This document shows positions 1-63,898 of a stretch of 63,898 nucleotides of DNA, piece by piece. The stretch is taken from assembly GCA_021846225.1 (NCBI GenBank), contig JAJZCG010000003.1, positions 1 through 63,898 on the forward strand, read 5' to 3'. The position numbers and the translations under genes are program-made. Under the pieces are notes generated by a model. The model searched no databases and was not told where the DNA came from. It worked only from the letters and a program-made list of their open reading frames with translations. Each line of letters opens with the position of its first letter. Position 1 is the stretch's first letter. This DNA comes from Pseudomonadota bacterium (lineage in GTDB: Bacteria > Pseudomonadota > Alphaproteobacteria > Acetobacterales > Acetobacteraceae).

Positions 1-2
1 AA

Positions 3-236
3 CATCGATCCATCCTGATCACCGCAAATCAGGCATTCGGCGAGTGGAATCATATATTTCCAGATCAGGCCATGACGCTCGCCGCAGTCGACCGCCTCGT
101 GCATCACTCAACCATTCTCGAGATGAATGTCGAAAGCTACAGGCGCCGTGCGGCAATTGACCGCAAACAAACCGTCGGCCGCACAGCAGCACGACAGACC
201 CAAAAGACGATCACAGAAACCGAACACGTTGATTGA
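3..236 (+). CDS. istB: IstB-like ATP-binding protein of an IS21-family element (3' end only)
   Basis: This is the C-terminal 77 residues of an IS21-type transposition helper; the 5' part lies outside the window. The reading frame contains the ITANQAFGEWNHIFPD and AVDRLVHHSTILEMNVESYR segments typical of IstB C-termini (AAA+ ATPase partner of the IstA transposase). It stops at TGA 234-236. Its presence means an IS21-type element runs off the left edge and ends shortly after this stop, within the decayed phage region. Family assignment is by motif recognition; the exact IS name cannot be given. Confidence 0.8.
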   Translation, partial: HRSILITANQAFGEWNHIFPDQAMTLAAVDRLVHHSTILEMNVESYRRRAAIDRKQTVGRTAARQTQKTITETEHVD

Positions 237-243
237 CGCAATA

Positions 244-266
244 TGATTGTCGCGCCGCGACAATCA
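244..266. repeat. 23-bp palindrome just downstream of istB
   Basis: TGATTGTCGCG and CGCGACAATCA face each other around one central base, beginning TG and ending CA. It lies 7 bases after the istB stop. It could be part of the IS21-type right end (IS21 ends are usually TG...CA) or a transcription stop hairpin. No T-run follows on either strand, so the IS-end reading is slightly preferred, but the other IS end is not in the window for comparison. Confidence 0.4.
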
Positions 267-496
267 ACCGCCGATTAGTACTTGCATTCAACAACAAACA
301 CGATACCATCCAACACATCGCGGCTAGAATTTTCTCATCCTTATTGCCGCTCATTCTCATCCAGATCGTCGCGCTACAGGTGACGCCGCAGCAGGCCAAC
401 CAGATGGCGCATGGCCTGACCTACGCGATCCAGCAAGAGCTGATCCGGCAACACCGCGACGGCGGCATCTTCTCCAGCACGAGCGGCCTACGATGA
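267..496 (+). pseudogene. 5'-truncated ORF remnant behind the IS21-type element
   Basis: An open frame runs into this segment from the IS end and closes at TGA 494-496, overlapping the next ATG (493) as ATGA. The last 40 residues (for example TPQQANQMAHGLTYAIQQEL) look like a normal soluble coding tail, whereas the first part reads through IS-proximal sequence. The ATGA coupling to the following gene suggests this was the upstream member of a phage operon whose 5' part was removed by the IS insertion. I do not recognise the protein family. Confidence 0.35.
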
Positions 497-900
497 GCGG
501 GCCGCGCACGAAAAAAACCCGGCCGCCCCACCCGCCGCGCGACGTACTGAAAAAAATATCAGGCGCCGAGGTTCTCGAAGCTGGGGGCAGCATTTTGTCG
601 CAGTTTGTAGCGCTGGTTTTCGAGGGGTTCCGGCAAGCATCCAGCCACGTCAAGGCGGCCCTCCCAGCGCACACTTCAGAGGCCGAGGCTGACGCCGTTG
701 ACGCCGCTTTGGCCCTATGTTTCGGCGCAACGGTCCGCCTGTTGCTGGCGGACTGTGGCGGCCAGGCGTGCGCCAGCGACCCTTCGGATGCCGGAAAATT
801 GCTGCGCCTGGTTATGCTGGGTGCGATCATGAACGCCGCGGGCCATACCGGCGAAATTAAGGAAACCGTGCCATGCCAACCTCAAAACCGGCCAAACTGA
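493..900 (+). CDS. Hypothetical protein in a phage-like gene cluster
   Basis: A 135-residue protein of unknown family. The N-terminus is basic and proline-rich (KKTRPPHPPRD), followed by a mostly helical, alanine-rich body with three cysteines. It starts at an ATG overlapping the preceding stop and ends 28 bases inside the next gene, so three consecutive frames overlap in the compact way of phage operons. Its place directly before a terminase-small-subunit-like gene suggests a phage packaging-region protein, but no function can be assigned. Confidence 0.5.
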   Translation: MSGPRTKKTRPPHPPRDVLKKISGAEVLEAGGSILSQFVALVFEGFRQASSHVKAALPAHTSEAEADAVDAALALCFGATVRLLLADCGGQACASDPSDAGKLLRLVMLGAIMNAAGHTGEIKETVPCQPQNRPN

Positions 901-1547
901 CCGCGCGCGCATATGCGCGACACCGGGGATGCGACGCCAAAACCGTGCGCAAAGCTCTGGCCGCTGGCCGGATCACGGGCGAGCGCACCGAGGCCGGCGA
1001 ATGGTTGATCGACGCGGCGGCAGCGGACATAGAGTGGGAGCAGCAAACCCACCCGGCGCATGGTGGCACTCGCAAAAAAGGCGAGCCTGTGACCCACGGC
1101 GGCCCTGAGCTTGACGCGGCACCCGCTGCAGCGCCTCAAATGCCGCCCCAAAACGGGACAACCCCGGCGCCTGGCGCAACGCAACAAGATGACCCTGACA
1201 AAATCGGGCCGTACAACAAGAGCCTTGCAAAAGAAAAGCACTTCAAAGCTTTGATGGCCGAGATCGAGTACCAGATCGAGATTGGCGCGCTGGTGTGCAA
1301 GGCGGACAACGATAAGGCCGTGTTCGCCTTCCATCGCACGATCCGCGACCGGATTCTGAACATCCCTGACCGGATCGCCGCTGTGCTGGCGGGCGAGGCG
1401 GACCGAGAGAAGGTGCATGGCATTTTGAGCAAGGAGCTGCGCCAGGCGCTCACCGAGCTGGCCGACCTGGCTGAGCAGGACGACCCCGCCGCGCGCCCCG
1501 AGGATGCAAAACCCGCGTCACCAAAATCAAAAAAGGCCGCCACCTGA
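873..1547 (+). CDS. Phage terminase small subunit-like protein (Nu1-type), probable prophage remnant
   Basis: A 224-residue protein in three parts. Residues about 1-60 form a helix-turn-helix-like domain (RAYARHRGCDAKTVRKALAA). A low-complexity Ala/Pro linker spans about 65-110. The C-terminal half contains NKSLAKEKHFKALMAEIEY and a long helical stretch ending in RQALTELADL. This layout is like phage DNA-packaging Nu1/terminase small subunits, which bind DNA and recruit the large subunit. An AAGGAAA purine run precedes the ATG. No large terminase follows, so the packaging module is incomplete. The family call is by resemblance only. Confidence 0.55.
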   Translation: MPTSKPAKLTARAYARHRGCDAKTVRKALAAGRITGERTEAGEWLIDAAAADIEWEQQTHPAHGGTRKKGEPVTHGGPELDAAPAAAPQMPPQNGTTPAPGATQQDDPDKIGPYNKSLAKEKHFKALMAEIEYQIEIGALVCKADNDKAVFAFHRTIRDRILNIPDRIAAVLAGEADREKVHGILSKELRQALTELADLAEQDDPAARPEDAKPASPKSKKAAT

Positions 1548-1570
1548 TCCGCATTGGCGTTCAGAGCGAC

Positions 1571-2218
1571 GTGGCGAAGCTGCGCAACATGCTCACCGCC
1601 TTCGACGACACCCAGCTGCCCTACACGGTGGCCCGCGCCCTCACCATGACGGCGCAGGACGCGCAGAAGGCTGTGCAGGCGCGTATGCCCAGCGAATTTA
1701 TCCTGCGGCGAGACTGGATCGTGAAAGGCATCCGGGTGGTGCCGGCGCGTAAGGACAACCTGGTGGCGATGGTTTACAGCATCGACCCCTTCATGGGGCG
1801 CCAGGAATACGGCGGCCAGAAAATCCCCATGGACGGCGGGCGCAACCTCGCCATCCCTCTTTCCGGCGCGCGGCCGAGCGACTCCGACATTATCCCGAGC
1901 GCGCTGCTCCCCGGCAACCTCGGCAAAGCCCAGTACACGATCAGCAAGAAGAGTGGCAAGGAGGTCACGATGAAAGGGACTGGCGGCGCTGCCTTCCGGC
2001 TGGTCTCAAACGGCAGGACCTACCTGATGTTGCGCGCGGCGGGCGTGCTCAAGGTGATGTATCTCCTCACGCCGAGCGCCGAGGTCAATCCCCGGCTCAA
2101 TCTTGGCCCGATCACGCTGGAGACCGTCAAACAGCGCTTCGCGGTCAACTTCTTCACCGCCGCCCAGCAAGCGATGCTGAGCCGCCGCGAGCTGGGGACG
2201 CTCTCCGAAAAACCTTAG
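1571..2218 (+). CDS. Phage-type structural (possibly tail or head-completion) protein
   Basis: A 215-residue protein if started at GTG 1571. The frame is open further upstream and encodes a plausible basic N-terminus (VTKIKKGRHLIRIGVQSD) from about 1517, so the true start may be earlier and non-ATG. Early residues (ALTMTAQDAQKAVQARMPSE, then FILRRDWIVKGIRV) and the following beta-rich region resemble phage tail/neck proteins such as the gpZ type, but similarity is weak. It directly follows the terminase-like gene. A complete prophage would have terminase large subunit and portal genes between them, so deletion is likely. Confidence 0.45.
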   Translation: MAKLRNMLTAFDDTQLPYTVARALTMTAQDAQKAVQARMPSEFILRRDWIVKGIRVVPARKDNLVAMVYSIDPFMGRQEYGGQKIPMDGGRNLAIPLSGARPSDSDIIPSALLPGNLGKAQYTISKKSGKEVTMKGTGGAAFRLVSNGRTYLMLRAAGVLKVMYLLTPSAEVNPRLNLGPITLETVKQRFAVNFFTAAQQAMLSRRELGTLSEKP

Positions 2219-2490
2219 GGCTTCCTCGCCGCTATTTCGCCGCCGCGCGCCAGGCGTGGCCGGTGGGGCCTCGCTGTAATTTTGCGCAAGACTTACCCCG
2301 CCTCGCCCGCGGCCTGGCGCGCGCCTCGCGCTAACAGTCCCCACCATTCCGGCTACGCCGCCGCGCGGCTGGCGCGCTGGTTGTTTGATAAATCCGCACA
2401 TTTCAGGCTGAGATTGTCAAAATCAAACGCAAAATCTCTAACAAAATCAAATATCTACCTAACGCGGAGACCTGCCGCCCCGGGGGCCAT
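2219..2490. other. Gene-free stretch after the phage remnant
   Basis: No convincing gene on either strand. Bases about 2390-2460 are noticeably A/T-rich compared with the surrounding GC-rich DNA, a typical sign of degraded or imported sequence. Confidence 0.4.
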
Positions 2491-2514
2491 AAAAAAACCT
2501 CCCGCTGGCGGGTT
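2491..2514 (-). terminator. Probable rho-independent terminator for the minus-strand HTH remnant
   Basis: On the minus strand the sequence reads AACCCGCCAGCGGGAGGTT followed by seven T residues (A-run 2491-2497 on the plus strand). The CCCGC/GCGGG stem plus a T-run fits an intrinsic terminator about 180 bases downstream of the HTH pseudogene. Confidence 0.55.
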
Positions 2515-2694
2515 AACGGGGTCGCGCGTTACCCGTGACGGGTGGCACCCGGGTAAGGACCCGCCAACTTTTGCCGGGTTCCTGCCGCGCACGAGGTCAC
2601 ACACTGCTGTATTCCAGAGCGCGCGACTGCCGACGCCACGAAATGTTGACCCGCCTGCCGCCCGCTTGAAACCGCCTGTGGCGGCATTCACCCG

Positions 2695-2906
2695 TCAACC
2701 CAGCGCAGCACGTTTCGGATAGACTATGCTGGCCTCTTCCCAGGCGATCACATCCTTGAGCCGATAGAATACTCGGCCCCCTGCCGTATGAACGGCGGCC
2801 CTTTGCCGCAACTTCGCCATTCATGCAGCGTTTTTGAGCTTGGATAACACGGCCGGCTCGACAGCTCTTCGGTGGTCAGGAAATCCCGGGGCTGCGGTTC
2901 TCGCAT
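2695..2906 (-). pseudogene. Frameshifted AlpA/excisionase-type HTH DNA-binding protein
   Basis: From ATG 2906 the minus strand encodes LTTEELSSRPCYPSSKTLHE, then WRSCGKGPPFIRQG, the usual core of small winged-helix excisionase/AlpA-like regulators (HTH_17 type). The frame breaks in a run of five G (minus strand, about 2775-2779). Continuing in the next frame gives RVFYRLKDVIAWEEASIVYP and a stop at 2695-2697, restoring the expected RVFYR...DV-W ending. The gene is therefore most simply read as a one-base deletion in a homopolymer. Such proteins normally control excision or gene expression of integrated elements, which fits the phage-like context. Confidence 0.65.
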
Positions 2907-3100
2907 GTCAGCGTATCTCCCAACGTGGCAATGGCGTAACAGCGGAGGGGCGCGCCGTGAATTACCAATCACCCCGCCGAGTTGCTATTTTCTGTTATAG
3001 TTCCTGTTTTGTACTTGTCTATCGTGCAAAAAAGCGGCCGCATTATTTGATCCGGTTTTGATCCTGGCGCACGCCTGGCCGCCGCCTCACTCTGCCAGCA

Positions 3101-3358
3101 TTACCGATACGCCTCGCGGCGGTGTGCTATGCAGATCACCAGCACCGTCAACACGTCATCGTTCAAGGTGTAAATCACCCGCCAGTCACCCACCCGCAAC
3201 CTATAACCGGGCTGGCCTTGCAAGGCTTTTACGTTCACGGCTGATCGCGGATCGCTTCCGAGACCGGCCAAAGCTTTCAAGATGCGCTCTTGAACGGGCC
3301 GATCCAAGCCTCGCAGATCGCGCCGCGCGGCGGGCGCAATCTCTATCTGCCAGGACAA
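3101..3358 (-). CDS. RelE/ParE-family toxin
   Basis: An 85-residue basic protein with the RelE/ParE fold pattern: N-terminal IEIAPAARRDLRGLDRPVQ helix region, then KALQGQPGYRLRVGDWRVIY and a C-terminal VLVICIAHRREAYR. The GYRLRVGDWRVIY strand and the terminal HRREAYR are hallmarks of RelE-type mRNA interferases. The start is TTG 3358, two bases after the antitoxin stop, so translation is likely coupled. It is the second gene of a type II toxin-antitoxin pair located between the phage remnant and tRNA-Ser. The family is clear; the target is inferred. Confidence 0.88.
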   Translation of the reverse strand: MSWQIEIAPAARRDLRGLDRPVQERILKALAGLGSDPRSAVNVKALQGQPGYRLRVGDWRVIYTLNDDVLTVLVICIAHRREAYR

Positions 3359-3360
3359 GT

Positions 3361-3666
3361 TCAGGCCGCGTTCAGATCAATGCCCAGCTCGGCGGCAACT
3401 TCGGCCAAGGGAACGCCGCGCGGACGGCCGGCAGCTTCCCAGGCCGCAATCGCAGCGCCGCCCAACTGGGCGTCATGAGCATCCTCAATCGCCTCGAGGG
3501 CCTCATAGTCCTCTATCGGCACAATAGCGGCAACCGGCTTTCCGTCATGAGTGAGCACCACCCGCGCCTTGTCATGGGCCGCATGGTACAAAACCTCACC
3601 AAACCGCATCCCCGCGGACTCGGCCGAGATCACTTCATCGTTTAAGGGCGCCAGAACTGTGCTCAT
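3361..3666 (-). CDS. Phd/YefM-family antitoxin
   Basis: A 101-residue acidic protein started at ATG 3666 (a longer frame exists upstream but lacks family character). It has the Phd/YefM layout: an N-terminal DNA-binding part with ISAESAGMRFGEVLYHAAHD, then RVVLTHDGKPVAAIVPIEDY, and an acidic C-terminal toxin-neutralising tail. It lies directly upstream of the RelE-type toxin. Members of this family repress their own operon and are degraded to release the toxin; whether this pair is active cannot be read from sequence. Confidence 0.87.
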   Translation of the reverse strand: MSTVLAPLNDEVISAESAGMRFGEVLYHAAHDKARVVLTHDGKPVAAIVPIEDYEALEAIEDAHDAQLGGAAIAAWEAAGRPRGVPLAEVAAELGIDLNAA

Positions 3667-3992
3667 GGCCTCGATATAGGACACCTGCCCCGCCCGTGCG
3701 AGTGAAAAGCGCATTTGCTCAAACCACCCCCAGCCAGTGCCTCCACCAACATCGCCCACATGCCATCATCCCTGGCGCCGGGCATGACCCGGGCCAGCCG
3801 GCCAGGCGCGTGCGGTCACCAAAAAAGGGGCATTCCCTATCCAAGATCACGAAAACGTGATTTCGCTTTTATCGTTCGCTAGAGCCCGTAACACTTCACT
3901 AGATGCCGCCAAATAGGTGCCGGTAGAGGTGTAGGCTTTCAACTCCGTAACGATTTTTTTCTCTGTTAAATCAGACTTTTAATGGCTATTTT
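3667..3992. other. Intergenic stretch between the toxin-antitoxin pair and tRNA-Ser
   Basis: No gene seen. It holds the antitoxin 5' region and a perfect small inverted repeat, ATCACG-AAAA-CGTGAT (3849-3864). The repeat could be a hairpin or an operator, but no further copy was noticed near the antitoxin start. The part next to the tRNA is A/T-rich. Confidence 0.5.
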
Positions 3993-4082
3993 TGGCGGAG
4001 AGACAGGGATTCGAACCCTGGGTACGCTTTCACGCACACACGCTTTCCAAGCGTGCGCCTTAAGCCGCTCGGCCATCTCTCC
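3993..4082 (-). tRNA. tRNA-Ser (anticodon GGA)
   Basis: The minus strand folds as a 90-nt class II tRNA: acceptor stem GGAGAGA paired with TCTCTCC, discriminator G, encoded CCA (3993-3995). The D-arm contains TGGCCGAGCGGC, the anticodon loop is CTTGGAAAG giving GGA, and there is a long variable arm and the T-arm GGGTTCGAATCCC. The long variable arm and the GGA anticodon identify it as a serine tRNA. Its 3' end faces the phage-like block, the usual geometry for a tRNA used as an integration site. Confidence 0.96.
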
Positions 4083-4204
4083 CGCGCGGGGGCCTGCATA
4101 CCTAAACCCGGCGAATAGCTCAAGGGCACGGGAGCGGGAAAGCGCGCATATGCGTTGTTCTCTTTAAGGCTGAAGTTTATACATCCATTAACAAGGCAAG
4201 GTTG

Positions 4205-4954
4205 ATGGACAGCATTTTCGAGGTTTTTCCTGACTTAGGGGCGCTGGCGGACGGCCGTTTCGCTGGCGCTGCCTGCGCCAAGCCCACGATCATGATCGCC
4301 ATGACAGCGCGTACCGGCAGCACACATTTATGCGGCGCGCTCGCGGCGGCGGGCGATGTCGGCCGGCCGGGTGAGATATTCAACCCGCGCGGGGTGGCCA
4401 GGGCGGAGCGGGAGCGGCGCGGGGTGCGCTCATTCACCGATTATATGCGCTCCTTCAATGACGAACCCAGCCCGGTGTTCATCTTCAAAACCAACTGGCA
4501 GGATTTCGCCCCCTTCGCGCAGGACTGGCGCAGGCTCTTCCCCAACCTGCGCGTGGCGTATCTGGACCGCAAAAACCTAGCCGCCCAGGCTGTCTCGCTC
4601 TACCGGGCGCAGATCTCGGGAACCTGGCACCAACCGGCGCAGCAGGCGCGCGCAACCCCCGATGATCAGCGCCACAGCTTCGACCTCGCACGGATCTGCG
4701 CGCTCATGCAGGAGCTGAGTGCTGAGAAACAGGCGTGGGAGCGGTTTTTCAACGCCGAGGGCCTAACCCCGGCGCGGCTATTTTATGAGGATTTCCAGAA
4801 AGATGTGGGCATCGGGCTGGGTTTTCTGGCCCGGGAGATGAACCTCGGCCTGCGCCTGGAGGTGCCCCCCGGCACCGGCTTTGAGAAACTGGCGGACGCG
4901 CTGACCCTCGATTGGGTCGAGCGCGTGCAGCGGCATGTTTTACATATGACCTGA
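4205..4954 (+). CDS. Stf0-type sulfotransferase
   Basis: A 249-residue protein started at ATG 4205 (a TTG lies one codon upstream). The N-terminal MIAMTARTGSTHLCGALAAA is the 5'-phosphosulfate-binding loop of Stf0-like (trehalose 2-sulfotransferase type) enzymes, followed by GRPGEIFNPRG. The downstream VAYLDRKNLAAQAVSLYRA matches the 3'-phosphate-binding segment. The family transfers sulfate from PAPS to small carbohydrates or glycolipids. The substrate is unknown. It stands alone, upstream of a convergent transglycosylase gene. Confidence 0.8.
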   Translation: MDSIFEVFPDLGALADGRFAGAACAKPTIMIAMTARTGSTHLCGALAAAGDVGRPGEIFNPRGVARAERERRGVRSFTDYMRSFNDEPSPVFIFKTNWQDFAPFAQDWRRLFPNLRVAYLDRKNLAAQAVSLYRAQISGTWHQPAQQARATPDDQRHSFDLARICALMQELSAEKQAWERFFNAEGLTPARLFYEDFQKDVGIGLGFLAREMNLGLRLEVPPGTGFEKLADALTLDWVERVQRHVLHMT

Positions 4955-4961
4955 GCGCCGC

Positions 4962-6179
4962 TCAGGATTGTGCCTCCGGCGGCAGCACCATGCAGCCGGT
5001 CGGCCCGGTGGAGAGCCGGCTGCATGCGTTCACCGCATCGTCATGCGGCAGGCCCACCACGCGGGCGCGGTACTTCACATGCCCCGCGCTCACCACCGAC
5101 ATCACCACGGGATGACCGTTGATCAGCATCTGCACGGCTGAAAGCTCCGCCATGCCCAGCGCCGCCCGGGCGTTGGAGGAGGTGTCATAAGCGCCGACCT
5201 GAATCGCCCAGCCAGCCGTATGGTGGGAGGCCGGGGTATAATCCGGCGCGGGCCGGGCCTGAACAGGCATATGCGGTGCGGGCCGCGTGGTGTCGGCCAT
5301 GGCCGCGGGAATGATGGAGAAGGACGGATGCGGTGCGGGCGGCGGGGGCGGCTCCGGCATGGGGGCGGGCGGCGCGATGGCCGCGGCGCGCACCGGCGCC
5401 GGGGTATAAACCGAGGACACAGGCGCGATGGACGCCACCTGCACCGGCGCCAGCGGGTTCTGCTGCATTTGCCGCGCAGGCGCATCCGGGTTGAAGCCCG
5501 GCGGCAGCAGGCCGGGCGCTTCGCTCATCGGCTGGGTGTTCAGGGCGAGCTGGTCTGCCTGGGAGCGATGCACAGGGTAATAGCCCTGAATGTTCGGCGC
5601 GATCATCGCGACGTAGTTGATCGTCTCGCCGGGCAGCGGCGTGTGGTAGTTCATGTACGAATCCAGCCGCCCCGGCCCGGCGTTATACGCGGCCAGGAAC
5701 CCGGGTGAGCCGTAGACCTGATACATCTCGTGAATATAGGCGGTGCCCGCCATGATATTGTCGTAAGGGTTGAACGGGTCCTGCCCCAGGCCGTAGCGCG
5801 ACGCCATTTCCTGATACGTCGCCGGTTCCAGCTGCATCAGCCCCATGGCGCCGGCGGCGGAGACGATAAGCTGGCCGTCCAGATATTCATGTCCGCCGGA
5901 TTCCACGCGCATCACCTGGCGAATCCAGGTTGGCGGCACATCAAAACGGTTGGCGGCAATGTTGATGTAGGGCCCCCAAGGGTCGCCAGGCGGGCCGGGC
6001 GGGTTATAGTTGCCCGCCGCATGGGCGCGGTAATACGCAAGCGAGTAACCGTTCTGGGCAACCTGGTTGCCGCCCGCGCAAGCGGAGAGCAAGGCAAGGC
6101 CGGCGCACCCCAAAACCAGCCGGGCGCCGCGGCCGCCTTGCATCACCCGCATGGGCCGGAAACGGTATTTTGCGCTCAC
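4962..6179 (-). CDS. Lytic transglycosylase lipoprotein with SLT and SPOR domains
   Basis: A 405-residue envelope protein. GTG 6179 is preceded by a good GGAGG site eight bases upstream; ATG 6152 and 6143 are alternatives. A lipobox (ALLSAC, about residue 34) implies lipid anchoring. Residues about 65-205 form the SLT domain with the catalytic-Glu context MRVESGGHEY, MGLMQLEPATYQEMA and AYNAGPGR. A Pro/Ala-rich linker then leads to a C-terminal SPOR domain (WAIQVGAYDTSSNARAAL). The family cleaves peptidoglycan glycan strands, and SPOR domains bind denuded glycan at division sites. A role in septal wall turnover is inferred. Confidence 0.92.
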   Translation of the reverse strand: MSAKYRFRPMRVMQGGRGARLVLGCAGLALLSACAGGNQVAQNGYSLAYYRAHAAGNYNPPGPPGDPWGPYINIAANRFDVPPTWIRQVMRVESGGHEYLDGQLIVSAAGAMGLMQLEPATYQEMASRYGLGQDPFNPYDNIMAGTAYIHEMYQVYGSPGFLAAYNAGPGRLDSYMNYHTPLPGETINYVAMIAPNIQGYYPVHRSQADQLALNTQPMSEAPGLLPPGFNPDAPARQMQQNPLAPVQVASIAPVSSVYTPAPVRAAAIAPPAPMPEPPPPPAPHPSFSIIPAAMADTTRPAPHMPVQARPAPDYTPASHHTAGWAIQVGAYDTSSNARAALGMAELSAVQMLINGHPVVMSVVSAGHVKYRARVVGLPHDDAVNACSRLSTGPTGCMVLPPEAQS

Positions 6180-6468
6180 AGTCTAAGCCTCCACTTTATA
6201 ACCATCGGCCGCGGGAGATGACCTGATCTCCAATGGCCGCCAGCATTGCGCGCGGGGCGGATTAGGCTGCCACGCATCGGACCAAACCAACGCCTGTACA
6301 CCGCCACGGGGCGGCCTTTGGCGCGGCACCGTCATATTGCGTGTATCTCGCTCAATAACGGCTTAAACAAGGCAGTGTAACCCATTAAGCTAGAACACAA
6401 CTCGCAGCAAGGGAAACTTCTGGCGCCGCAACGCTATCTCGCCCCGGCGGGCGATGGTAAACAGGGCC
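6180..6468. other. Divergent intergenic region
   Basis: This 289-base gap separates the divergent transglycosylase and small lipoprotein genes and must contain both promoters. I see no confident -35/-10 pair, terminator or RNA gene. Confidence 0.4.
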
Positions 6469-6840
6469 ATGCCGCTGAATCACCCCCGGAAAAACCTTTG
6501 TCTGGCTCTGCTGGGCGCCCTGCCCCTTCTCGCCGGCTGCGCCGCGCGCGCGCCGGTGCAACCCCTGGCGCAGACCTCACCGCTGCGCGGCCGGCTGAGC
6601 ACCGGCACCGTGATTGCCGTGCGCCCCGTGGACGTACCCGCCGGCAACGCCGCCTTGGCGCGGGTGCTCGCCGGGCTGGGCCAGCCCACGGCCAGCGATC
6701 CGCCGCCCGCCGAGGAGGTCGTCATCCGCCGCCCCGATTCCAGCGTCGTCTCCGTGGTTGAGGCGCGCCAGCCGGGCTTCTCCCCGGGGGAGCGCGTGAA
6801 CATCGCGGAAGCCGCGGCCACGGCGCTGCATCCTCAATAA
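6469..6840 (+). CDS. Small lipoprotein (SlyB/PcP-like)
   Basis: A 123-residue protein started at ATG 6469 (ATG 6454 is an alternative). It has a lipoprotein signal peptide: basic start, hydrophobic LCLALLGALPLL, lipobox LAGC. The mature part contains LSTGTVIAVRPVDV and ends with VVSVVEARQPGFSPGERVNI, reminiscent of SlyB-type outer-membrane lipoproteins, but the glycine-zipper middle segment typical of that family is missing or shortened. An IS1595-type transposon is inserted right behind its stop codon, with the last stop base inside the target duplication, so the protein itself is intact. Confidence 0.7.
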   Translation: MPLNHPRKNLCLALLGALPLLAGCAARAPVQPLAQTSPLRGRLSTGTVIAVRPVDVPAGNAALARVLAGLGQPTASDPPPAEEVVIRRPDSSVVSVVEARQPGFSPGERVNIAEAAATALHPQ

Positions 6841-6847
6841 TCCGAGA
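6840..6847 (+). repeat. Left 8-bp target site duplication (ATCCGAGA)
   Basis: ATCCGAGA occurs here and again at 9416-9423, directly flanking the terminal inverted repeats. The first base is the final A of the upstream lipoprotein stop codon. Eight-base duplications are characteristic of the IS1595 family. Confidence 0.88.
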
Positions 6848-6868
6848 CGGAACTATCTGGTTGCCTAA
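6848..6868 (+). repeat. Left terminal inverted repeat (IRL)
   Basis: Begins CGGAACTATC and matches the inverted right end at 17 of 21 positions. A TATAGT hexamer (6882-6887) with an upstream TTGCCT in the IRL (15-bp spacer) could be the transposase promoter. It sits only seven bases before the start codon, which would make the mRNA nearly leaderless. Confidence 0.8.
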
Positions 6869-6894
6869 ATAGGGCACAACCTATAGTATGAGGC

Positions 6895-7854
6895 ATGTCC
6901 ACCGGTATGTCGCTTCGCGCCTTCAACGACCTGTTCCCCGATGAGGACGCGGCGCGGGCTTGGTTCGAGCGTGCCCGCTGGCCGAATGGACCTGAGTGTT
7001 ACCATTGCCGCGTCGCCGGCAACGCCGCCTTCATGCCGAAAACTAAGTTTTGGCACTGCAAGGCGTGCAAGAAGCAGTTCAGTGTCACTGCTGGCACGCC
7101 AATGGGCCGCACACATTTGCCCCTACTGACGTGGGCGCACGCAATCTATCTGATCGTGGCTTCCAGCAAGGGCATCTCGGCCGCGAAACTGAGCGAGATG
7201 TTGGATGTCCAATACGCCACGGCATGGCACCTCGGGCACCGCATCCGCGCCATGATGGCCGAAGCCAACCCGATCCTCGCCGGAGTGGTGGAGATCGACG
7301 AGATGTATGCTGGTGCGCCGCCGCGCAAGCGTGCCAAGCCCTCTCGCGATCACGACGACACCGATCCACCAGCTAACCCGCAGGGACGCGGGACGAAGCG
7401 TCCGCTCGTGCTGGTCGCCGTGCAACGGGACGGTGACGTGGTGGCGAAGGTCATTCCAACGCACAGCAAAGCCGCCATCGCGGACGCGCTCGATGGGGTG
7501 CTCGATCCAGTTGCGACCGTGATGACGGACGGGCTTCCGGCCTACAAGCACATCGGCAAGACGCAACCTCACCTCGCGGTCAACCACTCGGGTCGCGAAT
7601 ACGCGCGCACCGACGCGGCGACCCGGCAGCGCGTCCACGTCAACCGGGTCGAGTCGTTCAACGGCTTCATGCGCCGTGCCATCATCGGCGTGTTCCACAA
7701 CGTCTCGGTCAAGCACCTTGGCCGCTACACGGGTGAGGCGACCTTCCGCTGGAACCGCAAGGCCGATGCGTGCCTCACCCGCATGGCGCGGCTGGTGGCG
7801 AACGGCGAAGGTCGCATGCTCTCCTACTCGTTCCTCACGGCAAAGGCCGCGTGA
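6895..7854 (+). CDS. IS1595/ISXO2-family DDE transposase
   Basis: A 319-residue transposase. An N-terminal zinc ribbon uses C35/C38 and C55/C58 (CYHC and CKAC). The DDE core shows D135 in VVEIDEMYAG, D212 in TVMTDGLPAY and E253 in HVNRVESFNGF, followed by GVFHNVSVKHLGRYTGEATF and RWNRK, the signature of the ISXO2-like DDE_Tnp_IS1595 family. It would bind the inverted repeats and move the element, producing 8-bp duplications as seen here. Its TGA (7852-7854) overlaps the ATG of the downstream nuclease gene. No disruption is visible. Confidence 0.95.
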   Translation: MSTGMSLRAFNDLFPDEDAARAWFERARWPNGPECYHCRVAGNAAFMPKTKFWHCKACKKQFSVTAGTPMGRTHLPLLTWAHAIYLIVASSKGISAAKLSEMLDVQYATAWHLGHRIRAMMAEANPILAGVVEIDEMYAGAPPRKRAKPSRDHDDTDPPANPQGRGTKRPLVLVAVQRDGDVVAKVIPTHSKAAIADALDGVLDPVATVMTDGLPAYKHIGKTQPHLAVNHSGREYARTDAATRQRVHVNRVESFNGFMRRAIIGVFHNVSVKHLGRYTGEATFRWNRKADACLTRMARLVANGEGRMLSYSFLTAKAA

Positions 7855-9398
7855 TGGCGCGCAAGCCCAAGGGCACCATACCTCCGGTGATGCGCTGCGA
7901 CTTGTTGCCGTCGAATATGACGGCGAGCAAGGAAGCACAGGTGCGCACCGTGCTCGCCGCCTACCGTTCAGCCGCGGTCATGCTGGCACGCGAGCATTGG
8001 CGCCTGTTCTTCGAGACAGGCCGGTTCAACAAGAACTACGACGCCGACAAGGTGACGTTCGTCGCCGTCATCGGTGCTGCCAACCGCGTGCAGATGTGCC
8101 GCTGGCAAGTCGTCGGCCAGCTTGATTCGTGGCTGAGCAACCGCGCCAACGAGTTCCGTTCTGCCGTCACTCACAGCACACTCGATCCCGACACCAAGCA
8201 CATGCTATTCGTCGTCAACTGGCTTGGTGCTTGGTTCGCGCGGCGCGAGATCGCCATGAAGGAAACGGGCGAGATCATTCCCGCTCACGCGCTGGCGCTG
8301 GCGCGCTCGATCATGCGCGGCATCATGCGGCGGCATCGCCGCCCGAACCTGCGCCACATTTCCATGCGGCTCGATCATCGCGCCGCCTGCCTCGCGGCTC
8401 CGAACAAGGCCACGCAGGACGGGAATGTGGGTTGGTGGGTCAACCTGTCCACCATGACCAAGGGCATCAAGATCGCAGTTCCGCTTCTGACCTACGAACG
8501 GCACGAAAATCGCAGAGGGCAGGTGAGCAACGGTGTGCTCGTCACCGAGGACCGCGACACCGGCAAGCTCATGTTCGGCGTTGTCACCGACATCGGCGCG
8601 GACTGCGTCGCCAGTCGCGCCGCCTACAAGCCCGAACGCGAGTTGGTGGCACTCGACTTCGGCCTGTCCACACTGTTCGCCGCCGATGACGGCGCGCTGC
8701 TCGGCAAGGGCTGGCTCACTGCGTTGCGCGGCTACGACCGCCGCATCTCCGAGATCGCCCGAGGCCAGCAGCGGCATGGCCGCAAGCCGCGCGACAGCGC
8801 CCGTTACAGGCGGGCCGTGACGGCACTGCGGGGTTGGATTAGGACCGAGGTTGGGCGCGTCCTGAACGCGCTCGTGGCCGCGAAGCGGCCTGCGTCTCTC
8901 GTGCTCGAACGGCTGAACTTCCAAAATCCGGCACTGTCGCGCCGGCTCAATCGCATCATCCAGAACTGCGGCCGCGCCGTTATCGGGGCCAAGCTGGTTG
9001 ATTTCAAAGATCGCTTCGGCATCACTTCCGATGAGGTGAACCCGGCTTATACGTCGCAGACCTGTTCTTGCTGCGGCTACGTGGACAAGCGAAATCGCCC
9101 ATCGCAGGGCACCTTTCGGTGCCTGTGGTGCGGCCAACGAATGCACGCCGATGTCAATGCGGCACGGAATATCGGGCAGCGCCGTGCGCTGCCTATCGGT
9201 TCCGTGTTCCAGTCGAAGGCGTCTGTCCTCGCTGATCTGGTGCGCCAGTTCGGCGAGCGAAGGGTGCTGAGCACCCGATCCGGTGGGAGGGGTTCCACCG
9301 CCGACCCGAGATCGACCAATCCCTACTTCGGTGGCGAACGGACGAAATCGGCCCGGATGTCGAAATCTAGGCTGCTACCAGATTTGGTGGCCGCTTAG
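7854..9398 (+). CDS. tnpB: TnpB-like RNA-guided-nuclease-family protein (RuvC plus zinc ribbon)
   Basis: A 514-residue protein whose ATG shares one base with the transposase stop. It has the full split RuvC triad of TnpB/Cas12-type nucleases: D268 in LVALDFGLSTLF (RuvC-I), E352 in LVLERLNF (RuvC-II) and D433 in HADVNAARNI (RuvC-III). A zinc ribbon between the last two uses C404/C407 and C423/C426. At 514 residues it is longer than ordinary TnpB (about 400) and carries a basic tail of about 70 residues after RuvC-III. The stop codon lies inside the right inverted repeat. Known relatives cut DNA guided by an RNA from the element end; activity here is inferred. Confidence 0.9.
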   Translation: MARKPKGTIPPVMRCDLLPSNMTASKEAQVRTVLAAYRSAAVMLAREHWRLFFETGRFNKNYDADKVTFVAVIGAANRVQMCRWQVVGQLDSWLSNRANEFRSAVTHSTLDPDTKHMLFVVNWLGAWFARREIAMKETGEIIPAHALALARSIMRGIMRRHRRPNLRHISMRLDHRAACLAAPNKATQDGNVGWWVNLSTMTKGIKIAVPLLTYERHENRRGQVSNGVLVTEDRDTGKLMFGVVTDIGADCVASRAAYKPERELVALDFGLSTLFAADDGALLGKGWLTALRGYDRRISEIARGQQRHGRKPRDSARYRRAVTALRGWIRTEVGRVLNALVAAKRPASLVLERLNFQNPALSRRLNRIIQNCGRAVIGAKLVDFKDRFGITSDEVNPAYTSQTCSCCGYVDKRNRPSQGTFRCLWCGQRMHADVNAARNIGQRRALPIGSVFQSKASVLADLVRQFGERRVLSTRSGGRGSTADPRSTNPYFGGERTKSARMSKSRLLPDLVAA

Positions 9399-9415
9399 TC
9401 AACTCGATAGTTCCC
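9262..9415 (+). ncRNA. Candidate guide (omega/reRNA-type) RNA scaffold at the element right end
   Basis: Within the last coding part of the nuclease gene two hairpins lie side by side: GGGTGC-TGA-GCACCC (9262-9276) and CGGTGG-N8-CCACCG (9281-9300). From the first hairpin to the element end is 154 nt, similar to the scaffold length of TnpB-associated RNAs, which overlap the 3' end of tnpB and run through the right end into flanking DNA used as guide. The guide would then begin at 9416 with ATCCGAGATAATGG. This is a prediction from position and folding only. Confidence 0.4.
9395..9415 (-). repeat. Right terminal inverted repeat (IRR)
   Basis: Read on the minus strand it begins GGGAACTATCGAGTTGACTA and aligns with the left end (17 of 21). 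It contains the TAG stop (9396-9398) of the TnpB-like gene, so coding sequence and transposon end overlap. Confidence 0.82.
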
Positions 9416-9423
9416 ATCCGAGA
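9416..9423 (+). repeat. Right 8-bp target site duplication (ATCCGAGA)
   Basis: Exact copy of 6840-6847, immediately outside the right inverted repeat. Confidence 0.88.
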
Positions 9424-9452
9424 TAATGGCTTAACAACCCGTCATGCGGCGC

Positions 9453-9474
9453 CGGGGCGGTTGATGCTGCCCCG
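9453..9474. terminator. GC-rich hairpin, possible former terminator of the small lipoprotein gene
   Basis: CGGGGC (9453-9458) pairs with GCCCCG (9469-9474) over a ten-base loop. There is no T-run, so it is a weak terminator at best. Without the transposon it would lie about 30 bases beyond the lipoprotein stop, so the insertion may have separated that gene from its transcription end. Confidence 0.3.
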
Positions 9475-9495
9475 CCATTCGGCTATCGCCAGGGG

Positions 9496-10395
9496 ATGAA
9501 CATGATTGCGCCAGAGCCGAGGCAGGCCACGGTTGAGGTTTCTCACACCGCCCGTGTGCCGGGCCGGGTGGTCACCATCATGGCCAGCCGCGGCTGGCGC
9601 GGGCGCCTCGCCCTGGCGGCGGCGGATCTGTCCGAGACCCTGCGGCTGTGGCCGCTGGCATGGACTCTCGCCATGCTCGACATAAGGCTGCGCTACCGCG
9701 GCTCACTGCTCGGCCCGTTCTGGCTCACCCTCTCCACGGCGGTGATGGTCGGCGCCATCGGCTTCCTGTATTCACGCCTGTTCCACCAGAACATCTCGGC
9801 CTATCTGCCGTTTCTCACGATCTCGCTGGTGCTGTGGAATTTCATCAGCACAGTCACCTCTGACGGCTGCCTCTGCTTCACTCAGGCCGAGGGCATGATC
9901 CGCGCCATGCGCATGCCTCTCTCGCTGCACGCGGCGCGCGCGGTGCTGCGCAACATCCTGGTGCTGGCGCATAACATCGTGGTCATCGCCGTGGTTTTCG
10001 CGGTGTTCCACACCCAGCCCAGCCCGGCCAGCTTCAGCCTGCTGCCCGCCGCGGCGCTCTGGGTGGTTGATGCCATGGCTCTCACCCTGCTGCTCGGCGC
10101 CTTCGGCACCCGCTTTCGCGACATTCCGCCAATTGTCGCCAGCGTGGTGCAGATCGCCTTCTACATCACGCCGATCATGTGGAATCCTGCAATGCTGACG
10201 CATCGCGGCCTGAGCATGGTGCTGGTGACATGGAACCCGTTCTACGCACTGCTCGAGATCATGCGCGGCCCGCTGCTCGGCGGCCCGCTGGACGCCGCCG
10301 CCTGGACAGCGGCGCTGGGCTACTCCGCCGTGCTGGTGCTGCTGGCGGGCGCCGTGTTCGCCCGCACGCGCGCGCGCATCGCCTACTGGGTATAG
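9496..10395 (+). CDS. ABC-2 type polysaccharide export permease (Wzm/KpsM-like)
   Basis: A 299-residue integral membrane protein with about six hydrophobic segments. It has the ABC-2 exporter pattern: LAMLDIRLRYRGSLLGPFWL before the first membrane span, then repeated helices and the conserved WNPFYALLEIMRGPLLG near the end. Wzm-type permeases export O-antigen, capsule or similar glycans with a Wzt-type ATPase, and the ATPase gene follows after three bases. ATG 9496 is used here, but ATG 9502 has a better spaced AGGGG. It lies downstream of the transposon and could be influenced by it. Confidence 0.88.
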   Translation: MNMIAPEPRQATVEVSHTARVPGRVVTIMASRGWRGRLALAAADLSETLRLWPLAWTLAMLDIRLRYRGSLLGPFWLTLSTAVMVGAIGFLYSRLFHQNISAYLPFLTISLVLWNFISTVTSDGCLCFTQAEGMIRAMRMPLSLHAARAVLRNILVLAHNIVVIAVVFAVFHTQPSPASFSLLPAAALWVVDAMALTLLLGAFGTRFRDIPPIVASVVQIAFYITPIMWNPAMLTHRGLSMVLVTWNPFYALLEIMRGPLLGGPLDAAAWTAALGYSAVLVLLAGAVFARTRARIAYWV

Positions 10396-10398
10396 CCC

Positions 10399-11181
10399 AT
10401 GACCAAGCTGCTGATCGAGAATGTTTCCGTCCGCTTCCCGCTGTATCATGGCGAAAGCCGCAGCCTGAAAAAGACCGTATTCGCCGCCGCCTCCGGCCGG
10501 CTGGGGGAAGACCGCAAGCACCGCCTGGTGGTCGAGGCGCTGCGCGATGTCTCCTTCTCGTTGCGCACCGGCGACCGGCTTGGCTTTATCGGCGCCAACG
10601 GGGCGGGCAAAACCACCCTGCTGCGCAGCATGGCCGGCATTTATGAGCCGGTGTGCGGGCGCATCGTCATCGACGGCGCGGTAACCGCCCTGCTGGACGC
10701 CAACCAAGGCATGAACCTGGAAATGACCGGGCGCGAGAACATCCGGCTGCGCGGGTTGTTTACCGGGCTGAGCGAGCCGCAAATCCGCCAGCTGCAAGCC
10801 GATGTGGCGGATTTCGCCGGGCTGGATCAGTTTTTGGAGCTGCCCGTGCGCACCTACAGCTCGGGCATGATCGTGCGGCTCGGCTTTGCCCTGGCCACCG
10901 CCATCAAACCGCAGATCCTGCTGATGGACGAATGGATTCTGGCCGGAGACGCCGCCTTCATGACCAAGGCCCGCCACCGCCTGGAAACCATGGTGCGCGG
11001 CGCGGAGATCCTTGTATTGTCATCGCATAATGCCGATGTCATCCTGCGCTGGTGCAACCGGGTGATCTGGATGGATGGCGGGCAGATAAAAGCCGATGGC
11101 CATCCCGAGGAAGTTCTGGCAGCTTATCTGCCGCCCGAGCAGTTCGCCCACGCGATGGCCGCCGCGCAAGACGCGGCCTGA
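10399..11181 (+). CDS. ABC transporter ATP-binding protein for polysaccharide export (Wzt/KpsT-like)
   Basis: A 260-residue ATPase with Walker [12 protein letters not shown], signature [14 protein letters not shown] and Walker [14 protein letters not shown], the trio typical of Wzt/KpsT/TagH exporters (note D-E-W). It pairs with the permease three bases upstream. There is no C-terminal carbohydrate-binding domain, so it is the short form that does not read O-antigen end groups. The exported glycan is unknown; glycosyltransferase and sulfotransferase genes elsewhere in the window are possible but unproven partners. Confidence 0.9.
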
Positions 11182-11209
11182 ACACAAACAACAGCGCAAG
11201 GAGATATTC

Positions 11210-12208
<999 letters not shown>

Positions 12209-12211
12209 CCC

Positions 12212-13066
12212 ATGGCCGCGATCGCCTATGTGAACGGACGCTACCGCCCGCTGCGCGAAGCCGCGGTGAATGTCGAAGATCGCGGCTTCCAGTTCGGCGA
12301 CGGCATTTACGAGGTGCTCTACGTCCACAACCACCGCCTGGCGGACGCGGAGCTGCATTTGGCGCGCATGGCCCGCAGCCTGGGCGAGATCAGCCTGCAC
12401 CTCACGCTCTCCCCGGCGGCGTTGCTGGTCATCATCCGCGAGGTGCTGCGCCGCAACCGGGTGAGCACCGGGCTGGTGTATATGCAGATAACGCGCGGCG
12501 CCGCCCGGCGGGACCACCCCTTCCCCGCCGTGCCGGTGCGCCCCGGCATCGTCATCACCGCGCGCACCCGCCCGGCCCCGCCCACGGATATCGCCGCCTG
12601 GACGGGTGCGGCCATCACCCTGCCGGACGAACGCTGGGCACGCCGCGACATCAAATCCACCAACCTGCTGCCCAACGTCCTGGCCCGGCAGAAGGCCCGT
12701 CTCGCCGGCGCCTACGAAGCCATTTTATACGATGCCCAAGGCTATGTGACCGAGGGCGCGGCCAGCAATGTGTGGATCGTGGATGCCGCCGGCACACTGC
12801 GCACCCGCCCGCTCGGCCAGGAGATCCTGCCCGGCTGCACCCGCGCGGCAGTGCTGGAAATGCTGCACGGCGCGGGCATCGCCTTCGCGCAAACCCCCTT
12901 CACACTGGAGGCGCTGCGCGGCGCGCGTGAAATCTTCCTCACCAGCGCCACCTCCTTCGTCAAACCCATCACCCGGCTGGATGGCGTCTCCATCGGCAAC
13001 GGCCACCCTGGCCCCGCCGCCACAAAGCTGCTGGCGCGTTATCTCCAGCACATCGAGGCGCCATGA
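12212..13066 (+). CDS. dat: D-amino-acid (D-alanine) transaminase, class IV
   Basis: A 284-residue PLP enzyme of the branched-chain/D-alanine aminotransferase fold. The N-terminal YVNGRYRPLREAAVNVEDRG and FQFGDGIYEV are typical. The PLP lysine lies in RRDIKSTNLLPNVLARQKA, and YVTEGAASNVWIV and REIFLTSATSFVKPI complete the active site. DIKSTNLLPN is closer to D-alanine transaminase than to IlvE. The family interconverts D-alanine and D-glutamate with 2-oxo acids, supplying cell-wall precursors. It starts three bases after the reductase and overlaps the next gene by four bases, indicating an operon. Confidence 0.9.
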   Translation: MAAIAYVNGRYRPLREAAVNVEDRGFQFGDGIYEVLYVHNHRLADAELHLARMARSLGEISLHLTLSPAALLVIIREVLRRNRVSTGLVYMQITRGAARRDHPFPAVPVRPGIVITARTRPAPPTDIAAWTGAAITLPDERWARRDIKSTNLLPNVLARQKARLAGAYEAILYDAQGYVTEGAASNVWIVDAAGTLRTRPLGQEILPGCTRAAVLEMLHGAGIAFAQTPFTLEALRGAREIFLTSATSFVKPITRLDGVSIGNGHPGPAATKLLARYLQHIEAP

Positions 13067-13692
13067 CCAGCCCGACCATGTACAACCCGGCGGCCTTCGT
13101 GGAGAACGACCCCTCCGAGCTTCAGGCGATCATGCGCGCGGCCTCGCTGCCAGTGCTCATCTCACCCAGCCAAAACGGCCTGCTCGCCACCCATCTGCCG
13201 CTGCTGTTCGAGGCGCCGGACCGTCTCATCGGCCACCTCGCCCGCGCCAATCCGCATTGGCGGGATTTCGATCCAGCAGCTTCCTCGCTCGCCATCTTCA
13301 CCGCCGCCGACGGCTACATCAGCCCCTCTTTCTACCCGACCAAGGCCGAGACCGGCAAAGTGGTGCCAACCTGGAACTACCAGGCCGTGCACGCCACCGG
13401 ACGGCTGGAAATCACCGAAGACCCCGCCGCGCTGCTTGATATCGTCACCCGCCTGACTAACCGCTACGAGGCCGGCCGCCCCGCACCCTGGGCCGTCGCC
13501 AGCGCCCCGGCCGACTTCATCGCCAGCCAGTTGAAGGGCATCATCGGCATCACCCTGCACATCACCCGGCTGGAGGGCAAAAACAAGCTCAGCCAGAATC
13601 GCCTGAAACAGGACCAGGCCGGCGCGCTGGCGGGTGTCGCGCGTGAAAACCCCGCCCTGGCCGAAGCCATGCGCAAGGCCAACGGCCTATAA
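13063..13692 (+). CDS. FMN-binding PaiB-like protein
   Basis: A 209-residue protein of the PaiB family (FMN-binding split barrel). Recognisable segments are MYNPAAFVENDPSELQAIMR, LPLLFE, GHLARANPHW, and DGYISPSFYPTKAETGKVVP followed by TWNYQAVHATG. The late KGIIGITLHITRLEGKNKLSQNR is also characteristic. PaiB was named as a regulator of protease and sporulation genes in Bacillus, but the family's biochemical role is not settled. ATG 13063 overlaps the transaminase stop; ATG 13078 is an alternative start. Confidence 0.88.
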   Translation: MTSPTMYNPAAFVENDPSELQAIMRAASLPVLISPSQNGLLATHLPLLFEAPDRLIGHLARANPHWRDFDPAASSLAIFTAADGYISPSFYPTKAETGKVVPTWNYQAVHATGRLEITEDPAALLDIVTRLTNRYEAGRPAPWAVASAPADFIASQLKGIIGITLHITRLEGKNKLSQNRLKQDQAGALAGVARENPALAEAMRKANGL

Positions 13693-13696
13693 AAGC

Positions 13697-14032
13697 CTAA
13701 ACCAGCCTGCCCTCGAACGGCGGCAGATAATCCGCCGCGTCAAACTCAAGCACCCATAAATCCGGATCGTAGGATACCTGTTTTTTCACATAGGCGTCAG
13801 TTGCTTCCTCGTTCACCGGGCTTGGCCCGGTGCCGCGCATCCAGGCAAGCTCGCCTCCCGGCTCGCGGAACTGGGTGAGCACCATATTGCCGCCGCGCCC
13901 GCGCAGGATCACCAGCACACCGCCGGCGTCGGCATCGCCCTTGCGGATGACCATGCCCGGCTTGTTGTCCGCGCTGCCGATCCGCAATGCGGCCGACACC
14001 CAGATTCCCGCCTTGATCCGTGGCTCACTCAT
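13697..14032 (-). CDS. DUF1491 family protein
   Basis: A 111-residue protein started at ATG 14032 (MSEPRIKAGIWVSAALR). The pattern RIKAGIWVSAALR, GDADAGGVLVILRGRGGN and a late W-L-E-F-D segment match the small alphaproteobacterial DUF1491 family. No function is known. It is convergent to the PaiB-like gene and divergent from the ABC importer. Confidence 0.75.
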   Translation of the reverse strand: MSEPRIKAGIWVSAALRIGSADNKPGMVIRKGDADAGGVLVILRGRGGNMVLTQFREPGGELAWMRGTGPSPVNEEATDAYVKKQVSYDPDLWVLEFDAADYLPPFEGRLV

Positions 14033-14129
14033 GCTAATCCCTGATTCCAATGGCATTTCAGCGCTGACACAACCCTACCCCCACTCTGCTCGGCCCCCGC
14101 CCTTTGCTCAAGCCCCAAGGAGACGCCTC

Positions 14130-15125
14130 ATGTCCCGTCCGGTTCAGATCGCCGCCGCTCTCGCCGCCTGCCTGGCGCTCGCCCCCGCAGCCCATGCTGC
14201 CGCTGACAAGGTGACCTTCGGCCTCGACTGGGTCGCCGAACCAGAATACGGCGGTTATTATCAGGCGCTGGCCACCGGCATCTACAAAAAATATGGGCTG
14301 GACGTGACCATTGAGGAAGGCGGCCCGAGTGTGAACAACGCTGAACTTCTGGTCGCCGGGCGGCTGACGTTTGACATCACCTCCAACGCCTTCCTGGCGC
14401 TCAACTTCGCGCAGGAGCACATCCCCTTCGTCGCCGTCGCCGCCGGTTTCCAGAAAGACCCTGATATTCTGATGGCCCATCCCGGCGCGGGCGAGGATAA
14501 TTTCGCCGAACTGAAGGGCAAGCCCATCGCCGTCAGCGCCGATACGCGGGCAAGCTGGTGGATCTATCTGCGCGCCAAATACGGCTATTCGGATTCGCAG
14601 CTGCGCCCTTATGGCTTCAGCCTGGCCCCCTTCTTCACCAACCCGGCCGCTGTGCAGGAGGGATATGTCACCTCCGAGCCGTATCTGGTGCACGAGAAAA
14701 CCGGCAAATGGCCCGTGGTGATGATGCTCTCCGACTCCGGGTTCGACGGCTACGCCAGCCTGATCGCCACCAGCAGCAAGCTGATTCAGACCGACCCGGA
14801 CCTGGTTCAGCGCTTCATCGAGGCTTCGACCGAGGGCTGGTATTCCTACCTCTACGGCAACCCGGCCCCGGCCTTCAAAGCCATTCTCGCCGCCAACCCG
14901 GACATGACCCCCGGCCTGATGCAATACGGCTATGACCAGCTCAAGGCGCGCGGCATCGTCGACTCGGGCGACACCAAGACACTTGGCATCTACGCCATGA
15001 CGGACGCGCGCTGGGCGGCCTTCTTCAACCAGATGGCGGCCGCCGGGCTGTATGATAAATCGATGGACTACAAAGCCGGGTACACCCTGCAATTTGTCGA
15101 CCACGGTTTTGGCCTGAAGAAATAA
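14130..15125 (+). CDS. NMT1/THI5-like ABC transporter substrate-binding protein
   Basis: A 331-residue periplasmic protein with a Sec signal peptide (IAAALAACLALAPAAHAA, cleavage after AHA). KVTFGLDWVAEPEYGGYYQA, then GIYKKYGLDVTIEEGGP, is the start of NMT1/THI5/SsuA-type binding proteins. It heads a three-gene importer with the ATPase and permease overlapping behind it. The ligand may be a thiamine-pyrimidine or riboflavin-like precursor, an aromatic acid or a sulfonate. No TPP or FMN riboswitch-like sequence was recognised in the short upstream region, so the ligand stays open. AAGGAG precedes the ATG. Confidence 0.85.
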   Translation: MSRPVQIAAALAACLALAPAAHAAADKVTFGLDWVAEPEYGGYYQALATGIYKKYGLDVTIEEGGPSVNNAELLVAGRLTFDITSNAFLALNFAQEHIPFVAVAAGFQKDPDILMAHPGAGEDNFAELKGKPIAVSADTRASWWIYLRAKYGYSDSQLRPYGFSLAPFFTNPAAVQEGYVTSEPYLVHEKTGKWPVVMMLSDSGFDGYASLIATSSKLIQTDPDLVQRFIEASTEGWYSYLYGNPAPAFKAILAANPDMTPGLMQYGYDQLKARGIVDSGDTKTLGIYAMTDARWAAFFNQMAAAGLYDKSMDYKAGYTLQFVDHGFGLKK

Positions 15126-15865
15126 TGTTCTCGCTGCGCGCGCTCGCCAAACAGTTTCCCAGCGGCACCCGCGCGCTTGAGGACATCACGGCGGATATAG
15201 AGGCCGGGGAATTCGTGGCGCTCCTTGGCCCCTCGGGCTGCGGCAAATCCACTCTACTGCGGCTGCTGGCCGGGCTGGAGGCGCCAAGCGCCGGGCAGAT
15301 CGCCTGGGATGCCGGCCACAAGCCCGGACCGGGCGATGTAGGCTTCGTCTTTCAGGACGCAACACTGCTGCCCTGGGCCACCGCGGCGGAGAACGTGTAC
15401 CTGCCGCTACGCTTGCGCGGGCAAAGCCGGGCGGAAACGGCGCCGCTGATCGAGACCACGCTGGCGCAGGTCGGGCTGGCGGAATTTTCCGGCGCGCGGC
15501 CAAAGGCGCTCTCGGGGGGCATGAAAATGCGCGTCTCCATCGCTCGCGCCCTGGTTTCCAACCCCGTGCTGCTGCTCATGGACGAACCCTTCGCCGCGCT
15601 GGACGAATTCACCCGCCACCGCCTGCAGGAAGACCTGCACCGCCTCTGGCGCGAGACCGGCAAAACCATCGTCTTCGTCACCCATTCGATCTATGAGGCG
15701 TCGTTTCTGGCCAGCCGCATCCTGGTGATGTCGCCCCGGCCCGGGCGCATCGCCGCCGACATCCACGCCAGCGTACCCGAGGGGCCGAACCGCCGCGAAT
15801 GCCCCGAATACATCGCCCTGGTGCACCGGGTAACTGAAACCTTCCGCCAGGTCATGCCCCTATGA
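15125..15865 (+). CDS. ABC transporter ATPase (SsuB/TauB/ThiZ-like)
   Basis: A 246-residue ATPase with Walker A GPSGCGKSTLLRLLAG, Q-loop VFQDATLLPW, signature LSGGMKMRVSIARAL, Walker B LLLMDEPFAALDE and the H-loop VTHSIYEA. The order and the SsuB/TauB-like C-terminus fit an import ATPase paired with the preceding binding protein. Its ATG overlaps the stop of that gene by one base and its end overlaps the permease start (ATGA), so all three are translationally coupled. Confidence 0.92.
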   Translation: MFSLRALAKQFPSGTRALEDITADIEAGEFVALLGPSGCGKSTLLRLLAGLEAPSAGQIAWDAGHKPGPGDVGFVFQDATLLPWATAAENVYLPLRLRGQSRAETAPLIETTLAQVGLAEFSGARPKALSGGMKMRVSIARALVSNPVLLLMDEPFAALDEFTRHRLQEDLHRLWRETGKTIVFVTHSIYEASFLASRILVMSPRPGRIAADIHASVPEGPNRRECPEYIALVHRVTETFRQVMPL

Positions 15866-16626
15866 GCCGGTTGCGCGAGCGCCTCGCCCCCTTCGTGTTC
15901 GCCATGCTGGCGCTCGGGCTGTGGCAGGGCAGCGTGTGGGCGCTCGCCGTGCCGTCCTATGTGGTGCCCGGCCCCATCGCCATCTTCAATGCCTACCTGA
16001 GCGACTACGCCATCCTCAACCCGGCGCTGCTCTCAACCCTCACCGTCACCTTCACGGCCCTGCTCGCCGCCACCCTGCTCGGCGTGTTCCTCGCCGTCGC
16101 CATGGCCGCCAGCGCATTGTTCCGCGCCGCCATCCAGCCCTGGGCGGTGATCCTGCAAGTCACCCCGGTGGTCGCCATCGCGCCGTTGATCATCATCTGG
16201 GTTAACCAGCCATTTGTGGCGCTGGTGGTCTGCGCCACCATCGTCGCCTTCTTTCCCATTCTCTCCAACACCGCCGCCGGGCTGGCCGCCACGCCGCCGG
16301 AGCTGCTGGACCTCTTCCACCTCAACGGCGCCACGCGCTGGCAAACGCTGTTCCTGCTGCGTCTGCCCGCGGCGTTGCCCGACTTCCTCACCGGCCTGCG
16401 GGTCTCCGGCACCCTGGCCCTGGTGGGCGCAGTGGTCGCCGAGTTCGTCGCCGGCTCCGGCGGCTTTGCCTCCGGCCTTGCCTACCGCATCATCGAGGCA
16501 AGCTACCGGCTGGAAATTCCCCGCATGTTCGCCGCCCTCGTGCTGCTGGGCGTGAGCGGCATCATCATCTACGCGACGCTGGGACTGCTGGAACGATTTT
16601 TACTCCGCAAACGCAACGCAGCTTGA
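15862..16626 (+). CDS. ABC transporter permease (SsuC/TauC/ThiX-like)
   Basis: A 254-residue membrane protein with about six transmembrane segments. The EAA loop region LDLFHLNGATRWQTLFLLRLPAALPDFLTGLR couples to the ATPase. The composition and the loop match binding-protein-dependent transport permeases of the SsuC/TauC class. It completes the NMT1-type importer and probably forms a homodimer in the inner membrane. Confidence 0.92.
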   Translation: MSRLRERLAPFVFAMLALGLWQGSVWALAVPSYVVPGPIAIFNAYLSDYAILNPALLSTLTVTFTALLAATLLGVFLAVAMAASALFRAAIQPWAVILQVTPVVAIAPLIIIWVNQPFVALVVCATIVAFFPILSNTAAGLAATPPELLDLFHLNGATRWQTLFLLRLPAALPDFLTGLRVSGTLALVGAVVAEFVAGSGGFASGLAYRIIEASYRLEIPRMFAALVLLGVSGIIIYATLGLLERFLLRKRNAA

Positions 16627-16672
16627 ACTTTTCCGCCCACTCTGCAACCTTCCGCCCAAACCGGAGACCAAC

Positions 16673-16879
16673 ATGACCACCGAGACACCCAAAACCCTCA
16701 GCAAAGGCCAACTGGCCTATGAAACCGAACGCGCCAAAAAAGCCGGAAAATCTCTCGACGAATGGCTGAAGCAAAAAGCCCGCGCCGCCGCCGCCGAGGC
16801 GCAGAAAGCCGCACCCAAGCCCGTCAAAAAGCCCGGGCTTTTCACACGCCTTCTCGATAGGGCGCACAAGCCTCTTTAG
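16673..16879 (+). CDS. Small conserved-looking protein, function unknown
   Basis: A 68-residue, lysine- and alanine-rich protein (KGQLAYETERAKKAGKSLDE, then WLKQKARAAAAEAQKA) predicted to be largely helical and charged. The ATG is preceded by a weak CCGGAGA site. I do not recognise a named family. It follows the importer by 46 bases and ends directly at a dispersed repeat. Confidence 0.6.
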   Translation: MTTETPKTLSKGQLAYETERAKKAGKSLDEWLKQKARAAAAEAQKAAPKPVKKPGLFTRLLDRAHKPL

Positions 16880-17004
16880 CGCGCGATAGGTTTGGGTTAA
16901 CGCAAGAGCGCCCCCTGAACGCGCGCTCTAACTCTTTGATAAGAGGCCGATTCACGCTTTCGGTTGCCACGCTGGCGCGCGTCAACCTCAAACGATCAGA
17001 CTCT
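16880..17004 (-). repeat. Dispersed intergenic repeat, single-unit copy
   Basis: Read on the minus strand, this 125-bp segment starts GAGTCTGATCGTTTGAGGTT and closely matches 50121-50310 (plus strand), which differs mainly by a duplicated 69-bp unit. It ends with a hairpin, AGAGCGC...GCGCTCT, whose loop differs between copies while the stem is kept. It lies directly after a stop codon. A MITE/REP-like element is the likeliest reading. Confidence 0.8.
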
Positions 17005-17053
17005 AGCGCGATCCTTTGAGGTTCGCTCAACCGAGCGCTTAAAATTCCGGCAC

Positions 17054-17084
17054 AAAAAAGGGCAGACCGAGGTCTGCCCTTTTT
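17054..17084 (-). terminator. Intrinsic terminator after rplQ (bidirectional)
   Basis: GGGCAGACC pairs with GGTCTGCCC across two bases (GA), flanked by A6 and T5, so it can stop transcription from either side. It is the natural end of the long minus-strand ribosomal operon, 18 bases after the rplQ stop. Confidence 0.92.
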
Positions 17085-17102
17085 CATTCCATCGGCCGAG
17101 GA

Positions 17103-17525
17103 TTACTCAGCTTCGTCTTCCGCCGCCACTTCCGGGCGCGGGCCGCTATCCTGGCCCTTGGCGGAAACGTCGCGGTCGATCAATTCGATCACGGCCATGT
17201 CAGCAGCGTCGCCATGGCGCATGCCGGCCTTCAGCACGCGGGTGTAGCCACCAGCGCGGGTTTTGTAGCGAGTCGCCAGCGCATCGAACAGCTTGGCAAC
17301 GATGGTCTCATCGCGCAGCTGGTCGAATGCCTGGCGCTTGGCATGCAAACCGCCGCGCTTGCCAAGCGTGATCAGTTTCTCGGCCACCGGGCGGAGCTCC
17401 TTGGCCTTTGGCAGGGTGGTAGTGATCTGCTCATGTTTGATGAGAGCCACAGCCATATTCCTGAACATGGCTGCGCGATGGGAGGAGGTGACGCCGAGTT
17501 TTCGACCGCTGAGACCGTGACGCAT
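17103..17525 (-). CDS. rplQ: 50S ribosomal protein L17
   Basis: A 140-residue protein beginning [17 protein letters not shown] and continuing [19 protein letters not shown], the standard bacterial L17 start, with an acidic C-terminal tail (EVAAEDEAE). L17 sits near the peptide exit tunnel of the large subunit. It is the last gene of the alpha operon, 23 bases behind rpoA, and is followed by a strong terminator. Confidence 0.98.
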
Positions 17526-17548
17526 GGTAAATTTTCCTGTTTAGGCTT

Positions 17549-18586
17549 TTAGAAGGGTTGGTCGGAACGCTTGGCCAGTTCCTCGATGTTCTCGGGCGGC
17601 CAGTCGGTCACGGTCATGCCAAGGGACAACCCCATGGCGGTCAGCACTTCCTTGATTTCGTTGAGAGACTTGCGGCCGAAATTCGGCGTCCGCAGCATCT
17701 CCTGCTCGCTCTTCTGCACCAGATCGCCGATGTAGACGATGTTGTCGTTCTTCAGGCAGTTGGCACTGCGCACCGAGAGTTCGAGTTCATCGACCTTGCG
17801 GAGCAGGTTGGCGTTGAACGGCAGCTCGATGCGCGGCTCTTCGGCGCGCAGACGCTGCGGCTCCTCGAAGTTCACGAACATGCCGAGCTGGTCCTGCAGA
17901 ATGCGCGCCGCCAGGGCCACGGAATCTTCCGGGGTGATGGCGCCGTTGGTTTCCACCTGCAAAATCAACTTGTCATAGTCGGTAACCTGGCCAACGCGGG
18001 TCTGTTCCACCCGGTAGGACACGCGGCGCACCGGCGAATAGATCGCATCAACCGGGATCAGCCCGATCGGCGCATCTTCCGGGCGGTTGGCCGAAGCAGC
18101 CTCATAACCGCGGCCAGAGCCGACAGTGAATTCCATGCCCAGGCTCGCGCCCTCATCGAGCGTGCACAGCACCAGATCCGGGTTCATGATCTCGATGTCA
18201 TGGCCGGACTGAATCTGCCCGGCCTTCACCTCGCCAGGGCCGGTCGCGGTCAGCACCATGCGCTTGGGCCCCTCGCCGTGCATACGCACCGCAAGCTGCT
18301 TAATGTTCAACACGATGTCCGTCACGTCTTCACGCACGCCAACCAGCGTGGAGAATTCATGCAGCACGCCGTCAATCCGCACCGCGGTGACCGCGGCGCC
18401 CTGAAGCGAGGACAACAGAATGCGGCGCAGCGAGTTGCCCAGCGTCATGCCAAAGCCGCGCTCCAGCGGCTCAGCAATGATGGTGGCGACACGCCCGGCA
18501 TCGGAACCAAACTCGATATCGAGATGCTCCGGCTTGATCAGCATTTGCCAATTGCGTTGCAGCGACAAATTCGATTCTTTCAACAT
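17549..18586 (-). CDS. rpoA: DNA-directed RNA polymerase alpha subunit
   Basis: A 345-residue protein with the alpha N-terminal dimerisation domain ([20 protein letters not shown]) and the C-terminal DNA/activator-binding domain ([20 protein letters not shown]). It forms the scaffold on which beta and beta' assemble. The start used gives [22 protein letters not shown] at residue 15 is an alternative, but RNWQ belongs to the usual N-terminus. It lies between rpsK and rplQ, the standard alphaproteobacterial order. Confidence 0.98.
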
Positions 18587-18647
18587 TCAACCCTCCGGCC
18601 CGGCGGCGGAAACCCGCCCTGGACCTTAACCAAATTTCAATTCCGGC

Positions 18648-19037
18648 TCAGACGCGGCGGCGCTTACGCGGGCGGCAGCCGTTGTGCGGAATCGGCGTGA
18701 GATCACGGATCGCGGAAATCTGGAAACCAACGGTCTGCAGGGCGCGCAGCGCGCTCTCGCGTCCCGAGCCAGGGCCGCTCACTTCGATCTCCAGCATTTC
18801 CATCCCGTGTTCGCGCGCCTTGCGGCCGGCGTCCTCGGCGGCGACCTGGGCAGCATAAGGGGTGGATTTGCGGCTGCCTTTAAAACCCTGGCTACCCGCC
18901 GTCGACCAGGCAATCGTGTTGCCCTGCGCGTCAGTGATGTTGACCATGGTGTTGTTGAAGCTGGCGAGAACGTGCGCAACACCGGAGATGATGTTCTTGC
19001 GTTCTTTCTTGCGGGGGCGTGAGGCGGGCTTCGCCAT
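18648..19037 (-). CDS. rpsK: 30S ribosomal protein S11
   Basis: A 129-residue protein with a basic N-terminus ([15 protein letters not shown]) and the S11 core [20 protein letters not shown], ending [18 protein letters not shown], the highly conserved S11 terminus. It lies on the small-subunit platform contacting 16S rRNA near the E-site mRNA. It is in the alpha operon between rpsM and rpoA. Confidence 0.98.
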
Positions 19038-19076
19038 ATCGGTATTCCTGTAACTGCTGACGTGATGGGCGAAAGT

Positions 19077-19454
19077 TTACTTCGTGACTTTTTTCTTGCC
19101 GGCGATCGCCACGGCCTTGCCCTTGCGGGTACGGGCGTTGGTGTGCGTGCGCTGGCCGCGGACCGGCAGGCCCTTACGGTGGCGCAGACCACGGTAACAA
19201 CCGAGATCCATCAAGCGCTTGATGTTCATCGCGTTTTCGCGGCGCAGATCGCCCTCGACGCGGTAATCCTTGTCAATCAGCTCGCGCAGACGCAGGATTT
19301 CATCTTCGGAGAGCTGGTTAACCCGGCGCTCCTCCGGAATGGCCAACGCCGTGCAAATGTCACGAGCCTTAACCGGGCCAATGCCATAAATATAACGAAG
19401 GCTGATCAAAACACGCTTATTCGTGGGAATGTTAACGCCGGCAATACGCGCCAC
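19077..19454 (-). CDS. rpsM: 30S ribosomal protein S13
   Basis: A 125-residue protein starting [19 protein letters not shown] with [15 protein letters not shown] and [20 protein letters not shown], unmistakable S13. It sits in the head of the small subunit and forms bridges to the large subunit. There is no rpmJ (L36) gene between adk and rpsM. A strong hairpin precedes it on the adk side. Confidence 0.98.
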
Positions 19455-19482
19455 GTGGTCTCTCCTGAGGTCATAACAAGTT

Positions 19483-19507
19483 GCGGCGCCCCGAACGGAG
19501 GCGCCGC
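19483..19507 (-). terminator. Hairpin between adk and rpsM, possible attenuator
   Basis: GCGGCGCC and GGCGCCGC form an eight-base perfect stem over a nine-base loop. There is no good T-run, so it may slow or partly end transcription, or protect mRNA ends after processing between adk and rpsM. Confidence 0.45.
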
Positions 19508-19590
19508 GAAAGCGGGTTATAGCGCCCGCCCGAACAGAGTCAACGAAGAACTATCAATTTTTCGTGATCAGCCCGGGCAGCACCGACAAT

Positions 19591-20256
19591 TTATCCAGCT
19601 GCGACACCAATCTGGCGCAACACAGCCTCGATCTGAGCCTGGACATCATCCATCTCAGCCATCCCATCAACCGAATAGAGCCGGCCTTTGGCTTTGTAAT
19701 AGGGCAGAATCGGCGCCGTCTGGGCGTTGTAAGCCTCCAGCCGCGCATGCACCGTCTCGGCCTTGTCGTCAGGGCGGCGGACAAACTCGGTCCCGCCGCA
19801 AATATCGCACACACCAGCCTGCTTCGGCTGCTTAAAACTGTCGTGGTAGCCGGTCCCGCATTTCGCGCAGGTGAAACGCCCGCTGATCCGCTCAACCAGC
19901 ACAGTCTCATCCACCTTCAGTTCGATCACGGCATCCAGATCCACCGCGGTCTCATGCAGGAGCTTATCCAGCGCCTCAGCCTGGGGCACCGTGCGGGGGA
20001 AGCCGTCGAGAATGAACCCCTTCGCGCAATCCGGGCGGGAGATCCGCTCTCCGATCATGCGGATGATCAGCTCATCCGAGACCAGGCCACCGGCATCCAT
20101 GATGCTCTTGGCTTCCAGTCCGATCGGCGAACCAGCCTTCACCTCTGCCCGCAACATGTCACCCGTTGATATCTGGGCAACGCCGTAACGGGTCTCAAGA
20201 AATTTGGATTGGGTCCCTTTGCCCGCTCCCGGTGGTCCCAGCAGTATCAGCTCCAC
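19591..20256 (-). CDS. adk: Adenylate kinase (zinc-type LID)
   Basis: A 221-residue enzyme catalysing AMP + ATP to 2 ADP. The P-loop is LLGPPGAGKGTQ, the AMP site contains ISTGDMLRAEV, and FILDGFPRTVPQAEAL is the canonical core. The LID carries four cysteines (C130, C133, C150, C153), the zinc-binding pattern. That type is less common in Gram-negatives but frequent in Acetobacteraceae-like lineages (recollection, not checked). It follows secY by 16 bases, the usual spc-operon place. Confidence 0.97.
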   Translation of the reverse strand: MELILLGPPGAGKGTQSKFLETRYGVAQISTGDMLRAEVKAGSPIGLEAKSIMDAGGLVSDELIIRMIGERISRPDCAKGFILDGFPRTVPQAEALDKLLHETAVDLDAVIELKVDETVLVERISGRFTCAKCGTGYHDSFKQPKQAGVCDICGGTEFVRRPDDKAETVHARLEAYNAQTAPILPYYKAKGRLYSVDGMAEMDDVQAQIEAVLRQIGVAAG

Positions 20257-20272
20257 AATCTACTCCCTCTTT

Positions 20273-21610
20273 TTATTTCCGGCTTTTGCCGCGGTTTTTA
20301 CGAATCAGCCCCTCATACTGGTGCGCCAGCATGTGCGACTGCACCTGCGCCACCGTATCCATGGTGACGGAGACAATAATCAGCAGTGAGGTACCGCCGA
20401 AATAGAAAGGCAGGCTGTAGTTGCTGAGAACGAAATCCGGCAGCAGGCAGACCACGATGAGGTAAACCGCGCCGATCGCCGTCAGCCGGGTCAGCACCGT
20501 ATCAAAATGCTTCGCCGTATTCGCCCCGGGCCTGATCCCAGGAATGAACCCGCCGTTCTTCTTGAGATTCTCGGCCGTCTCCTCCGGGTTGAACGAGATC
20601 GCCGCCCAGACAAAAGCAAACACCGCGATCAGCGTCGCGAACAGCAACGAATAAAGCGGCTGCCCGTGCGAGAGCAGATGCGCGATGAGTTGCAGCCAGC
20701 CCGGCCCGCCCTTGGAGAAGCCAACAAATGTGGCGGGAATCACCAGCAGCGAGCTCGCAAAGATCGGCGGCATCACGCCCGAGACGTTCACCTTAAGCGG
20801 AATATGGGTGGACTCCCCTCCGTATACCTTCTGCCCGACTTGGCGCTTGGGGTACTGCACCAGAATCCGGCGCTGTGCCCGCTCCATGAACACGATGAAC
20901 GCGAACAGCGCGATGGCTGCCACGAAGAAGGTGATGATGAACAGCGTCGAGAGTGCGCCGGTTGACCCCAGTTCCAGGATATTGGCAATCGCGATCGGCA
21001 TATTGGCGATAATGCCCGCGAAAATGATCAGGCTCGACCCATTGCCAATCCCGCGTGAGGTGATCTGCTCGCCCAGCCACATCACGAACATCGTGCCACC
21101 CACCAAGGTCACCACGGAGGTGAACACAAAGAAGAAGCCCGGGTCGATCACCGCCGGCCCGAGCACGGATTTCACCCGCTCCAGGCTCATCGAAATCCCA
21201 TAAGCCTGTACCGCGGCGATCAGTACGGTCAGATACCGCGTGTACTGCGTGATTTTCATCCGCCCCGAGTCGCCCTCTTTTTTCAGGGCCTCAAGCGCGG
21301 GAATCGTCGAGGTCATCAGCTGGATGATGATGCTGGCGCTGATATAGGGCAGAATGTTCAGTGCGAAGATGGTCATGCGCCCGAGCGCGCCACCAGTGAA
21401 CATGTTGAACATGCCCAAAATACCGCTGCCGTTCTGCGTCATCAGACGCGCCATCACGGCCGCATCAACGCCCGGCACCGGGATATATGTGCCAAGACGG
21501 AACACAATGAGGGCGCCCAAGGTAAACCAGATGCGTTTATGCAGATCCGTCGCCTTGCCAAATGCGCCAAGGTTCAAGTTTGCTGCCATCTGTTCTGCGG
21601 CCGATGCCAT
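20273..21610 (-). CDS. secY: Preprotein translocase subunit SecY
   Basis: A 445-residue, ten-span membrane protein. Typical segments are RIWFTLGALIVFRLGTYIPV, ISASIIIQLMT, GLIRKNRGKSRK at the C-terminus and VSGVMPPIFASSLLVIPATF in the middle. It is the channel of the general secretion pathway; its partner gene secG is elsewhere in this window (60716). It lies in the spc operon between rplO and adk. The start ATG 21610 gives MASAAEQMAANL. Confidence 0.98.
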   Translation of the reverse strand: MASAAEQMAANLNLGAFGKATDLHKRIWFTLGALIVFRLGTYIPVPGVDAAVMARLMTQNGSGILGMFNMFTGGALGRMTIFALNILPYISASIIIQLMTSTIPALEALKKEGDSGRMKITQYTRYLTVLIAAVQAYGISMSLERVKSVLGPAVIDPGFFFVFTSVVTLVGGTMFVMWLGEQITSRGIGNGSSLIIFAGIIANMPIAIANILELGSTGALSTLFIITFFVAAIALFAFIVFMERAQRRILVQYPKRQVGQKVYGGESTHIPLKVNVSGVMPPIFASSLLVIPATFVGFSKGGPGWLQLIAHLLSHGQPLYSLLFATLIAVFAFVWAAISFNPEETAENLKKNGGFIPGIRPGANTAKHFDTVLTRLTAIGAVYLIVVCLLPDFVLSNYSLPFYFGGTSLLIIVSVTMDTVAQVQSHMLAHQYEGLIRKNRGKSRK

Positions 21611-21632
21611 GCGGAATCCTTAATAAATGCAA

Positions 21633-21676
21633 AACGGCGCTTGACCCAAGGCTTCATGCCACGGCCAAGCGCCGTT
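21633..21676 (-). terminator. Strong hairpin between rplO and secY
   Basis: AACGGCGCTTG (21633-21643) pairs perfectly with CAAGCGCCGTT (21666-21676). On the minus strand the stem is followed by TTGCATTTATT. Being inside the operon it is probably a partial terminator or RNA-processing/stability site that lowers secY expression relative to ribosomal proteins (inference). Confidence 0.6.
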
Positions 21677-21721
21677 ACTTAGCGCTATTGTGCCGGAATA
21701 TCTCCGGCGGATGCAAGAGGC

Positions 21722-22207
21722 TTAGGCTGCGTCAGCTTGCGCCTTCGCCACCAGCGTCTTCACGCTGCCGCCAGCCTGCTCAACCGCCGCAACCGCCGCC
21801 GCCGAAGCGCCGGAGACTTCGATGTTGATCGCGCGGGTGATCGTGCCCTTCGCCAACAGGCGAACGCCATCAACCTTGCCCAGACGAACCAGACCCGCAT
21901 CGCGCAGAGCCGCCTCAGTAACCGGCTGCGCCGCATCCAGCTTGCCGGATTCAAAGGCAGCATCCAACGTACCCAGGTTCAACGGCGCGTATTCCTTGCG
22001 GTTTACGTTGTTGAAGCCACGCTTGGGCAACCGGCGGTAAATCGGCAGCTGACCGCCTTCAAAACCGTTCAGTGAAACGCCTTCACGCGCCTTCTGGCCT
22101 TTAACACCCTTACCGGAGGTCTTGCCCTTGCCGGAGCCGATGCCGCGGCCAAGCCGCTTGGACTTCAGGCGCGCGCCGGGATTGTCGCGAATTTCATTAA
22201 GTTTCAT
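21722..22207 (-). CDS. rplO: 50S ribosomal protein L15
   Basis: A 161-residue protein from ATG 22207 ([20 protein letters not shown]) with the glycine/lysine-rich [20 protein letters not shown] segment that defines L15. A TTG two codons upstream is less likely. L15 binds 23S rRNA early in assembly. It follows rpmD and precedes secY as usual in the spc operon. Confidence 0.97.
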
Positions 22208-22219
22208 GATCAACCTGGC

Positions 22220-22408
22220 TTAAGCCAGCTCCTCCACCTTCAGCAGATGCGCAACCTTGCGCACCATGCCGCGAATTTCCGGCGTATCGTTCAGCTCGCG
22301 GACCTTGCTGATCTTGTTCAGACCCAGCCCGATCAATGTCGCCTGCTGCCCCGGCTTCTGGCCGTTGCCCGAAGCCACCTGCGTAATGCGGATTTTCTTC
22401 TCAGACAT
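22220..22408 (-). CDS. rpmD: 50S ribosomal protein L30
   Basis: A 62-residue protein from ATG 22408 ([20 protein letters not shown]) with [20 protein letters not shown], the L30 core. The longer in-frame upstream part is inside rpsE and is not used. It overlaps the rpsE stop by eight bases, indicating translational coupling. Confidence 0.97.
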
Positions 22409-23000
22409 CGCTTGCCTCCACCGGAACTTCCTTAACGGTCGTGCCGTACAGATCCGCCACCTTCTTACCACGGCGCGAGGCCACGAGGCGCGGGCTGGTC
22501 ACACCAGCAAGAGCCGCGAAGGTTGCCTTCACCATGTTATGCGGGTTGCGGCTACCGAGTGACTTCGCCACCACGTCGCCAATTCCCAGCGTCTCGAACA
22601 CAGCGCGCAGCGGGCCACCAGCAATGATGCCGGTACCGGCGGGCGCCGCGCGGATCACCACGTCGCCAGCACCAAAGGTGCCGCGGATGTCATGGTGCAG
22701 CGTACGGCCTTCCTTCATCGGAACGCGGATCATGGTCTTTTTCGCGCGTTCGGTCGCCTTGCGGATCGCCTCAGGAACTTCACGCGCCTTACCAGCGCCG
22801 TAACCAACGCGGCCTTTCTGGTCACCAACCACCACGAGCGCGGCAAAAGCAAACCGGCGGCCGCCCTTCACCACTTTCGCAACGCGGTTGATGGTTACCA
22901 GCTTGTCAACCAGCTCATCACCGGTCTCGCGGTCCCGTTCGCGCTCGCGTTCACGGCCTCTGCCGCCGCCGCTTCCGCCTTCACGTGCTTCACGTGCCAT
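22401..23000 (-). CDS. rpsE: 30S ribosomal protein S5
   Basis: A 199-residue protein from ATG 23000, which has GGAG nine bases upstream; an in-frame TTG at 23006 is the alternative. The N-terminus is an unusually long Arg/Glu repeat ([18 protein letters not shown]), then [20 protein letters not shown] and [19 protein letters not shown], the double-stranded RNA-binding and core domains of S5. It lies near the mRNA entry channel and influences translational fidelity. Confidence 0.97.
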
Positions 23001-23012
23001 TGCCAAATGCTC

Positions 23013-23375
23013 CTAGAAGTCGAGGCCGCCCTCGCGGGCCGCCTCTGCCAGGGCTTTCACCCGGCCATGATAGAGATAAGAACCGCGATCGAACACGACA
23101 GCGACAACACCGGCCGCCTTGGAACGCTCGGCAATCAGCTTGCCAACCGCGCTCGCCGCATCCTTGTCCGCGCCGGTCTTCAACGCGGCCTTCAGATCCT
23201 TGTCCAGCGTCGAGGCCGCGGCAACGGTCGTACCCGCCGCGTCATCGATGATCTGCGCATAAATATGCTTGCCGGAACGGAAGACCGACAAACGCGGACG
23301 GCCAGAAGACTTCTGCCGGAGCTGGTAGCGAAGACGGGCGCGGCGGCGCGTCTGCAATGAAAGATTTGTCGACAT
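23013..23375 (-). CDS. rplR: 50S ribosomal protein L18
   Basis: A 120-residue protein: [40 protein letters not shown] and [19 protein letters not shown], all standard L18. It binds 5S rRNA with L5. Its start overlaps the last base of rplF. Confidence 0.97.
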
Positions 23376-23908
23376 TACTTCTTCTTACCCTCTTTCCGGC
23401 GGATCGCTTCGCCCTCAAACTTCACGCCCTTGCCCTTATAGGGTTCCGGCGGACGATGCGAGCGGAGTTCAGCGCAAACCTGCCCAACCTGGCGCTTATC
23501 CATGCCCTCAATCTTGATCAAGGTCGGCTTCTCGCACGTTACCTTGATCCCGGACGGGATGGCGTAGACCACATCATGCGAAAACCCGAGGTTAACCACC
23601 AGGTTCGTGCCCTGCACCGCAGCGCGGTAACCCGTACCGGTGATCTCAAGCGTCTTCGCGTAGCCGACCGAGACGCCCTTCACCAAATTGGCGATATTGG
23701 CGCGGGTCGTGCCCCACATCATACGCGCGGCGGCATCCTTGGTTTTCGGCATCACCGAAACCTTGTTGCCTTCGATCGTGGTCTCAACCTTGTCGGTCAG
23801 CGAGAGCGACAATTCGCCCAGCTTGCCCTTCGCGGTGAGTATATTGCCGGCCAGCGCAACGGTAACGCCAGCGGGAAGTTCGACGGGATATTTGCCAACA
23901 CGTGACAT
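23375..23908 (-). CDS. rplF: 50S ribosomal protein L6
   Basis: A 177-residue protein from ATG 23908 ([19 protein letters not shown]) ending [20 protein letters not shown] plus GKKK, the conserved L6 terminus. A longer open frame upstream is a shadow across rpsH. L6 is near the GTPase-associated centre. Spacing to rpsH is 14 bases. Confidence 0.97.
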
Positions 23909-23922
23909 ATCTTGCTCTCCCC

Positions 23923-24321
23923 TTAAAAGACGCGGCAGAGAACTTCGCCGCCAACATTGGCGGCGCGGGCTTCCACATCGCTCATCACGCCGCGCGGCGT
24001 GGAGAGGATGGAAACACCGAGACCCGAATACACGCGCGGCAGTTCCTTGATCTTGGAATACACGCGCCGGCCAGGGCGTGACACGCGGCTGATCTCTTTG
24101 ATCACCGGCTGGCCCTCGCTGTATTTCAGCTCGATGCGCAGCTGGGCGATGCCAGGGCGCACTTCCTCGCGGGTGAACCCGCGAATGAAGCCTTCGCGCT
24201 TCAACACGTCCAGAACATTGGCGCGCAGATTGGAAGCAGGCGCAACACACATGGTGAGGCGCGCATGCTGCGCATTACGAATACGGGTGAGCATATCACC
24301 CAACGGATCGGACATCGACAT
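23923..24321 (-). CDS. rpsH: 30S ribosomal protein S8
   Basis: A 132-residue protein starting [20 protein letters not shown], with [33 protein letters not shown] and the terminal GGEVLCRVF of S8. ATG 24315 is a possible alternative start. S8 binds the central domain of 16S rRNA and, in studied bacteria, represses the spc operon by binding its mRNA; whether that holds here is not visible. Confidence 0.97.
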
Positions 24322-24336
24322 TCTAGCGCCCTTTCC

Positions 24337-24642
24337 TTACCAGCTGGCTTTAACAACACCAGGGATCTGACCCTGGCTGGCCAGATCGCGGAAAGCGATT
24401 CGGCAAAGCTTGAATTTACGATAATTGCCGCGCGAACGGCCGGTCAGCTCGCAGCGCAAACGAACGCGAACCTTCGCGCCATTGCGCGGCAGTTCCGCCA
24501 GCTTGATGCTCGCCTCAAAACGATCTTCCACCGGAAGCGTGCGATCCATGATCACATCCTTCAGCGCGGCACGTTTGCCCTTGTCACGGGCGGCCATGCG
24601 CTCGCGCTTTCCATTTCGGTTGACCTGCGATGTCTTAGCCAT
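24337..24642 (-). CDS. rpsN: 30S ribosomal protein S14 (long, zinc-free form)
   Basis: A 101-residue protein, [20 protein letters not shown] through [20 protein letters not shown] and [11 protein letters not shown]. The length of about 100 residues and the lack of the CxxC pairs place it in the zinc-independent S14 class usual for Proteobacteria. It lies between rplE and rpsH. Confidence 0.97.
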
Positions 24643-24713
24643 ATTTTTGCAACCCCTCCGGAACCTGCTGGATCAGCCCAGCCGTTTTCCAAAACTCTTA
24701 AAAAATCAAACGT

Positions 24714-25274
24714 TCACTTGGCGAACGGTAGATTGAACCCCTTGAGCAAGGCTTTTGCCTCGGCATCAGTTTTCGCGGTGGTCACGAAAATGATGTCCAT
24801 GCCACGGATCGCATCAACCTTGTCGTAGACAATCTCAGGGAAAATAATCTGTTCCTTGAGACCCATGGCGAAATTGCCACGGCCATCAAAGCCCTTGTTC
24901 CCCGGAATACCACGGAAGTCGCGCACACGCGGCAGCGCAATGGTCACCAGACGGTCGAGAAACTCGTACATCTTGGACTTGCGCAGCGTAACCTTACAGC
25001 CGATCGGCAGACCGGCGCGGATCTTGAATCCGGCGATGGCCTTCTTCGCGATCGTCTTCACCGGCTTCTGCCCGGCGATGAGGGTCAGCTCAGCAACGGC
25101 GGCGTCCAGTTTCTTCTGGTCGGCAGCAGCTTCACCAACACCCATGTTAATGACGATCTTTTCCAGAGTCGGCACTTCCAACGGATTCTTGTAGCCGAAT
25201 TCCTTCAGCATCTGCTCCCGCACAACCTCGCGGTAGTACGTCTGCAGGCGCGGCAGGGCTTTCACTTCACTCAT
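24714..25274 (-). CDS. rplE: 50S ribosomal protein L5
   Basis: A 186-residue protein from ATG 25274 ([20 protein letters not shown]). [20 protein letters not shown] and [20 protein letters not shown] are diagnostic. The longer upstream open frame overlaps rplX and is not used. L5 binds 5S rRNA and contacts the P-site tRNA region. Confidence 0.97.
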
Positions 25275-25284
25275 TGCGGCCTCC

Positions 25285-25605
25285 TCAGCCATCAATCGCC
25301 GTGCCGCTCTTGCGAGCAACACGAACTTTGCGGCCACCATCCAGAACGCGGAAGCCAACCTTCGTGGGCTTATCCGTGCTCGGGTCGATCAATGCCAGAT
25401 TGGACAAATGCACAGCAGCCTCGCGCTCAACGATACCGCCCGGCTGCCCCATGCCTTTCGGCTTGGTGTGGAGCTTCGCCACGGCCACGCCCTGCACCAC
25501 GGCGCGGTCTTCCTTGGGAATCACGCGCAGCACTTCACCGCGGCTCCCCTTGGAAGCGCCAGAAATCACCAGGACCTTGTCGCCCTTCTTAATACGAGCA
25601 GCCAT
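25285..25605 (-). CDS. rplX: 50S ribosomal protein L24
   Basis: A 106-residue protein: [20 protein letters not shown] with the KOW motif, then [20 protein letters not shown] and HLSNLALID, typical L24. It is an early assembly protein near the tunnel exit. It is separated from rplN by one base. Confidence 0.97.
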
Positions 25606-25606
25606 A

Positions 25607-25975
25607 TTACAGCACCTCCGGCGCCAGGCTGATGATCTTCATGAACTTCTTCGCGCGAAGCTCACGCACCACCGGCCCAAAAATACGAGTCCCGATCGGC
25701 TCGCCCTGCTTGTTCAGCAAAACAGCCGCGTTGCGGTCAAAACGGATGGCACTGCCATCAGCGCGACGCACCGGGAAGGCCGTCCGCACAACCACAGCCT
25801 GGTGCACATCGCCCTTCTTAACCTTGCCGCGCGGAATGGCATCCTTGATGGAAACCACGATCACATCGCCGACAGACGCCGTCTTGCGCTTGGAGCCGCC
25901 GAGCACCTTGATGCACTGCACGCGCCGCGCACCGGAGTTGTCAGCCACATCGAGGTTCGACTCTACGATAATCAT
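25607..25975 (-). CDS. rplN: 50S ribosomal protein L14
   Basis: A 122-residue protein, [20 protein letters not shown] through [20 protein letters not shown] and [20 protein letters not shown]. The length and every signature match bacterial L14, which forms an intersubunit bridge. It starts the spc section of the superoperon. Confidence 0.98.
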
Positions 25976-25987
25976 TTTTCAAATCCC

Positions 25988-26254
25988 TCAGACGCCGGCT
26001 TGCGACTCGGCAAGTGCCGAACCATTGCGCTCAGTCACGATCCAGGTCTTGCGCTTGCTGATCGGCGCGCATTCCTCAATGCGGACCAGATCACCCTCAA
26101 CACAGACATTGGCTTCATCATGCGCCGCATATTTCTTCGAGCGGCGGATGAATTTTTTATACAGCGGATGCATGATACGACGCTCAACAAGAACCGTAAT
26201 GGTCTTGTCCATCTTGTCGCTCACAACCCGTCCGGTCAGAACACGTTTCGGCAT
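25988..26254 (-). CDS. rpsQ: 30S ribosomal protein S17
   Basis: An 88-residue protein: [40 protein letters not shown] and [15 protein letters not shown], standard S17, an OB-fold primary rRNA-binding protein of the small subunit. It is the last gene of the S10 section. Confidence 0.97.
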
Positions 26255-26263
26255 GTTATCCTC

Positions 26264-26470
26264 TTAACCCGCAACTGCCGAACGCGCGCGCTCAGCCAGA
26301 ATTGTTTTCACCCGCGCAATATCGCGCCGCACCGCACGCACGCGGCTGGTGTTCTCCTGCTGGCCGGTCGCGCGCTGGAAACGCAGATTGAACTGCTCCT
26401 TGCGCAGATCGAGCAACAAGCTCGTCAGTTCGTCCGGCGTCTTCGCACGGATGTCGCTTGCAACCGTCAT
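26264..26470 (-). CDS. rpmC: 50S ribosomal protein L29
   Basis: A 68-residue protein from ATG 26470 ([20 protein letters not shown]) with [20 protein letters not shown], then the helical [16 protein letters not shown], the L29 hallmark. A longer frame extends into rplP and is not used. L29 helps dock trigger factor and SRP at the exit tunnel. It begins one base after the rplP stop. Confidence 0.97.
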
Positions 26471-26471
26471 C

Positions 26472-26888
26472 TCACGCATCTCCAATCCGGGTAACAAATT
26501 TCGTCCTGATCGGCAGCTTCGCCGCCCCCAGGGCCAGCGCCTCGCGGGCCAGCGGCTCCGCAACGCCGTCAATCTCAAACACAATGCGGCCGGGATGCAC
26601 GCGCGCAACCCAAAACTCCGGGCTACCCTTGCCCGAACCCATACGCACTTCGGCCGGCTTGGTGGAGACCGGCAGATCCGGGAAAATCCGGATCCACACG
26701 CGGCCCGCACGCTTCATGGCGCGGGTGATGGCGCGGCGGGCCGACTCAATCTGGCGCGCGGTAATACGTTCCGGCTCCAGAGCCTTCAGACCGAAAGCAC
26801 CAAAGTTAAGCTGCGTGTTGCCCTTGGCCAGGCCGTGAATACGGCCTTTGTGAGCTTTACGGAACTTAGTACGCTTAGGAGACATCAT
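26472..26888 (-). CDS. rplP: 50S ribosomal protein L16
   Basis: A 138-residue protein: [40 protein letters not shown] and [20 protein letters not shown], canonical L16. It organises the A-site tRNA region of the peptidyl-transferase centre. Confidence 0.98.
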
Positions 26889-26900
26889 CGCAAAAAATCC

Positions 26901-27578
26901 TTAGCGCTGCGGTGCTTGCTCGGCCGCGCGCTTATCTTGCGCCAGCGGGTCCTGCACCAGAACTTCACCCTTGAAAATCCAGACCTTCACGCCGCAAGCG
27001 CCATAGGTCGTCTTCGCCGTGGCCACACCGTAGTCGAGATCAGCGCGCAGCGTATGCAAAGGCACGCGGCCTTCACGATACCACTCAACACGCGCAATCT
27101 CAGCGCCGCCCAAACGGCCGCCGCAGGTGATCTTGATCCCCTGCGCGCCAAGACGCATCGCGGACTGCACCGCACGCTTCATCGCACGGCGGAAAGCCAC
27201 GCGGCGCTCCAGCTGCTGCGCGATATTCTCGGCCACCAGCGTTGCGTCGATCTCCGGCTTGCGGATTTCCATGATGTTCAGGGAAACCTCAGCCTTCGCC
27301 ATCGCCGACAATTCCTTGCGCAGCGAATCGATGTCCTGGCCCTTCTTGCCGATCACGACACCAGGGCGCGCGGCATAAATCGTCACGCGCGGCTTCTTTG
27401 CCGGACGCTCGATCACAACTTTGGAAACACCGGCCTGGCTGAGCTTGGCGCGCAAATGGTTACGCAGCTTCAAATCATCATGCAGCAGGCGGGCATAATC
27501 CTTGCCGGCATACCAGCGGCTGTCCCAGGTACGCGTAATGCCAAGGCGCAGCCCGATCGGATTGATCTTGTGACCCAT
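26901..27578 (-). CDS. rpsC: 30S ribosomal protein S3
   Basis: A 225-residue protein from ATG 27578 ([20 protein letters not shown]) with the KH-domain segment [20 protein letters not shown] and the C-terminal domain [20 protein letters not shown]. The upstream extension lies in rplV and is not used. S3 forms part of the mRNA entry tunnel helicase. Confidence 0.98.
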
Positions 27579-27579
27579 G

Positions 27580-28029
27580 TTATGCGGCCTCCCCGGCAGC
27601 TTTAGCGGTTTCAGACTTCTTGTGACCCGGGCGGGTATCGCGCATCGCCTTCTCAGACGGCTCACGCTCCTCCACCACGATCTTCAGATGGCTGAACCAC
27701 TTCTCCACGGTCGCGGAACGGCCGCGGCCACGCGCATGGAAACGCTTCATCACAATGCCGCGGCCCACTTCGGCCAGTTTCACAACCAGCTTATCAACGT
27801 CGAGCTGATGGTTGTTCTCGGCATTCGCAATCGCGCTCTCAAGCGTCTTCTTCACCTGCTTGGCGATGCGGCGCTTGCTGAAGGTCAGGTCCGCGAGGGC
27901 GCGGCCAGCCGGCAGGTTGCGAATCGATTCAGCGACCAGGTTCAGCTTGCGCGGGCTCACGCGCATGTTGCGCGTAATCGCCTGTGCCTGAATGTCCTCA
28001 AGGCCGCGTTCGGCTTTCGGTTTGCTCAT
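27580..28029 (-). CDS. rplV: 50S ribosomal protein L22
   Basis: A 149-residue protein from ATG 28029 ([20 protein letters not shown]) with [20 protein letters not shown] and [20 protein letters not shown], the tunnel-lining loop. The C-terminal [16 protein letters not shown]-like tail makes it longer than the 110-residue E. coli protein, as in many alphaproteobacteria. Confidence 0.97.
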
Positions 28030-28030
28030 T

Positions 28031-28309
28031 TCAGCCCCGCTTCGCTTTCTTGTCGGCCGAATGACCCGTAAAGGTCCGTGTCGGCGAGAATTCACCGAAC
28101 TTATGGCCAACCATGTTTTCGTTCACCTGCACCGGCAGGAACTTCTTGCCGTTGTAGACGCCAAACGTCAGGCCCACGAATTGCGGCAGAATGGTGGAGC
28201 GGCGCGACCAGATCTTGATGATCTCGTTGCGGCCAGAAGCGCGCGATGCCTCCGCCTTACCCAACAGATACCCGTCAACAAACGGGCCTTTCCAAACAGA
28301 ACGTGACAT
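28031..28309 (-). CDS. rpsS: 30S ribosomal protein S19
   Basis: A 92-residue protein: [40 protein letters not shown] and [20 protein letters not shown], textbook S19, located in the head of the small subunit with S13. It is three bases after the rplB stop. Confidence 0.98.
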
Positions 28310-28312
28310 CTA

Positions 28313-29146
28313 TCAGCCCTTCCCGCTCTTAGCGCGGCGGATGATGAGATCATCCGTACGTTTATTGCTACGCGTCTTCGCACCCTTGGTCGGCTTGCCC
28401 CACGGCGTAACCGGATGGCGGCCACCAGAGGTACGGCCCTCGCCACCACCATGCGGGTGATCGACCGGGTTCATCACAACACCGCGGTTATGCGGACGGC
28501 GGCCCATCCACACCCGGCGGCCAGCCTTGCCAAGCTGCTCGTTCTGGTGATCAGCGTTCGAAACAGCGCCGATCGTCGCCATGCACTCGGCGCGCACAAT
28601 GCGAAGCTCACCGGACATCAGCTTGACCTGGGCATAACCCTGGTCCTTCCCAACCAGCTGCGCGAACGTGCCGGCCGAACGTGCCATCTTGCCACCGGCG
28701 CCCACTTTGAGCTCGATGTTGTGGATGATCGTGCCAACCGGGATCGCGGCCAGCGGCATCGCATTGCCGGGCTTAATATCAACGCGCAGACCGGAAACCA
28801 CCGGATCGCCCGCCTTCAGGCGCTGCGGCGCCAGGATGTAGGCCAGCTCGCCATCGGCATATTTGATCAGGGCGATAAACGCGGTGCGGTTCGGGTCATA
28901 TTCCAGACGCTCAACCGTCGCCGCCACATCAAATTTGCGGCGCTTGAAATCAACGATACGATAGGACTGCTTATGTCCACCGCCGCGGAACCGGCTGGTG
29001 ATACGGCCGTGGTTGTTACGCCCACCGGTCGAATGCTTGCCTTCGGTCAGGCCCTTAACAGGCTTGCCCTTCCACAGCTCGCTGCGGTCAATCAGGACGG
29101 TGCCGCGAAGGCTCGCCGTGACGGGATTAAAATGCTTCAGTGCCAT
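28313..29146 (-). CDS. rplB: 50S ribosomal protein L2
   Basis: A 277-residue protein: [40 protein letters not shown] and the near-invariant [20 protein letters not shown] followed by [21 protein letters not shown]2 contacts the peptidyl-transferase centre and bridges the subunits. It lies between rplW and rpsS in the S10 section. Confidence 0.98.
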
Positions 29147-29156
29147 AGTCCGCGCC

Positions 29157-29468
29157 TTATGCCAGACCGGTTGTGAAATCGATGCTCTCGCCTTCGGCGA
29201 GGGTCACGAACGCTTTCTTCACGTCAGAGCGCACACCAGGGCGGCCCTTGAACCGCTTGGTCTTGCCCTTGGTGATCAACGTATTCACACCAGTTACTTT
29301 TACTTTGAACAGGGTCTCGATCGCCGCCTTGATTTCCGGCTTCGTCGCATCGGACGCAACCTTGAAAACAAACTGGTTCTTCTCGGAAAGCAGCGTTGCC
29401 TTCTCGGTGATATGCGGCGCGCGCACGACTTCGTACATCCGCTCCGGCGTAATCTTCACGGTGCTCAT
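29157..29468 (-). CDS. rplW: 50S ribosomal protein L23
   Basis: A 103-residue protein with [20 protein letters not shown] and [20 protein letters not shown], typical L23, docking site for trigger factor at the tunnel exit. Its start overlaps the rplD stop by four bases. Confidence 0.97.
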
Positions 29469-30079
29469 GCCAGGCGCTCCTTCAAGCCATCAATGCCGGC
29501 CTTGGTGATCACCAGCACGTCATGCTGCACGATATCGTACACATTGGCGCCGATCACCGGCAGAATATCCAAACCCTGAACATTGCGGCTGGCGCGCAGG
29601 AAGTTCTGGTCAACAGCGGCATCGACGATCAACGCCGACTTCCAACCGAAGTTCTTCACTTTCGCAGCCACGTCCTTAGTCTTTTCCAAAGAACCGACAG
29701 CATCCAGAACAACCAGCTTGCCCTCGGCGGCCTTCAGCGACAGCGCCGAAAGCAGGCCCAAACGGCGAACCTTCTTATTCAGGTTATAGCCATGGTCACG
29801 AACGACCGGCCCATGCACCACGCCACCCGTCCGGAACTGCGGCGCACGCAAAGAACCCTGACGCGCGTTACCCGTGCCCTTCTGCTTGAACGGCTTACGG
29901 GTCGTGCCCGAAACCTCGCCCATGCCCTTGGTCTTGTGATTGCCGGAGCGGCGCTTGGCCAGCTGCCAGTGAATCACCCGCGCAATCACATCCGCGCGCG
30001 GCGCAATACCGAAAATCTCGTCCGGCAGCTCAGCGCTGCCAGCGGTTTTCGCATCCATATCGTAAATATCATATTTCAT
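29465..30079 (-). CDS. rplD: 50S ribosomal protein L4
   Basis: A 204-residue protein with [20 protein letters not shown] and [20 protein letters not shown], the extended tunnel loop of L4. In E. coli L4 autoregulates the S10 operon by attenuation; no matching leader was recognised here, because rpsJ is fused into a longer transcript starting further upstream. Confidence 0.97.
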
Positions 30080-30083
30080 CGGC

Positions 30084-30758
30084 TCAGCCCTTCAATGCTG
30101 CAGGGTAGGCGGCATCAGCCGGCCGTGCCTTCTTGATCGCATCGCGCAGCAGAACATAGCTGCCCTTGGAGCCCGGCACAGCGCCGCGGATGAGCACGAG
30201 ATTGCGCTCCTCATCCAGCCCCGCAACCTGCAGGTTCAGCGTGGTCACGCGCTCCTGGCCGAGATGGCCAGGCATCTTCTTGTTCTTGAAGGTCTTGCCC
30301 GGATCCTGACGGTTACCGGTCGAACCAAGGCTACGATGGCTGACGGAAACACCGTGCGAGGCTTCAAGACCCGCGAAGTTCCAGCGCTTCATGCCGCCGG
30401 CAAAGCCCTTGCCCTTGGTGATGCCCGCAACGTCGACAAACTGGCCAACCGAGAAATGCGACGGCGAAAGCTGCGCGCCCGGCTGCAGCAGCGCATCGTC
30501 CGCAACGCGGAACTCAACCAGCTTCATCGAAGGTTCCACCTGCGCCTTGGCGAAATGCCCCTTCTGCGGCTTGCTCACATTCTTCGGCTTGGCCTTGCCA
30601 AAACCGAGCTGCACAGCGGAGTAGCCGTCATTTTCAACAGTCCGCGCCGCCACAACCCGCACCTCGTCGAGATGAAGAACCGTGACCGGCACATGCGTGC
30701 CGTCATCTTTGAACAACCGGGTCATCCCCAGTTTTTTTGCAATTACACCGGTACGCAT
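30084..30758 (-). CDS. rplC: 50S ribosomal protein L3
   Basis: A 224-residue protein starting [20 protein letters not shown], with [20 protein letters not shown] and [20 protein letters not shown] (the conserved loop whose Gln is often methylated), then [13 protein letters not shown]3 is an assembly initiator near the peptidyl-transferase centre. It is four bases upstream of rplD. Confidence 0.98.
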
Positions 30759-30772
30759 AATACCACCTAAGC

Positions 30773-31081
30773 TTAGATCTTAATTTCGACTTCAACGCCT
30801 GCAGCGAGGTCCAGCTTCATCAGCGCGTCCACGGTCTGCGGGGTCGGGTCAACGATATCCAGCAAGCGGCGATGAGTCCGAATCTCGAACTGCTCGCGGC
30901 TCTTCTTGTCCACATGCGGCGAACGGTTCACGGTGAACCGTTCGATATGTGTCGGCAACGGAATTGGCCCCCGCACCTGCGCGCCTGTACGCTTCGCCGT
31001 GTTGACGATGTCCTTCGTGCTGTTATCCAGCACGCGGTGATCATACGCCTTCAGGCGGATACGGATGTTTTGGTTGTCCAT
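30773..31081 (-). CDS. rpsJ: 30S ribosomal protein S10 (NusE)
   Basis: A 102-residue protein: [40 protein letters not shown] and [20 protein letters not shown], invariant S10 features. It also acts as NusE in transcription antitermination. It follows tuf by 40 bases and heads the S10 cluster. Confidence 0.98.
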
Positions 31082-31121
31082 CTTAACTCAAGCTCTTTTC
31101 ACAGATACAGGGGGCCGAAAC

Positions 31122-32309
31122 TTACTTCGTTACCTTGGCGACAACGCCCGAACCAACGGTCCGGCCGCCTTCGCGGATGGCGAAGCGCAGACCGTCGTCC
31201 ATGGCGATCGGGGCGATCAGCTCGACTTCGATCGTCACGTTATCACCAGGCATCACCATCTCGGTGCCTTCCTGCAGGGTCACCACACCAGTAACGTCGG
31301 TGGTGCGGAAGTAGAACTGCGGACGGTAGTTGGTGAAGAACGGGGTATGACGGCCGCCTTCTTCCTTCGTCAGAATATAAGCCTGACCCTGGAACTTGGT
31401 GTGCGGCGTGATGGAACCCGGCGCCGCCAAAACCTGGCCGCGCTCAATGTCTTCACGCTTCGTGCCACGCAGCAGCGCGCCGATGTTGTCGCCGGCCTCA
31501 CCCTGATCGAGCAGCTTACGGAACATTTCAACGCCGGTGACAATGGTCTTCGTGGTCGCACGCAGACCAACGATCTCAACTTCCTCACCAACCTTGATCA
31601 CGCCGCGCTCAACGCGCCCGGTGGCCACGGTGCCACGGCCGGAGATCGAGAACACGTCTTCGACCGGCATCAGGAAGGGCTTGTCGATAGCGCGTTCCGG
31701 CTGCGGAATGTACTCGTCAACCGCCTTCATCAGCTCCAGGATCGCCTGCTCGCCGATTTCCGGGGTCTTGTCTTCCAGGGCGGCAACAGCCGAACCCTTG
31801 ATGACCGGGATATTGTCACCGTCGAAGCCGTACTTGCTCAACAGCTCGCGCACTTCCATCTCAACCAGCTCGACCAGATCGGGGTCAGCCAGATCCATCT
31901 TGTTCAGGAACACGACCAGCGCCGGCACGCCAACCTGGCGGGCGAGCAGGATGTGCTCACGGGTCTGCGGCATCGGGCCGTCAGCCGCGGAAACAACGAG
32001 GATCGCGCCGTCCATCTGCGCGGCACCGGTGATCATGTTCTTCACATAGTCAGCGTGGCCGGGGCAGTCGACATGCGCGTAATGGCGGTTGGCGGTCTCG
32101 TACTCAACGTGAGCGGTCGAGATCGTGATGCCGCGGGCGCGCTCTTCCGGCGCCTTGTCGATCATGTCGTATGCGGTGAAGGTCGCGCCGCCGGACTTCG
32201 CCAACACCTTGGTGATGGCGGCAGTCAGCGAGGTCTTGCCATGATCGACGTGGCCGATCGTGCCAATGTTCAGATGCGGCTTATTCCGCTCAAATTTTGA
32301 TTTGGCCAT
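31122..32309 (-). CDS. tuf: Elongation factor Tu
   Basis: A 395-residue GTPase delivering aminoacyl-tRNA. The G1 motif [11 protein letters not shown]3 [11 protein letters not shown] and G4 FLNKMDLAD are all present, followed by the beta-barrel domains ([29 protein letters not shown]). It directly follows rpsG with only 47 bases between, so fusA (EF-G), normally found at this place, is missing here and must be encoded elsewhere. Confidence 0.98.
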
Positions 32310-32356
32310 TTGTCTGCTCCGTGCGGGCTAAAAACTTAAAGATTTGGTTGTCGTAT

Positions 32357-32833
32357 TTACCAGCGGTAATGGCTGAAAGCCTTGTTGGCTTCGGCCATAC
32401 GGTGGGTGTCCTCACGCTTCTTAACAGCAGAACCGCGATTGTTCACCGCATCCTGCAGTTCGTTGGAGAGACGCTCTTCCATCGTATGCTCACCGCGCTT
32501 GCGGGCCGAGTCGATGATCCAGCGGATCGCCAGAGCCTGGCGGCGCTCGGAGCGCACTTCAACCGGCACCTGATAGGTCGCACCACCAACGCGGCGCGAA
32601 CGCACTTCAATCGCCGGCTTCACATTGTCGAGCGCTTCGTGGAACAGGCGCACAGGGTCGGCATTCGCCCCGCCACGCTTCTTCAACACATCAAGCGCAC
32701 CGTAGACAATGCCTTCGGCGGCGGATTTCTTCCCATCGTACATCAACACGTTCATGAAACGGCTGATCACAATATCCCCGAACTTGGCATCCGGGAGAAC
32801 TTCGCGTTTTACGGCGCGGCGGCGTCTGCTCAT
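32357..32833 (-). CDS. rpsG: 30S ribosomal protein S7
   Basis: A 158-residue protein: [59 protein letters not shown] and NKAFSHYRW, standard S7. It nucleates assembly of the 30S head and in E. coli represses the str operon. It is 14 bases behind rpsL. Confidence 0.98.
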
Positions 32834-32847
32834 ATCTCTGCTCTCTC

Positions 32848-33219
32848 TTACTTCGGCCGCTTCGCGCCATACAGCGAGCGGCGCTTACGGCGCTTGGGCA
32901 AACCCTGCGTATCCAGCACACCGCGCAGGATGTGGTAGCGCACGCCCGGCAAGTCTTTCACACGGCCGCCGCGGATCAGCACCACGGAGTGCTCCTGCAG
33001 GTTATGGCCTTCACCGGGGATGTAGCTCACCACCTCGAAACCATTGGTCAGGCGCACCTTTGCGACCTTACGAAGCGCCGAGTTCGGCTTCTTCGGCGTG
33101 GTCGTATAAACGCGCGTGCAAACGCCGCGCTTCTGGGGGCAACCCTCAAGGGCCGGCACCTTGTTCCGCTTCGGCGCGGGCTCACGGCCCTTGGCGATCA
33201 ACTGATTAATGGTCGGCAT
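32848..33219 (-). CDS. rpsL: 30S ribosomal protein S12
   Basis: A 123-residue protein: [40 protein letters not shown] and [20 protein letters not shown]. Lysine is present at positions 43 and 88, the wild-type state associated with streptomycin sensitivity. S12 controls decoding accuracy. It heads the str section behind a leader with its own predicted promoter. Confidence 0.98.
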
Positions 33220-33278
33220 ATCTCATCCTGCTTCGTGTGTTCCCCGCGCCCCGGATCATTCCAGTACAGGTCATCCAT

Positions 33279-33314
33279 AAAAAACGGCCGCAAGCCGGAA
33301 TGTCCTGCTTGCGG
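33279..33314 (-). terminator. Terminator/attenuator in the rpsL leader
   Basis: On the minus strand CCGCAAGC is followed by an eleven-base loop and GCTTGCGG, then CCG and six T residues. This is a good intrinsic terminator. It sits between the predicted promoter and rpsL, so it would attenuate the str operon or separate it from upstream read-through. Confidence 0.65.
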
Positions 33315-33426
33315 AAACGACTCCAGCACGCGGCCTTAGTTCCGGTCTCCCGGGACGGCGCCGCACGCGCCAGATTTTTCATCGACAACCCGCGCCTGAA
33401 GAAGTCCCAGAGCCACGAGAGCGCCT

Positions 33427-33455
33427 TCCTTAAGAGCCCCCCACCCCCAAGTCAA
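33427..33455 (-). promoter_or_regulatory. Predicted sigma-70 promoter for the rpsL (str) operon
   Basis: On the minus strand TTGACT (33455-33450) and TAAGGA (33432-33427) are separated by exactly 17 bases. The -35 is nearly consensus; the -10 is moderate. It lies about 200 bases upstream of rpsL, downstream of the rpoC terminator-like hairpin. Confidence 0.5.
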
Positions 33456-33540
33456 GCATTAGCGCCCGACTCAATGGCAGAAAAACCCAGGTAACGGTTT
33501 TGGGCATGGCTCTCGCGCGCCGCCCACCCGCCACAACGCG

Positions 33541-33570
33541 AAACGGCGCCCCAGGGCGGGGCGCCGTTCC
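33541..33570 (-). terminator. Hairpin terminator downstream of rpoC or upstream of the str promoter
   Basis: AACGGCGCCCC (33542-33552) pairs perfectly with GGGGCGCCGTT (33558-33568). It lies upstream (higher coordinates are rpoC) in a short spacer, 30 bases beyond the rpoC stop in the direction of transcription. The T-run is poor, so termination may be partial. Confidence 0.6.
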
Positions 33571-33600
33571 ATTCAACCAGCCAAAAAGCCTGTCTCCAGC

Positions 33601-37764
<4,164 letters not shown>

Positions 37765-37816
37765 TCATCACCCTTGAACCGCCGGATGCAGGGTCTCCCC
37801 CGCACCCGGCTATAGA

Positions 37817-42013
<4,197 letters not shown>

Positions 42014-42053
42014 CCTCGCTTTTAAATTTTAGCTCAGTCTTACAAAAACAGGC

Positions 42054-42085
42054 GGCAGGCGATCACCAAACGGTAATCGCCTGCC
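42054..42085 (-). terminator. Attenuator-like hairpin between rplL and rpoB
   Basis: GGCAGGCGAT (42054-42063) pairs exactly with ATCGCCTGCC (42076-42085). On the minus strand it is followed by GCCTGTTTTTG, a short T-run. In E. coli a partial terminator at the same place sets the ratio of ribosomal protein to polymerase synthesis; the same role is inferred here. Confidence 0.7.
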
Positions 42086-42135
42086 CTTTAGGCATATAAC
42101 CGCCGCAGCCAGTGGCCACGGCGGTGATAAGTGAA

Positions 42136-42516
42136 TTACTTGACTTCGACAGTCGCGCCATTCTCTTCCAGTGTCTTCTTGATCGCGGCAGCCTCGTCCT
42201 TCGTCGCGTTTTCCTTGACGGTCTTCGGGGCGCCCTCAACCAGGTCCTTCGCTTCCTTCAGGCCAAGACCCGTGATGGTGCGAATTTCCTTGATGACGTT
42301 GATCTTCTTGTCGCCAGCGCTGGCGAGGATCACGGTGAACTCGGTCTGCTCTTCAACGGGAGCGGCGGCAGCGCCACCACCGGCCGGCGCAGCGGCAACA
42401 GCCACCGGCGCAGCGGCGGAAACGCCCCACTTCTCTTCGAGCAGCTTGGAGAGCTCAGCGGCCTCCAGCACGGTCAGCTTCGACAGCTCTTCAACGAGCG
42501 CGTTCAGGTCAGCCAT
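42136..42516 (-). CDS. rplL: 50S ribosomal protein L7/L12
   Basis: A 126-residue acidic protein: [20 protein letters not shown], an Ala/Pro/Gly hinge ([14 protein letters not shown]), then the factor-binding C-terminal domain EKTEFTVIL-like with [20 protein letters not shown]. It forms the stalk recruiting translation GTPases with L10. Confidence 0.98.
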
Positions 42517-42609
42517 TTAAAAATTCCTTCGTGTAAGTAGGCTTTGATAGGTTCATTGCAAGGCCGCACCACGCGGCCCCGCGAATTACGACAAGATCTC
42601 GAAGAGCCT

Positions 42610-43134
42610 TCAGGCCGCCTCGCTCTTGTTGGCATCGGCATACGCCGCGAAAACCCGTGCAAGCTGTCCGGCCGGCGCCTGGAGCACGCCCGCGACCTTG
42701 GTTGCGGGAGCATTGAGCAGCCCCAGCAGCTTGGCACGCAGCGAATCCAGAGACGGCAGTTCGGCAAGCGCCTTAACACCAGCTACATCGAGCAGCTGGG
42801 TGCCAAGCGCACCGCCCACCAGAACAAACTTGTCATTGGTCTTGGCGAAGTCGACAGCGGCTTTCGCCACGGCAACCGGGTCTTTCGACCAGGAAATCGC
42901 CGTGGGCCCCTTCATCAGGGGGGCCAAACCGTCAAACCGGGTTCCATCAAGAGCAAGCAAAGCCAGACGATTCTTCGCAACCTTGAAGCTCGCTCCCGCC
43001 GCCCGCATCTTCCGGCGCAGATCCGTGACTTCGGCAACCGTCATGCCCGCATTGCGCGTCACAACAACCATCGAGGTCTCGGCAAACACCGTAGACAACT
43101 CAGCGACGAATTCACGCTTCTCTATGCGATCCAC
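42610..43134 (-). CDS. rplJ: 50S ribosomal protein L10
   Basis: A 174-residue protein. GTG 43134 ([19 protein letters not shown]) with GGAGA seven bases upstream is preferred over the longer frame, which runs into the leader; a TTG at 43146 is the other option. [20 protein letters not shown] and [15 protein letters not shown] are the L10 core. L10 anchors L7/L12 and usually represses its own operon by binding the leader mRNA. Confidence 0.95.
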
Positions 43135-43449
43135 ATCCGTCTCCAACTTGCGGCAACGCATCACCTGATGCGCCGCCAGGTTACCCAAGGTGCTCCAGGA
43201 CCATCCCAAAGCACCAATCGCCTGTCCTATTCATCAGAACCACCAAAACCCCTGCTTAACGCAAAGCCTCTGGCACCTCGTCTACCACTTGCGGGATCGC
43301 TCCCATCAAACCTCACGGTACAAGCGGTCTCGGACAGGTATCAGCGGGGTTACCCCCGCCTGCCCATGGCGGCCGTTAAGCCGCCATGAATTTCGTCAAC
43401 TCAGAACGCAGGCGGCCGTTAAGCCGCCACGTATCTCGTCAGCCTGAAA
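43135..43449 (-). promoter_or_regulatory. rplA-rplJ spacer: probable L10 leader region with twin hairpins
   Basis: This 315-base non-coding gap sits where the autoregulatory L10 leader RNA is found in many bacteria. It contains two near-identical hairpins built on GGCGGCCGTTAAGCCGCC: 43365-43388 (extended by CAT/ATG) and 43411-43428. Beyond them lies a long structured stretch, 43200-43350. The function as an L10-L12 binding leader follows from position and family knowledge; the kink-turn itself was not resolved. Confidence 0.6.
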
Positions 43450-44142
43450 TCAGGCCGTAACGCTCGCCACATCCACGCGGATGCCCGGGCCCATCGTCGA
43501 GCTCATCGCAACCTTCTGCAGATAGGTGCCCTTGGCGCCCGTCGGCTTGGCCTTCTGCACCGCGTCGATCAACGCCTTCGCGTTCTCGACCAGGCTGGCG
43601 TCATCAAAGCTCGCCTTGCCGATACCGGCATGGATGATACCCGCCTTCTCGGCGCGGAACTCAACCTGGCCGGACTTGGCGGCCGTCACGGCGCCCTTCA
43701 CGTCCATGGTCACGGTGCCGAGCTTGGGGTTCGGCATCAGGCCGCGCGGGCCCAAAATCTTACCCAGACGGCCAACCAACGCCATCATATCCGGCGTCGC
43801 GATGCAGCGGTCGAACTGAATGTCGCCAGCCTGCACCTTCTCGGCCAGATCATCGGCGCCCACCACGTCGGCGCCAGCGGCCAGAGCCTCGTCAGCCTTG
43901 GCGCCACGGGCGAACACGCCCACGCGCAACACCTTGCCGGTGCCGTTGGGCAGCGAGATCAGGCCACGCACCATCTGGTCGGCATGGCGCGGGTCGATGC
44001 CCAGGTTCAGCGAAATCTCGATGGTCTCATCGAACTTCGCCTTCGCATTCGCCTTCGCCAGGGCCACAGCCTCGGTCAGGGCATAATTCTTGTTGCGGTC
44101 CACATTGGCGCGGGCGGCGGTCAAGCGTTTATCATGTGCCAT
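43450..44142 (-). CDS. rplA: 50S ribosomal protein L1
   Basis: A 230-residue protein: [40 protein letters not shown] and [20 protein letters not shown], then [20 protein letters not shown]. It forms the mobile L1 stalk releasing E-site tRNA and in E. coli represses the L11 operon. It is five bases behind rplK. Confidence 0.98.
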
Positions 44143-44146
44143 CGGT

Positions 44147-44581
44147 TCAGCCCTCCACCACGGTCACGCCCATGGAGCGCGCCGAGCCAATCAACATCCG
44201 CACCGCGCCATCAACATCGTTGGCGTTCATGTGGATCATCTTCTTTTCCGCGATCTCGCGCAGCTGCGCCATCGTCACCTTGCCAACCGCGGCGCCCTTG
44301 CCCGGCGTGGTCGTGCCCTTGGTGATGCCCGCAGCCTTCTTCAGGAAGTAGGTGTTCGGCGGGGTCTTCATCACGAAGCTGAAGGTACGGTCACCGAACG
44401 CGGTGATCACGACCGGAACCGGCATGCCGGGCTCAAGCCCTTGCGTGGCGGCGTTGAATTCCTTGACGAACTGCATGATGTTCAAACCACGCTGGCCCAG
44501 CGCCGGACCCACCGGCGGTGAGGGGTTCGCCTTGCCTGCAGGGATCTGCAGCTTGATATAACCGACAATCTTCTTTGCCAT
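44147..44581 (-). CDS. rplK: 50S ribosomal protein L11
   Basis: A 144-residue protein: [40 protein letters not shown] and [20 protein letters not shown], typical L11, part of the GTPase-associated centre. It is the first gene of the superoperon here. The secE/nusG pair normally upstream is replaced by the divergent pncA gene, so the rplK promoter must lie in 44582-44740. Confidence 0.98.
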
Positions 44582-44740
44582 TTCTGGCTCCTTAATCCTT
44601 TGGCACGCGCCAATGGACCGCGGTACAACCGGCCGGGCGAACCATCACCCAACCTCCCACGTTCCTTGAGGGGGGGAGCCTTACAGTATTCAGCGGCCCC
44701 CTGTCTATATGTCCGGCGACAAATTGCTTATACCCCTGCC

Positions 44741-45358
44741 ATGCAAAATCAGGCAGCCCTCCTCGTCATCGACGTCCAGAACGATTTCTGCCCCGGCGGC
44801 GCCCTGGCCGTGCCGGACGGCGGCGCCATCATCCCCCTCATCAACCGCCTCGCCGCCAAATTCGCCACCGTGGTCCTCACGCAGGACTGGCACCCCCCCG
44901 CCCACATCTCCTTCGCCGCCAGCCACCCGGGCAAACAGCCCTTCCAGACAATCGCGCTCCCCTACGGCGAACAGGTGCTCTGGCCCACCCATTGCGTGCA
45001 AACAACCCCAGGCGCGGCTTTGCACCCGGATCTCGCCATCCCCCACGCCGGGCTGATCCTGCGCAAGGGCCTGCACCCTAACATCGACAGCTACTCAGCC
45101 TTCCTGGAGGCTGACCGCACCACCAAAACCGGGCTGGACGGTTATTTTTCCTCGCGCGGCATCACCGAACTCTACCTCTGCGGCCTCGCGACCGACTATT
45201 GCGTCGCCTGGTCGGCCGAGGATGCGCGCCGCTTCGGCTTCAAAACCACCGTCATCGAGGACGCCTGCCGCGCCATCGACCTCAACGCCTCCCTCACCGC
45301 CGCCTGGAGCCGCCTGCAAGCCGCCGGCGTCACCCGCGCCCACAGCGCCGCGCTGTAA
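44741..45358 (+). CDS. pncA: Nicotinamidase
   Basis: A 205-residue cysteine hydrolase of the isochorismatase-like fold converting nicotinamide to nicotinate in NAD salvage. ATG 44741 is chosen over a longer frame. The triad shows in ALLVIDVQNDFCPGG (Asp), LILRKGLHP (Lys) and CGLATDYCVAWSA (Cys); metal ligands lie in TQDWHPPAHISFA. It is divergent from rplK and followed nine bases later by a glycosyltransferase gene. Confidence 0.93.
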   Translation: MQNQAALLVIDVQNDFCPGGALAVPDGGAIIPLINRLAAKFATVVLTQDWHPPAHISFAASHPGKQPFQTIALPYGEQVLWPTHCVQTTPGAALHPDLAIPHAGLILRKGLHPNIDSYSAFLEADRTTKTGLDGYFSSRGITELYLCGLATDYCVAWSAEDARRFGFKTTVIEDACRAIDLNASLTAAWSRLQAAGVTRAHSAAL

Positions 45359-45367
45359 TCCCTCCCC

Positions 45368-46279
45368 ATGGAAATGCTATTCACCCGCGACTACACCGGC
45401 TTCTCCGGCGGCCACCTTAAATACTATGACTATCTGCGCCACACCGCAGCCAGCGGCCTCGCCGCGCCGGTGCTCTATCAAACCCCCGGCGCCGCCGGGG
45501 TTCCGGGCAACCCCTTCACCCATTGCGGCGTCCCGCAAATCTCAGCCCTGCGCCCCTTCCCGGCCTATTTCCTCGCCGGCATGGACTGGTCCCTGCTCGA
45601 CTCCGCCGCCATCGCCCCCGGCAAGGCGCCGGTCATCAATCTCATCCAGGGTCTGCGCCACGCCGAACCCGGCACACCGCTGTTCGGCTACCTCGCCCGC
45701 CCGGCCTTGCGTATCTGCGTCAGCCAACAGGTCGCGGACGCCATCGCCCCCTTCGCCAACGGCCCGGTCCACGCCATCCCCAATGGCATCGAGATCACCC
45801 CGCCGCCGCTGCGCCCGCTCAACGCGCCCGCGCGCATCTTCATCGGCGGCGTTAAAAACCCGGAAATGGCCGTCGAAATCGCCGCGCTGCTACAAGGCGA
45901 CGCAGAGCTCGACCTGCTGACAACGATGTGCCCGCGGGAAGAATTCATCGCCCGCATGGCCGCCGCCAGCATCTGCATCCTCCTGCCCCTGCCCGCGGAG
46001 GGCTTCTTCCTCCCGCCGCTGGAGGCCATGGCGCTCGGCCGCGCCGCCGTGGTGCCCAGCTGCACCGGCAACCACAGCTTCTGCCTGCCCGGCGAAACCT
46101 GCCTGATGCCCGCATACAACGCAGCAGCCCTGGCCGCCGCCGCCCGCGCCCTGGCATGCAACCCAGCCCAACGCGGAGCCCTTGCCGCGTCCGGCGCCAA
46201 AATGGCGGCAAACCACACCCTCACGCGCGAGCGCGCCGCCTACACCGCCCTGTTGCGCCAGCTCCTCAACGCCGCATGA
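45368..46279 (+). CDS. Glycosyltransferase, GT4-like
   Basis: A 303-residue protein with a GT-B-type C-terminal half. ALRICVSQQVADAI then GPVHAIPNGIEITPPP is the mid-linker, and AEGFFLPPLEAMALGRAAVV shows the E-x7-E nucleotide-sugar motif of GT4 enzymes. Donor and acceptor are unknown. It ends in an ATGA overlap with a sulfotransferase gene, so a sugar-then-sulfate modification of one glycan is plausible. Confidence 0.75.
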   Translation: MEMLFTRDYTGFSGGHLKYYDYLRHTAASGLAAPVLYQTPGAAGVPGNPFTHCGVPQISALRPFPAYFLAGMDWSLLDSAAIAPGKAPVINLIQGLRHAEPGTPLFGYLARPALRICVSQQVADAIAPFANGPVHAIPNGIEITPPPLRPLNAPARIFIGGVKNPEMAVEIAALLQGDAELDLLTTMCPREEFIARMAAASICILLPLPAEGFFLPPLEAMALGRAAVVPSCTGNHSFCLPGETCLMPAYNAAALAAAARALACNPAQRGALAASGAKMAANHTLTRERAAYTALLRQLLNAA

Positions 46280-47097
46280 CCACCACGCTCCTCACCGGCC
46301 TGCCCCGCTCCGGCACCACTTTAGTCTGCGCCTGCCTCAACGCACTGCCCAACTGCGTCGCCCTCACCGAACCGATGAACGTGCCCCTGCATGGCAACGC
46401 CGAGCAGGCCGTCAGCGAGGTCGCCGCCTTCGCCCGCACCACGCGCGAGGGCATCCTGCGCTTGGGCCGCGCCCCCTCCATGAGCCGCGACGGCCTCATG
46501 GTCGACAACACCTTCGAGGAGGTGAACCACACCGGAAACCTCCGGCGCAGCGCCGCCAAGGTCGCCGATGTCAAAATCGAAAAACCGCTGACAGCGGATT
46601 TCAACCTCTTCATCAAGCACCCAGCCTTCTTCACCGCCCTGGCCCAGCCACTGGCGGAAGCCTTCCCGTTCTACGCCATCGTCCGCCACCCGCTGGCCGC
46701 GCTGGCCTCATGGCAATCGGTGGATTTCAACGTCCGTCAGGGCCGCATGCCCGCCGCCGAAGCCTACGCCCCCGCCCTGCGCGAGCGCCTGGAACAAATC
46801 GCCACCCCGCTGGCGCGCCAGATCGCGCTCATCCAATGGATGTTCCGGCTCTACCGCGCCCTGCCGCCCGGCCATGTGCTGACCTATGAAGCCCTGGTGC
46901 GCGCCCCCGCCGCCACGCTGCGCCCGCTCTCGGGCTCACCCGCTCCGGTGACCCACCCGATCCGCGAAATCAACCTTAAAACCCGCTACCCCGGCGTGGA
47001 TTTCGCGGCCCTGGCGCAAGCCCTGCTGCCGATCGAGGCTGACATCGAGCCGTTCTACCCCGGTTTCGTCGCCAGCCTGCGCCATTTACCCGGCTGA
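46276..47097 (+). CDS. Sulfotransferase family protein
   Basis: A 273-residue protein from ATG 46276, overlapping the glycosyltransferase stop. The N-terminal LLTGLPRSGTTLVCACLNAL is the PAPS phosphate-binding loop. PFYAIVRHPLAALASWQSVD provides the 3'-phosphate-binding R/S segment. It differs from the Stf0-type protein at 4205. The substrate is unknown; coupling to the glycosyltransferase suggests a carbohydrate. Confidence 0.8.
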   Translation: MTTTLLTGLPRSGTTLVCACLNALPNCVALTEPMNVPLHGNAEQAVSEVAAFARTTREGILRLGRAPSMSRDGLMVDNTFEEVNHTGNLRRSAAKVADVKIEKPLTADFNLFIKHPAFFTALAQPLAEAFPFYAIVRHPLAALASWQSVDFNVRQGRMPAAEAYAPALRERLEQIATPLARQIALIQWMFRLYRALPPGHVLTYEALVRAPAATLRPLSGSPAPVTHPIREINLKTRYPGVDFAALAQALLPIEADIEPFYPGFVASLRHLPG

Positions 47098-47098
47098 A

Positions 47099-47296
47099 TT
47101 ACGCCTGCTCCGGCTCGCCGCCCGGCGTCTCACCAACCGGCGTCTCACCACCCGGCGTCTCACCAACAGGCACCGCCTCATCCGCCTCCGCGCTCTCGCC
47201 CGCCCCCTTCTTCGCCTTCGCCTTGGCCTCTTTCTTGGCCTGCTTGGCGCGGTTGCGCTCCGCCCGCTCCAGCCCGTAATTCACTTTAAACGCCAT
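47099..47296 (-). CDS. Small charged protein with C-terminal pentapeptide repeats
   Basis: A 65-residue protein: MAFKVNYGLERAERNRAKQA then a lysine-rich helix, a small conserved-looking alphaproteobacterial type of unknown function. The C-terminus is a run of GETPx repeats (GETPGGETPVGETPGGE) encoded by 15-bp tandem repeats at 47121-47165, so its length may vary between strains. The gene is convergent with the sulfotransferase. Confidence 0.65.
   Translation of the reverse strand: MAFKVNYGLERAERNRAKQAKKEAKAKAKKGAGESAEADEAVPVGETPGGETPVGETPGGEPEQA
47121..47165. repeat. 15-bp tandem repeat, three units, in frame
   Basis: Units 47121-47135, 47136-47150 and 47151-47165 read CCGGCGTCTCACCA preceded by C or A. 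They encode the GETPG/V pentapeptides of the small protein on the minus strand. Confidence 0.8.
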
Positions 47297-47332
47297 TCCT
47301 GCCGCCCTTCACATCCGCAAAACAAAAATGCC

Positions 47333-47366
47333 AAAATAAAAGCGGGCCCACATGCCGTGAGCCCGC
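47333..47366 (-). terminator. Terminator after the dual cold-shock gene
   Basis: On the minus strand GCGGGC(TCA)...(TGG)GCCCGC forms a stem (47342-47366) followed by TTTTATTTTGG. It lies 30 bases downstream of the cold-shock gene stop. Confidence 0.75.
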
Positions 47367-47394
47367 CTCAAAAATCACGTCCAGGGAAAAAAGC

Positions 47395-48054
47395 TCAGTC
47401 GACGCTGATCGAGCTGACTTCCGGTCCCTTGGCGCCCTGCACGACGTTCATCCGCACAGACTGACCTTCCTGCAACGGCGGCAAACCGGCCTGCTCCAGC
47501 GCGGTGGCGTGCACGAACACATCCTTGCCGCCGCTCTGCGGGCTGATAAAGCCGAAGCCCTTGGTGGCATTGTACCACTTGACGATGCCGGTCATCTCGA
47601 CTGCCGGGCCGGACGCCTGCTGGCGCGGCGCACGCGGGCCGGAAGGACGCGGACGGTCAAACCCGCCACGATCACCACCACCGAAACCGCCACGGCCGGC
47701 CGGCGCTTCGCCGGTGCCCTCGGTGACGGAAATCACCTGGTCAACCTGCCGGCCTTTCTGGCCCTGGCCGACGCGCACCTGCAGGATGGACCCCGGCGTA
47801 ACCGCCTGGAAGCCAGCATTCTGCAAGGAATTGGCGTGCAGGAACACATCGCCCGAGCCATCGGCCATTTCCACGAAGCCAAAACCCTTCTCAGAGTTGT
47901 ACCACTTCACGGTGGCCTTGGCCTCCGGCGCGGAGGACGCAGACCCAAACCCTGAAAAAGACGGCGGGGGGGGCGGCGTATTGCCAAAGAAATTGTCGTC
48001 GTCAAAACCGCGGCGACGCGGTTGCCGCTGGCGGTCATTTTTCGGGGGTCGCAC
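47395..48054 (-). CDS. Protein with two cold-shock domains
   Basis: A 219-residue protein with two CSD domains: TVKWYNSEKGFGFVEMADGS...DVFLH (about residues 47-110) and IVKWYNATKGFGFISPQSGG...DVFVH (about 152-218). Both carry intact RNP1 and RNP2 RNA-binding motifs. The N-terminus is basic and disordered (DRQRQPRRRGFDDD, a PPPPP run) and the linker is RGG-like. The start is GTG 48054. CSD proteins bind single-stranded RNA and melt structure; the divergent neighbour is a DEAD-box helicase, a matching RNA-remodelling function. Confidence 0.93.
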   Translation of the reverse strand: MRPPKNDRQRQPRRRGFDDDNFFGNTPPPPPSFSGFGSASSAPEAKATVKWYNSEKGFGFVEMADGSGDVFLHANSLQNAGFQAVTPGSILQVRVGQGQKGRQVDQVISVTEGTGEAPAGRGGFGGGDRGGFDRPRPSGPRAPRQQASGPAVEMTGIVKWYNATKGFGFISPQSGGKDVFVHATALEQAGLPPLQEGQSVRMNVVQGAKGPEVSSISVD

Positions 48055-48271
48055 TATTTAAACAGTCCTCTTATGATCGTTCAGATATAAACTCAAAATC
48101 CACCCGGCGCAGCCAGGCCGGGGCAGCATAGGGCACGTCCGCCCCGCCATCAATCCCGAAATCCCCTTCCCGCCCCCGCACGCAACCTAAAATGTAGCTT
48201 ATTTCCTAAAACTTACATCTAAAACACCGCTCCCACCTAGCCCTGGGCCACGCGCCGGGTTAGGAGCCGCC
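48055..48271. other. Divergent promoter region between the cold-shock and helicase genes
   Basis: A 217-base spacer with an A/T-rich part near 48060-48100 and another at 48190-48225. It must hold both promoters and, for a cold-shock gene, a 5' leader. No exact hexamers are called with confidence. Confidence 0.4.
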
Positions 48272-50068
48272 ATGCCCTTCCCCATAAAAAATCCGGCGCT
48301 CGCCCGCGCCCTGGCCGCGCGCGGCTATAACGACCCCACCGAAGTTCAGCTCGCCGTGCTGGCACCCGAGGCCGAGGACCGCGACCTGCTGGTCTCCGCC
48401 CAGACCGGCTCCGGCAAAACCGTGGCCTTCGGCCTGGCTTTGGCCTCCACCATCCTGGGTGATTCCGAGCGCCTGCCCGCCACCACCCTCCCCCTGGTCC
48501 TGGTCATCGCCCCCACGCGCGAGCTGGCCTTGCAGGTCCATGCCGAACTCACCTGGCTCTACGAGCAAGCCGGCGGGCGCGTCGTCTCCTGCGTCGGCGG
48601 CATGGACGCACGGCGCGAACAGCGCCTGCTCGCCGCCGGCTGCCACATCGTCGTCGGCACCCCCGGCCGCTTGCAGGACCATATCAACCGCGGCGCCCTC
48701 AAGCTCGACGAATGCGAGGCCGTGGTGCTGGACGAAGCCGACGAGATGCTCGACCTCGGCTTCAAGGACGAGCTGGAATTCATCCTCTCCGCCGCGCCCG
48801 AATCCCGCCGCACCCTCTTGTTCTCCGCCACCATCGCGCGCGAAATCGCCAACCTCGCCCGCAAATACCAGCAAAACGCCCTGCGGATTGACACCGTGGC
48901 CCGCAACCAGCCGCATGCCGACATTGAATACCGCGCCATCCGCGTCGGCGGCCACGAAATCGAGCAGGGCCTGGTTAACCTGCTGCGCTTCCACGATTCC
49001 CGCGCCCTGGTGTTCTGCTCCACGCGTGACACCGTGCGCCACCTGCACGCCAGCCTGCTCGCGCGCGGCTTCAACGCCGTCGCGCTCTCGGGCGAACTCT
49101 CGCAAAACGAGCGCAACACCGCGCTCAACGCCCTGCGCGAGGGCCGCGCCCAGGTCTGCATCGCGACCGACGTCGCCGCCCGCGGGCTGGACCTGCCCGA
49201 TCTCGACCTCGTCATCCACGCCGACCTGCCGACCAACAAGGCCACCCTGCTGCACCGCTCCGGGCGCACCGGCCGCGCCGGGCGCAAGGGCATGTGCCTC
49301 GTCCTGGTCTCGCCCTCCAAGCGCCGCCGCGCCGAACTCCTGCTCGGCTCGGCCAACATCGAGGCCACCTGGCAGGACCCGCCGACCGCCGCCCAGATCA
49401 AGGCCCGCGACCAGGAACGCCTGCTGGAGGACGAAATCCTCACCGCCGCCCCCTCCGAGGACGAGCTCGCTTTGGGCGCGAAACTGCTGGAGCGCCAGGA
49501 CGCCGCGACCATCGCCGCCGCCCTCATCCGCCTCTACCGCTCGCATCTGCCCGAACCCGCAAACGTAACCATCCAGGCCCAGGCCCCGCGCGAAACCTTC
49601 GCCGCCCGGCCTGAACGCGGCCCGCGCCCAGCGCGTGACAACGCGCCCTTCGAGCGCCCCGTGCGTGAAAATGCACCCTACGAGCGCCGCACGGACAACG
49701 CCCCCATGGCCTGGTTCCGCTCGCCCATCGGCCGCAAACATAATGCCGACCCCAAATGGCTGATCCCGCTGATCTGCCGCCTCGGCGGCATCACCAAGGC
49801 GGAAATCGGCGCCATCCGCATTTTTGACCGTGAAACCAAGTTCGAAATCTCAGCCCCCGTGGCCGATGCCTTCGCCGCCGCCATCACCGCCCCCGGCGTG
49901 ACCGATCTGCTGGTCGAACCCAGCACCGCCCCCGGCACCGGCCCCGCGCGCGACCCCGGACCACGCCCGGAGAAAACCAAATTCGCCCGCCCCCCACGCC
50001 CGGAAGGCGCCAAGCCGAACGAGCAGGAACGCCGGCGCAAAAATAAGGTTTTGAAAAAAACATATTGA
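48272..50068 (+). CDS. DEAD-box ATP-dependent RNA helicase (DbpA/CsdA-like)
   Basis: A 598-residue helicase. Motif I SAQTGSGKTVAF, Ia APTRELALQ, II VVLDEADEMLDLGF, III FSATI, V ATDVAARGLDLPDLD and VI HRSGRTGRAG are intact. An Arg/Pro-rich linker with repeated ERPVREN/ERRTDN-like segments leads to a C-terminal DbpA RNA-binding domain (KWLIPLICRLGGITKAEIGA) and a basic tail. Such proteins remodel rRNA or mRNA structure. Placement beside a cold-shock gene suggests a role at low temperature or in ribosome assembly. Confidence 0.93.
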   Translation: MPFPIKNPALARALAARGYNDPTEVQLAVLAPEAEDRDLLVSAQTGSGKTVAFGLALASTILGDSERLPATTLPLVLVIAPTRELALQVHAELTWLYEQAGGRVVSCVGGMDARREQRLLAAGCHIVVGTPGRLQDHINRGALKLDECEAVVLDEADEMLDLGFKDELEFILSAAPESRRTLLFSATIAREIANLARKYQQNALRIDTVARNQPHADIEYRAIRVGGHEIEQGLVNLLRFHDSRALVFCSTRDTVRHLHASLLARGFNAVALSGELSQNERNTALNALREGRAQVCIATDVAARGLDLPDLDLVIHADLPTNKATLLHRSGRTGRAGRKGMCLVLVSPSKRRRAELLLGSANIEATWQDPPTAAQIKARDQERLLEDEILTAAPSEDELALGAKLLERQDAATIAAALIRLYRSHLPEPANVTIQAQAPRETFAARPERGPRPARDNAPFERPVRENAPYERRTDNAPMAWFRSPIGRKHNADPKWLIPLICRLGGITKAEIGAIRIFDRETKFEISAPVADAFAAAITAPGVTDLLVEPSTAPGTGPARDPGPRPEKTKFARPPRPEGAKPNEQERRRKNKVLKKTY

Positions 50069-50120
50069 AGCCGCCGAAGGCGTAAATCCGCTTCTCTCCG
50101 ATCGTGCCTAAGGCCTTCTA

Positions 50121-50310
50121 GAGTCTGATCGTTTGAGGTTGACGCGCGCCAGCGTGGCAACCGAAAGCGTGAATCAGCCTCTTATCAAAGAGTCTGATCG
50201 TTTGAGGTTGACGCGCGCCAGCGTGGCAACCGAAAGCGTGAATCAGTCTTTTATCAAAGAGTTAGAGCGCGTTTGGGGGGCGCTCTTGCGTCAACCCAAA
50301 CCGATCGCGC
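50121..50310 (+). repeat. Dispersed intergenic repeat, copy with internal 69-bp duplication
   Basis: Two head-to-tail copies (50121-50189 and 50190-50258) of a 69-bp unit starting GAGTCTGATCGTTTGAGG differ at two positions (GCCTC/GTCTT). They are followed by the hairpin part AGAGCGC...GCGCTCT and TCAACCCAAACCGATCGCGC. The same element, with one 69-bp unit, is at 16880-17004 in the other orientation, 33 kb away. Confidence 0.85.
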
Positions 50311-50340
50311 AAAACTCCATCCTGGGAGCGCCGGATGCCT

Positions 50341-51900
50341 TCAGCCCTCCCCGCGCGGGGCCAATTTGAAGTCATCGCGCGCCAGCCGGTCAAGAAACGC
50401 GTCCGCCTCGGCGCGAATGGCCGCCTGGCGTTCCGGCGTCCAGCCCGCAAGTGTGCGGTAGGGCATGGCAAGCCGCGGATTATGCGCCAGTCGCTCTTTC
50501 TGCCGGATCAGAAACGCCCAATACAGGTAGTTGAACGGGCACGCCGCCGGGCCCGTCTTCTGCTTCACGTCATAAGCGCAGCCCGCGCAAAAATCCGACA
50601 TCCGGTTAATATAAGCCCCCGAAGCGGCGTAGGGCTTGGATGCCATTTGCCCCCCATCGGCGAACACCGCCATCCCCAGCGTGTTCGGCATCTCCACCCA
50701 TTCAAACGCATCGGCGTAAACCGCCAGATACCAGCGCTCGATTTCACGAGGCGCAACCCCGGCCAGCAGGGCGAAATTACCCGTCACCATCAGGCGCTGG
50801 ATGTGGTGCGAATACGCATACCGCGACGTGCTGGCGACCGTCTCGCGCAAGCAGCGCATGGGCGTCTCACCGCTCCAATAAAATGCCGGCAGCCGGCGCG
50901 TGGCCTCGAGCACATTGCTGTCCTCATAGCCAGGCATCACGGCCCAGTAAAAACCGTGCACATATTCACGCCACCCCAGTATCTGGCGCACAAACCCCTC
51001 AACGGCGTTCAACGGCGCAGCGCCTGAACGCCAGGCGGCCTCGGCGGCGGCGCAAACCTCGCGGGGAGATAGCAGCCCGAGATTCAGCGCCGGGGCCAGA
51101 AGCGCGTGGAACAAAAACGGCGCGCCCGCCTTCATGGCATCCTGATAATCGCCAAAGCGCGGCAAACCAGCGTCAATGAAATCACCCAACGCGCGCAGGG
51201 CGTCCTCGCGGGTCACCGGCCAACCGAAATCCTCAACCTCGCCAAAATTTTCGCCAAAACGTTGCGCGACCAGCGCCATCACCTCCCGCGTCACCGCATC
51301 GGGCGTAAAACGGAGCCGCTGAGGCACCCGTGCCGACGCAGGCAGCGGCTTGCGGTTCTCCACATCGAAATTCCATTCACCACCCGCGGGCCCGTCCTGC
51401 TCCATCAAAATCGCGTGCTCGCGCCGCAATTCGCGGTAGAAATACTCCATACGCCAAACCTTGCGCCCACGCGCCCAGACCGCAAAACGCGCCCGGCTGG
51501 CGAAAAAGCGGTCATCCGCGCGCAGCTCGACCGGCACGCCCGTCAAACCCTCCCAGCCATCGGCCATCGCCTGCACGCGCCACTCTCCCGGCTCGGTGAC
51601 CACGATGCGGTCCGGCGCATGCCGGGCAATGGCCCGCTGGATCTCAGTTGTCAGGCTGCCGCTGTTGCCGGGCGCGTCAAGCGGCACATAATCCACGCGC
51701 ACACCGCTCCGGCGCAGCTCGTCCGCGAAGTGGCGCATCGCCGACAGCACCAGCACGATCTTCTGCTTATGGTGGGCGGCATAGGTATTCTCGCCCATCA
51801 CCTCCATCATCAACACGATGTCAGCCAGGGGATCGAGACCTTCAAGCGCGGAGATCTCCTTCGAGAGCTGGTCGCCCAGAACAACCCTGAGAACCCTCAT
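50341..51900 (-). CDS. phrB: FeS-containing (6-4) photolyase / cryptochrome-like protein
   Basis: A 519-residue protein from ATG 51900. The N-terminal domain [20 protein letters not shown] and [20 protein letters not shown] is typical of photolyase-related (FeS-BCP) proteins, followed by the FAD-binding helical domain. Cysteines at 350, 438, 441 and 454 (MRCLRE, DFCAGC, AACPFN) match the four [4Fe-4S] ligands I recall for Agrobacterium PhrB. The family repairs UV (6-4) photoproducts in light. Its start overlaps the DUF2256 gene stop, and the cluster starts at lexA. Confidence 0.92.
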
Positions 51901-52070
51901 CGCACTCCCTCCCGCGGCGGGGAGCCAGGCGCCAGGGCATCGCGGCACCGCCGCGAGCAATACTTCACGCTCTCCCAGTCACGCGCCCATTTCTTGCGCC
52001 AAGCGAACGGGCGGCCGCAACGCGCGCAAGGCTTGGCCGGGAGGTCTGCTTTCGCGCGCATCTTCGCCAT
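51897..52070 (-). CDS. DUF2256 zinc-ribbon-like small protein
   Basis: A 57-residue protein too short for many ORF callers. It reads [20 protein letters not shown] then [20 protein letters not shown] and RCRD: CxxC...CxxxC cysteine pairs around the invariant WRKKWxRDW stretch define DUF2256. Its TGA overlaps the photolyase ATG. DUF2256 genes often accompany photolyase-related genes (recollection), so an accessory role in the same repair is likely but unknown. Confidence 0.88.
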
Positions 52071-52136
52071 GCCGCTACCAGCGCCCCGTCCACTGTGTGC
52101 CTTTGCGCCATGGCATTTCCGGCAGCCCGCCCCGCA

Positions 52137-52448
52137 TCAGCCAAACTTCGAGAACGCCAGCCGGTCTTTATTCTCGCGCATCAGCATCGCGAAGCTCGGA
52201 ATCTTTTCAAACCCCAGCCCTGCCGGGCGTTCGCCCTCCTCGTCATACACAATCTGCGCATACGGCGCGGAGGCGATCTTCTCCCACTTCCCCGCCGGTT
52301 TCTTTACCTCCAGGCTCACCACCGTGGCCTTGAAAATCATCCGCACAATCGCTTCCTTCGGCGCTGTGGGCTTCACCAGGCTCAAACTCCCCGCCAGAAC
52401 CTGCCAGCCGTTGCGCAGCGCCCAGGCGCTCAATTCGTCCTGTGTCAT
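52137..52448 (-). CDS. Hypothetical protein between lexA and the photolyase pair
   Basis: A 103-residue protein, MTQDELSAWALRNGWQVLAG with a mixed alpha/beta body and the end SFAMLMRENKDRLAFSKFG. I do not recognise the family. It begins seven bases after the lexA stop and is likely cotranscribed. Its stop overlaps a 20-codon frame (TGATG), then DUF2256 follows. Confidence 0.7.
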   Translation of the reverse strand: MTQDELSAWALRNGWQVLAGSLSLVKPTAPKEAIVRMIFKATVVSLEVKKPAGKWEKIASAPYAQIVYDEEGERPAGLGFEKIPSFAMLMRENKDRLAFSKFG

Positions 52449-52455
52449 AAATCCC

Positions 52456-53151
52456 TCAATACCGCCGCAGCAGCGCCACCAGCCGGCCTTGCACCTTCAC
52501 CCGCTCGGCCGGCAAAATTTTCGTCTCATATCGCGCGTTCGCAGGCTCCAGCGCAATGGAATTCCCCCGCCGGCGCAGCCGCTTCAGCGTCACCTCGTTC
52601 TCATCCACCAGCGCCACGATAATCTGCCCGTTTTCCGCCGTATCGCCCTTGCGGATAATCACCGTATCGCCGTCCAAAATCCCGGCCTCGACCATCGAGT
52701 CGCCCTCCACCAGCAAGGCGAAATGCTCCCCCGCGCCGATCAGCGCCACCGGCACCTCGATCTCTTCCGCCTCGTCACGCATCGCCTCAATCGGCAACCC
52801 GGCCGCGATTTTCCCGTAGAGCGGCAGCGAGACCGCCCCGGCCACACTCGCCGCCCGCGCGCCGGGTAGCCGCGGCGAAAAATCCCCCCTGATCACATTC
52901 GGCGCGAATCGCCCCGGCGCCATCTGCGGCGCCATGTCCTCCGAGAGCCGCACCACCTCCAGCGCGCGCGCGCGGTGTTTATGCCGCTTCAAAAACCCGC
53001 GTTCCTCCAGCGCCGTAATCAGCCGGTGAATCCCCGATTTGGAGCGCAGTTCCAGCGCGTCCTTCATTTCCTCAAAACTCGGGCTGCATCCGGTCTCACG
53101 CAGATGCCGGTCGATAAAAACCAGCAATTCATGTTGTTTGGTGGTCAGCAT
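52456..53151 (-). CDS. lexA: SOS-response repressor and self-cleaving protease LexA
   Basis: A 231-residue protein from ATG 53151 ([20 protein letters not shown]). The winged-helix domain ([20 protein letters not shown] then [13 protein letters not shown]) is followed by the cleavage site A104-G105 (SVAGAV) and the S24 peptidase domain with Ser152 ([10 protein letters not shown]) and Lys190 (NEVTLKRL). It represses DNA-damage genes until RecA promotes self-cleavage. A GTTC-N7-GTTC operator lies upstream, indicating autoregulation, and the downstream genes may share the promoter. Confidence 0.97.
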
Positions 53152-53204
53152 CCAAGCCTCCGGTGGCGCGCTCAGAGCAGGAACAAAGCGCAAACTTGCT
53201 GGAT

Positions 53205-53219
53205 GTTCTAGTTTGGTTC
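53205..53219 (-). promoter_or_regulatory. LexA operator (SOS box) of lexA
   Basis: GTTCTAGTTTGGTTC on the plus strand is an exact GTTC-N7-GTTC direct repeat, the SOS box known from several alphaproteobacteria. It is 54 bases upstream of the lexA start. Confidence 0.85.
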
Positions 53220-53251
53220 TCTCCACCCCGTCAAGCGTTATACGCGCGGTC

Positions 53252-53722
53252 TCAATCCTGCGTAAAATCGCCCGATTTGCCACCCGTCTTGCGGACCACG
53301 CGCACCGCCTCAATGCACATGCCCCGGTCCACCGCCTTCACCATGTCATAGATTGTCAGCGCCGCCACGCTCACCGCCGTCAGCGCCTCCATCTCCACGC
53401 CGGTCTGCCCCTGCGTACGCACGGTGGCGGTAATTTCCACCGCCGCCGCCGTCAGCTCCAGCTCCACCGTCACGGCGGACAACATCAACGGATGGCAAAG
53501 CGGGATCAGTTCACCCGTCCGCTTGGCGGCCATAATCCCCGCCAGCCGCGCCACGGCCAGCACATCGCCCTTGGCCGCCTTGTTCTCGCGGATCAGCGCC
53601 AGCGTTTGCGCCTGCATCACCACCCGCCCGCGCGCCACCGCCTCGCGCAGGCTCGCCGCCTTGGCCGAGACGTCAACCATCCGCGCCGCCCCCGCCTCGT
53701 CAGTATGGGTGAGCCGGCTCAA
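53252..53722 (-). CDS. moaC: Cyclic pyranopterin monophosphate synthase (molybdenum cofactor)
   Basis: A 156-residue enzyme from TTG 53722 ([20 protein letters not shown]), overlapping the trpC stop (TTGA). Active-site features are [53 protein letters not shown] and VKAVDRGM. With MoaA it forms cPMP from GTP. The longer frame extending into trpC is rejected because family N-termini begin at LTHTDE. It is the last gene of the trp run. Confidence 0.95.
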
Positions 53723-54531
53723 CGGGTTCCCAGCAGCTCGTGCACGGCCGCGGTCACATCCGCCCGGCGCATCAGCGACTCGCCAACCAGAAAACCGCTC
53801 ACACACACCTTACGCAGCCGCAGCACGTCCTCATACGTCTTGATCCCCGATTCAGAGATCACGAAGCGGTCCGGCGGGCATGTGCAGGAGAGTTTTTCCG
53901 TGGTCTCCAGCGTGGTCACCATGGTCTTCAGATTGCGGTTGTTGATGCCCACCAGCAGCGTCTGCAGCCCCAGCGCGCGCTGCAGCTCCGCCTCGTCATG
54001 CACCTCAACCAGCACATCCATATCCAGCGCACGGGCCAGCTCTTCCAGGTTGCGCGCCTCTTCATCACTCAGCGCCGCCATGATCAGCAGAATACAATCC
54101 GCCCCCATCGCCCGGCTCTCGTAAATCTGCCAGGGGTCCAGGATGAAATCCTTGCGCAGCACCGGCAGTTCCACCGCCGCGCGCGCCGCCTTCAAATCTT
54201 CCGGGCTGCCATCGAAATACGGCTGGTCGGTCAGCACTGAAAGGCACACGGCCCCGCCCTCGGCATAGGCCCGCGCCAGCACGGCGGGGTCAAAATCCTC
54301 GCGGATCAACCCGCCCGAGGGCGAGGCCTTCTTGATCTCGGCGATCAGCCCAGGCCGCCCGGCCGCGGCGGCATCCATCAGCGCCCGGCCAAACCCGCGC
54401 GGCTTTTCGACATCCTTGATCTGACGCTTCAGCTCCTCGATGCTCGTCACTGCCTGCCGCCGCGCAATCTCACCGCGCTTGTCGGCGCATATCTTCGCCA
54501 GAATATCTTCTTCACTCACCATCGCACTCAT
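53719..54531 (-). CDS. trpC: Indole-3-glycerol phosphate synthase
   Basis: A 270-residue TIM-barrel enzyme: [87 protein letters not shown] and [10 protein letters not shown]. It closes the indole ring in tryptophan synthesis. It is unfused to trpF. It overlaps trpD by four bases and moaC by four. Confidence 0.97.
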
Positions 54532-55553
54532 TTGTAATCCTGCCTCTCCGAGGCTGCCTTCAGTTTTTCCAGCACACGCAGCGCGGCGCCGGAATCAATC
54601 ACCGCCGCGGCCCTGGCCACGCCGTCCTTCAAATTTTCCACCGCCCCGGCCACAATCAGCGCCGCCGCCGTGTTGAACAATATGGTATCGCGATACCCGC
54701 TCGGCGCGCCATGCAGCATTGCCAGCAGCGCCGCCGCGTTCTCCGCCGCGTCACCGCCCTTTATCGCCTCCAGCGGCACCGGCGCCAGCCCGGCATCCGC
54801 CGCCGTCACGCAAAATGCGCTGATCACGCCATCCTTCAGCGCCACCACCTGGCTCTCGCCCGCCAGCGTCAGCTCATCCAGCCCGCGGCTATGCACCACC
54901 CAGGCCGACTCGGTGCCCAGGTCACGCAGCGTCTCGGCCACCGGCCTCAGCCACGCGGGGTCGAACACCCCGATCAGCTGCCGCTTCACCTCCGCCGGAT
55001 TGGCCATCGGCCCGGTCAGATTGAAAATCGTGCGCGTGCCAAGTTCCACCCGCACGGGCGCGGCATGGCGCAACGCCGGATGGTGGCGCGGCGCGAACAG
55101 AAACACGCAGCCAACCTCGGCCAGAATCTCCGCCAGCCGCTCCATCGGCGGCTCAATGTCCACCCCCAGCGCCAGCAGCACATCCGCCCCCCCGGCACGC
55201 GAGGAGAGCGCGCGGTTGCCATGCTTGGCCACCTTCACGCCGCAGGCCGCCAGCACAAACGTCACGGCGGTGGAAATGTTCAGGCTCGCCGCGCCATCGC
55301 CGCCGGTGCCGCACACATCCATCGCGCCCTCCGGCGCCGCCACGCGCGTCATGCGCGCACGCATCGCCGTCACCGCCCCGGTCAGCTCCGCCACACTCTC
55401 GCCGCGCGCCCGCATCGCCATCAGCAACCCGCCGATCTGCGCGGGCGTCGCCAACCCATCCATCACCAAGCCGAACGCAGCTTGCGAATCGGCCATGTTC
55501 AGCACCTCACCGCGGCCCAGCCGCGCGAGCACCGGCTTCAGGGATTCCTTCAT
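54528..55553 (-). CDS. trpD: Anthranilate phosphoribosyltransferase
   Basis: A 341-residue enzyme: [20 protein letters not shown] (PRPP-binding glycine loop), [40 protein letters not shown] and [13 protein letters not shown]. It transfers phosphoribose to anthranilate. Start and stop overlap trpG and trpC by four bases each. Confidence 0.97.
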
Positions 55554-56146
55554 GCCGCCTGCTTGGGCTCGTTGAACCGGCGCGCCAATTCCAGAAAATT
55601 CTTCAGAATATCGTGGCCATGGCTGGTCGCGATGCTCTCGGGGTGGAACTGCACGCCATACACCGGCAAGGTGGAATGGCGCAGGCCCATAATGATCCCA
55701 TCATGCGTAAACGCCGTCACCACCAGCTCCTCGGGCAAATCCGAGCGCTTCACGATCAACGAATGGTAGCGCGTCGCGGTGAACGGGCTGGGCAGCCCGG
55801 CGAACAGATCGGTGTTCTCATGATACACCGGGCAGGTCTTGCCGTGCACCGGCTCGGGCGCGCGCACCACCTTGCCGCCAAACGCCTGGCCGATCGCCTG
55901 ATGCCCCAGGCATACGCCCAGCAGCGGAATTTTCCCCGCCGCCGCGCGCACCAGCTCCACGCAAATCCCCGCCTCATTGGGCGTGCACGGGCCGGGGGAG
56001 AGCACAATCGCCTCCGGCTTCAGCGCCATCGCCTCTTCCACGCTCAGCGCGTCGTTGCGTTTGACCACGCATGCAGCCCCGAGATCACCCAGGAAATGCA
56101 CGAGGTTGAAGGTGAAGCTGTCGTAATTATCAATCAGCAGAATCAT
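55550..56146 (-). CDS. trpG: Anthranilate synthase component II (glutamine amidotransferase)
   Basis: A 198-residue class I amidotransferase from ATG 56146 ([20 protein letters not shown]). The catalytic Cys is in [17 protein letters not shown] and the His/Glu in [15 protein letters not shown]. It supplies ammonia to TrpE and, in many bacteria, also to para-aminobenzoate synthase. It overlaps trpE by four bases. Confidence 0.97.
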
Positions 56147-57657
56147 GGCTGTTGCTCCGGGGCGCTCACATAACGCGCCGCATCCTCCGCCGCGCGGAAC
56201 AAGGCGCGGGCCTTTTGCACGCTCTCGGCATATTCCGCCTCGGGGTCGGAATCCGCGACCACGCCCACCCCCGCCTGCACATACATCACGCCATCCTTCA
56301 CCACCGCCGTGCGCAGGCCGATGCAGGTGTCCATCGTGCCGTTGGCGGCAAAATAGCCGATGCACCCGGCATACAGCCCGCGCCGCGAGGGCTCCAGCTC
56401 CTCGATGATCTCCATCGCCCGCACCTTTGGCGCGCCGGAGAGCGTGCCCGCCGGAAACCCCGCGATCAACACATCGAGCGGGTCACATTCCGGGCGCACC
56501 CTGCCCTCAACCGTCGAGGAGATGTGCATCACATGCGAGAACCGCTCAACCGCGAAGCTCTCCACCACCTTCACCGAGCCGATCTCCGAGACCCGCCCCA
56601 CATCGTTGCGCGCCAGATCGAGCAACATCAGATGCTCCGCGCGCTCCTTCGGGTCGGCCAGCAGCTCGGCCTCCAGCGCCAGATCATCCGCGGTGTTCAT
56701 CCCCCGCCTGCGCGTGCCGGCCAGCGGGCGAATGGTCACCACGCCATCGCGCAGCCGCACCAGAATCTCCGGGCTGGACCCCACGGCGGCAAAATCACCA
56801 AAATCCAGATAAAACAGGAACGGCGCCGGATTCACCCGCCGCAGGCTGCGATACAGCGCGAACGGCGGCAGCGAGAACTTGGCCTCGAACCGCTGGCTCG
56901 GCACCACCTGGAACACATCGCCCGCGCGGATGTAGTTCTTCGCCGTCTCCACCACGGCCAGGAACTCGTCCTTCTCCATGTTGCTGCACTGCTCCAGCGG
57001 CCCCTCCAGGCTGCCCACCAGCTTGGGCACCGGCCGGTCCAGCGCCTTGGCCACATTGTTCAGCCGCAGCTCCGCCGCCGCATAGGCCGAGGCGGCCGAA
57101 ACCCCGGCCCGCGGATACACCGGCGCCGCCAGCGTCATCTCATCGGTCACACCATCAAAAATGATGAACACACCCGGGCGCACGAACACACCATCGGGGA
57201 TGCCAAGCACATCCGGCTTGGTCTCCGGCAGCTTTTCCATCAGCCGCACCATGTCATAGCCAAGGTAGCCCGAGAGCCCGCCCGTCATCGGCGGCAGCCC
57301 TTCGGGCACATGCAGCTTCGTCTCCGCGATCAGGTCGCGCAGGCTCTCCAGCGGCGGATCCCCCACCGGCAGAAACACCCCCGCCTCGCCGCGCGCGTCG
57401 CGGTTGATGGTGGCGACGCCCTTCTCGCAACGCCAGATCAGGTCTGGCGCCATGCCGATCACCGAATAGCGCCCGCGCGCCGTGCCGCCCTCGACACTTT
57501 CCAGCAGGAAGGAATACGGCTGCCCATGCGCCGCCTTCATGAAGGCGGCCACCGGCGTCAGCAGATCGGCAATGCCGTGCCGCCAGACCAGCGCGCCGCG
57601 CCCCTGCTCATAGGCGGCACGAAACTCTTCAAAACGGTCTGGCGAAATTGCGTTCAT
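56143..57657 (-). CDS. trpE: Anthranilate synthase component I
   Basis: A 504-residue chorismate-binding enzyme: [20 protein letters not shown] (tryptophan-binding LLES-type motif, implying feedback inhibition), [40 protein letters not shown] and [20 protein letters not shown]. It starts the tryptophan-specific pathway with TrpG. No trp leader peptide or T-box was recognised; the 22-base spacer to the ppiD-like gene suggests a common transcript. Confidence 0.97.
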
Positions 57658-57679
57658 CGTCCTTCAATCACTCGTAAAT

Positions 57680-59560
57680 TCACTGATAAATCTGCGCGAG
57701 CAGTTTCTGGTTAACCGTCACCTTATCGCGCTGTTGCAACCCGTTCAGCAAACTCTCGCCCGCGTCGTTTTGCAATTCCTTCACCATCTCCTGTTGCAGC
57801 CGCGCATAATCAGCGGGGTCGGCCGCCTGGTCCGGCTGCACGGTCTTTACCAACGCCGCGACACTAAAGCCGCTGCCCGTCTGCTGCATCGTCGCCTGCC
57901 CGGGCTTCAGGGTAAACATCACCGGCACCATCTGGCTGGGCAGCCCGGCGGGCGGCACCGCGCGGGTGAACCCCGCGGTCATGTTCACGCTCGCCCCAAT
58001 CGCCTGGGCCGCCGTCTGGATGCTCTGCCCCTGGTTCACCGCATGCATCAGGCTCGCCGCCTGCACCTCCGCCTCGCGGGTTATCTCCTGGCGCGTCCAG
58101 GCGCTCAGCACCTTCGCCTGCACCTGCGCATAGGGCTGCAAGGCCGGCGGCGTCACCGCGCTCACCGTCAACGCGAAATAACTGCCATCCGGCCCGTTGG
58201 TCAGCTGCGCCGGATCTCCCGCATGGGCCGCGAACACCGCCTTCACAATCGCCGCCTTCAGCGCCGCGCCGCCCGGAATCGGCGCCGGCGTGCCATCAGC
58301 CGCGTTGCCGTCCGCATCCATCGTGCCTTCCACCGCGGTCAGCCCCAGGTTCCCCGGCAGCTGGTCCAGCGGCGTCTGCCCGGCCAGCGCGTCCTGCAGA
58401 TTATCCACATCCTGCGCCACTTCGGCCTGCGCCTTCTGCATCTGCAGGCTCTGCAACACCTGCGCGCGCAACGCCGCCGCATCCGTGCCGCTGGTGCTCG
58501 CATCCGTCACCTTGAACACATACATGACGTTGGTTCCGGCCACAGGTCCATTCACCTGGCCGGGCTGCGCCGCGAACACCGCCGCGCCCAGCGCCGGGGA
58601 GGGTATCTCCACCTGCTTGGCCTGCGTCAGCTCTATGCTATTCGCGCCGAATTTCTTCGCCATCGCCTGCATCTCCGCCCAGTCCGCCTTGCGCTTCCAG
58701 GCTGCTTCCAGGCGCGAGGATGCGGCGAGATTGTCCACCGAGATCACCTGCACGCTGCGCACCGGCACCGCCGGCGGCGTGGCCGCCGCGGCGCGGGCAT
58801 AGGCGGCATCCACATCCGCCGGCGCCACAACCTCCTTGGGCGCCAGCAGCGCGGGGGAGAGAATGACGATTTTAGCGGTACGCAGCTCCGGCGCGGTGAA
58901 CAGCGCGGGGTTATTCTGCCAGAAGCGCCGCAACACCGCATCGCCGGGCGGCTTGGGCTGGGCCTGCGCGGCAAAGGGTATATTCACCACCGCGGCAAAG
59001 CGCTGCTCTGCGATATAGCTGAACAACTGCCGCAGCAGCTCATCGGGCGGCGCCACGCCGCCGAGCACGGCGCCCAGCAACTCCTGCCCGGCGATGTCAT
59101 CCTTGATCTCACCGATAAACCGGTCCGGCGTGGTATTGTTCTGCGCCAGAACCTGGTTGAACGTCTGTTCGTTGAACACGCCGTTGGTCTGGAAGCTGGG
59201 AATCGCGTCGATCATCGCGCGCACCGCGCTATCGGGCACCACGATGCCCAGGTGCCGCTGCTCATTCTGTAACAGCTGCTGGCGCAACACGCCGGAGAGC
59301 GCGCCCAACGCAAGCTGGCGCCGCGTGGCAAGGTCCGGCGTGCCGCCCCCGCTCTGGCTGGCCTGGTTCAGCGCCCGCTGATACGCCGCCTGCACCACGG
59401 AGACATCAATCTCCTGCCCCCCCACATGCGCCACGGCGGTATTGCTGCCGATCAGCGTGGTGACATTGGAAATGCCCCAAAACACGAAACCTATCACCAG
59501 CAGCGCGAAAAAACCCCGCGCCACCCAGTTTTCCAGCAATTTCCGTACCCAGACGATCAT
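57680..59560 (-). CDS. PpiD/SurA_N-type periplasmic chaperone
   Basis: A 626-residue protein anchored by one N-terminal transmembrane helix (FFALLVIGFVFWGISNVTTL), then a SurA_N-like helical region (VSVVQAAYQRALNQASQSGG, RQQLLQNEQRHLGI) and a long periplasmic part. The parvulin domain is divergent, as in PpiD, and may be inactive. The family helps newly secreted proteins fold at the translocon. It is the first gene before trpE, an arrangement often seen in alphaproteobacteria. Confidence 0.88.
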   Translation of the reverse strand: MIVWVRKLLENWVARGFFALLVIGFVFWGISNVTTLIGSNTAVAHVGGQEIDVSVVQAAYQRALNQASQSGGGTPDLATRRQLALGALSGVLRQQLLQNEQRHLGIVVPDSAVRAMIDAIPSFQTNGVFNEQTFNQVLAQNNTTPDRFIGEIKDDIAGQELLGAVLGGVAPPDELLRQLFSYIAEQRFAAVVNIPFAAQAQPKPPGDAVLRRFWQNNPALFTAPELRTAKIVILSPALLAPKEVVAPADVDAAYARAAAATPPAVPVRSVQVISVDNLAASSRLEAAWKRKADWAEMQAMAKKFGANSIELTQAKQVEIPSPALGAAVFAAQPGQVNGPVAGTNVMYVFKVTDASTSGTDAAALRAQVLQSLQMQKAQAEVAQDVDNLQDALAGQTPLDQLPGNLGLTAVEGTMDADGNAADGTPAPIPGGAALKAAIVKAVFAAHAGDPAQLTNGPDGSYFALTVSAVTPPALQPYAQVQAKVLSAWTRQEITREAEVQAASLMHAVNQGQSIQTAAQAIGASVNMTAGFTRAVPPAGLPSQMVPVMFTLKPGQATMQQTGSGFSVAALVKTVQPDQAADPADYARLQQEMVKELQNDAGESLLNGLQQRDKVTVNQKLLAQIYQ

Positions 59561-59683
59561 CGGCCCTATTTACCCCAAACCTCCGCCTCTATAGCTAGAC
59601 GGCCAGGACTGGGCAATTGCAGGGAGGACGCAACGCACACACGGGGGCACCACCGGCACATACGCGCCGGACAGCAGCCGGAT

Positions 59684-59842
59684 TTAGTACAACCCCGCAA
59701 GGGTATCGGCGAACATCCCGGCCGGAGCCGGGCGCTCAGCCTCGCCACGGCGCGCGCGCGGGTTGTTGTATTCTATATCCAGAGCCTGGGCGGCCAAAAG
59801 CGCCACAACAGAAACCGCCAGGATGACCAAAAACGTCAACAT
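59684..59842 (-). CDS. Small single-span membrane protein
   Basis: A 52-residue protein from ATG 59842, preceded by AAGGAGT. A hydrophobic N-terminal helix (MLTFLVILAVSVVALLAAQA) is followed by a short charged tail (NNPRARRGEAERPAPAG). No family is recognised. It is divergent from tpiA and separate from the ppiD-like gene by about 120 bases. The good ribosome site and helix argue for a real gene. Confidence 0.6.
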   Translation of the reverse strand: MLTFLVILAVSVVALLAAQALDIEYNNPRARRGEAERPAPAGMFADTLAGLY

Positions 59843-59953
59843 GATTTGTACTCCTTCAACGACCACGTGAGTATGTTGCATTGCGGCATACCGAATCAAG
59901 TTTTTTGCTGCATAGCAGCATAGGCAAATTTCGCAGCAAAACCGGAGAAAAAA

Positions 59954-60685
59954 ATGCGGCAACTTATTGCAGGAAACTGGAAAATGCATGGCAAACTGGC
60001 CGATGTGGCAGGCTACGCCGCGGCCATCCGGCAGGCCCCGGCTCATGTGGACCTGCTGATCTGCCCGCCCTTCACCCTGCTGGACCGCTTCGGTTCTGCA
60101 CTGAAAGGCAGCCCGGTGGCGCTCGGCGCGCAGGATTGCGCACCTTACCCGCAAGGCGCGCATACCGGCGATGTCTCCGCAGCGATGCTGCATGAAGCCG
60201 GTGCACAATACGTCATCCTTGGCCATTCCGAACGGCGCGAGAACCACGGCGAGACCAATGCCGACGTCGCCGCCAAGGTGGCCGCCGCCACCGCCGCCGG
60301 GCTGACCCCGATCGTCTGCACCGGCGAGACCGAGGCCCAGCGCGACGCCGGAGACGCCGAGGCCATGGTGCGCAGCCAGCTGGTCCACAGCCTGCCGCAG
60401 AATTTCACCGGCGCCGTGGCCTATGAGCCGATCTGGGCGATCGGCACCGGGCGCACCCCCTCCGAGGACGATGTCGCCGCCATGCACGCGGCCATCCGCG
60501 CCGTGCTGCTGCGCCATCTCGGCGCGGCGGGCGCCGGGGTGAAGATTCTCTACGGCGGCTCGGTCAAGCCCGGCAACGCCGCCAGCCTGCTCGCCTTGCC
60601 CGAGGTCGGCGGCGCGCTGGTCGGCGGGGCCAGCCTGCAGGCCGAAGACCTGCTGGCCATTGCTGCGGGCGCGCCCTGCGGCTAG
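59954..60685 (+). CDS. tpiA: Triosephosphate isomerase
   Basis: A 243-residue TIM barrel: [20 protein letters not shown] (Asn, Lys), [19 protein letters not shown] (His), [18 protein letters not shown] (catalytic Glu) and [17 protein letters not shown]. It interconverts dihydroxyacetone phosphate and glyceraldehyde 3-phosphate. It heads the tpiA-secG-pyrG-kdsA run, a common alphaproteobacterial order. Confidence 0.97.
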
Positions 60686-60715
60686 AAGCCGCCCAACAGT
60701 TCCTTAAAGGTTGCC

Positions 60716-61114
60716 ATGATTAAAGTTCTCCTCGTGCTGCACGTCTTCGTCACCATCGCGCTCATCGGCGTGGTGCTGATCCAGCGTTCCGAAGGCGGCG
60801 GCCTCGGCCTCGGCGGCGGCCAGGGCATGGGCAGCTTCATGTCCGGGCGGGGCACCGCCAACCTGCTCACCCGCACCACCGCGATTCTGGGCACGGCCTT
60901 CTTTGTGCTCTCTCTCTCGCTGGCCATGCTCTACAAGGGCGGCACGGCTGAAAACACCGCGGCAATCCTCAATGCCCCGGCGCAAAGCGGCCCGGCCGTG
61001 CCCGCCCCCGCCTCGGCGCCGGTTGCCCCCGCGCTGCCGCAAACCCCGGCTGACGCCCTGCCCGCGCCGGCGGCGCCCGCCGTGCCGGCACCCGCCAGCG
61101 CCCCGGCGCAATAG
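60716..61114 (+). CDS. secG: Preprotein translocase subunit SecG
   Basis: A 132-residue protein with two transmembrane helices (VLLVLHVFVTIALIGVVLIQ; ILGTAFFVLSLSLAMLY) around the conserved RSEGGGLGLGGGQGMGSFMS and a Pro/Ala-rich C-terminal tail. It is an accessory subunit of the SecYEG channel. It begins 30 bases after tpiA. Confidence 0.95.
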   Translation: MIKVLLVLHVFVTIALIGVVLIQRSEGGGLGLGGGQGMGSFMSGRGTANLLTRTTAILGTAFFVLSLSLAMLYKGGTAENTAAILNAPAQSGPAVPAPASAPVAPALPQTPADALPAPAAPAVPAPASAPAQ

Positions 61115-61196
61115 TTTTTTCCCCTTCGGTGCGCGGGGCTGCCATACTGGCGCGCGCGCATTTTCTCCTCTCGTTTTTTTCACCACTCATGTATGA

Positions 61197-63652
<2,456 letters not shown>

Positions 63653-63681
63653 ACCACGCTCCACGTGGAGCCCCCGCGCAA

Positions 63682-63720
63682 AAAGCCGCCTAACATATTG
63701 TTATGGCGGCTTTATTTTTT
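63682..63720 (+). terminator. Intrinsic terminator after kdsA
   Basis: AAAGCCGCC pairs with GGCGGCTTT, with an inner TAACA/TGTTA stem, and is followed by ATTTTTT. It is 30 bases after the kdsA stop. Confidence 0.9.
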
Positions 63721-63780
63721 ACTTGCACCCCAATTTGTGCGAGTTTAGTACGAAAAAACAACGAATTAACGGGCGGCCGC

Positions 63781-63898
63781 TCAAAGCTCGGCCCATTCCT
63801 CCTCCACCGCCGGAATTTCCATAGGCGCCACACGGCGCGCGGGCATGGCCGGCATTCTGGATTGTGCAGGCCGCGCGATGCTCTTTTTGGACGGCGGG
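63781..63898 (-). CDS. C-terminal end of a gene, possibly a chemoreceptor (partial)
   Basis: The minus strand is open from the window edge to TGA 63783-63781, encoding 38 residues that end ARRVAPMEIPAVEEEWAEL. The terminal acidic E-x-x-W-x-x motif after a flexible linker resembles the C-terminal CheR/CheB tether of methyl-accepting chemotaxis proteins. Only the tail is visible, so the call is tentative. Confidence 0.35.
   Translation of the reverse strand, partial: PPSKKSIARPAQSRMPAMPARRVAPMEIPAVEEEWAEL

What the first reader, a model, noticed from the sequence alone, without database searches (positions are those of the whole stretch)
6848..9415. IS1595-type transposon with a translationally coupled TnpB-like nuclease
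The element is bounded by inverted repeats (17/21) and an exact 8-bp duplication. It carries a DDE transposase (D135, D212, E253 visible) whose stop codon overlaps the start of an intact TnpB-like gene (RuvC D268, E352, D433; zinc ribbon C404, C407, C423, C426). TnpB is classically partnered with Y1 TnpA or serine recombinase, both of which move elements without an 8-bp duplication. A nuclease of this kind tied to an IS1595 DDE enzyme suggests a different retention or homing strategy. That no such pairing has been described cannot be verified here.
Basis: partly seen in the sequence, partly recalled or inferred. Interest (0 to 1): 0.88.

Follow-up and report, generated by a model that had tools for sequence, protein, structure and literature searches.

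The report
DDE insertion sequence carrying RNA-guided TnpB
A bacterial jumping gene that moves with an ordinary cut-and-join transposase also carries a TnpB-type, probably RNA-guided DNA cutter, and almost every copy read sits beside the same two-letter motif such a cutter would need, which suggests that these nucleases pair with more kinds of bacterial jumping gene than the papers seen here describe.

Summary
Window 6848-9415 is a 2,568-bp IS1595-family element with terminal inverted repeats, an exact 8-bp duplication, and an intact DDE transposase whose stop overlaps the start of an intact TnpB-type nuclease. Congeners carry the uninterrupted site. The pairing recurs: 17 of 21 loci with a close TnpB relative have an IS1595 transposase or remnant upstream, in Alphaproteobacteria, Methylacidimicrobium and MAGs labelled Trueperaceae and Gemmatimonadetes; none has an IS607 transposase.

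A result beyond the finding: if TnpB's guide is copied from the duplication plus the right flank, its TAM must lie just outside the left duplication. There, 29 of 31 left ends have TA (26 of 28 read after the idea was noted). The mirror position has TA in 7 of 42, and TnpB-less IS1595 insertions in 5 of 19 (5 of 10 in the sister clade, where TA also falls on the right). The likeliest function is RNA-guided cutting of the empty site, retaining or spreading the element, adapted to a DDE transposon. A right-end hairpin covaries, but other RNA tests were weak, and no cutting was shown. The TnpBs are related to IS607-type TnpBs. Nine full-text searches found no printed prokaryotic DDE-TnpB element.

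The parts
6838..6839 (+). TA just outside the left duplication: putative TnpB transposon-associated motif (here AATA)
   Evidence: Direct sequence; TA here in 27 of 29 left flanks, plus L230 and L260
6840..6847 (.). left copy of 8-bp target duplication ATCCGAGA
   Evidence: uninterrupted in congeners
6848..6868 (+). left terminal inverted repeat (LE)
   Evidence: (I7, 17/20 complementary)
6895..7854 (+). IS1595-family DDE transposase, 319 aa (D135, D212, E253; N-terminal zinc ribbon)
7854..9398 (+). TnpB-type RuvC nuclease, 514 aa; start overlaps transposase stop by 1 nt (TGATG)
   Evidence: fold match to Cas12f/TnpB
9246..9415 (+). putative omega-RNA (reRNA) scaffold, overlapping the 3' end of tnpB and the right end
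   Evidence: aligned in 25 copies, mean column identity 68%; folds better than shuffles in the window; hairpin with covarying arms; outer limits inferred
9395..9415 (-). right terminal inverted repeat (RE)
9416..9423 (.). right copy of duplication; would be the first 8 nt of the guide
9416..9435 (+). putative guide (duplication plus 12 nt of right flank); the same 20 nt follow CAATA at the empty site of congener G960
   Evidence: 20/20 in L267, 18/20 in L268, 16/20 in L270, 15/20 in L269, under 15 in L271; guide length inferred from ISDra2 (about 16 nt; PMC8612924 passages)

Best explanation
It is an IS1595-family DDE insertion sequence that has captured a TnpB of IS607-like ancestry and keeps it as a coupled second gene. 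SHOWN by sequence: insertion with an 8-bp duplication, recurrent tnpA-tnpB pairing inside the same ends, intact RuvC triad and zinc ribbon, and a TA almost fixed just outside the left duplication. INFERRED: tnpB's 3' end and the right end are transcribed as an omega-RNA whose guide runs on into the right duplication and flank. TnpB then cuts copies of the site that lack the element, reading TA (mostly R-TA) as its motif. Host recombination copies the element back in from the filled sister or plasmid. The filled site is spared because on the right the motif is replaced by the element's own end (mostly ...CCC), and on the left the guide matches only 8 bp. The net effect is retention after transposase-driven loss, and drive into empty alleles.
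For: The idea follows from the known TnpB mechanism and was written down when three sites had been seen. Of the left ends read afterwards, 24 of 26 and both later ones (L230, L260) have TA: 26 of 28, or 29 of 31 in all. Background TA in the same flanks is 0.041, in the window 0.018. The mirror position on the right has TA in 7 of 42 (left against right Fisher 5e-11). TnpB-less IS1595 insertions: 5 of 19 left, 4 of 19 right (Fisher 1e-6; 2 of 13 left without the six in one recurrent target, 7e-7). Six further duplications were matched across contig ends. Active-site residues invariant in 12 of 12 TnpBs. Arms of a right-end hairpin covary (exact permutation p 0.0008, 7 types). Empty sites with the motif and a 15-20 of 20 guide match exist in 4 of 5 congeners looked at.
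Against: No RNA, cutting or transposition data exist. RNA evidence is mixed: a codon-preserving shuffle test gave no consistent signal in 12 loci, RNAalifold found only 2 compensated pairs of 16, the right-end stem test was p 0.009 with one misplaced row and p 0.088 when redone on 7 arm types, and folds of L045 and L023 are not unusual. In the TnpB-less sister clade 5 of 10 insertions have TA on the left (4 of 10 on the right), so against this clade alone the contrast is weaker (Fisher 0.0055), and TA may be partly the transposase's own choice. Two left ends lack TA (L159, L161), and a related element with a different decayed TnpB (L163) lacks it too. Most left-end-only copies come from fragmented genomes where tnpB is not on the same contig. 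Right flanks with TA, 7 of 42, are a little above background (p 0.0015 to 0.015).
Confidence: 0.7

Rival explanations
1. The transposase alone chooses R-TA sites and orientation; TnpB's motif matches it, or TnpB is a passenger. This need not exclude the best explanation: TnpA and TnpB of ISDra2 share one motif and TnpB still cuts.
For: ISDra2 TnpA itself uses TTGAT (PMC8612924 passages). In the TnpB-less sister clade 5 of 10 insertions have TA on the left and 4 of 10 on the right at the same spacing, six of the ten in one recurrent target.
Against: A DDE pair making a symmetric 8-bp duplication is expected to read both sides alike (established knowledge), and in the TnpB-less elements TA falls left and right about equally (5 and 4 of 19); in the TnpB clade it is almost only left.
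Confidence: 0.35
2. TnpB (with or without guide) helps to choose the target: it binds R-TA and brings the transposase, fixing site and orientation.
For: One-sided motif; genes overlap or abut in 10 of 14 loci where the junction could be read, with gaps of about 40-70 nt in 4.
Against: No TnpB is known to me to do this (recalled). The guide matches the present flank, so it cannot select a new site by base pairing. No fusion or contact seen.
Confidence: 0.1
3. TnpB is an inert passenger or a repressor of the transposase, with no cutting role.
For: Several copies are broken (stops or frameshifts in L033, L038, L040, L042).
Against: RuvC and zinc residues invariant over 42-78% identity to the window's protein; one-sided motif unexplained.
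Confidence: 0.08
4. Two unrelated neighbours or a nested insertion rather than one element.
For: Only one copy in this genome.
Against: Same order within the same ends and duplication in other genomes; ungapped empty site.
Confidence: 0.01

Closest known systems
IS1595 family (ISPepr2, ISRm32 and kin)
   Same: Transposase domains, DDE residues, 8-bp duplication, terminal inverted repeats; the TnpB-bearing transposases are one clade whose sister is the clade with ISPepr2 and ISRm32.
   Different: No TnpB was seen in the controls (tblastn; elements of 1.0-1.8 kb are too short; reading frames of the longer ones looked at). TA at the same spacing falls on either side there.
IS607 elements with TnpB (Thermus and Bifidobacterium plasmids; Thermus phage TMA)
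   Same: Nearest TnpB relatives found outside the family, about 34% identity; same gene order.
   Different: IS607 or resolvase-like transposase as annotated. In ISXfa1 the motif is GGG and the first flanking base belongs to the scaffold (PMC10711439 passages).
IS200/IS605 ISDra2 TnpB
   Same: RNA from the right end guides cutting next to the motif 3' to which the element inserts (PMC8612924 passages).
   Different: Single-strand Y1 transposition without duplication; here the motif is separated from the element by the 8-bp duplication, which would be part of the guide.
Eukaryotic Fanzor1 in DDE transposons (Mariner, hAT; IS4-type in Ectocarpus and its virus with 8-bp TSD)
   Same: TnpB-like nuclease captured by a DDE element (PMC3627910 and PMC10711439 passages).
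   Different: Eukaryotic or eukaryotic-virus elements; here a bacterial IS1595 element with a TnpB near IS607 TnpBs (Fanzors were not in that tree).

Membership tests
IS1595 insertion sequences | ISXO2-like DDE domain and N-terminal zinc ribbon | tested here: met
   PF12762 2.3e-32, PF12760 6.5e-11, NF033547 165 bits over cut-off 75
IS1595 insertion sequences | 8-bp target duplication and terminal inverted repeats | tested here: met
IS1595 insertion sequences | in vivo or in vitro transposition | not testable with these tools
   no experiment
TnpB RNA-guided nucleases | RuvC D-E-D and zinc ribbon CxxC...CxxC | tested here: met
TnpB RNA-guided nucleases | TnpB/Cas12f fold | tested here: met
   model of moderate quality, pLDDT 67.9, pTM 0.52; best PDB match AsCas12f 8j12_A 2.5e-12 (TM 0.39-0.45), ISFba1 TnpB 8iaz 1.6e-10
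TnpB RNA-guided nucleases | NCBIfam guided_TnpB cut-off | tested here: not met
   74.8 bits against 100: a distant member; 12 of 12 relatives match it below E 0.001
TnpB RNA-guided nucleases | right-end guide RNA | tested here: inconclusive
   covarying hairpin p 0.0008; other tests weak; no Rfam family above threshold
TnpB RNA-guided nucleases | fixed motif next to the left end | tested here: met
   TA in 29 of 31 left flanks; that TnpB reads it is not tested
IS607 / IS200-IS605 elements | serine recombinase or Y1 TnpA in the element, no duplication | tested here: not met
   0 of 21 loci with an IS607 match to the two IS607 queries used; one Y1 match, outside the element; duplication present

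The most novel reading that the evidence does not exclude
TnpB is not only a retention factor but takes part in target choice: it breaks the symmetry of a DDE transposition reaction so that insertions are made, or survive, only with R-TA on the left, giving each new copy a working guide and motif from the moment it lands.
Probability: 0.15. Interest if true: 0.95.

Novelty: new variant of a known kind. Interest (0 to 1): 0.85.

Why it matters
Yoon et al. [quoted passage not shown] This family is a bacterial TnpB on a DDE element, with a clear one-sided motif, many copies and TnpB-less sister elements, so the question can be put to experiment. It also predicts a short TAM (R-TA) for a TnpB lineage, and shows how a guide could be built from a target duplication.

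Tried and rejected
Nested insertion or chance neighbours: rejected by the empty site and recurrence. Nuclease-dead TnpB: rejected, the triad is invariant in 12 of 12. Energy evidence for the RNA: synonymous shuffle not significant, RNAalifold weak, kept as mixed. The first stem test used a wrong end for L039; redone on other rows, p 0.088. Rfam: one sub-threshold sR40 match.

Rows left out. The set of 21 loci leaves out the extra copies in G201, G202 and G206 and C-terminal fragments in G094. From the motif count: loci without a readable left end (L029, L031, L032, L036, L037, L040, L044), L035 (left end mutated, no duplication; TA at the matching place by eye), L030 (disrupted; TA), L174 (no TnpB or duplication seen; not TA), and the second lineage (L164 TA with exact duplication; L163 not TA). 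The 17 left-end-only copies were picked by eye, with the flank in view, as ends lying before a tnpA start; the two misses were kept. In controls: L173 and L215 (doubtful repeats), L220 and L221 (no duplication), 3 repeats of one site, and class-level loci with no duplication found (23 of 29); L163, L168, L170-L172, L174, L176 gave none and L213, L214 none.
Full report
OBSERVATION. Window 6848-9415 (2,568 bp) begins CGGAACTATC and ends GATAGTTCCC, with inverted repeats 17/20 complementary (I7). ATCCGAGA stands directly outside both ends (6840-6847, 9416-9423). A search for exact 8-bp duplications next to inverted ends ranks this pair first, 17/24 against 11/24 for the next. The first gene (6895-7854, 319 aa) is an IS1595 transposase: PF12762 2.3e-32, PF12760 6.5e-11, NF033547 above cut-off, with D135, D212, E253 in register in 17 transposases chosen for alignment. 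The second (7854-9398, 514 aa) starts inside the first gene's stop (TGATG) and is a TnpB: PF07282 1.3e-16; its PDB sequence matches are Cas12f and TnpB proteins, with other Cas12 proteins further down. D268, E352, D433 and four zinc cysteines are invariant in 12 aligned TnpBs. A model of moderate quality (pLDDT 67.9, pTM 0.52) matches AsCas12f (2.5e-12) and ISFba1 TnpB (1.6e-10) in PDB, with TM-scores near 0.4-0.5. The protein scores below the NCBIfam guided_TnpB cut-off (74.8 against 100), so it is a distant member.

TRUE INSERTION. A search of 38 genomes of the genus with the right flank gave 12 loci; I compared five. The flanks joined with one duplication copy match all five, ungapped across the junction in two (94% over 399 bp in L267, 91% over 400 bp in L268). 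The 20 nt that would be the guide occur 20/20 in L267, 18 in L268, 16 in L270 and 15 in L269, each after CAATA; L271 is under 15. The element is single-copy in its genome.

RECURRENCE. One scan of the species-genome collection found 14 TnpB relatives and one viral-contig scan 1. A second viral scan gave 31 hits: L045's contig again, one more close relative (L230), and 29 distant or partial matches. Plasmid records gave 4 at 46.8% or more, and a phylum sample one more, L227, refetched as L260. Of these 21 loci 17 have an IS1595 transposase or remnant upstream; L029, L031, L036, L044 have none; 0 match the IS607 queries; L035 has a Y1 gene about 1.6 kb away, outside the element. Hosts include Acidocella, Parvibaculum, Indioceanicola, Salipiger, Marivita, Paracoccus, Caenispirillum, Methylacidimicrobium and MAGs labelled Trueperaceae and Gemmatimonadetes. 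It is rare: 1 of 385 genomes of the class (the window's own; E up to 1e-40) and 3 of 398 of the phylum, own included (E up to 1e-20), one of which (L228/L261) is a TnpB-only element. In 14 loci where the junction could be read, tnpA and tnpB overlap or abut in 10 (window, L023, L032, L033, L034, L035, L037, L038, L039, L045) and are about 40-70 nt apart in L040-L043, taking the start codons that I judged likely. The nearest TnpBs outside the family, about 34% identical, sit beside IS607 or resolvase-like genes.

TREES. TnpB-bearing transposases form one clade of 12 (SH-aLRT 92), 14 with L163 and L030 (95), sister to 10 TnpB-less ones with ISPepr2 and ISRm32 kin (97; root for drawing only). IS1595-linked and IS607-type TnpBs group apart from 11 other TnpBs (100/99); single origin of the IS1595 group is compatible but weak (51/68). 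L163 and L164 carry a different, decayed OrfB_IS605-type TnpB after a related transposase (L164: PF01385 3.8e-8, PF07282 5e-8; L163: only a sub-threshold PF12323 0.0059), so TnpB seems to have been swapped or captured more than once.

THE MOTIF. If the guide starts at the first base after the right end, the empty site reads left flank | duplication | right flank, and the TAM must be the bases just left of the duplication. This was noted when three sites had been seen. One search counts 29 left ends: 11 with an exact duplication in one locus (window included), L025 with 6/8, and 17 left-end-only copies, of which 6 match right ends on other contigs by their 8 bp. TA stands there in 27; L159 and L161 miss. 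Position -11 is A or G in 26, -12 is G in 17, the first duplication base is A or T in 28; other positions are near random. The mirror position has TA in 7 of 42 right flanks. Controls, TnpB-less IS1595 with duplication and repeats: left TA 5 of 19, right TA 4 of 19. Six of the 19 sit in one recurrent target in both orientations; without them left TA is 2 of 13. In the sister clade alone it is 5 of 10 left and 4 of 10 right. Fisher tests: 1e-6 against the 19, 5e-11 against the own right side, 7e-7 against the 13 and 0.0055 against the sister clade. So the ancestral transposase may like TA on either side, and the TnpB clade shows it on one.

THE RNA. The last 170-190 nt align in 25 copies with 68% mean column identity and fold better than shuffles in the window (z -2.84) but not in L045 or L023 (-0.87, -0.46). 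A hairpin upstream of the right end keeps pairing through changes in sequence and length; swapping arms between 7 long types, two of them near-identical, lowers pairing (exact p 0.0008). A stem joining the right repeat to an inner stretch is seen in many copies but its swap test is borderline (p 0.009 with one misplaced row; 0.088 redone). RNAalifold finds 2 compensated pairs of 16; a codon-preserving shuffle test in 12 loci is not significant overall. No Rfam family reaches its threshold.

MECHANISM. ISDra2 TnpB is guided by RNA of the right end plus about 16 nt of flank and cuts next to the motif beside which its element inserts (PMC8612924, passages). TnpB can drive an element through plasmid populations by cutting copies that lack it (PMC11870625, abstract and passages). 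The sequence parts needed for this are present here; proof is not. The duplication would supply the first 8 guide bases. The filled site would be safe because the right end closes with CCC in most copies read (otherwise mainly CCT, CCA, CTC or ACC) rather than TA, and the left side matches the guide over 8 bp only. Whether the one-sided TA comes from the transposase, from TnpB-based survival, or from TnpB in target choice is open.

KNOWN OR NOT. Nine full-text searches (two returned nothing) of an open-access library listed no paper that I recognised as describing a prokaryotic DDE element with TnpB; I opened five papers. Passages of PMC9956272 treat TnpB as a matter of IS605, IS607 and IS1341; passages of PMC10711439 name the restriction to IS200/605 and IS607 as an open question. 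PMC3627910 and PMC10711439 passages describe Fanzors in eukaryotic DDE elements. ISfinder and most subscription papers could not be searched, so priority is not established.

Noticed in passing
L261 (G627:C1:579500-586500), same element as L228 1433-3021: A TnpB-only element of 1,589 bp with inverted repeats (18/20) and an exact 8-bp duplication (AAGATTAT); no IS1595 transposase was found in that genome at E 1e-5. Left flank reads GGTAA before the duplication.
   Followed up: partly
L163, L164 (G202): IS1595 transposase of the same clade followed by a different, decayed OrfB_IS605-type TnpB; L164 is an internal deletion with duplication GTGCTGTC preceded by TA.
   Followed up: partly
L024 4516-6551, L164 752-1876, L230 around 3330-4483: Internal deletion derivatives that lose part of the transposase (and of tnpB in L164, L230) but keep both ends and the 3' end of tnpB, where the RNA would be made.
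   Followed up: partly
L209, L211, L216, L218, L219, L222-L225: ISRm32-like elements on Sinorhizobium and Ensifer plasmids repeatedly sit in one repeated target (GCATA / ATGTATCR and its reverse) in both orientations.
   Followed up: no
L192, L197, L198, L203, L204, L205: TnpB-less IS1595 elements of 1.7-2.35 kb that carry other, unidentified reading frames beside the transposase inside the same repeats and duplication.
   Followed up: no
G206 (MAG WY1.bin119): Many fragments of the element, most at contig ends; its assembly seems broken by them.
   Followed up: partly
window 3101-3759, minus strand: Two adjacent small reading frames that look like a RelE/RelB-type toxin-antitoxin pair (from the translations; recalled resemblance, not searched).
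   Followed up: no
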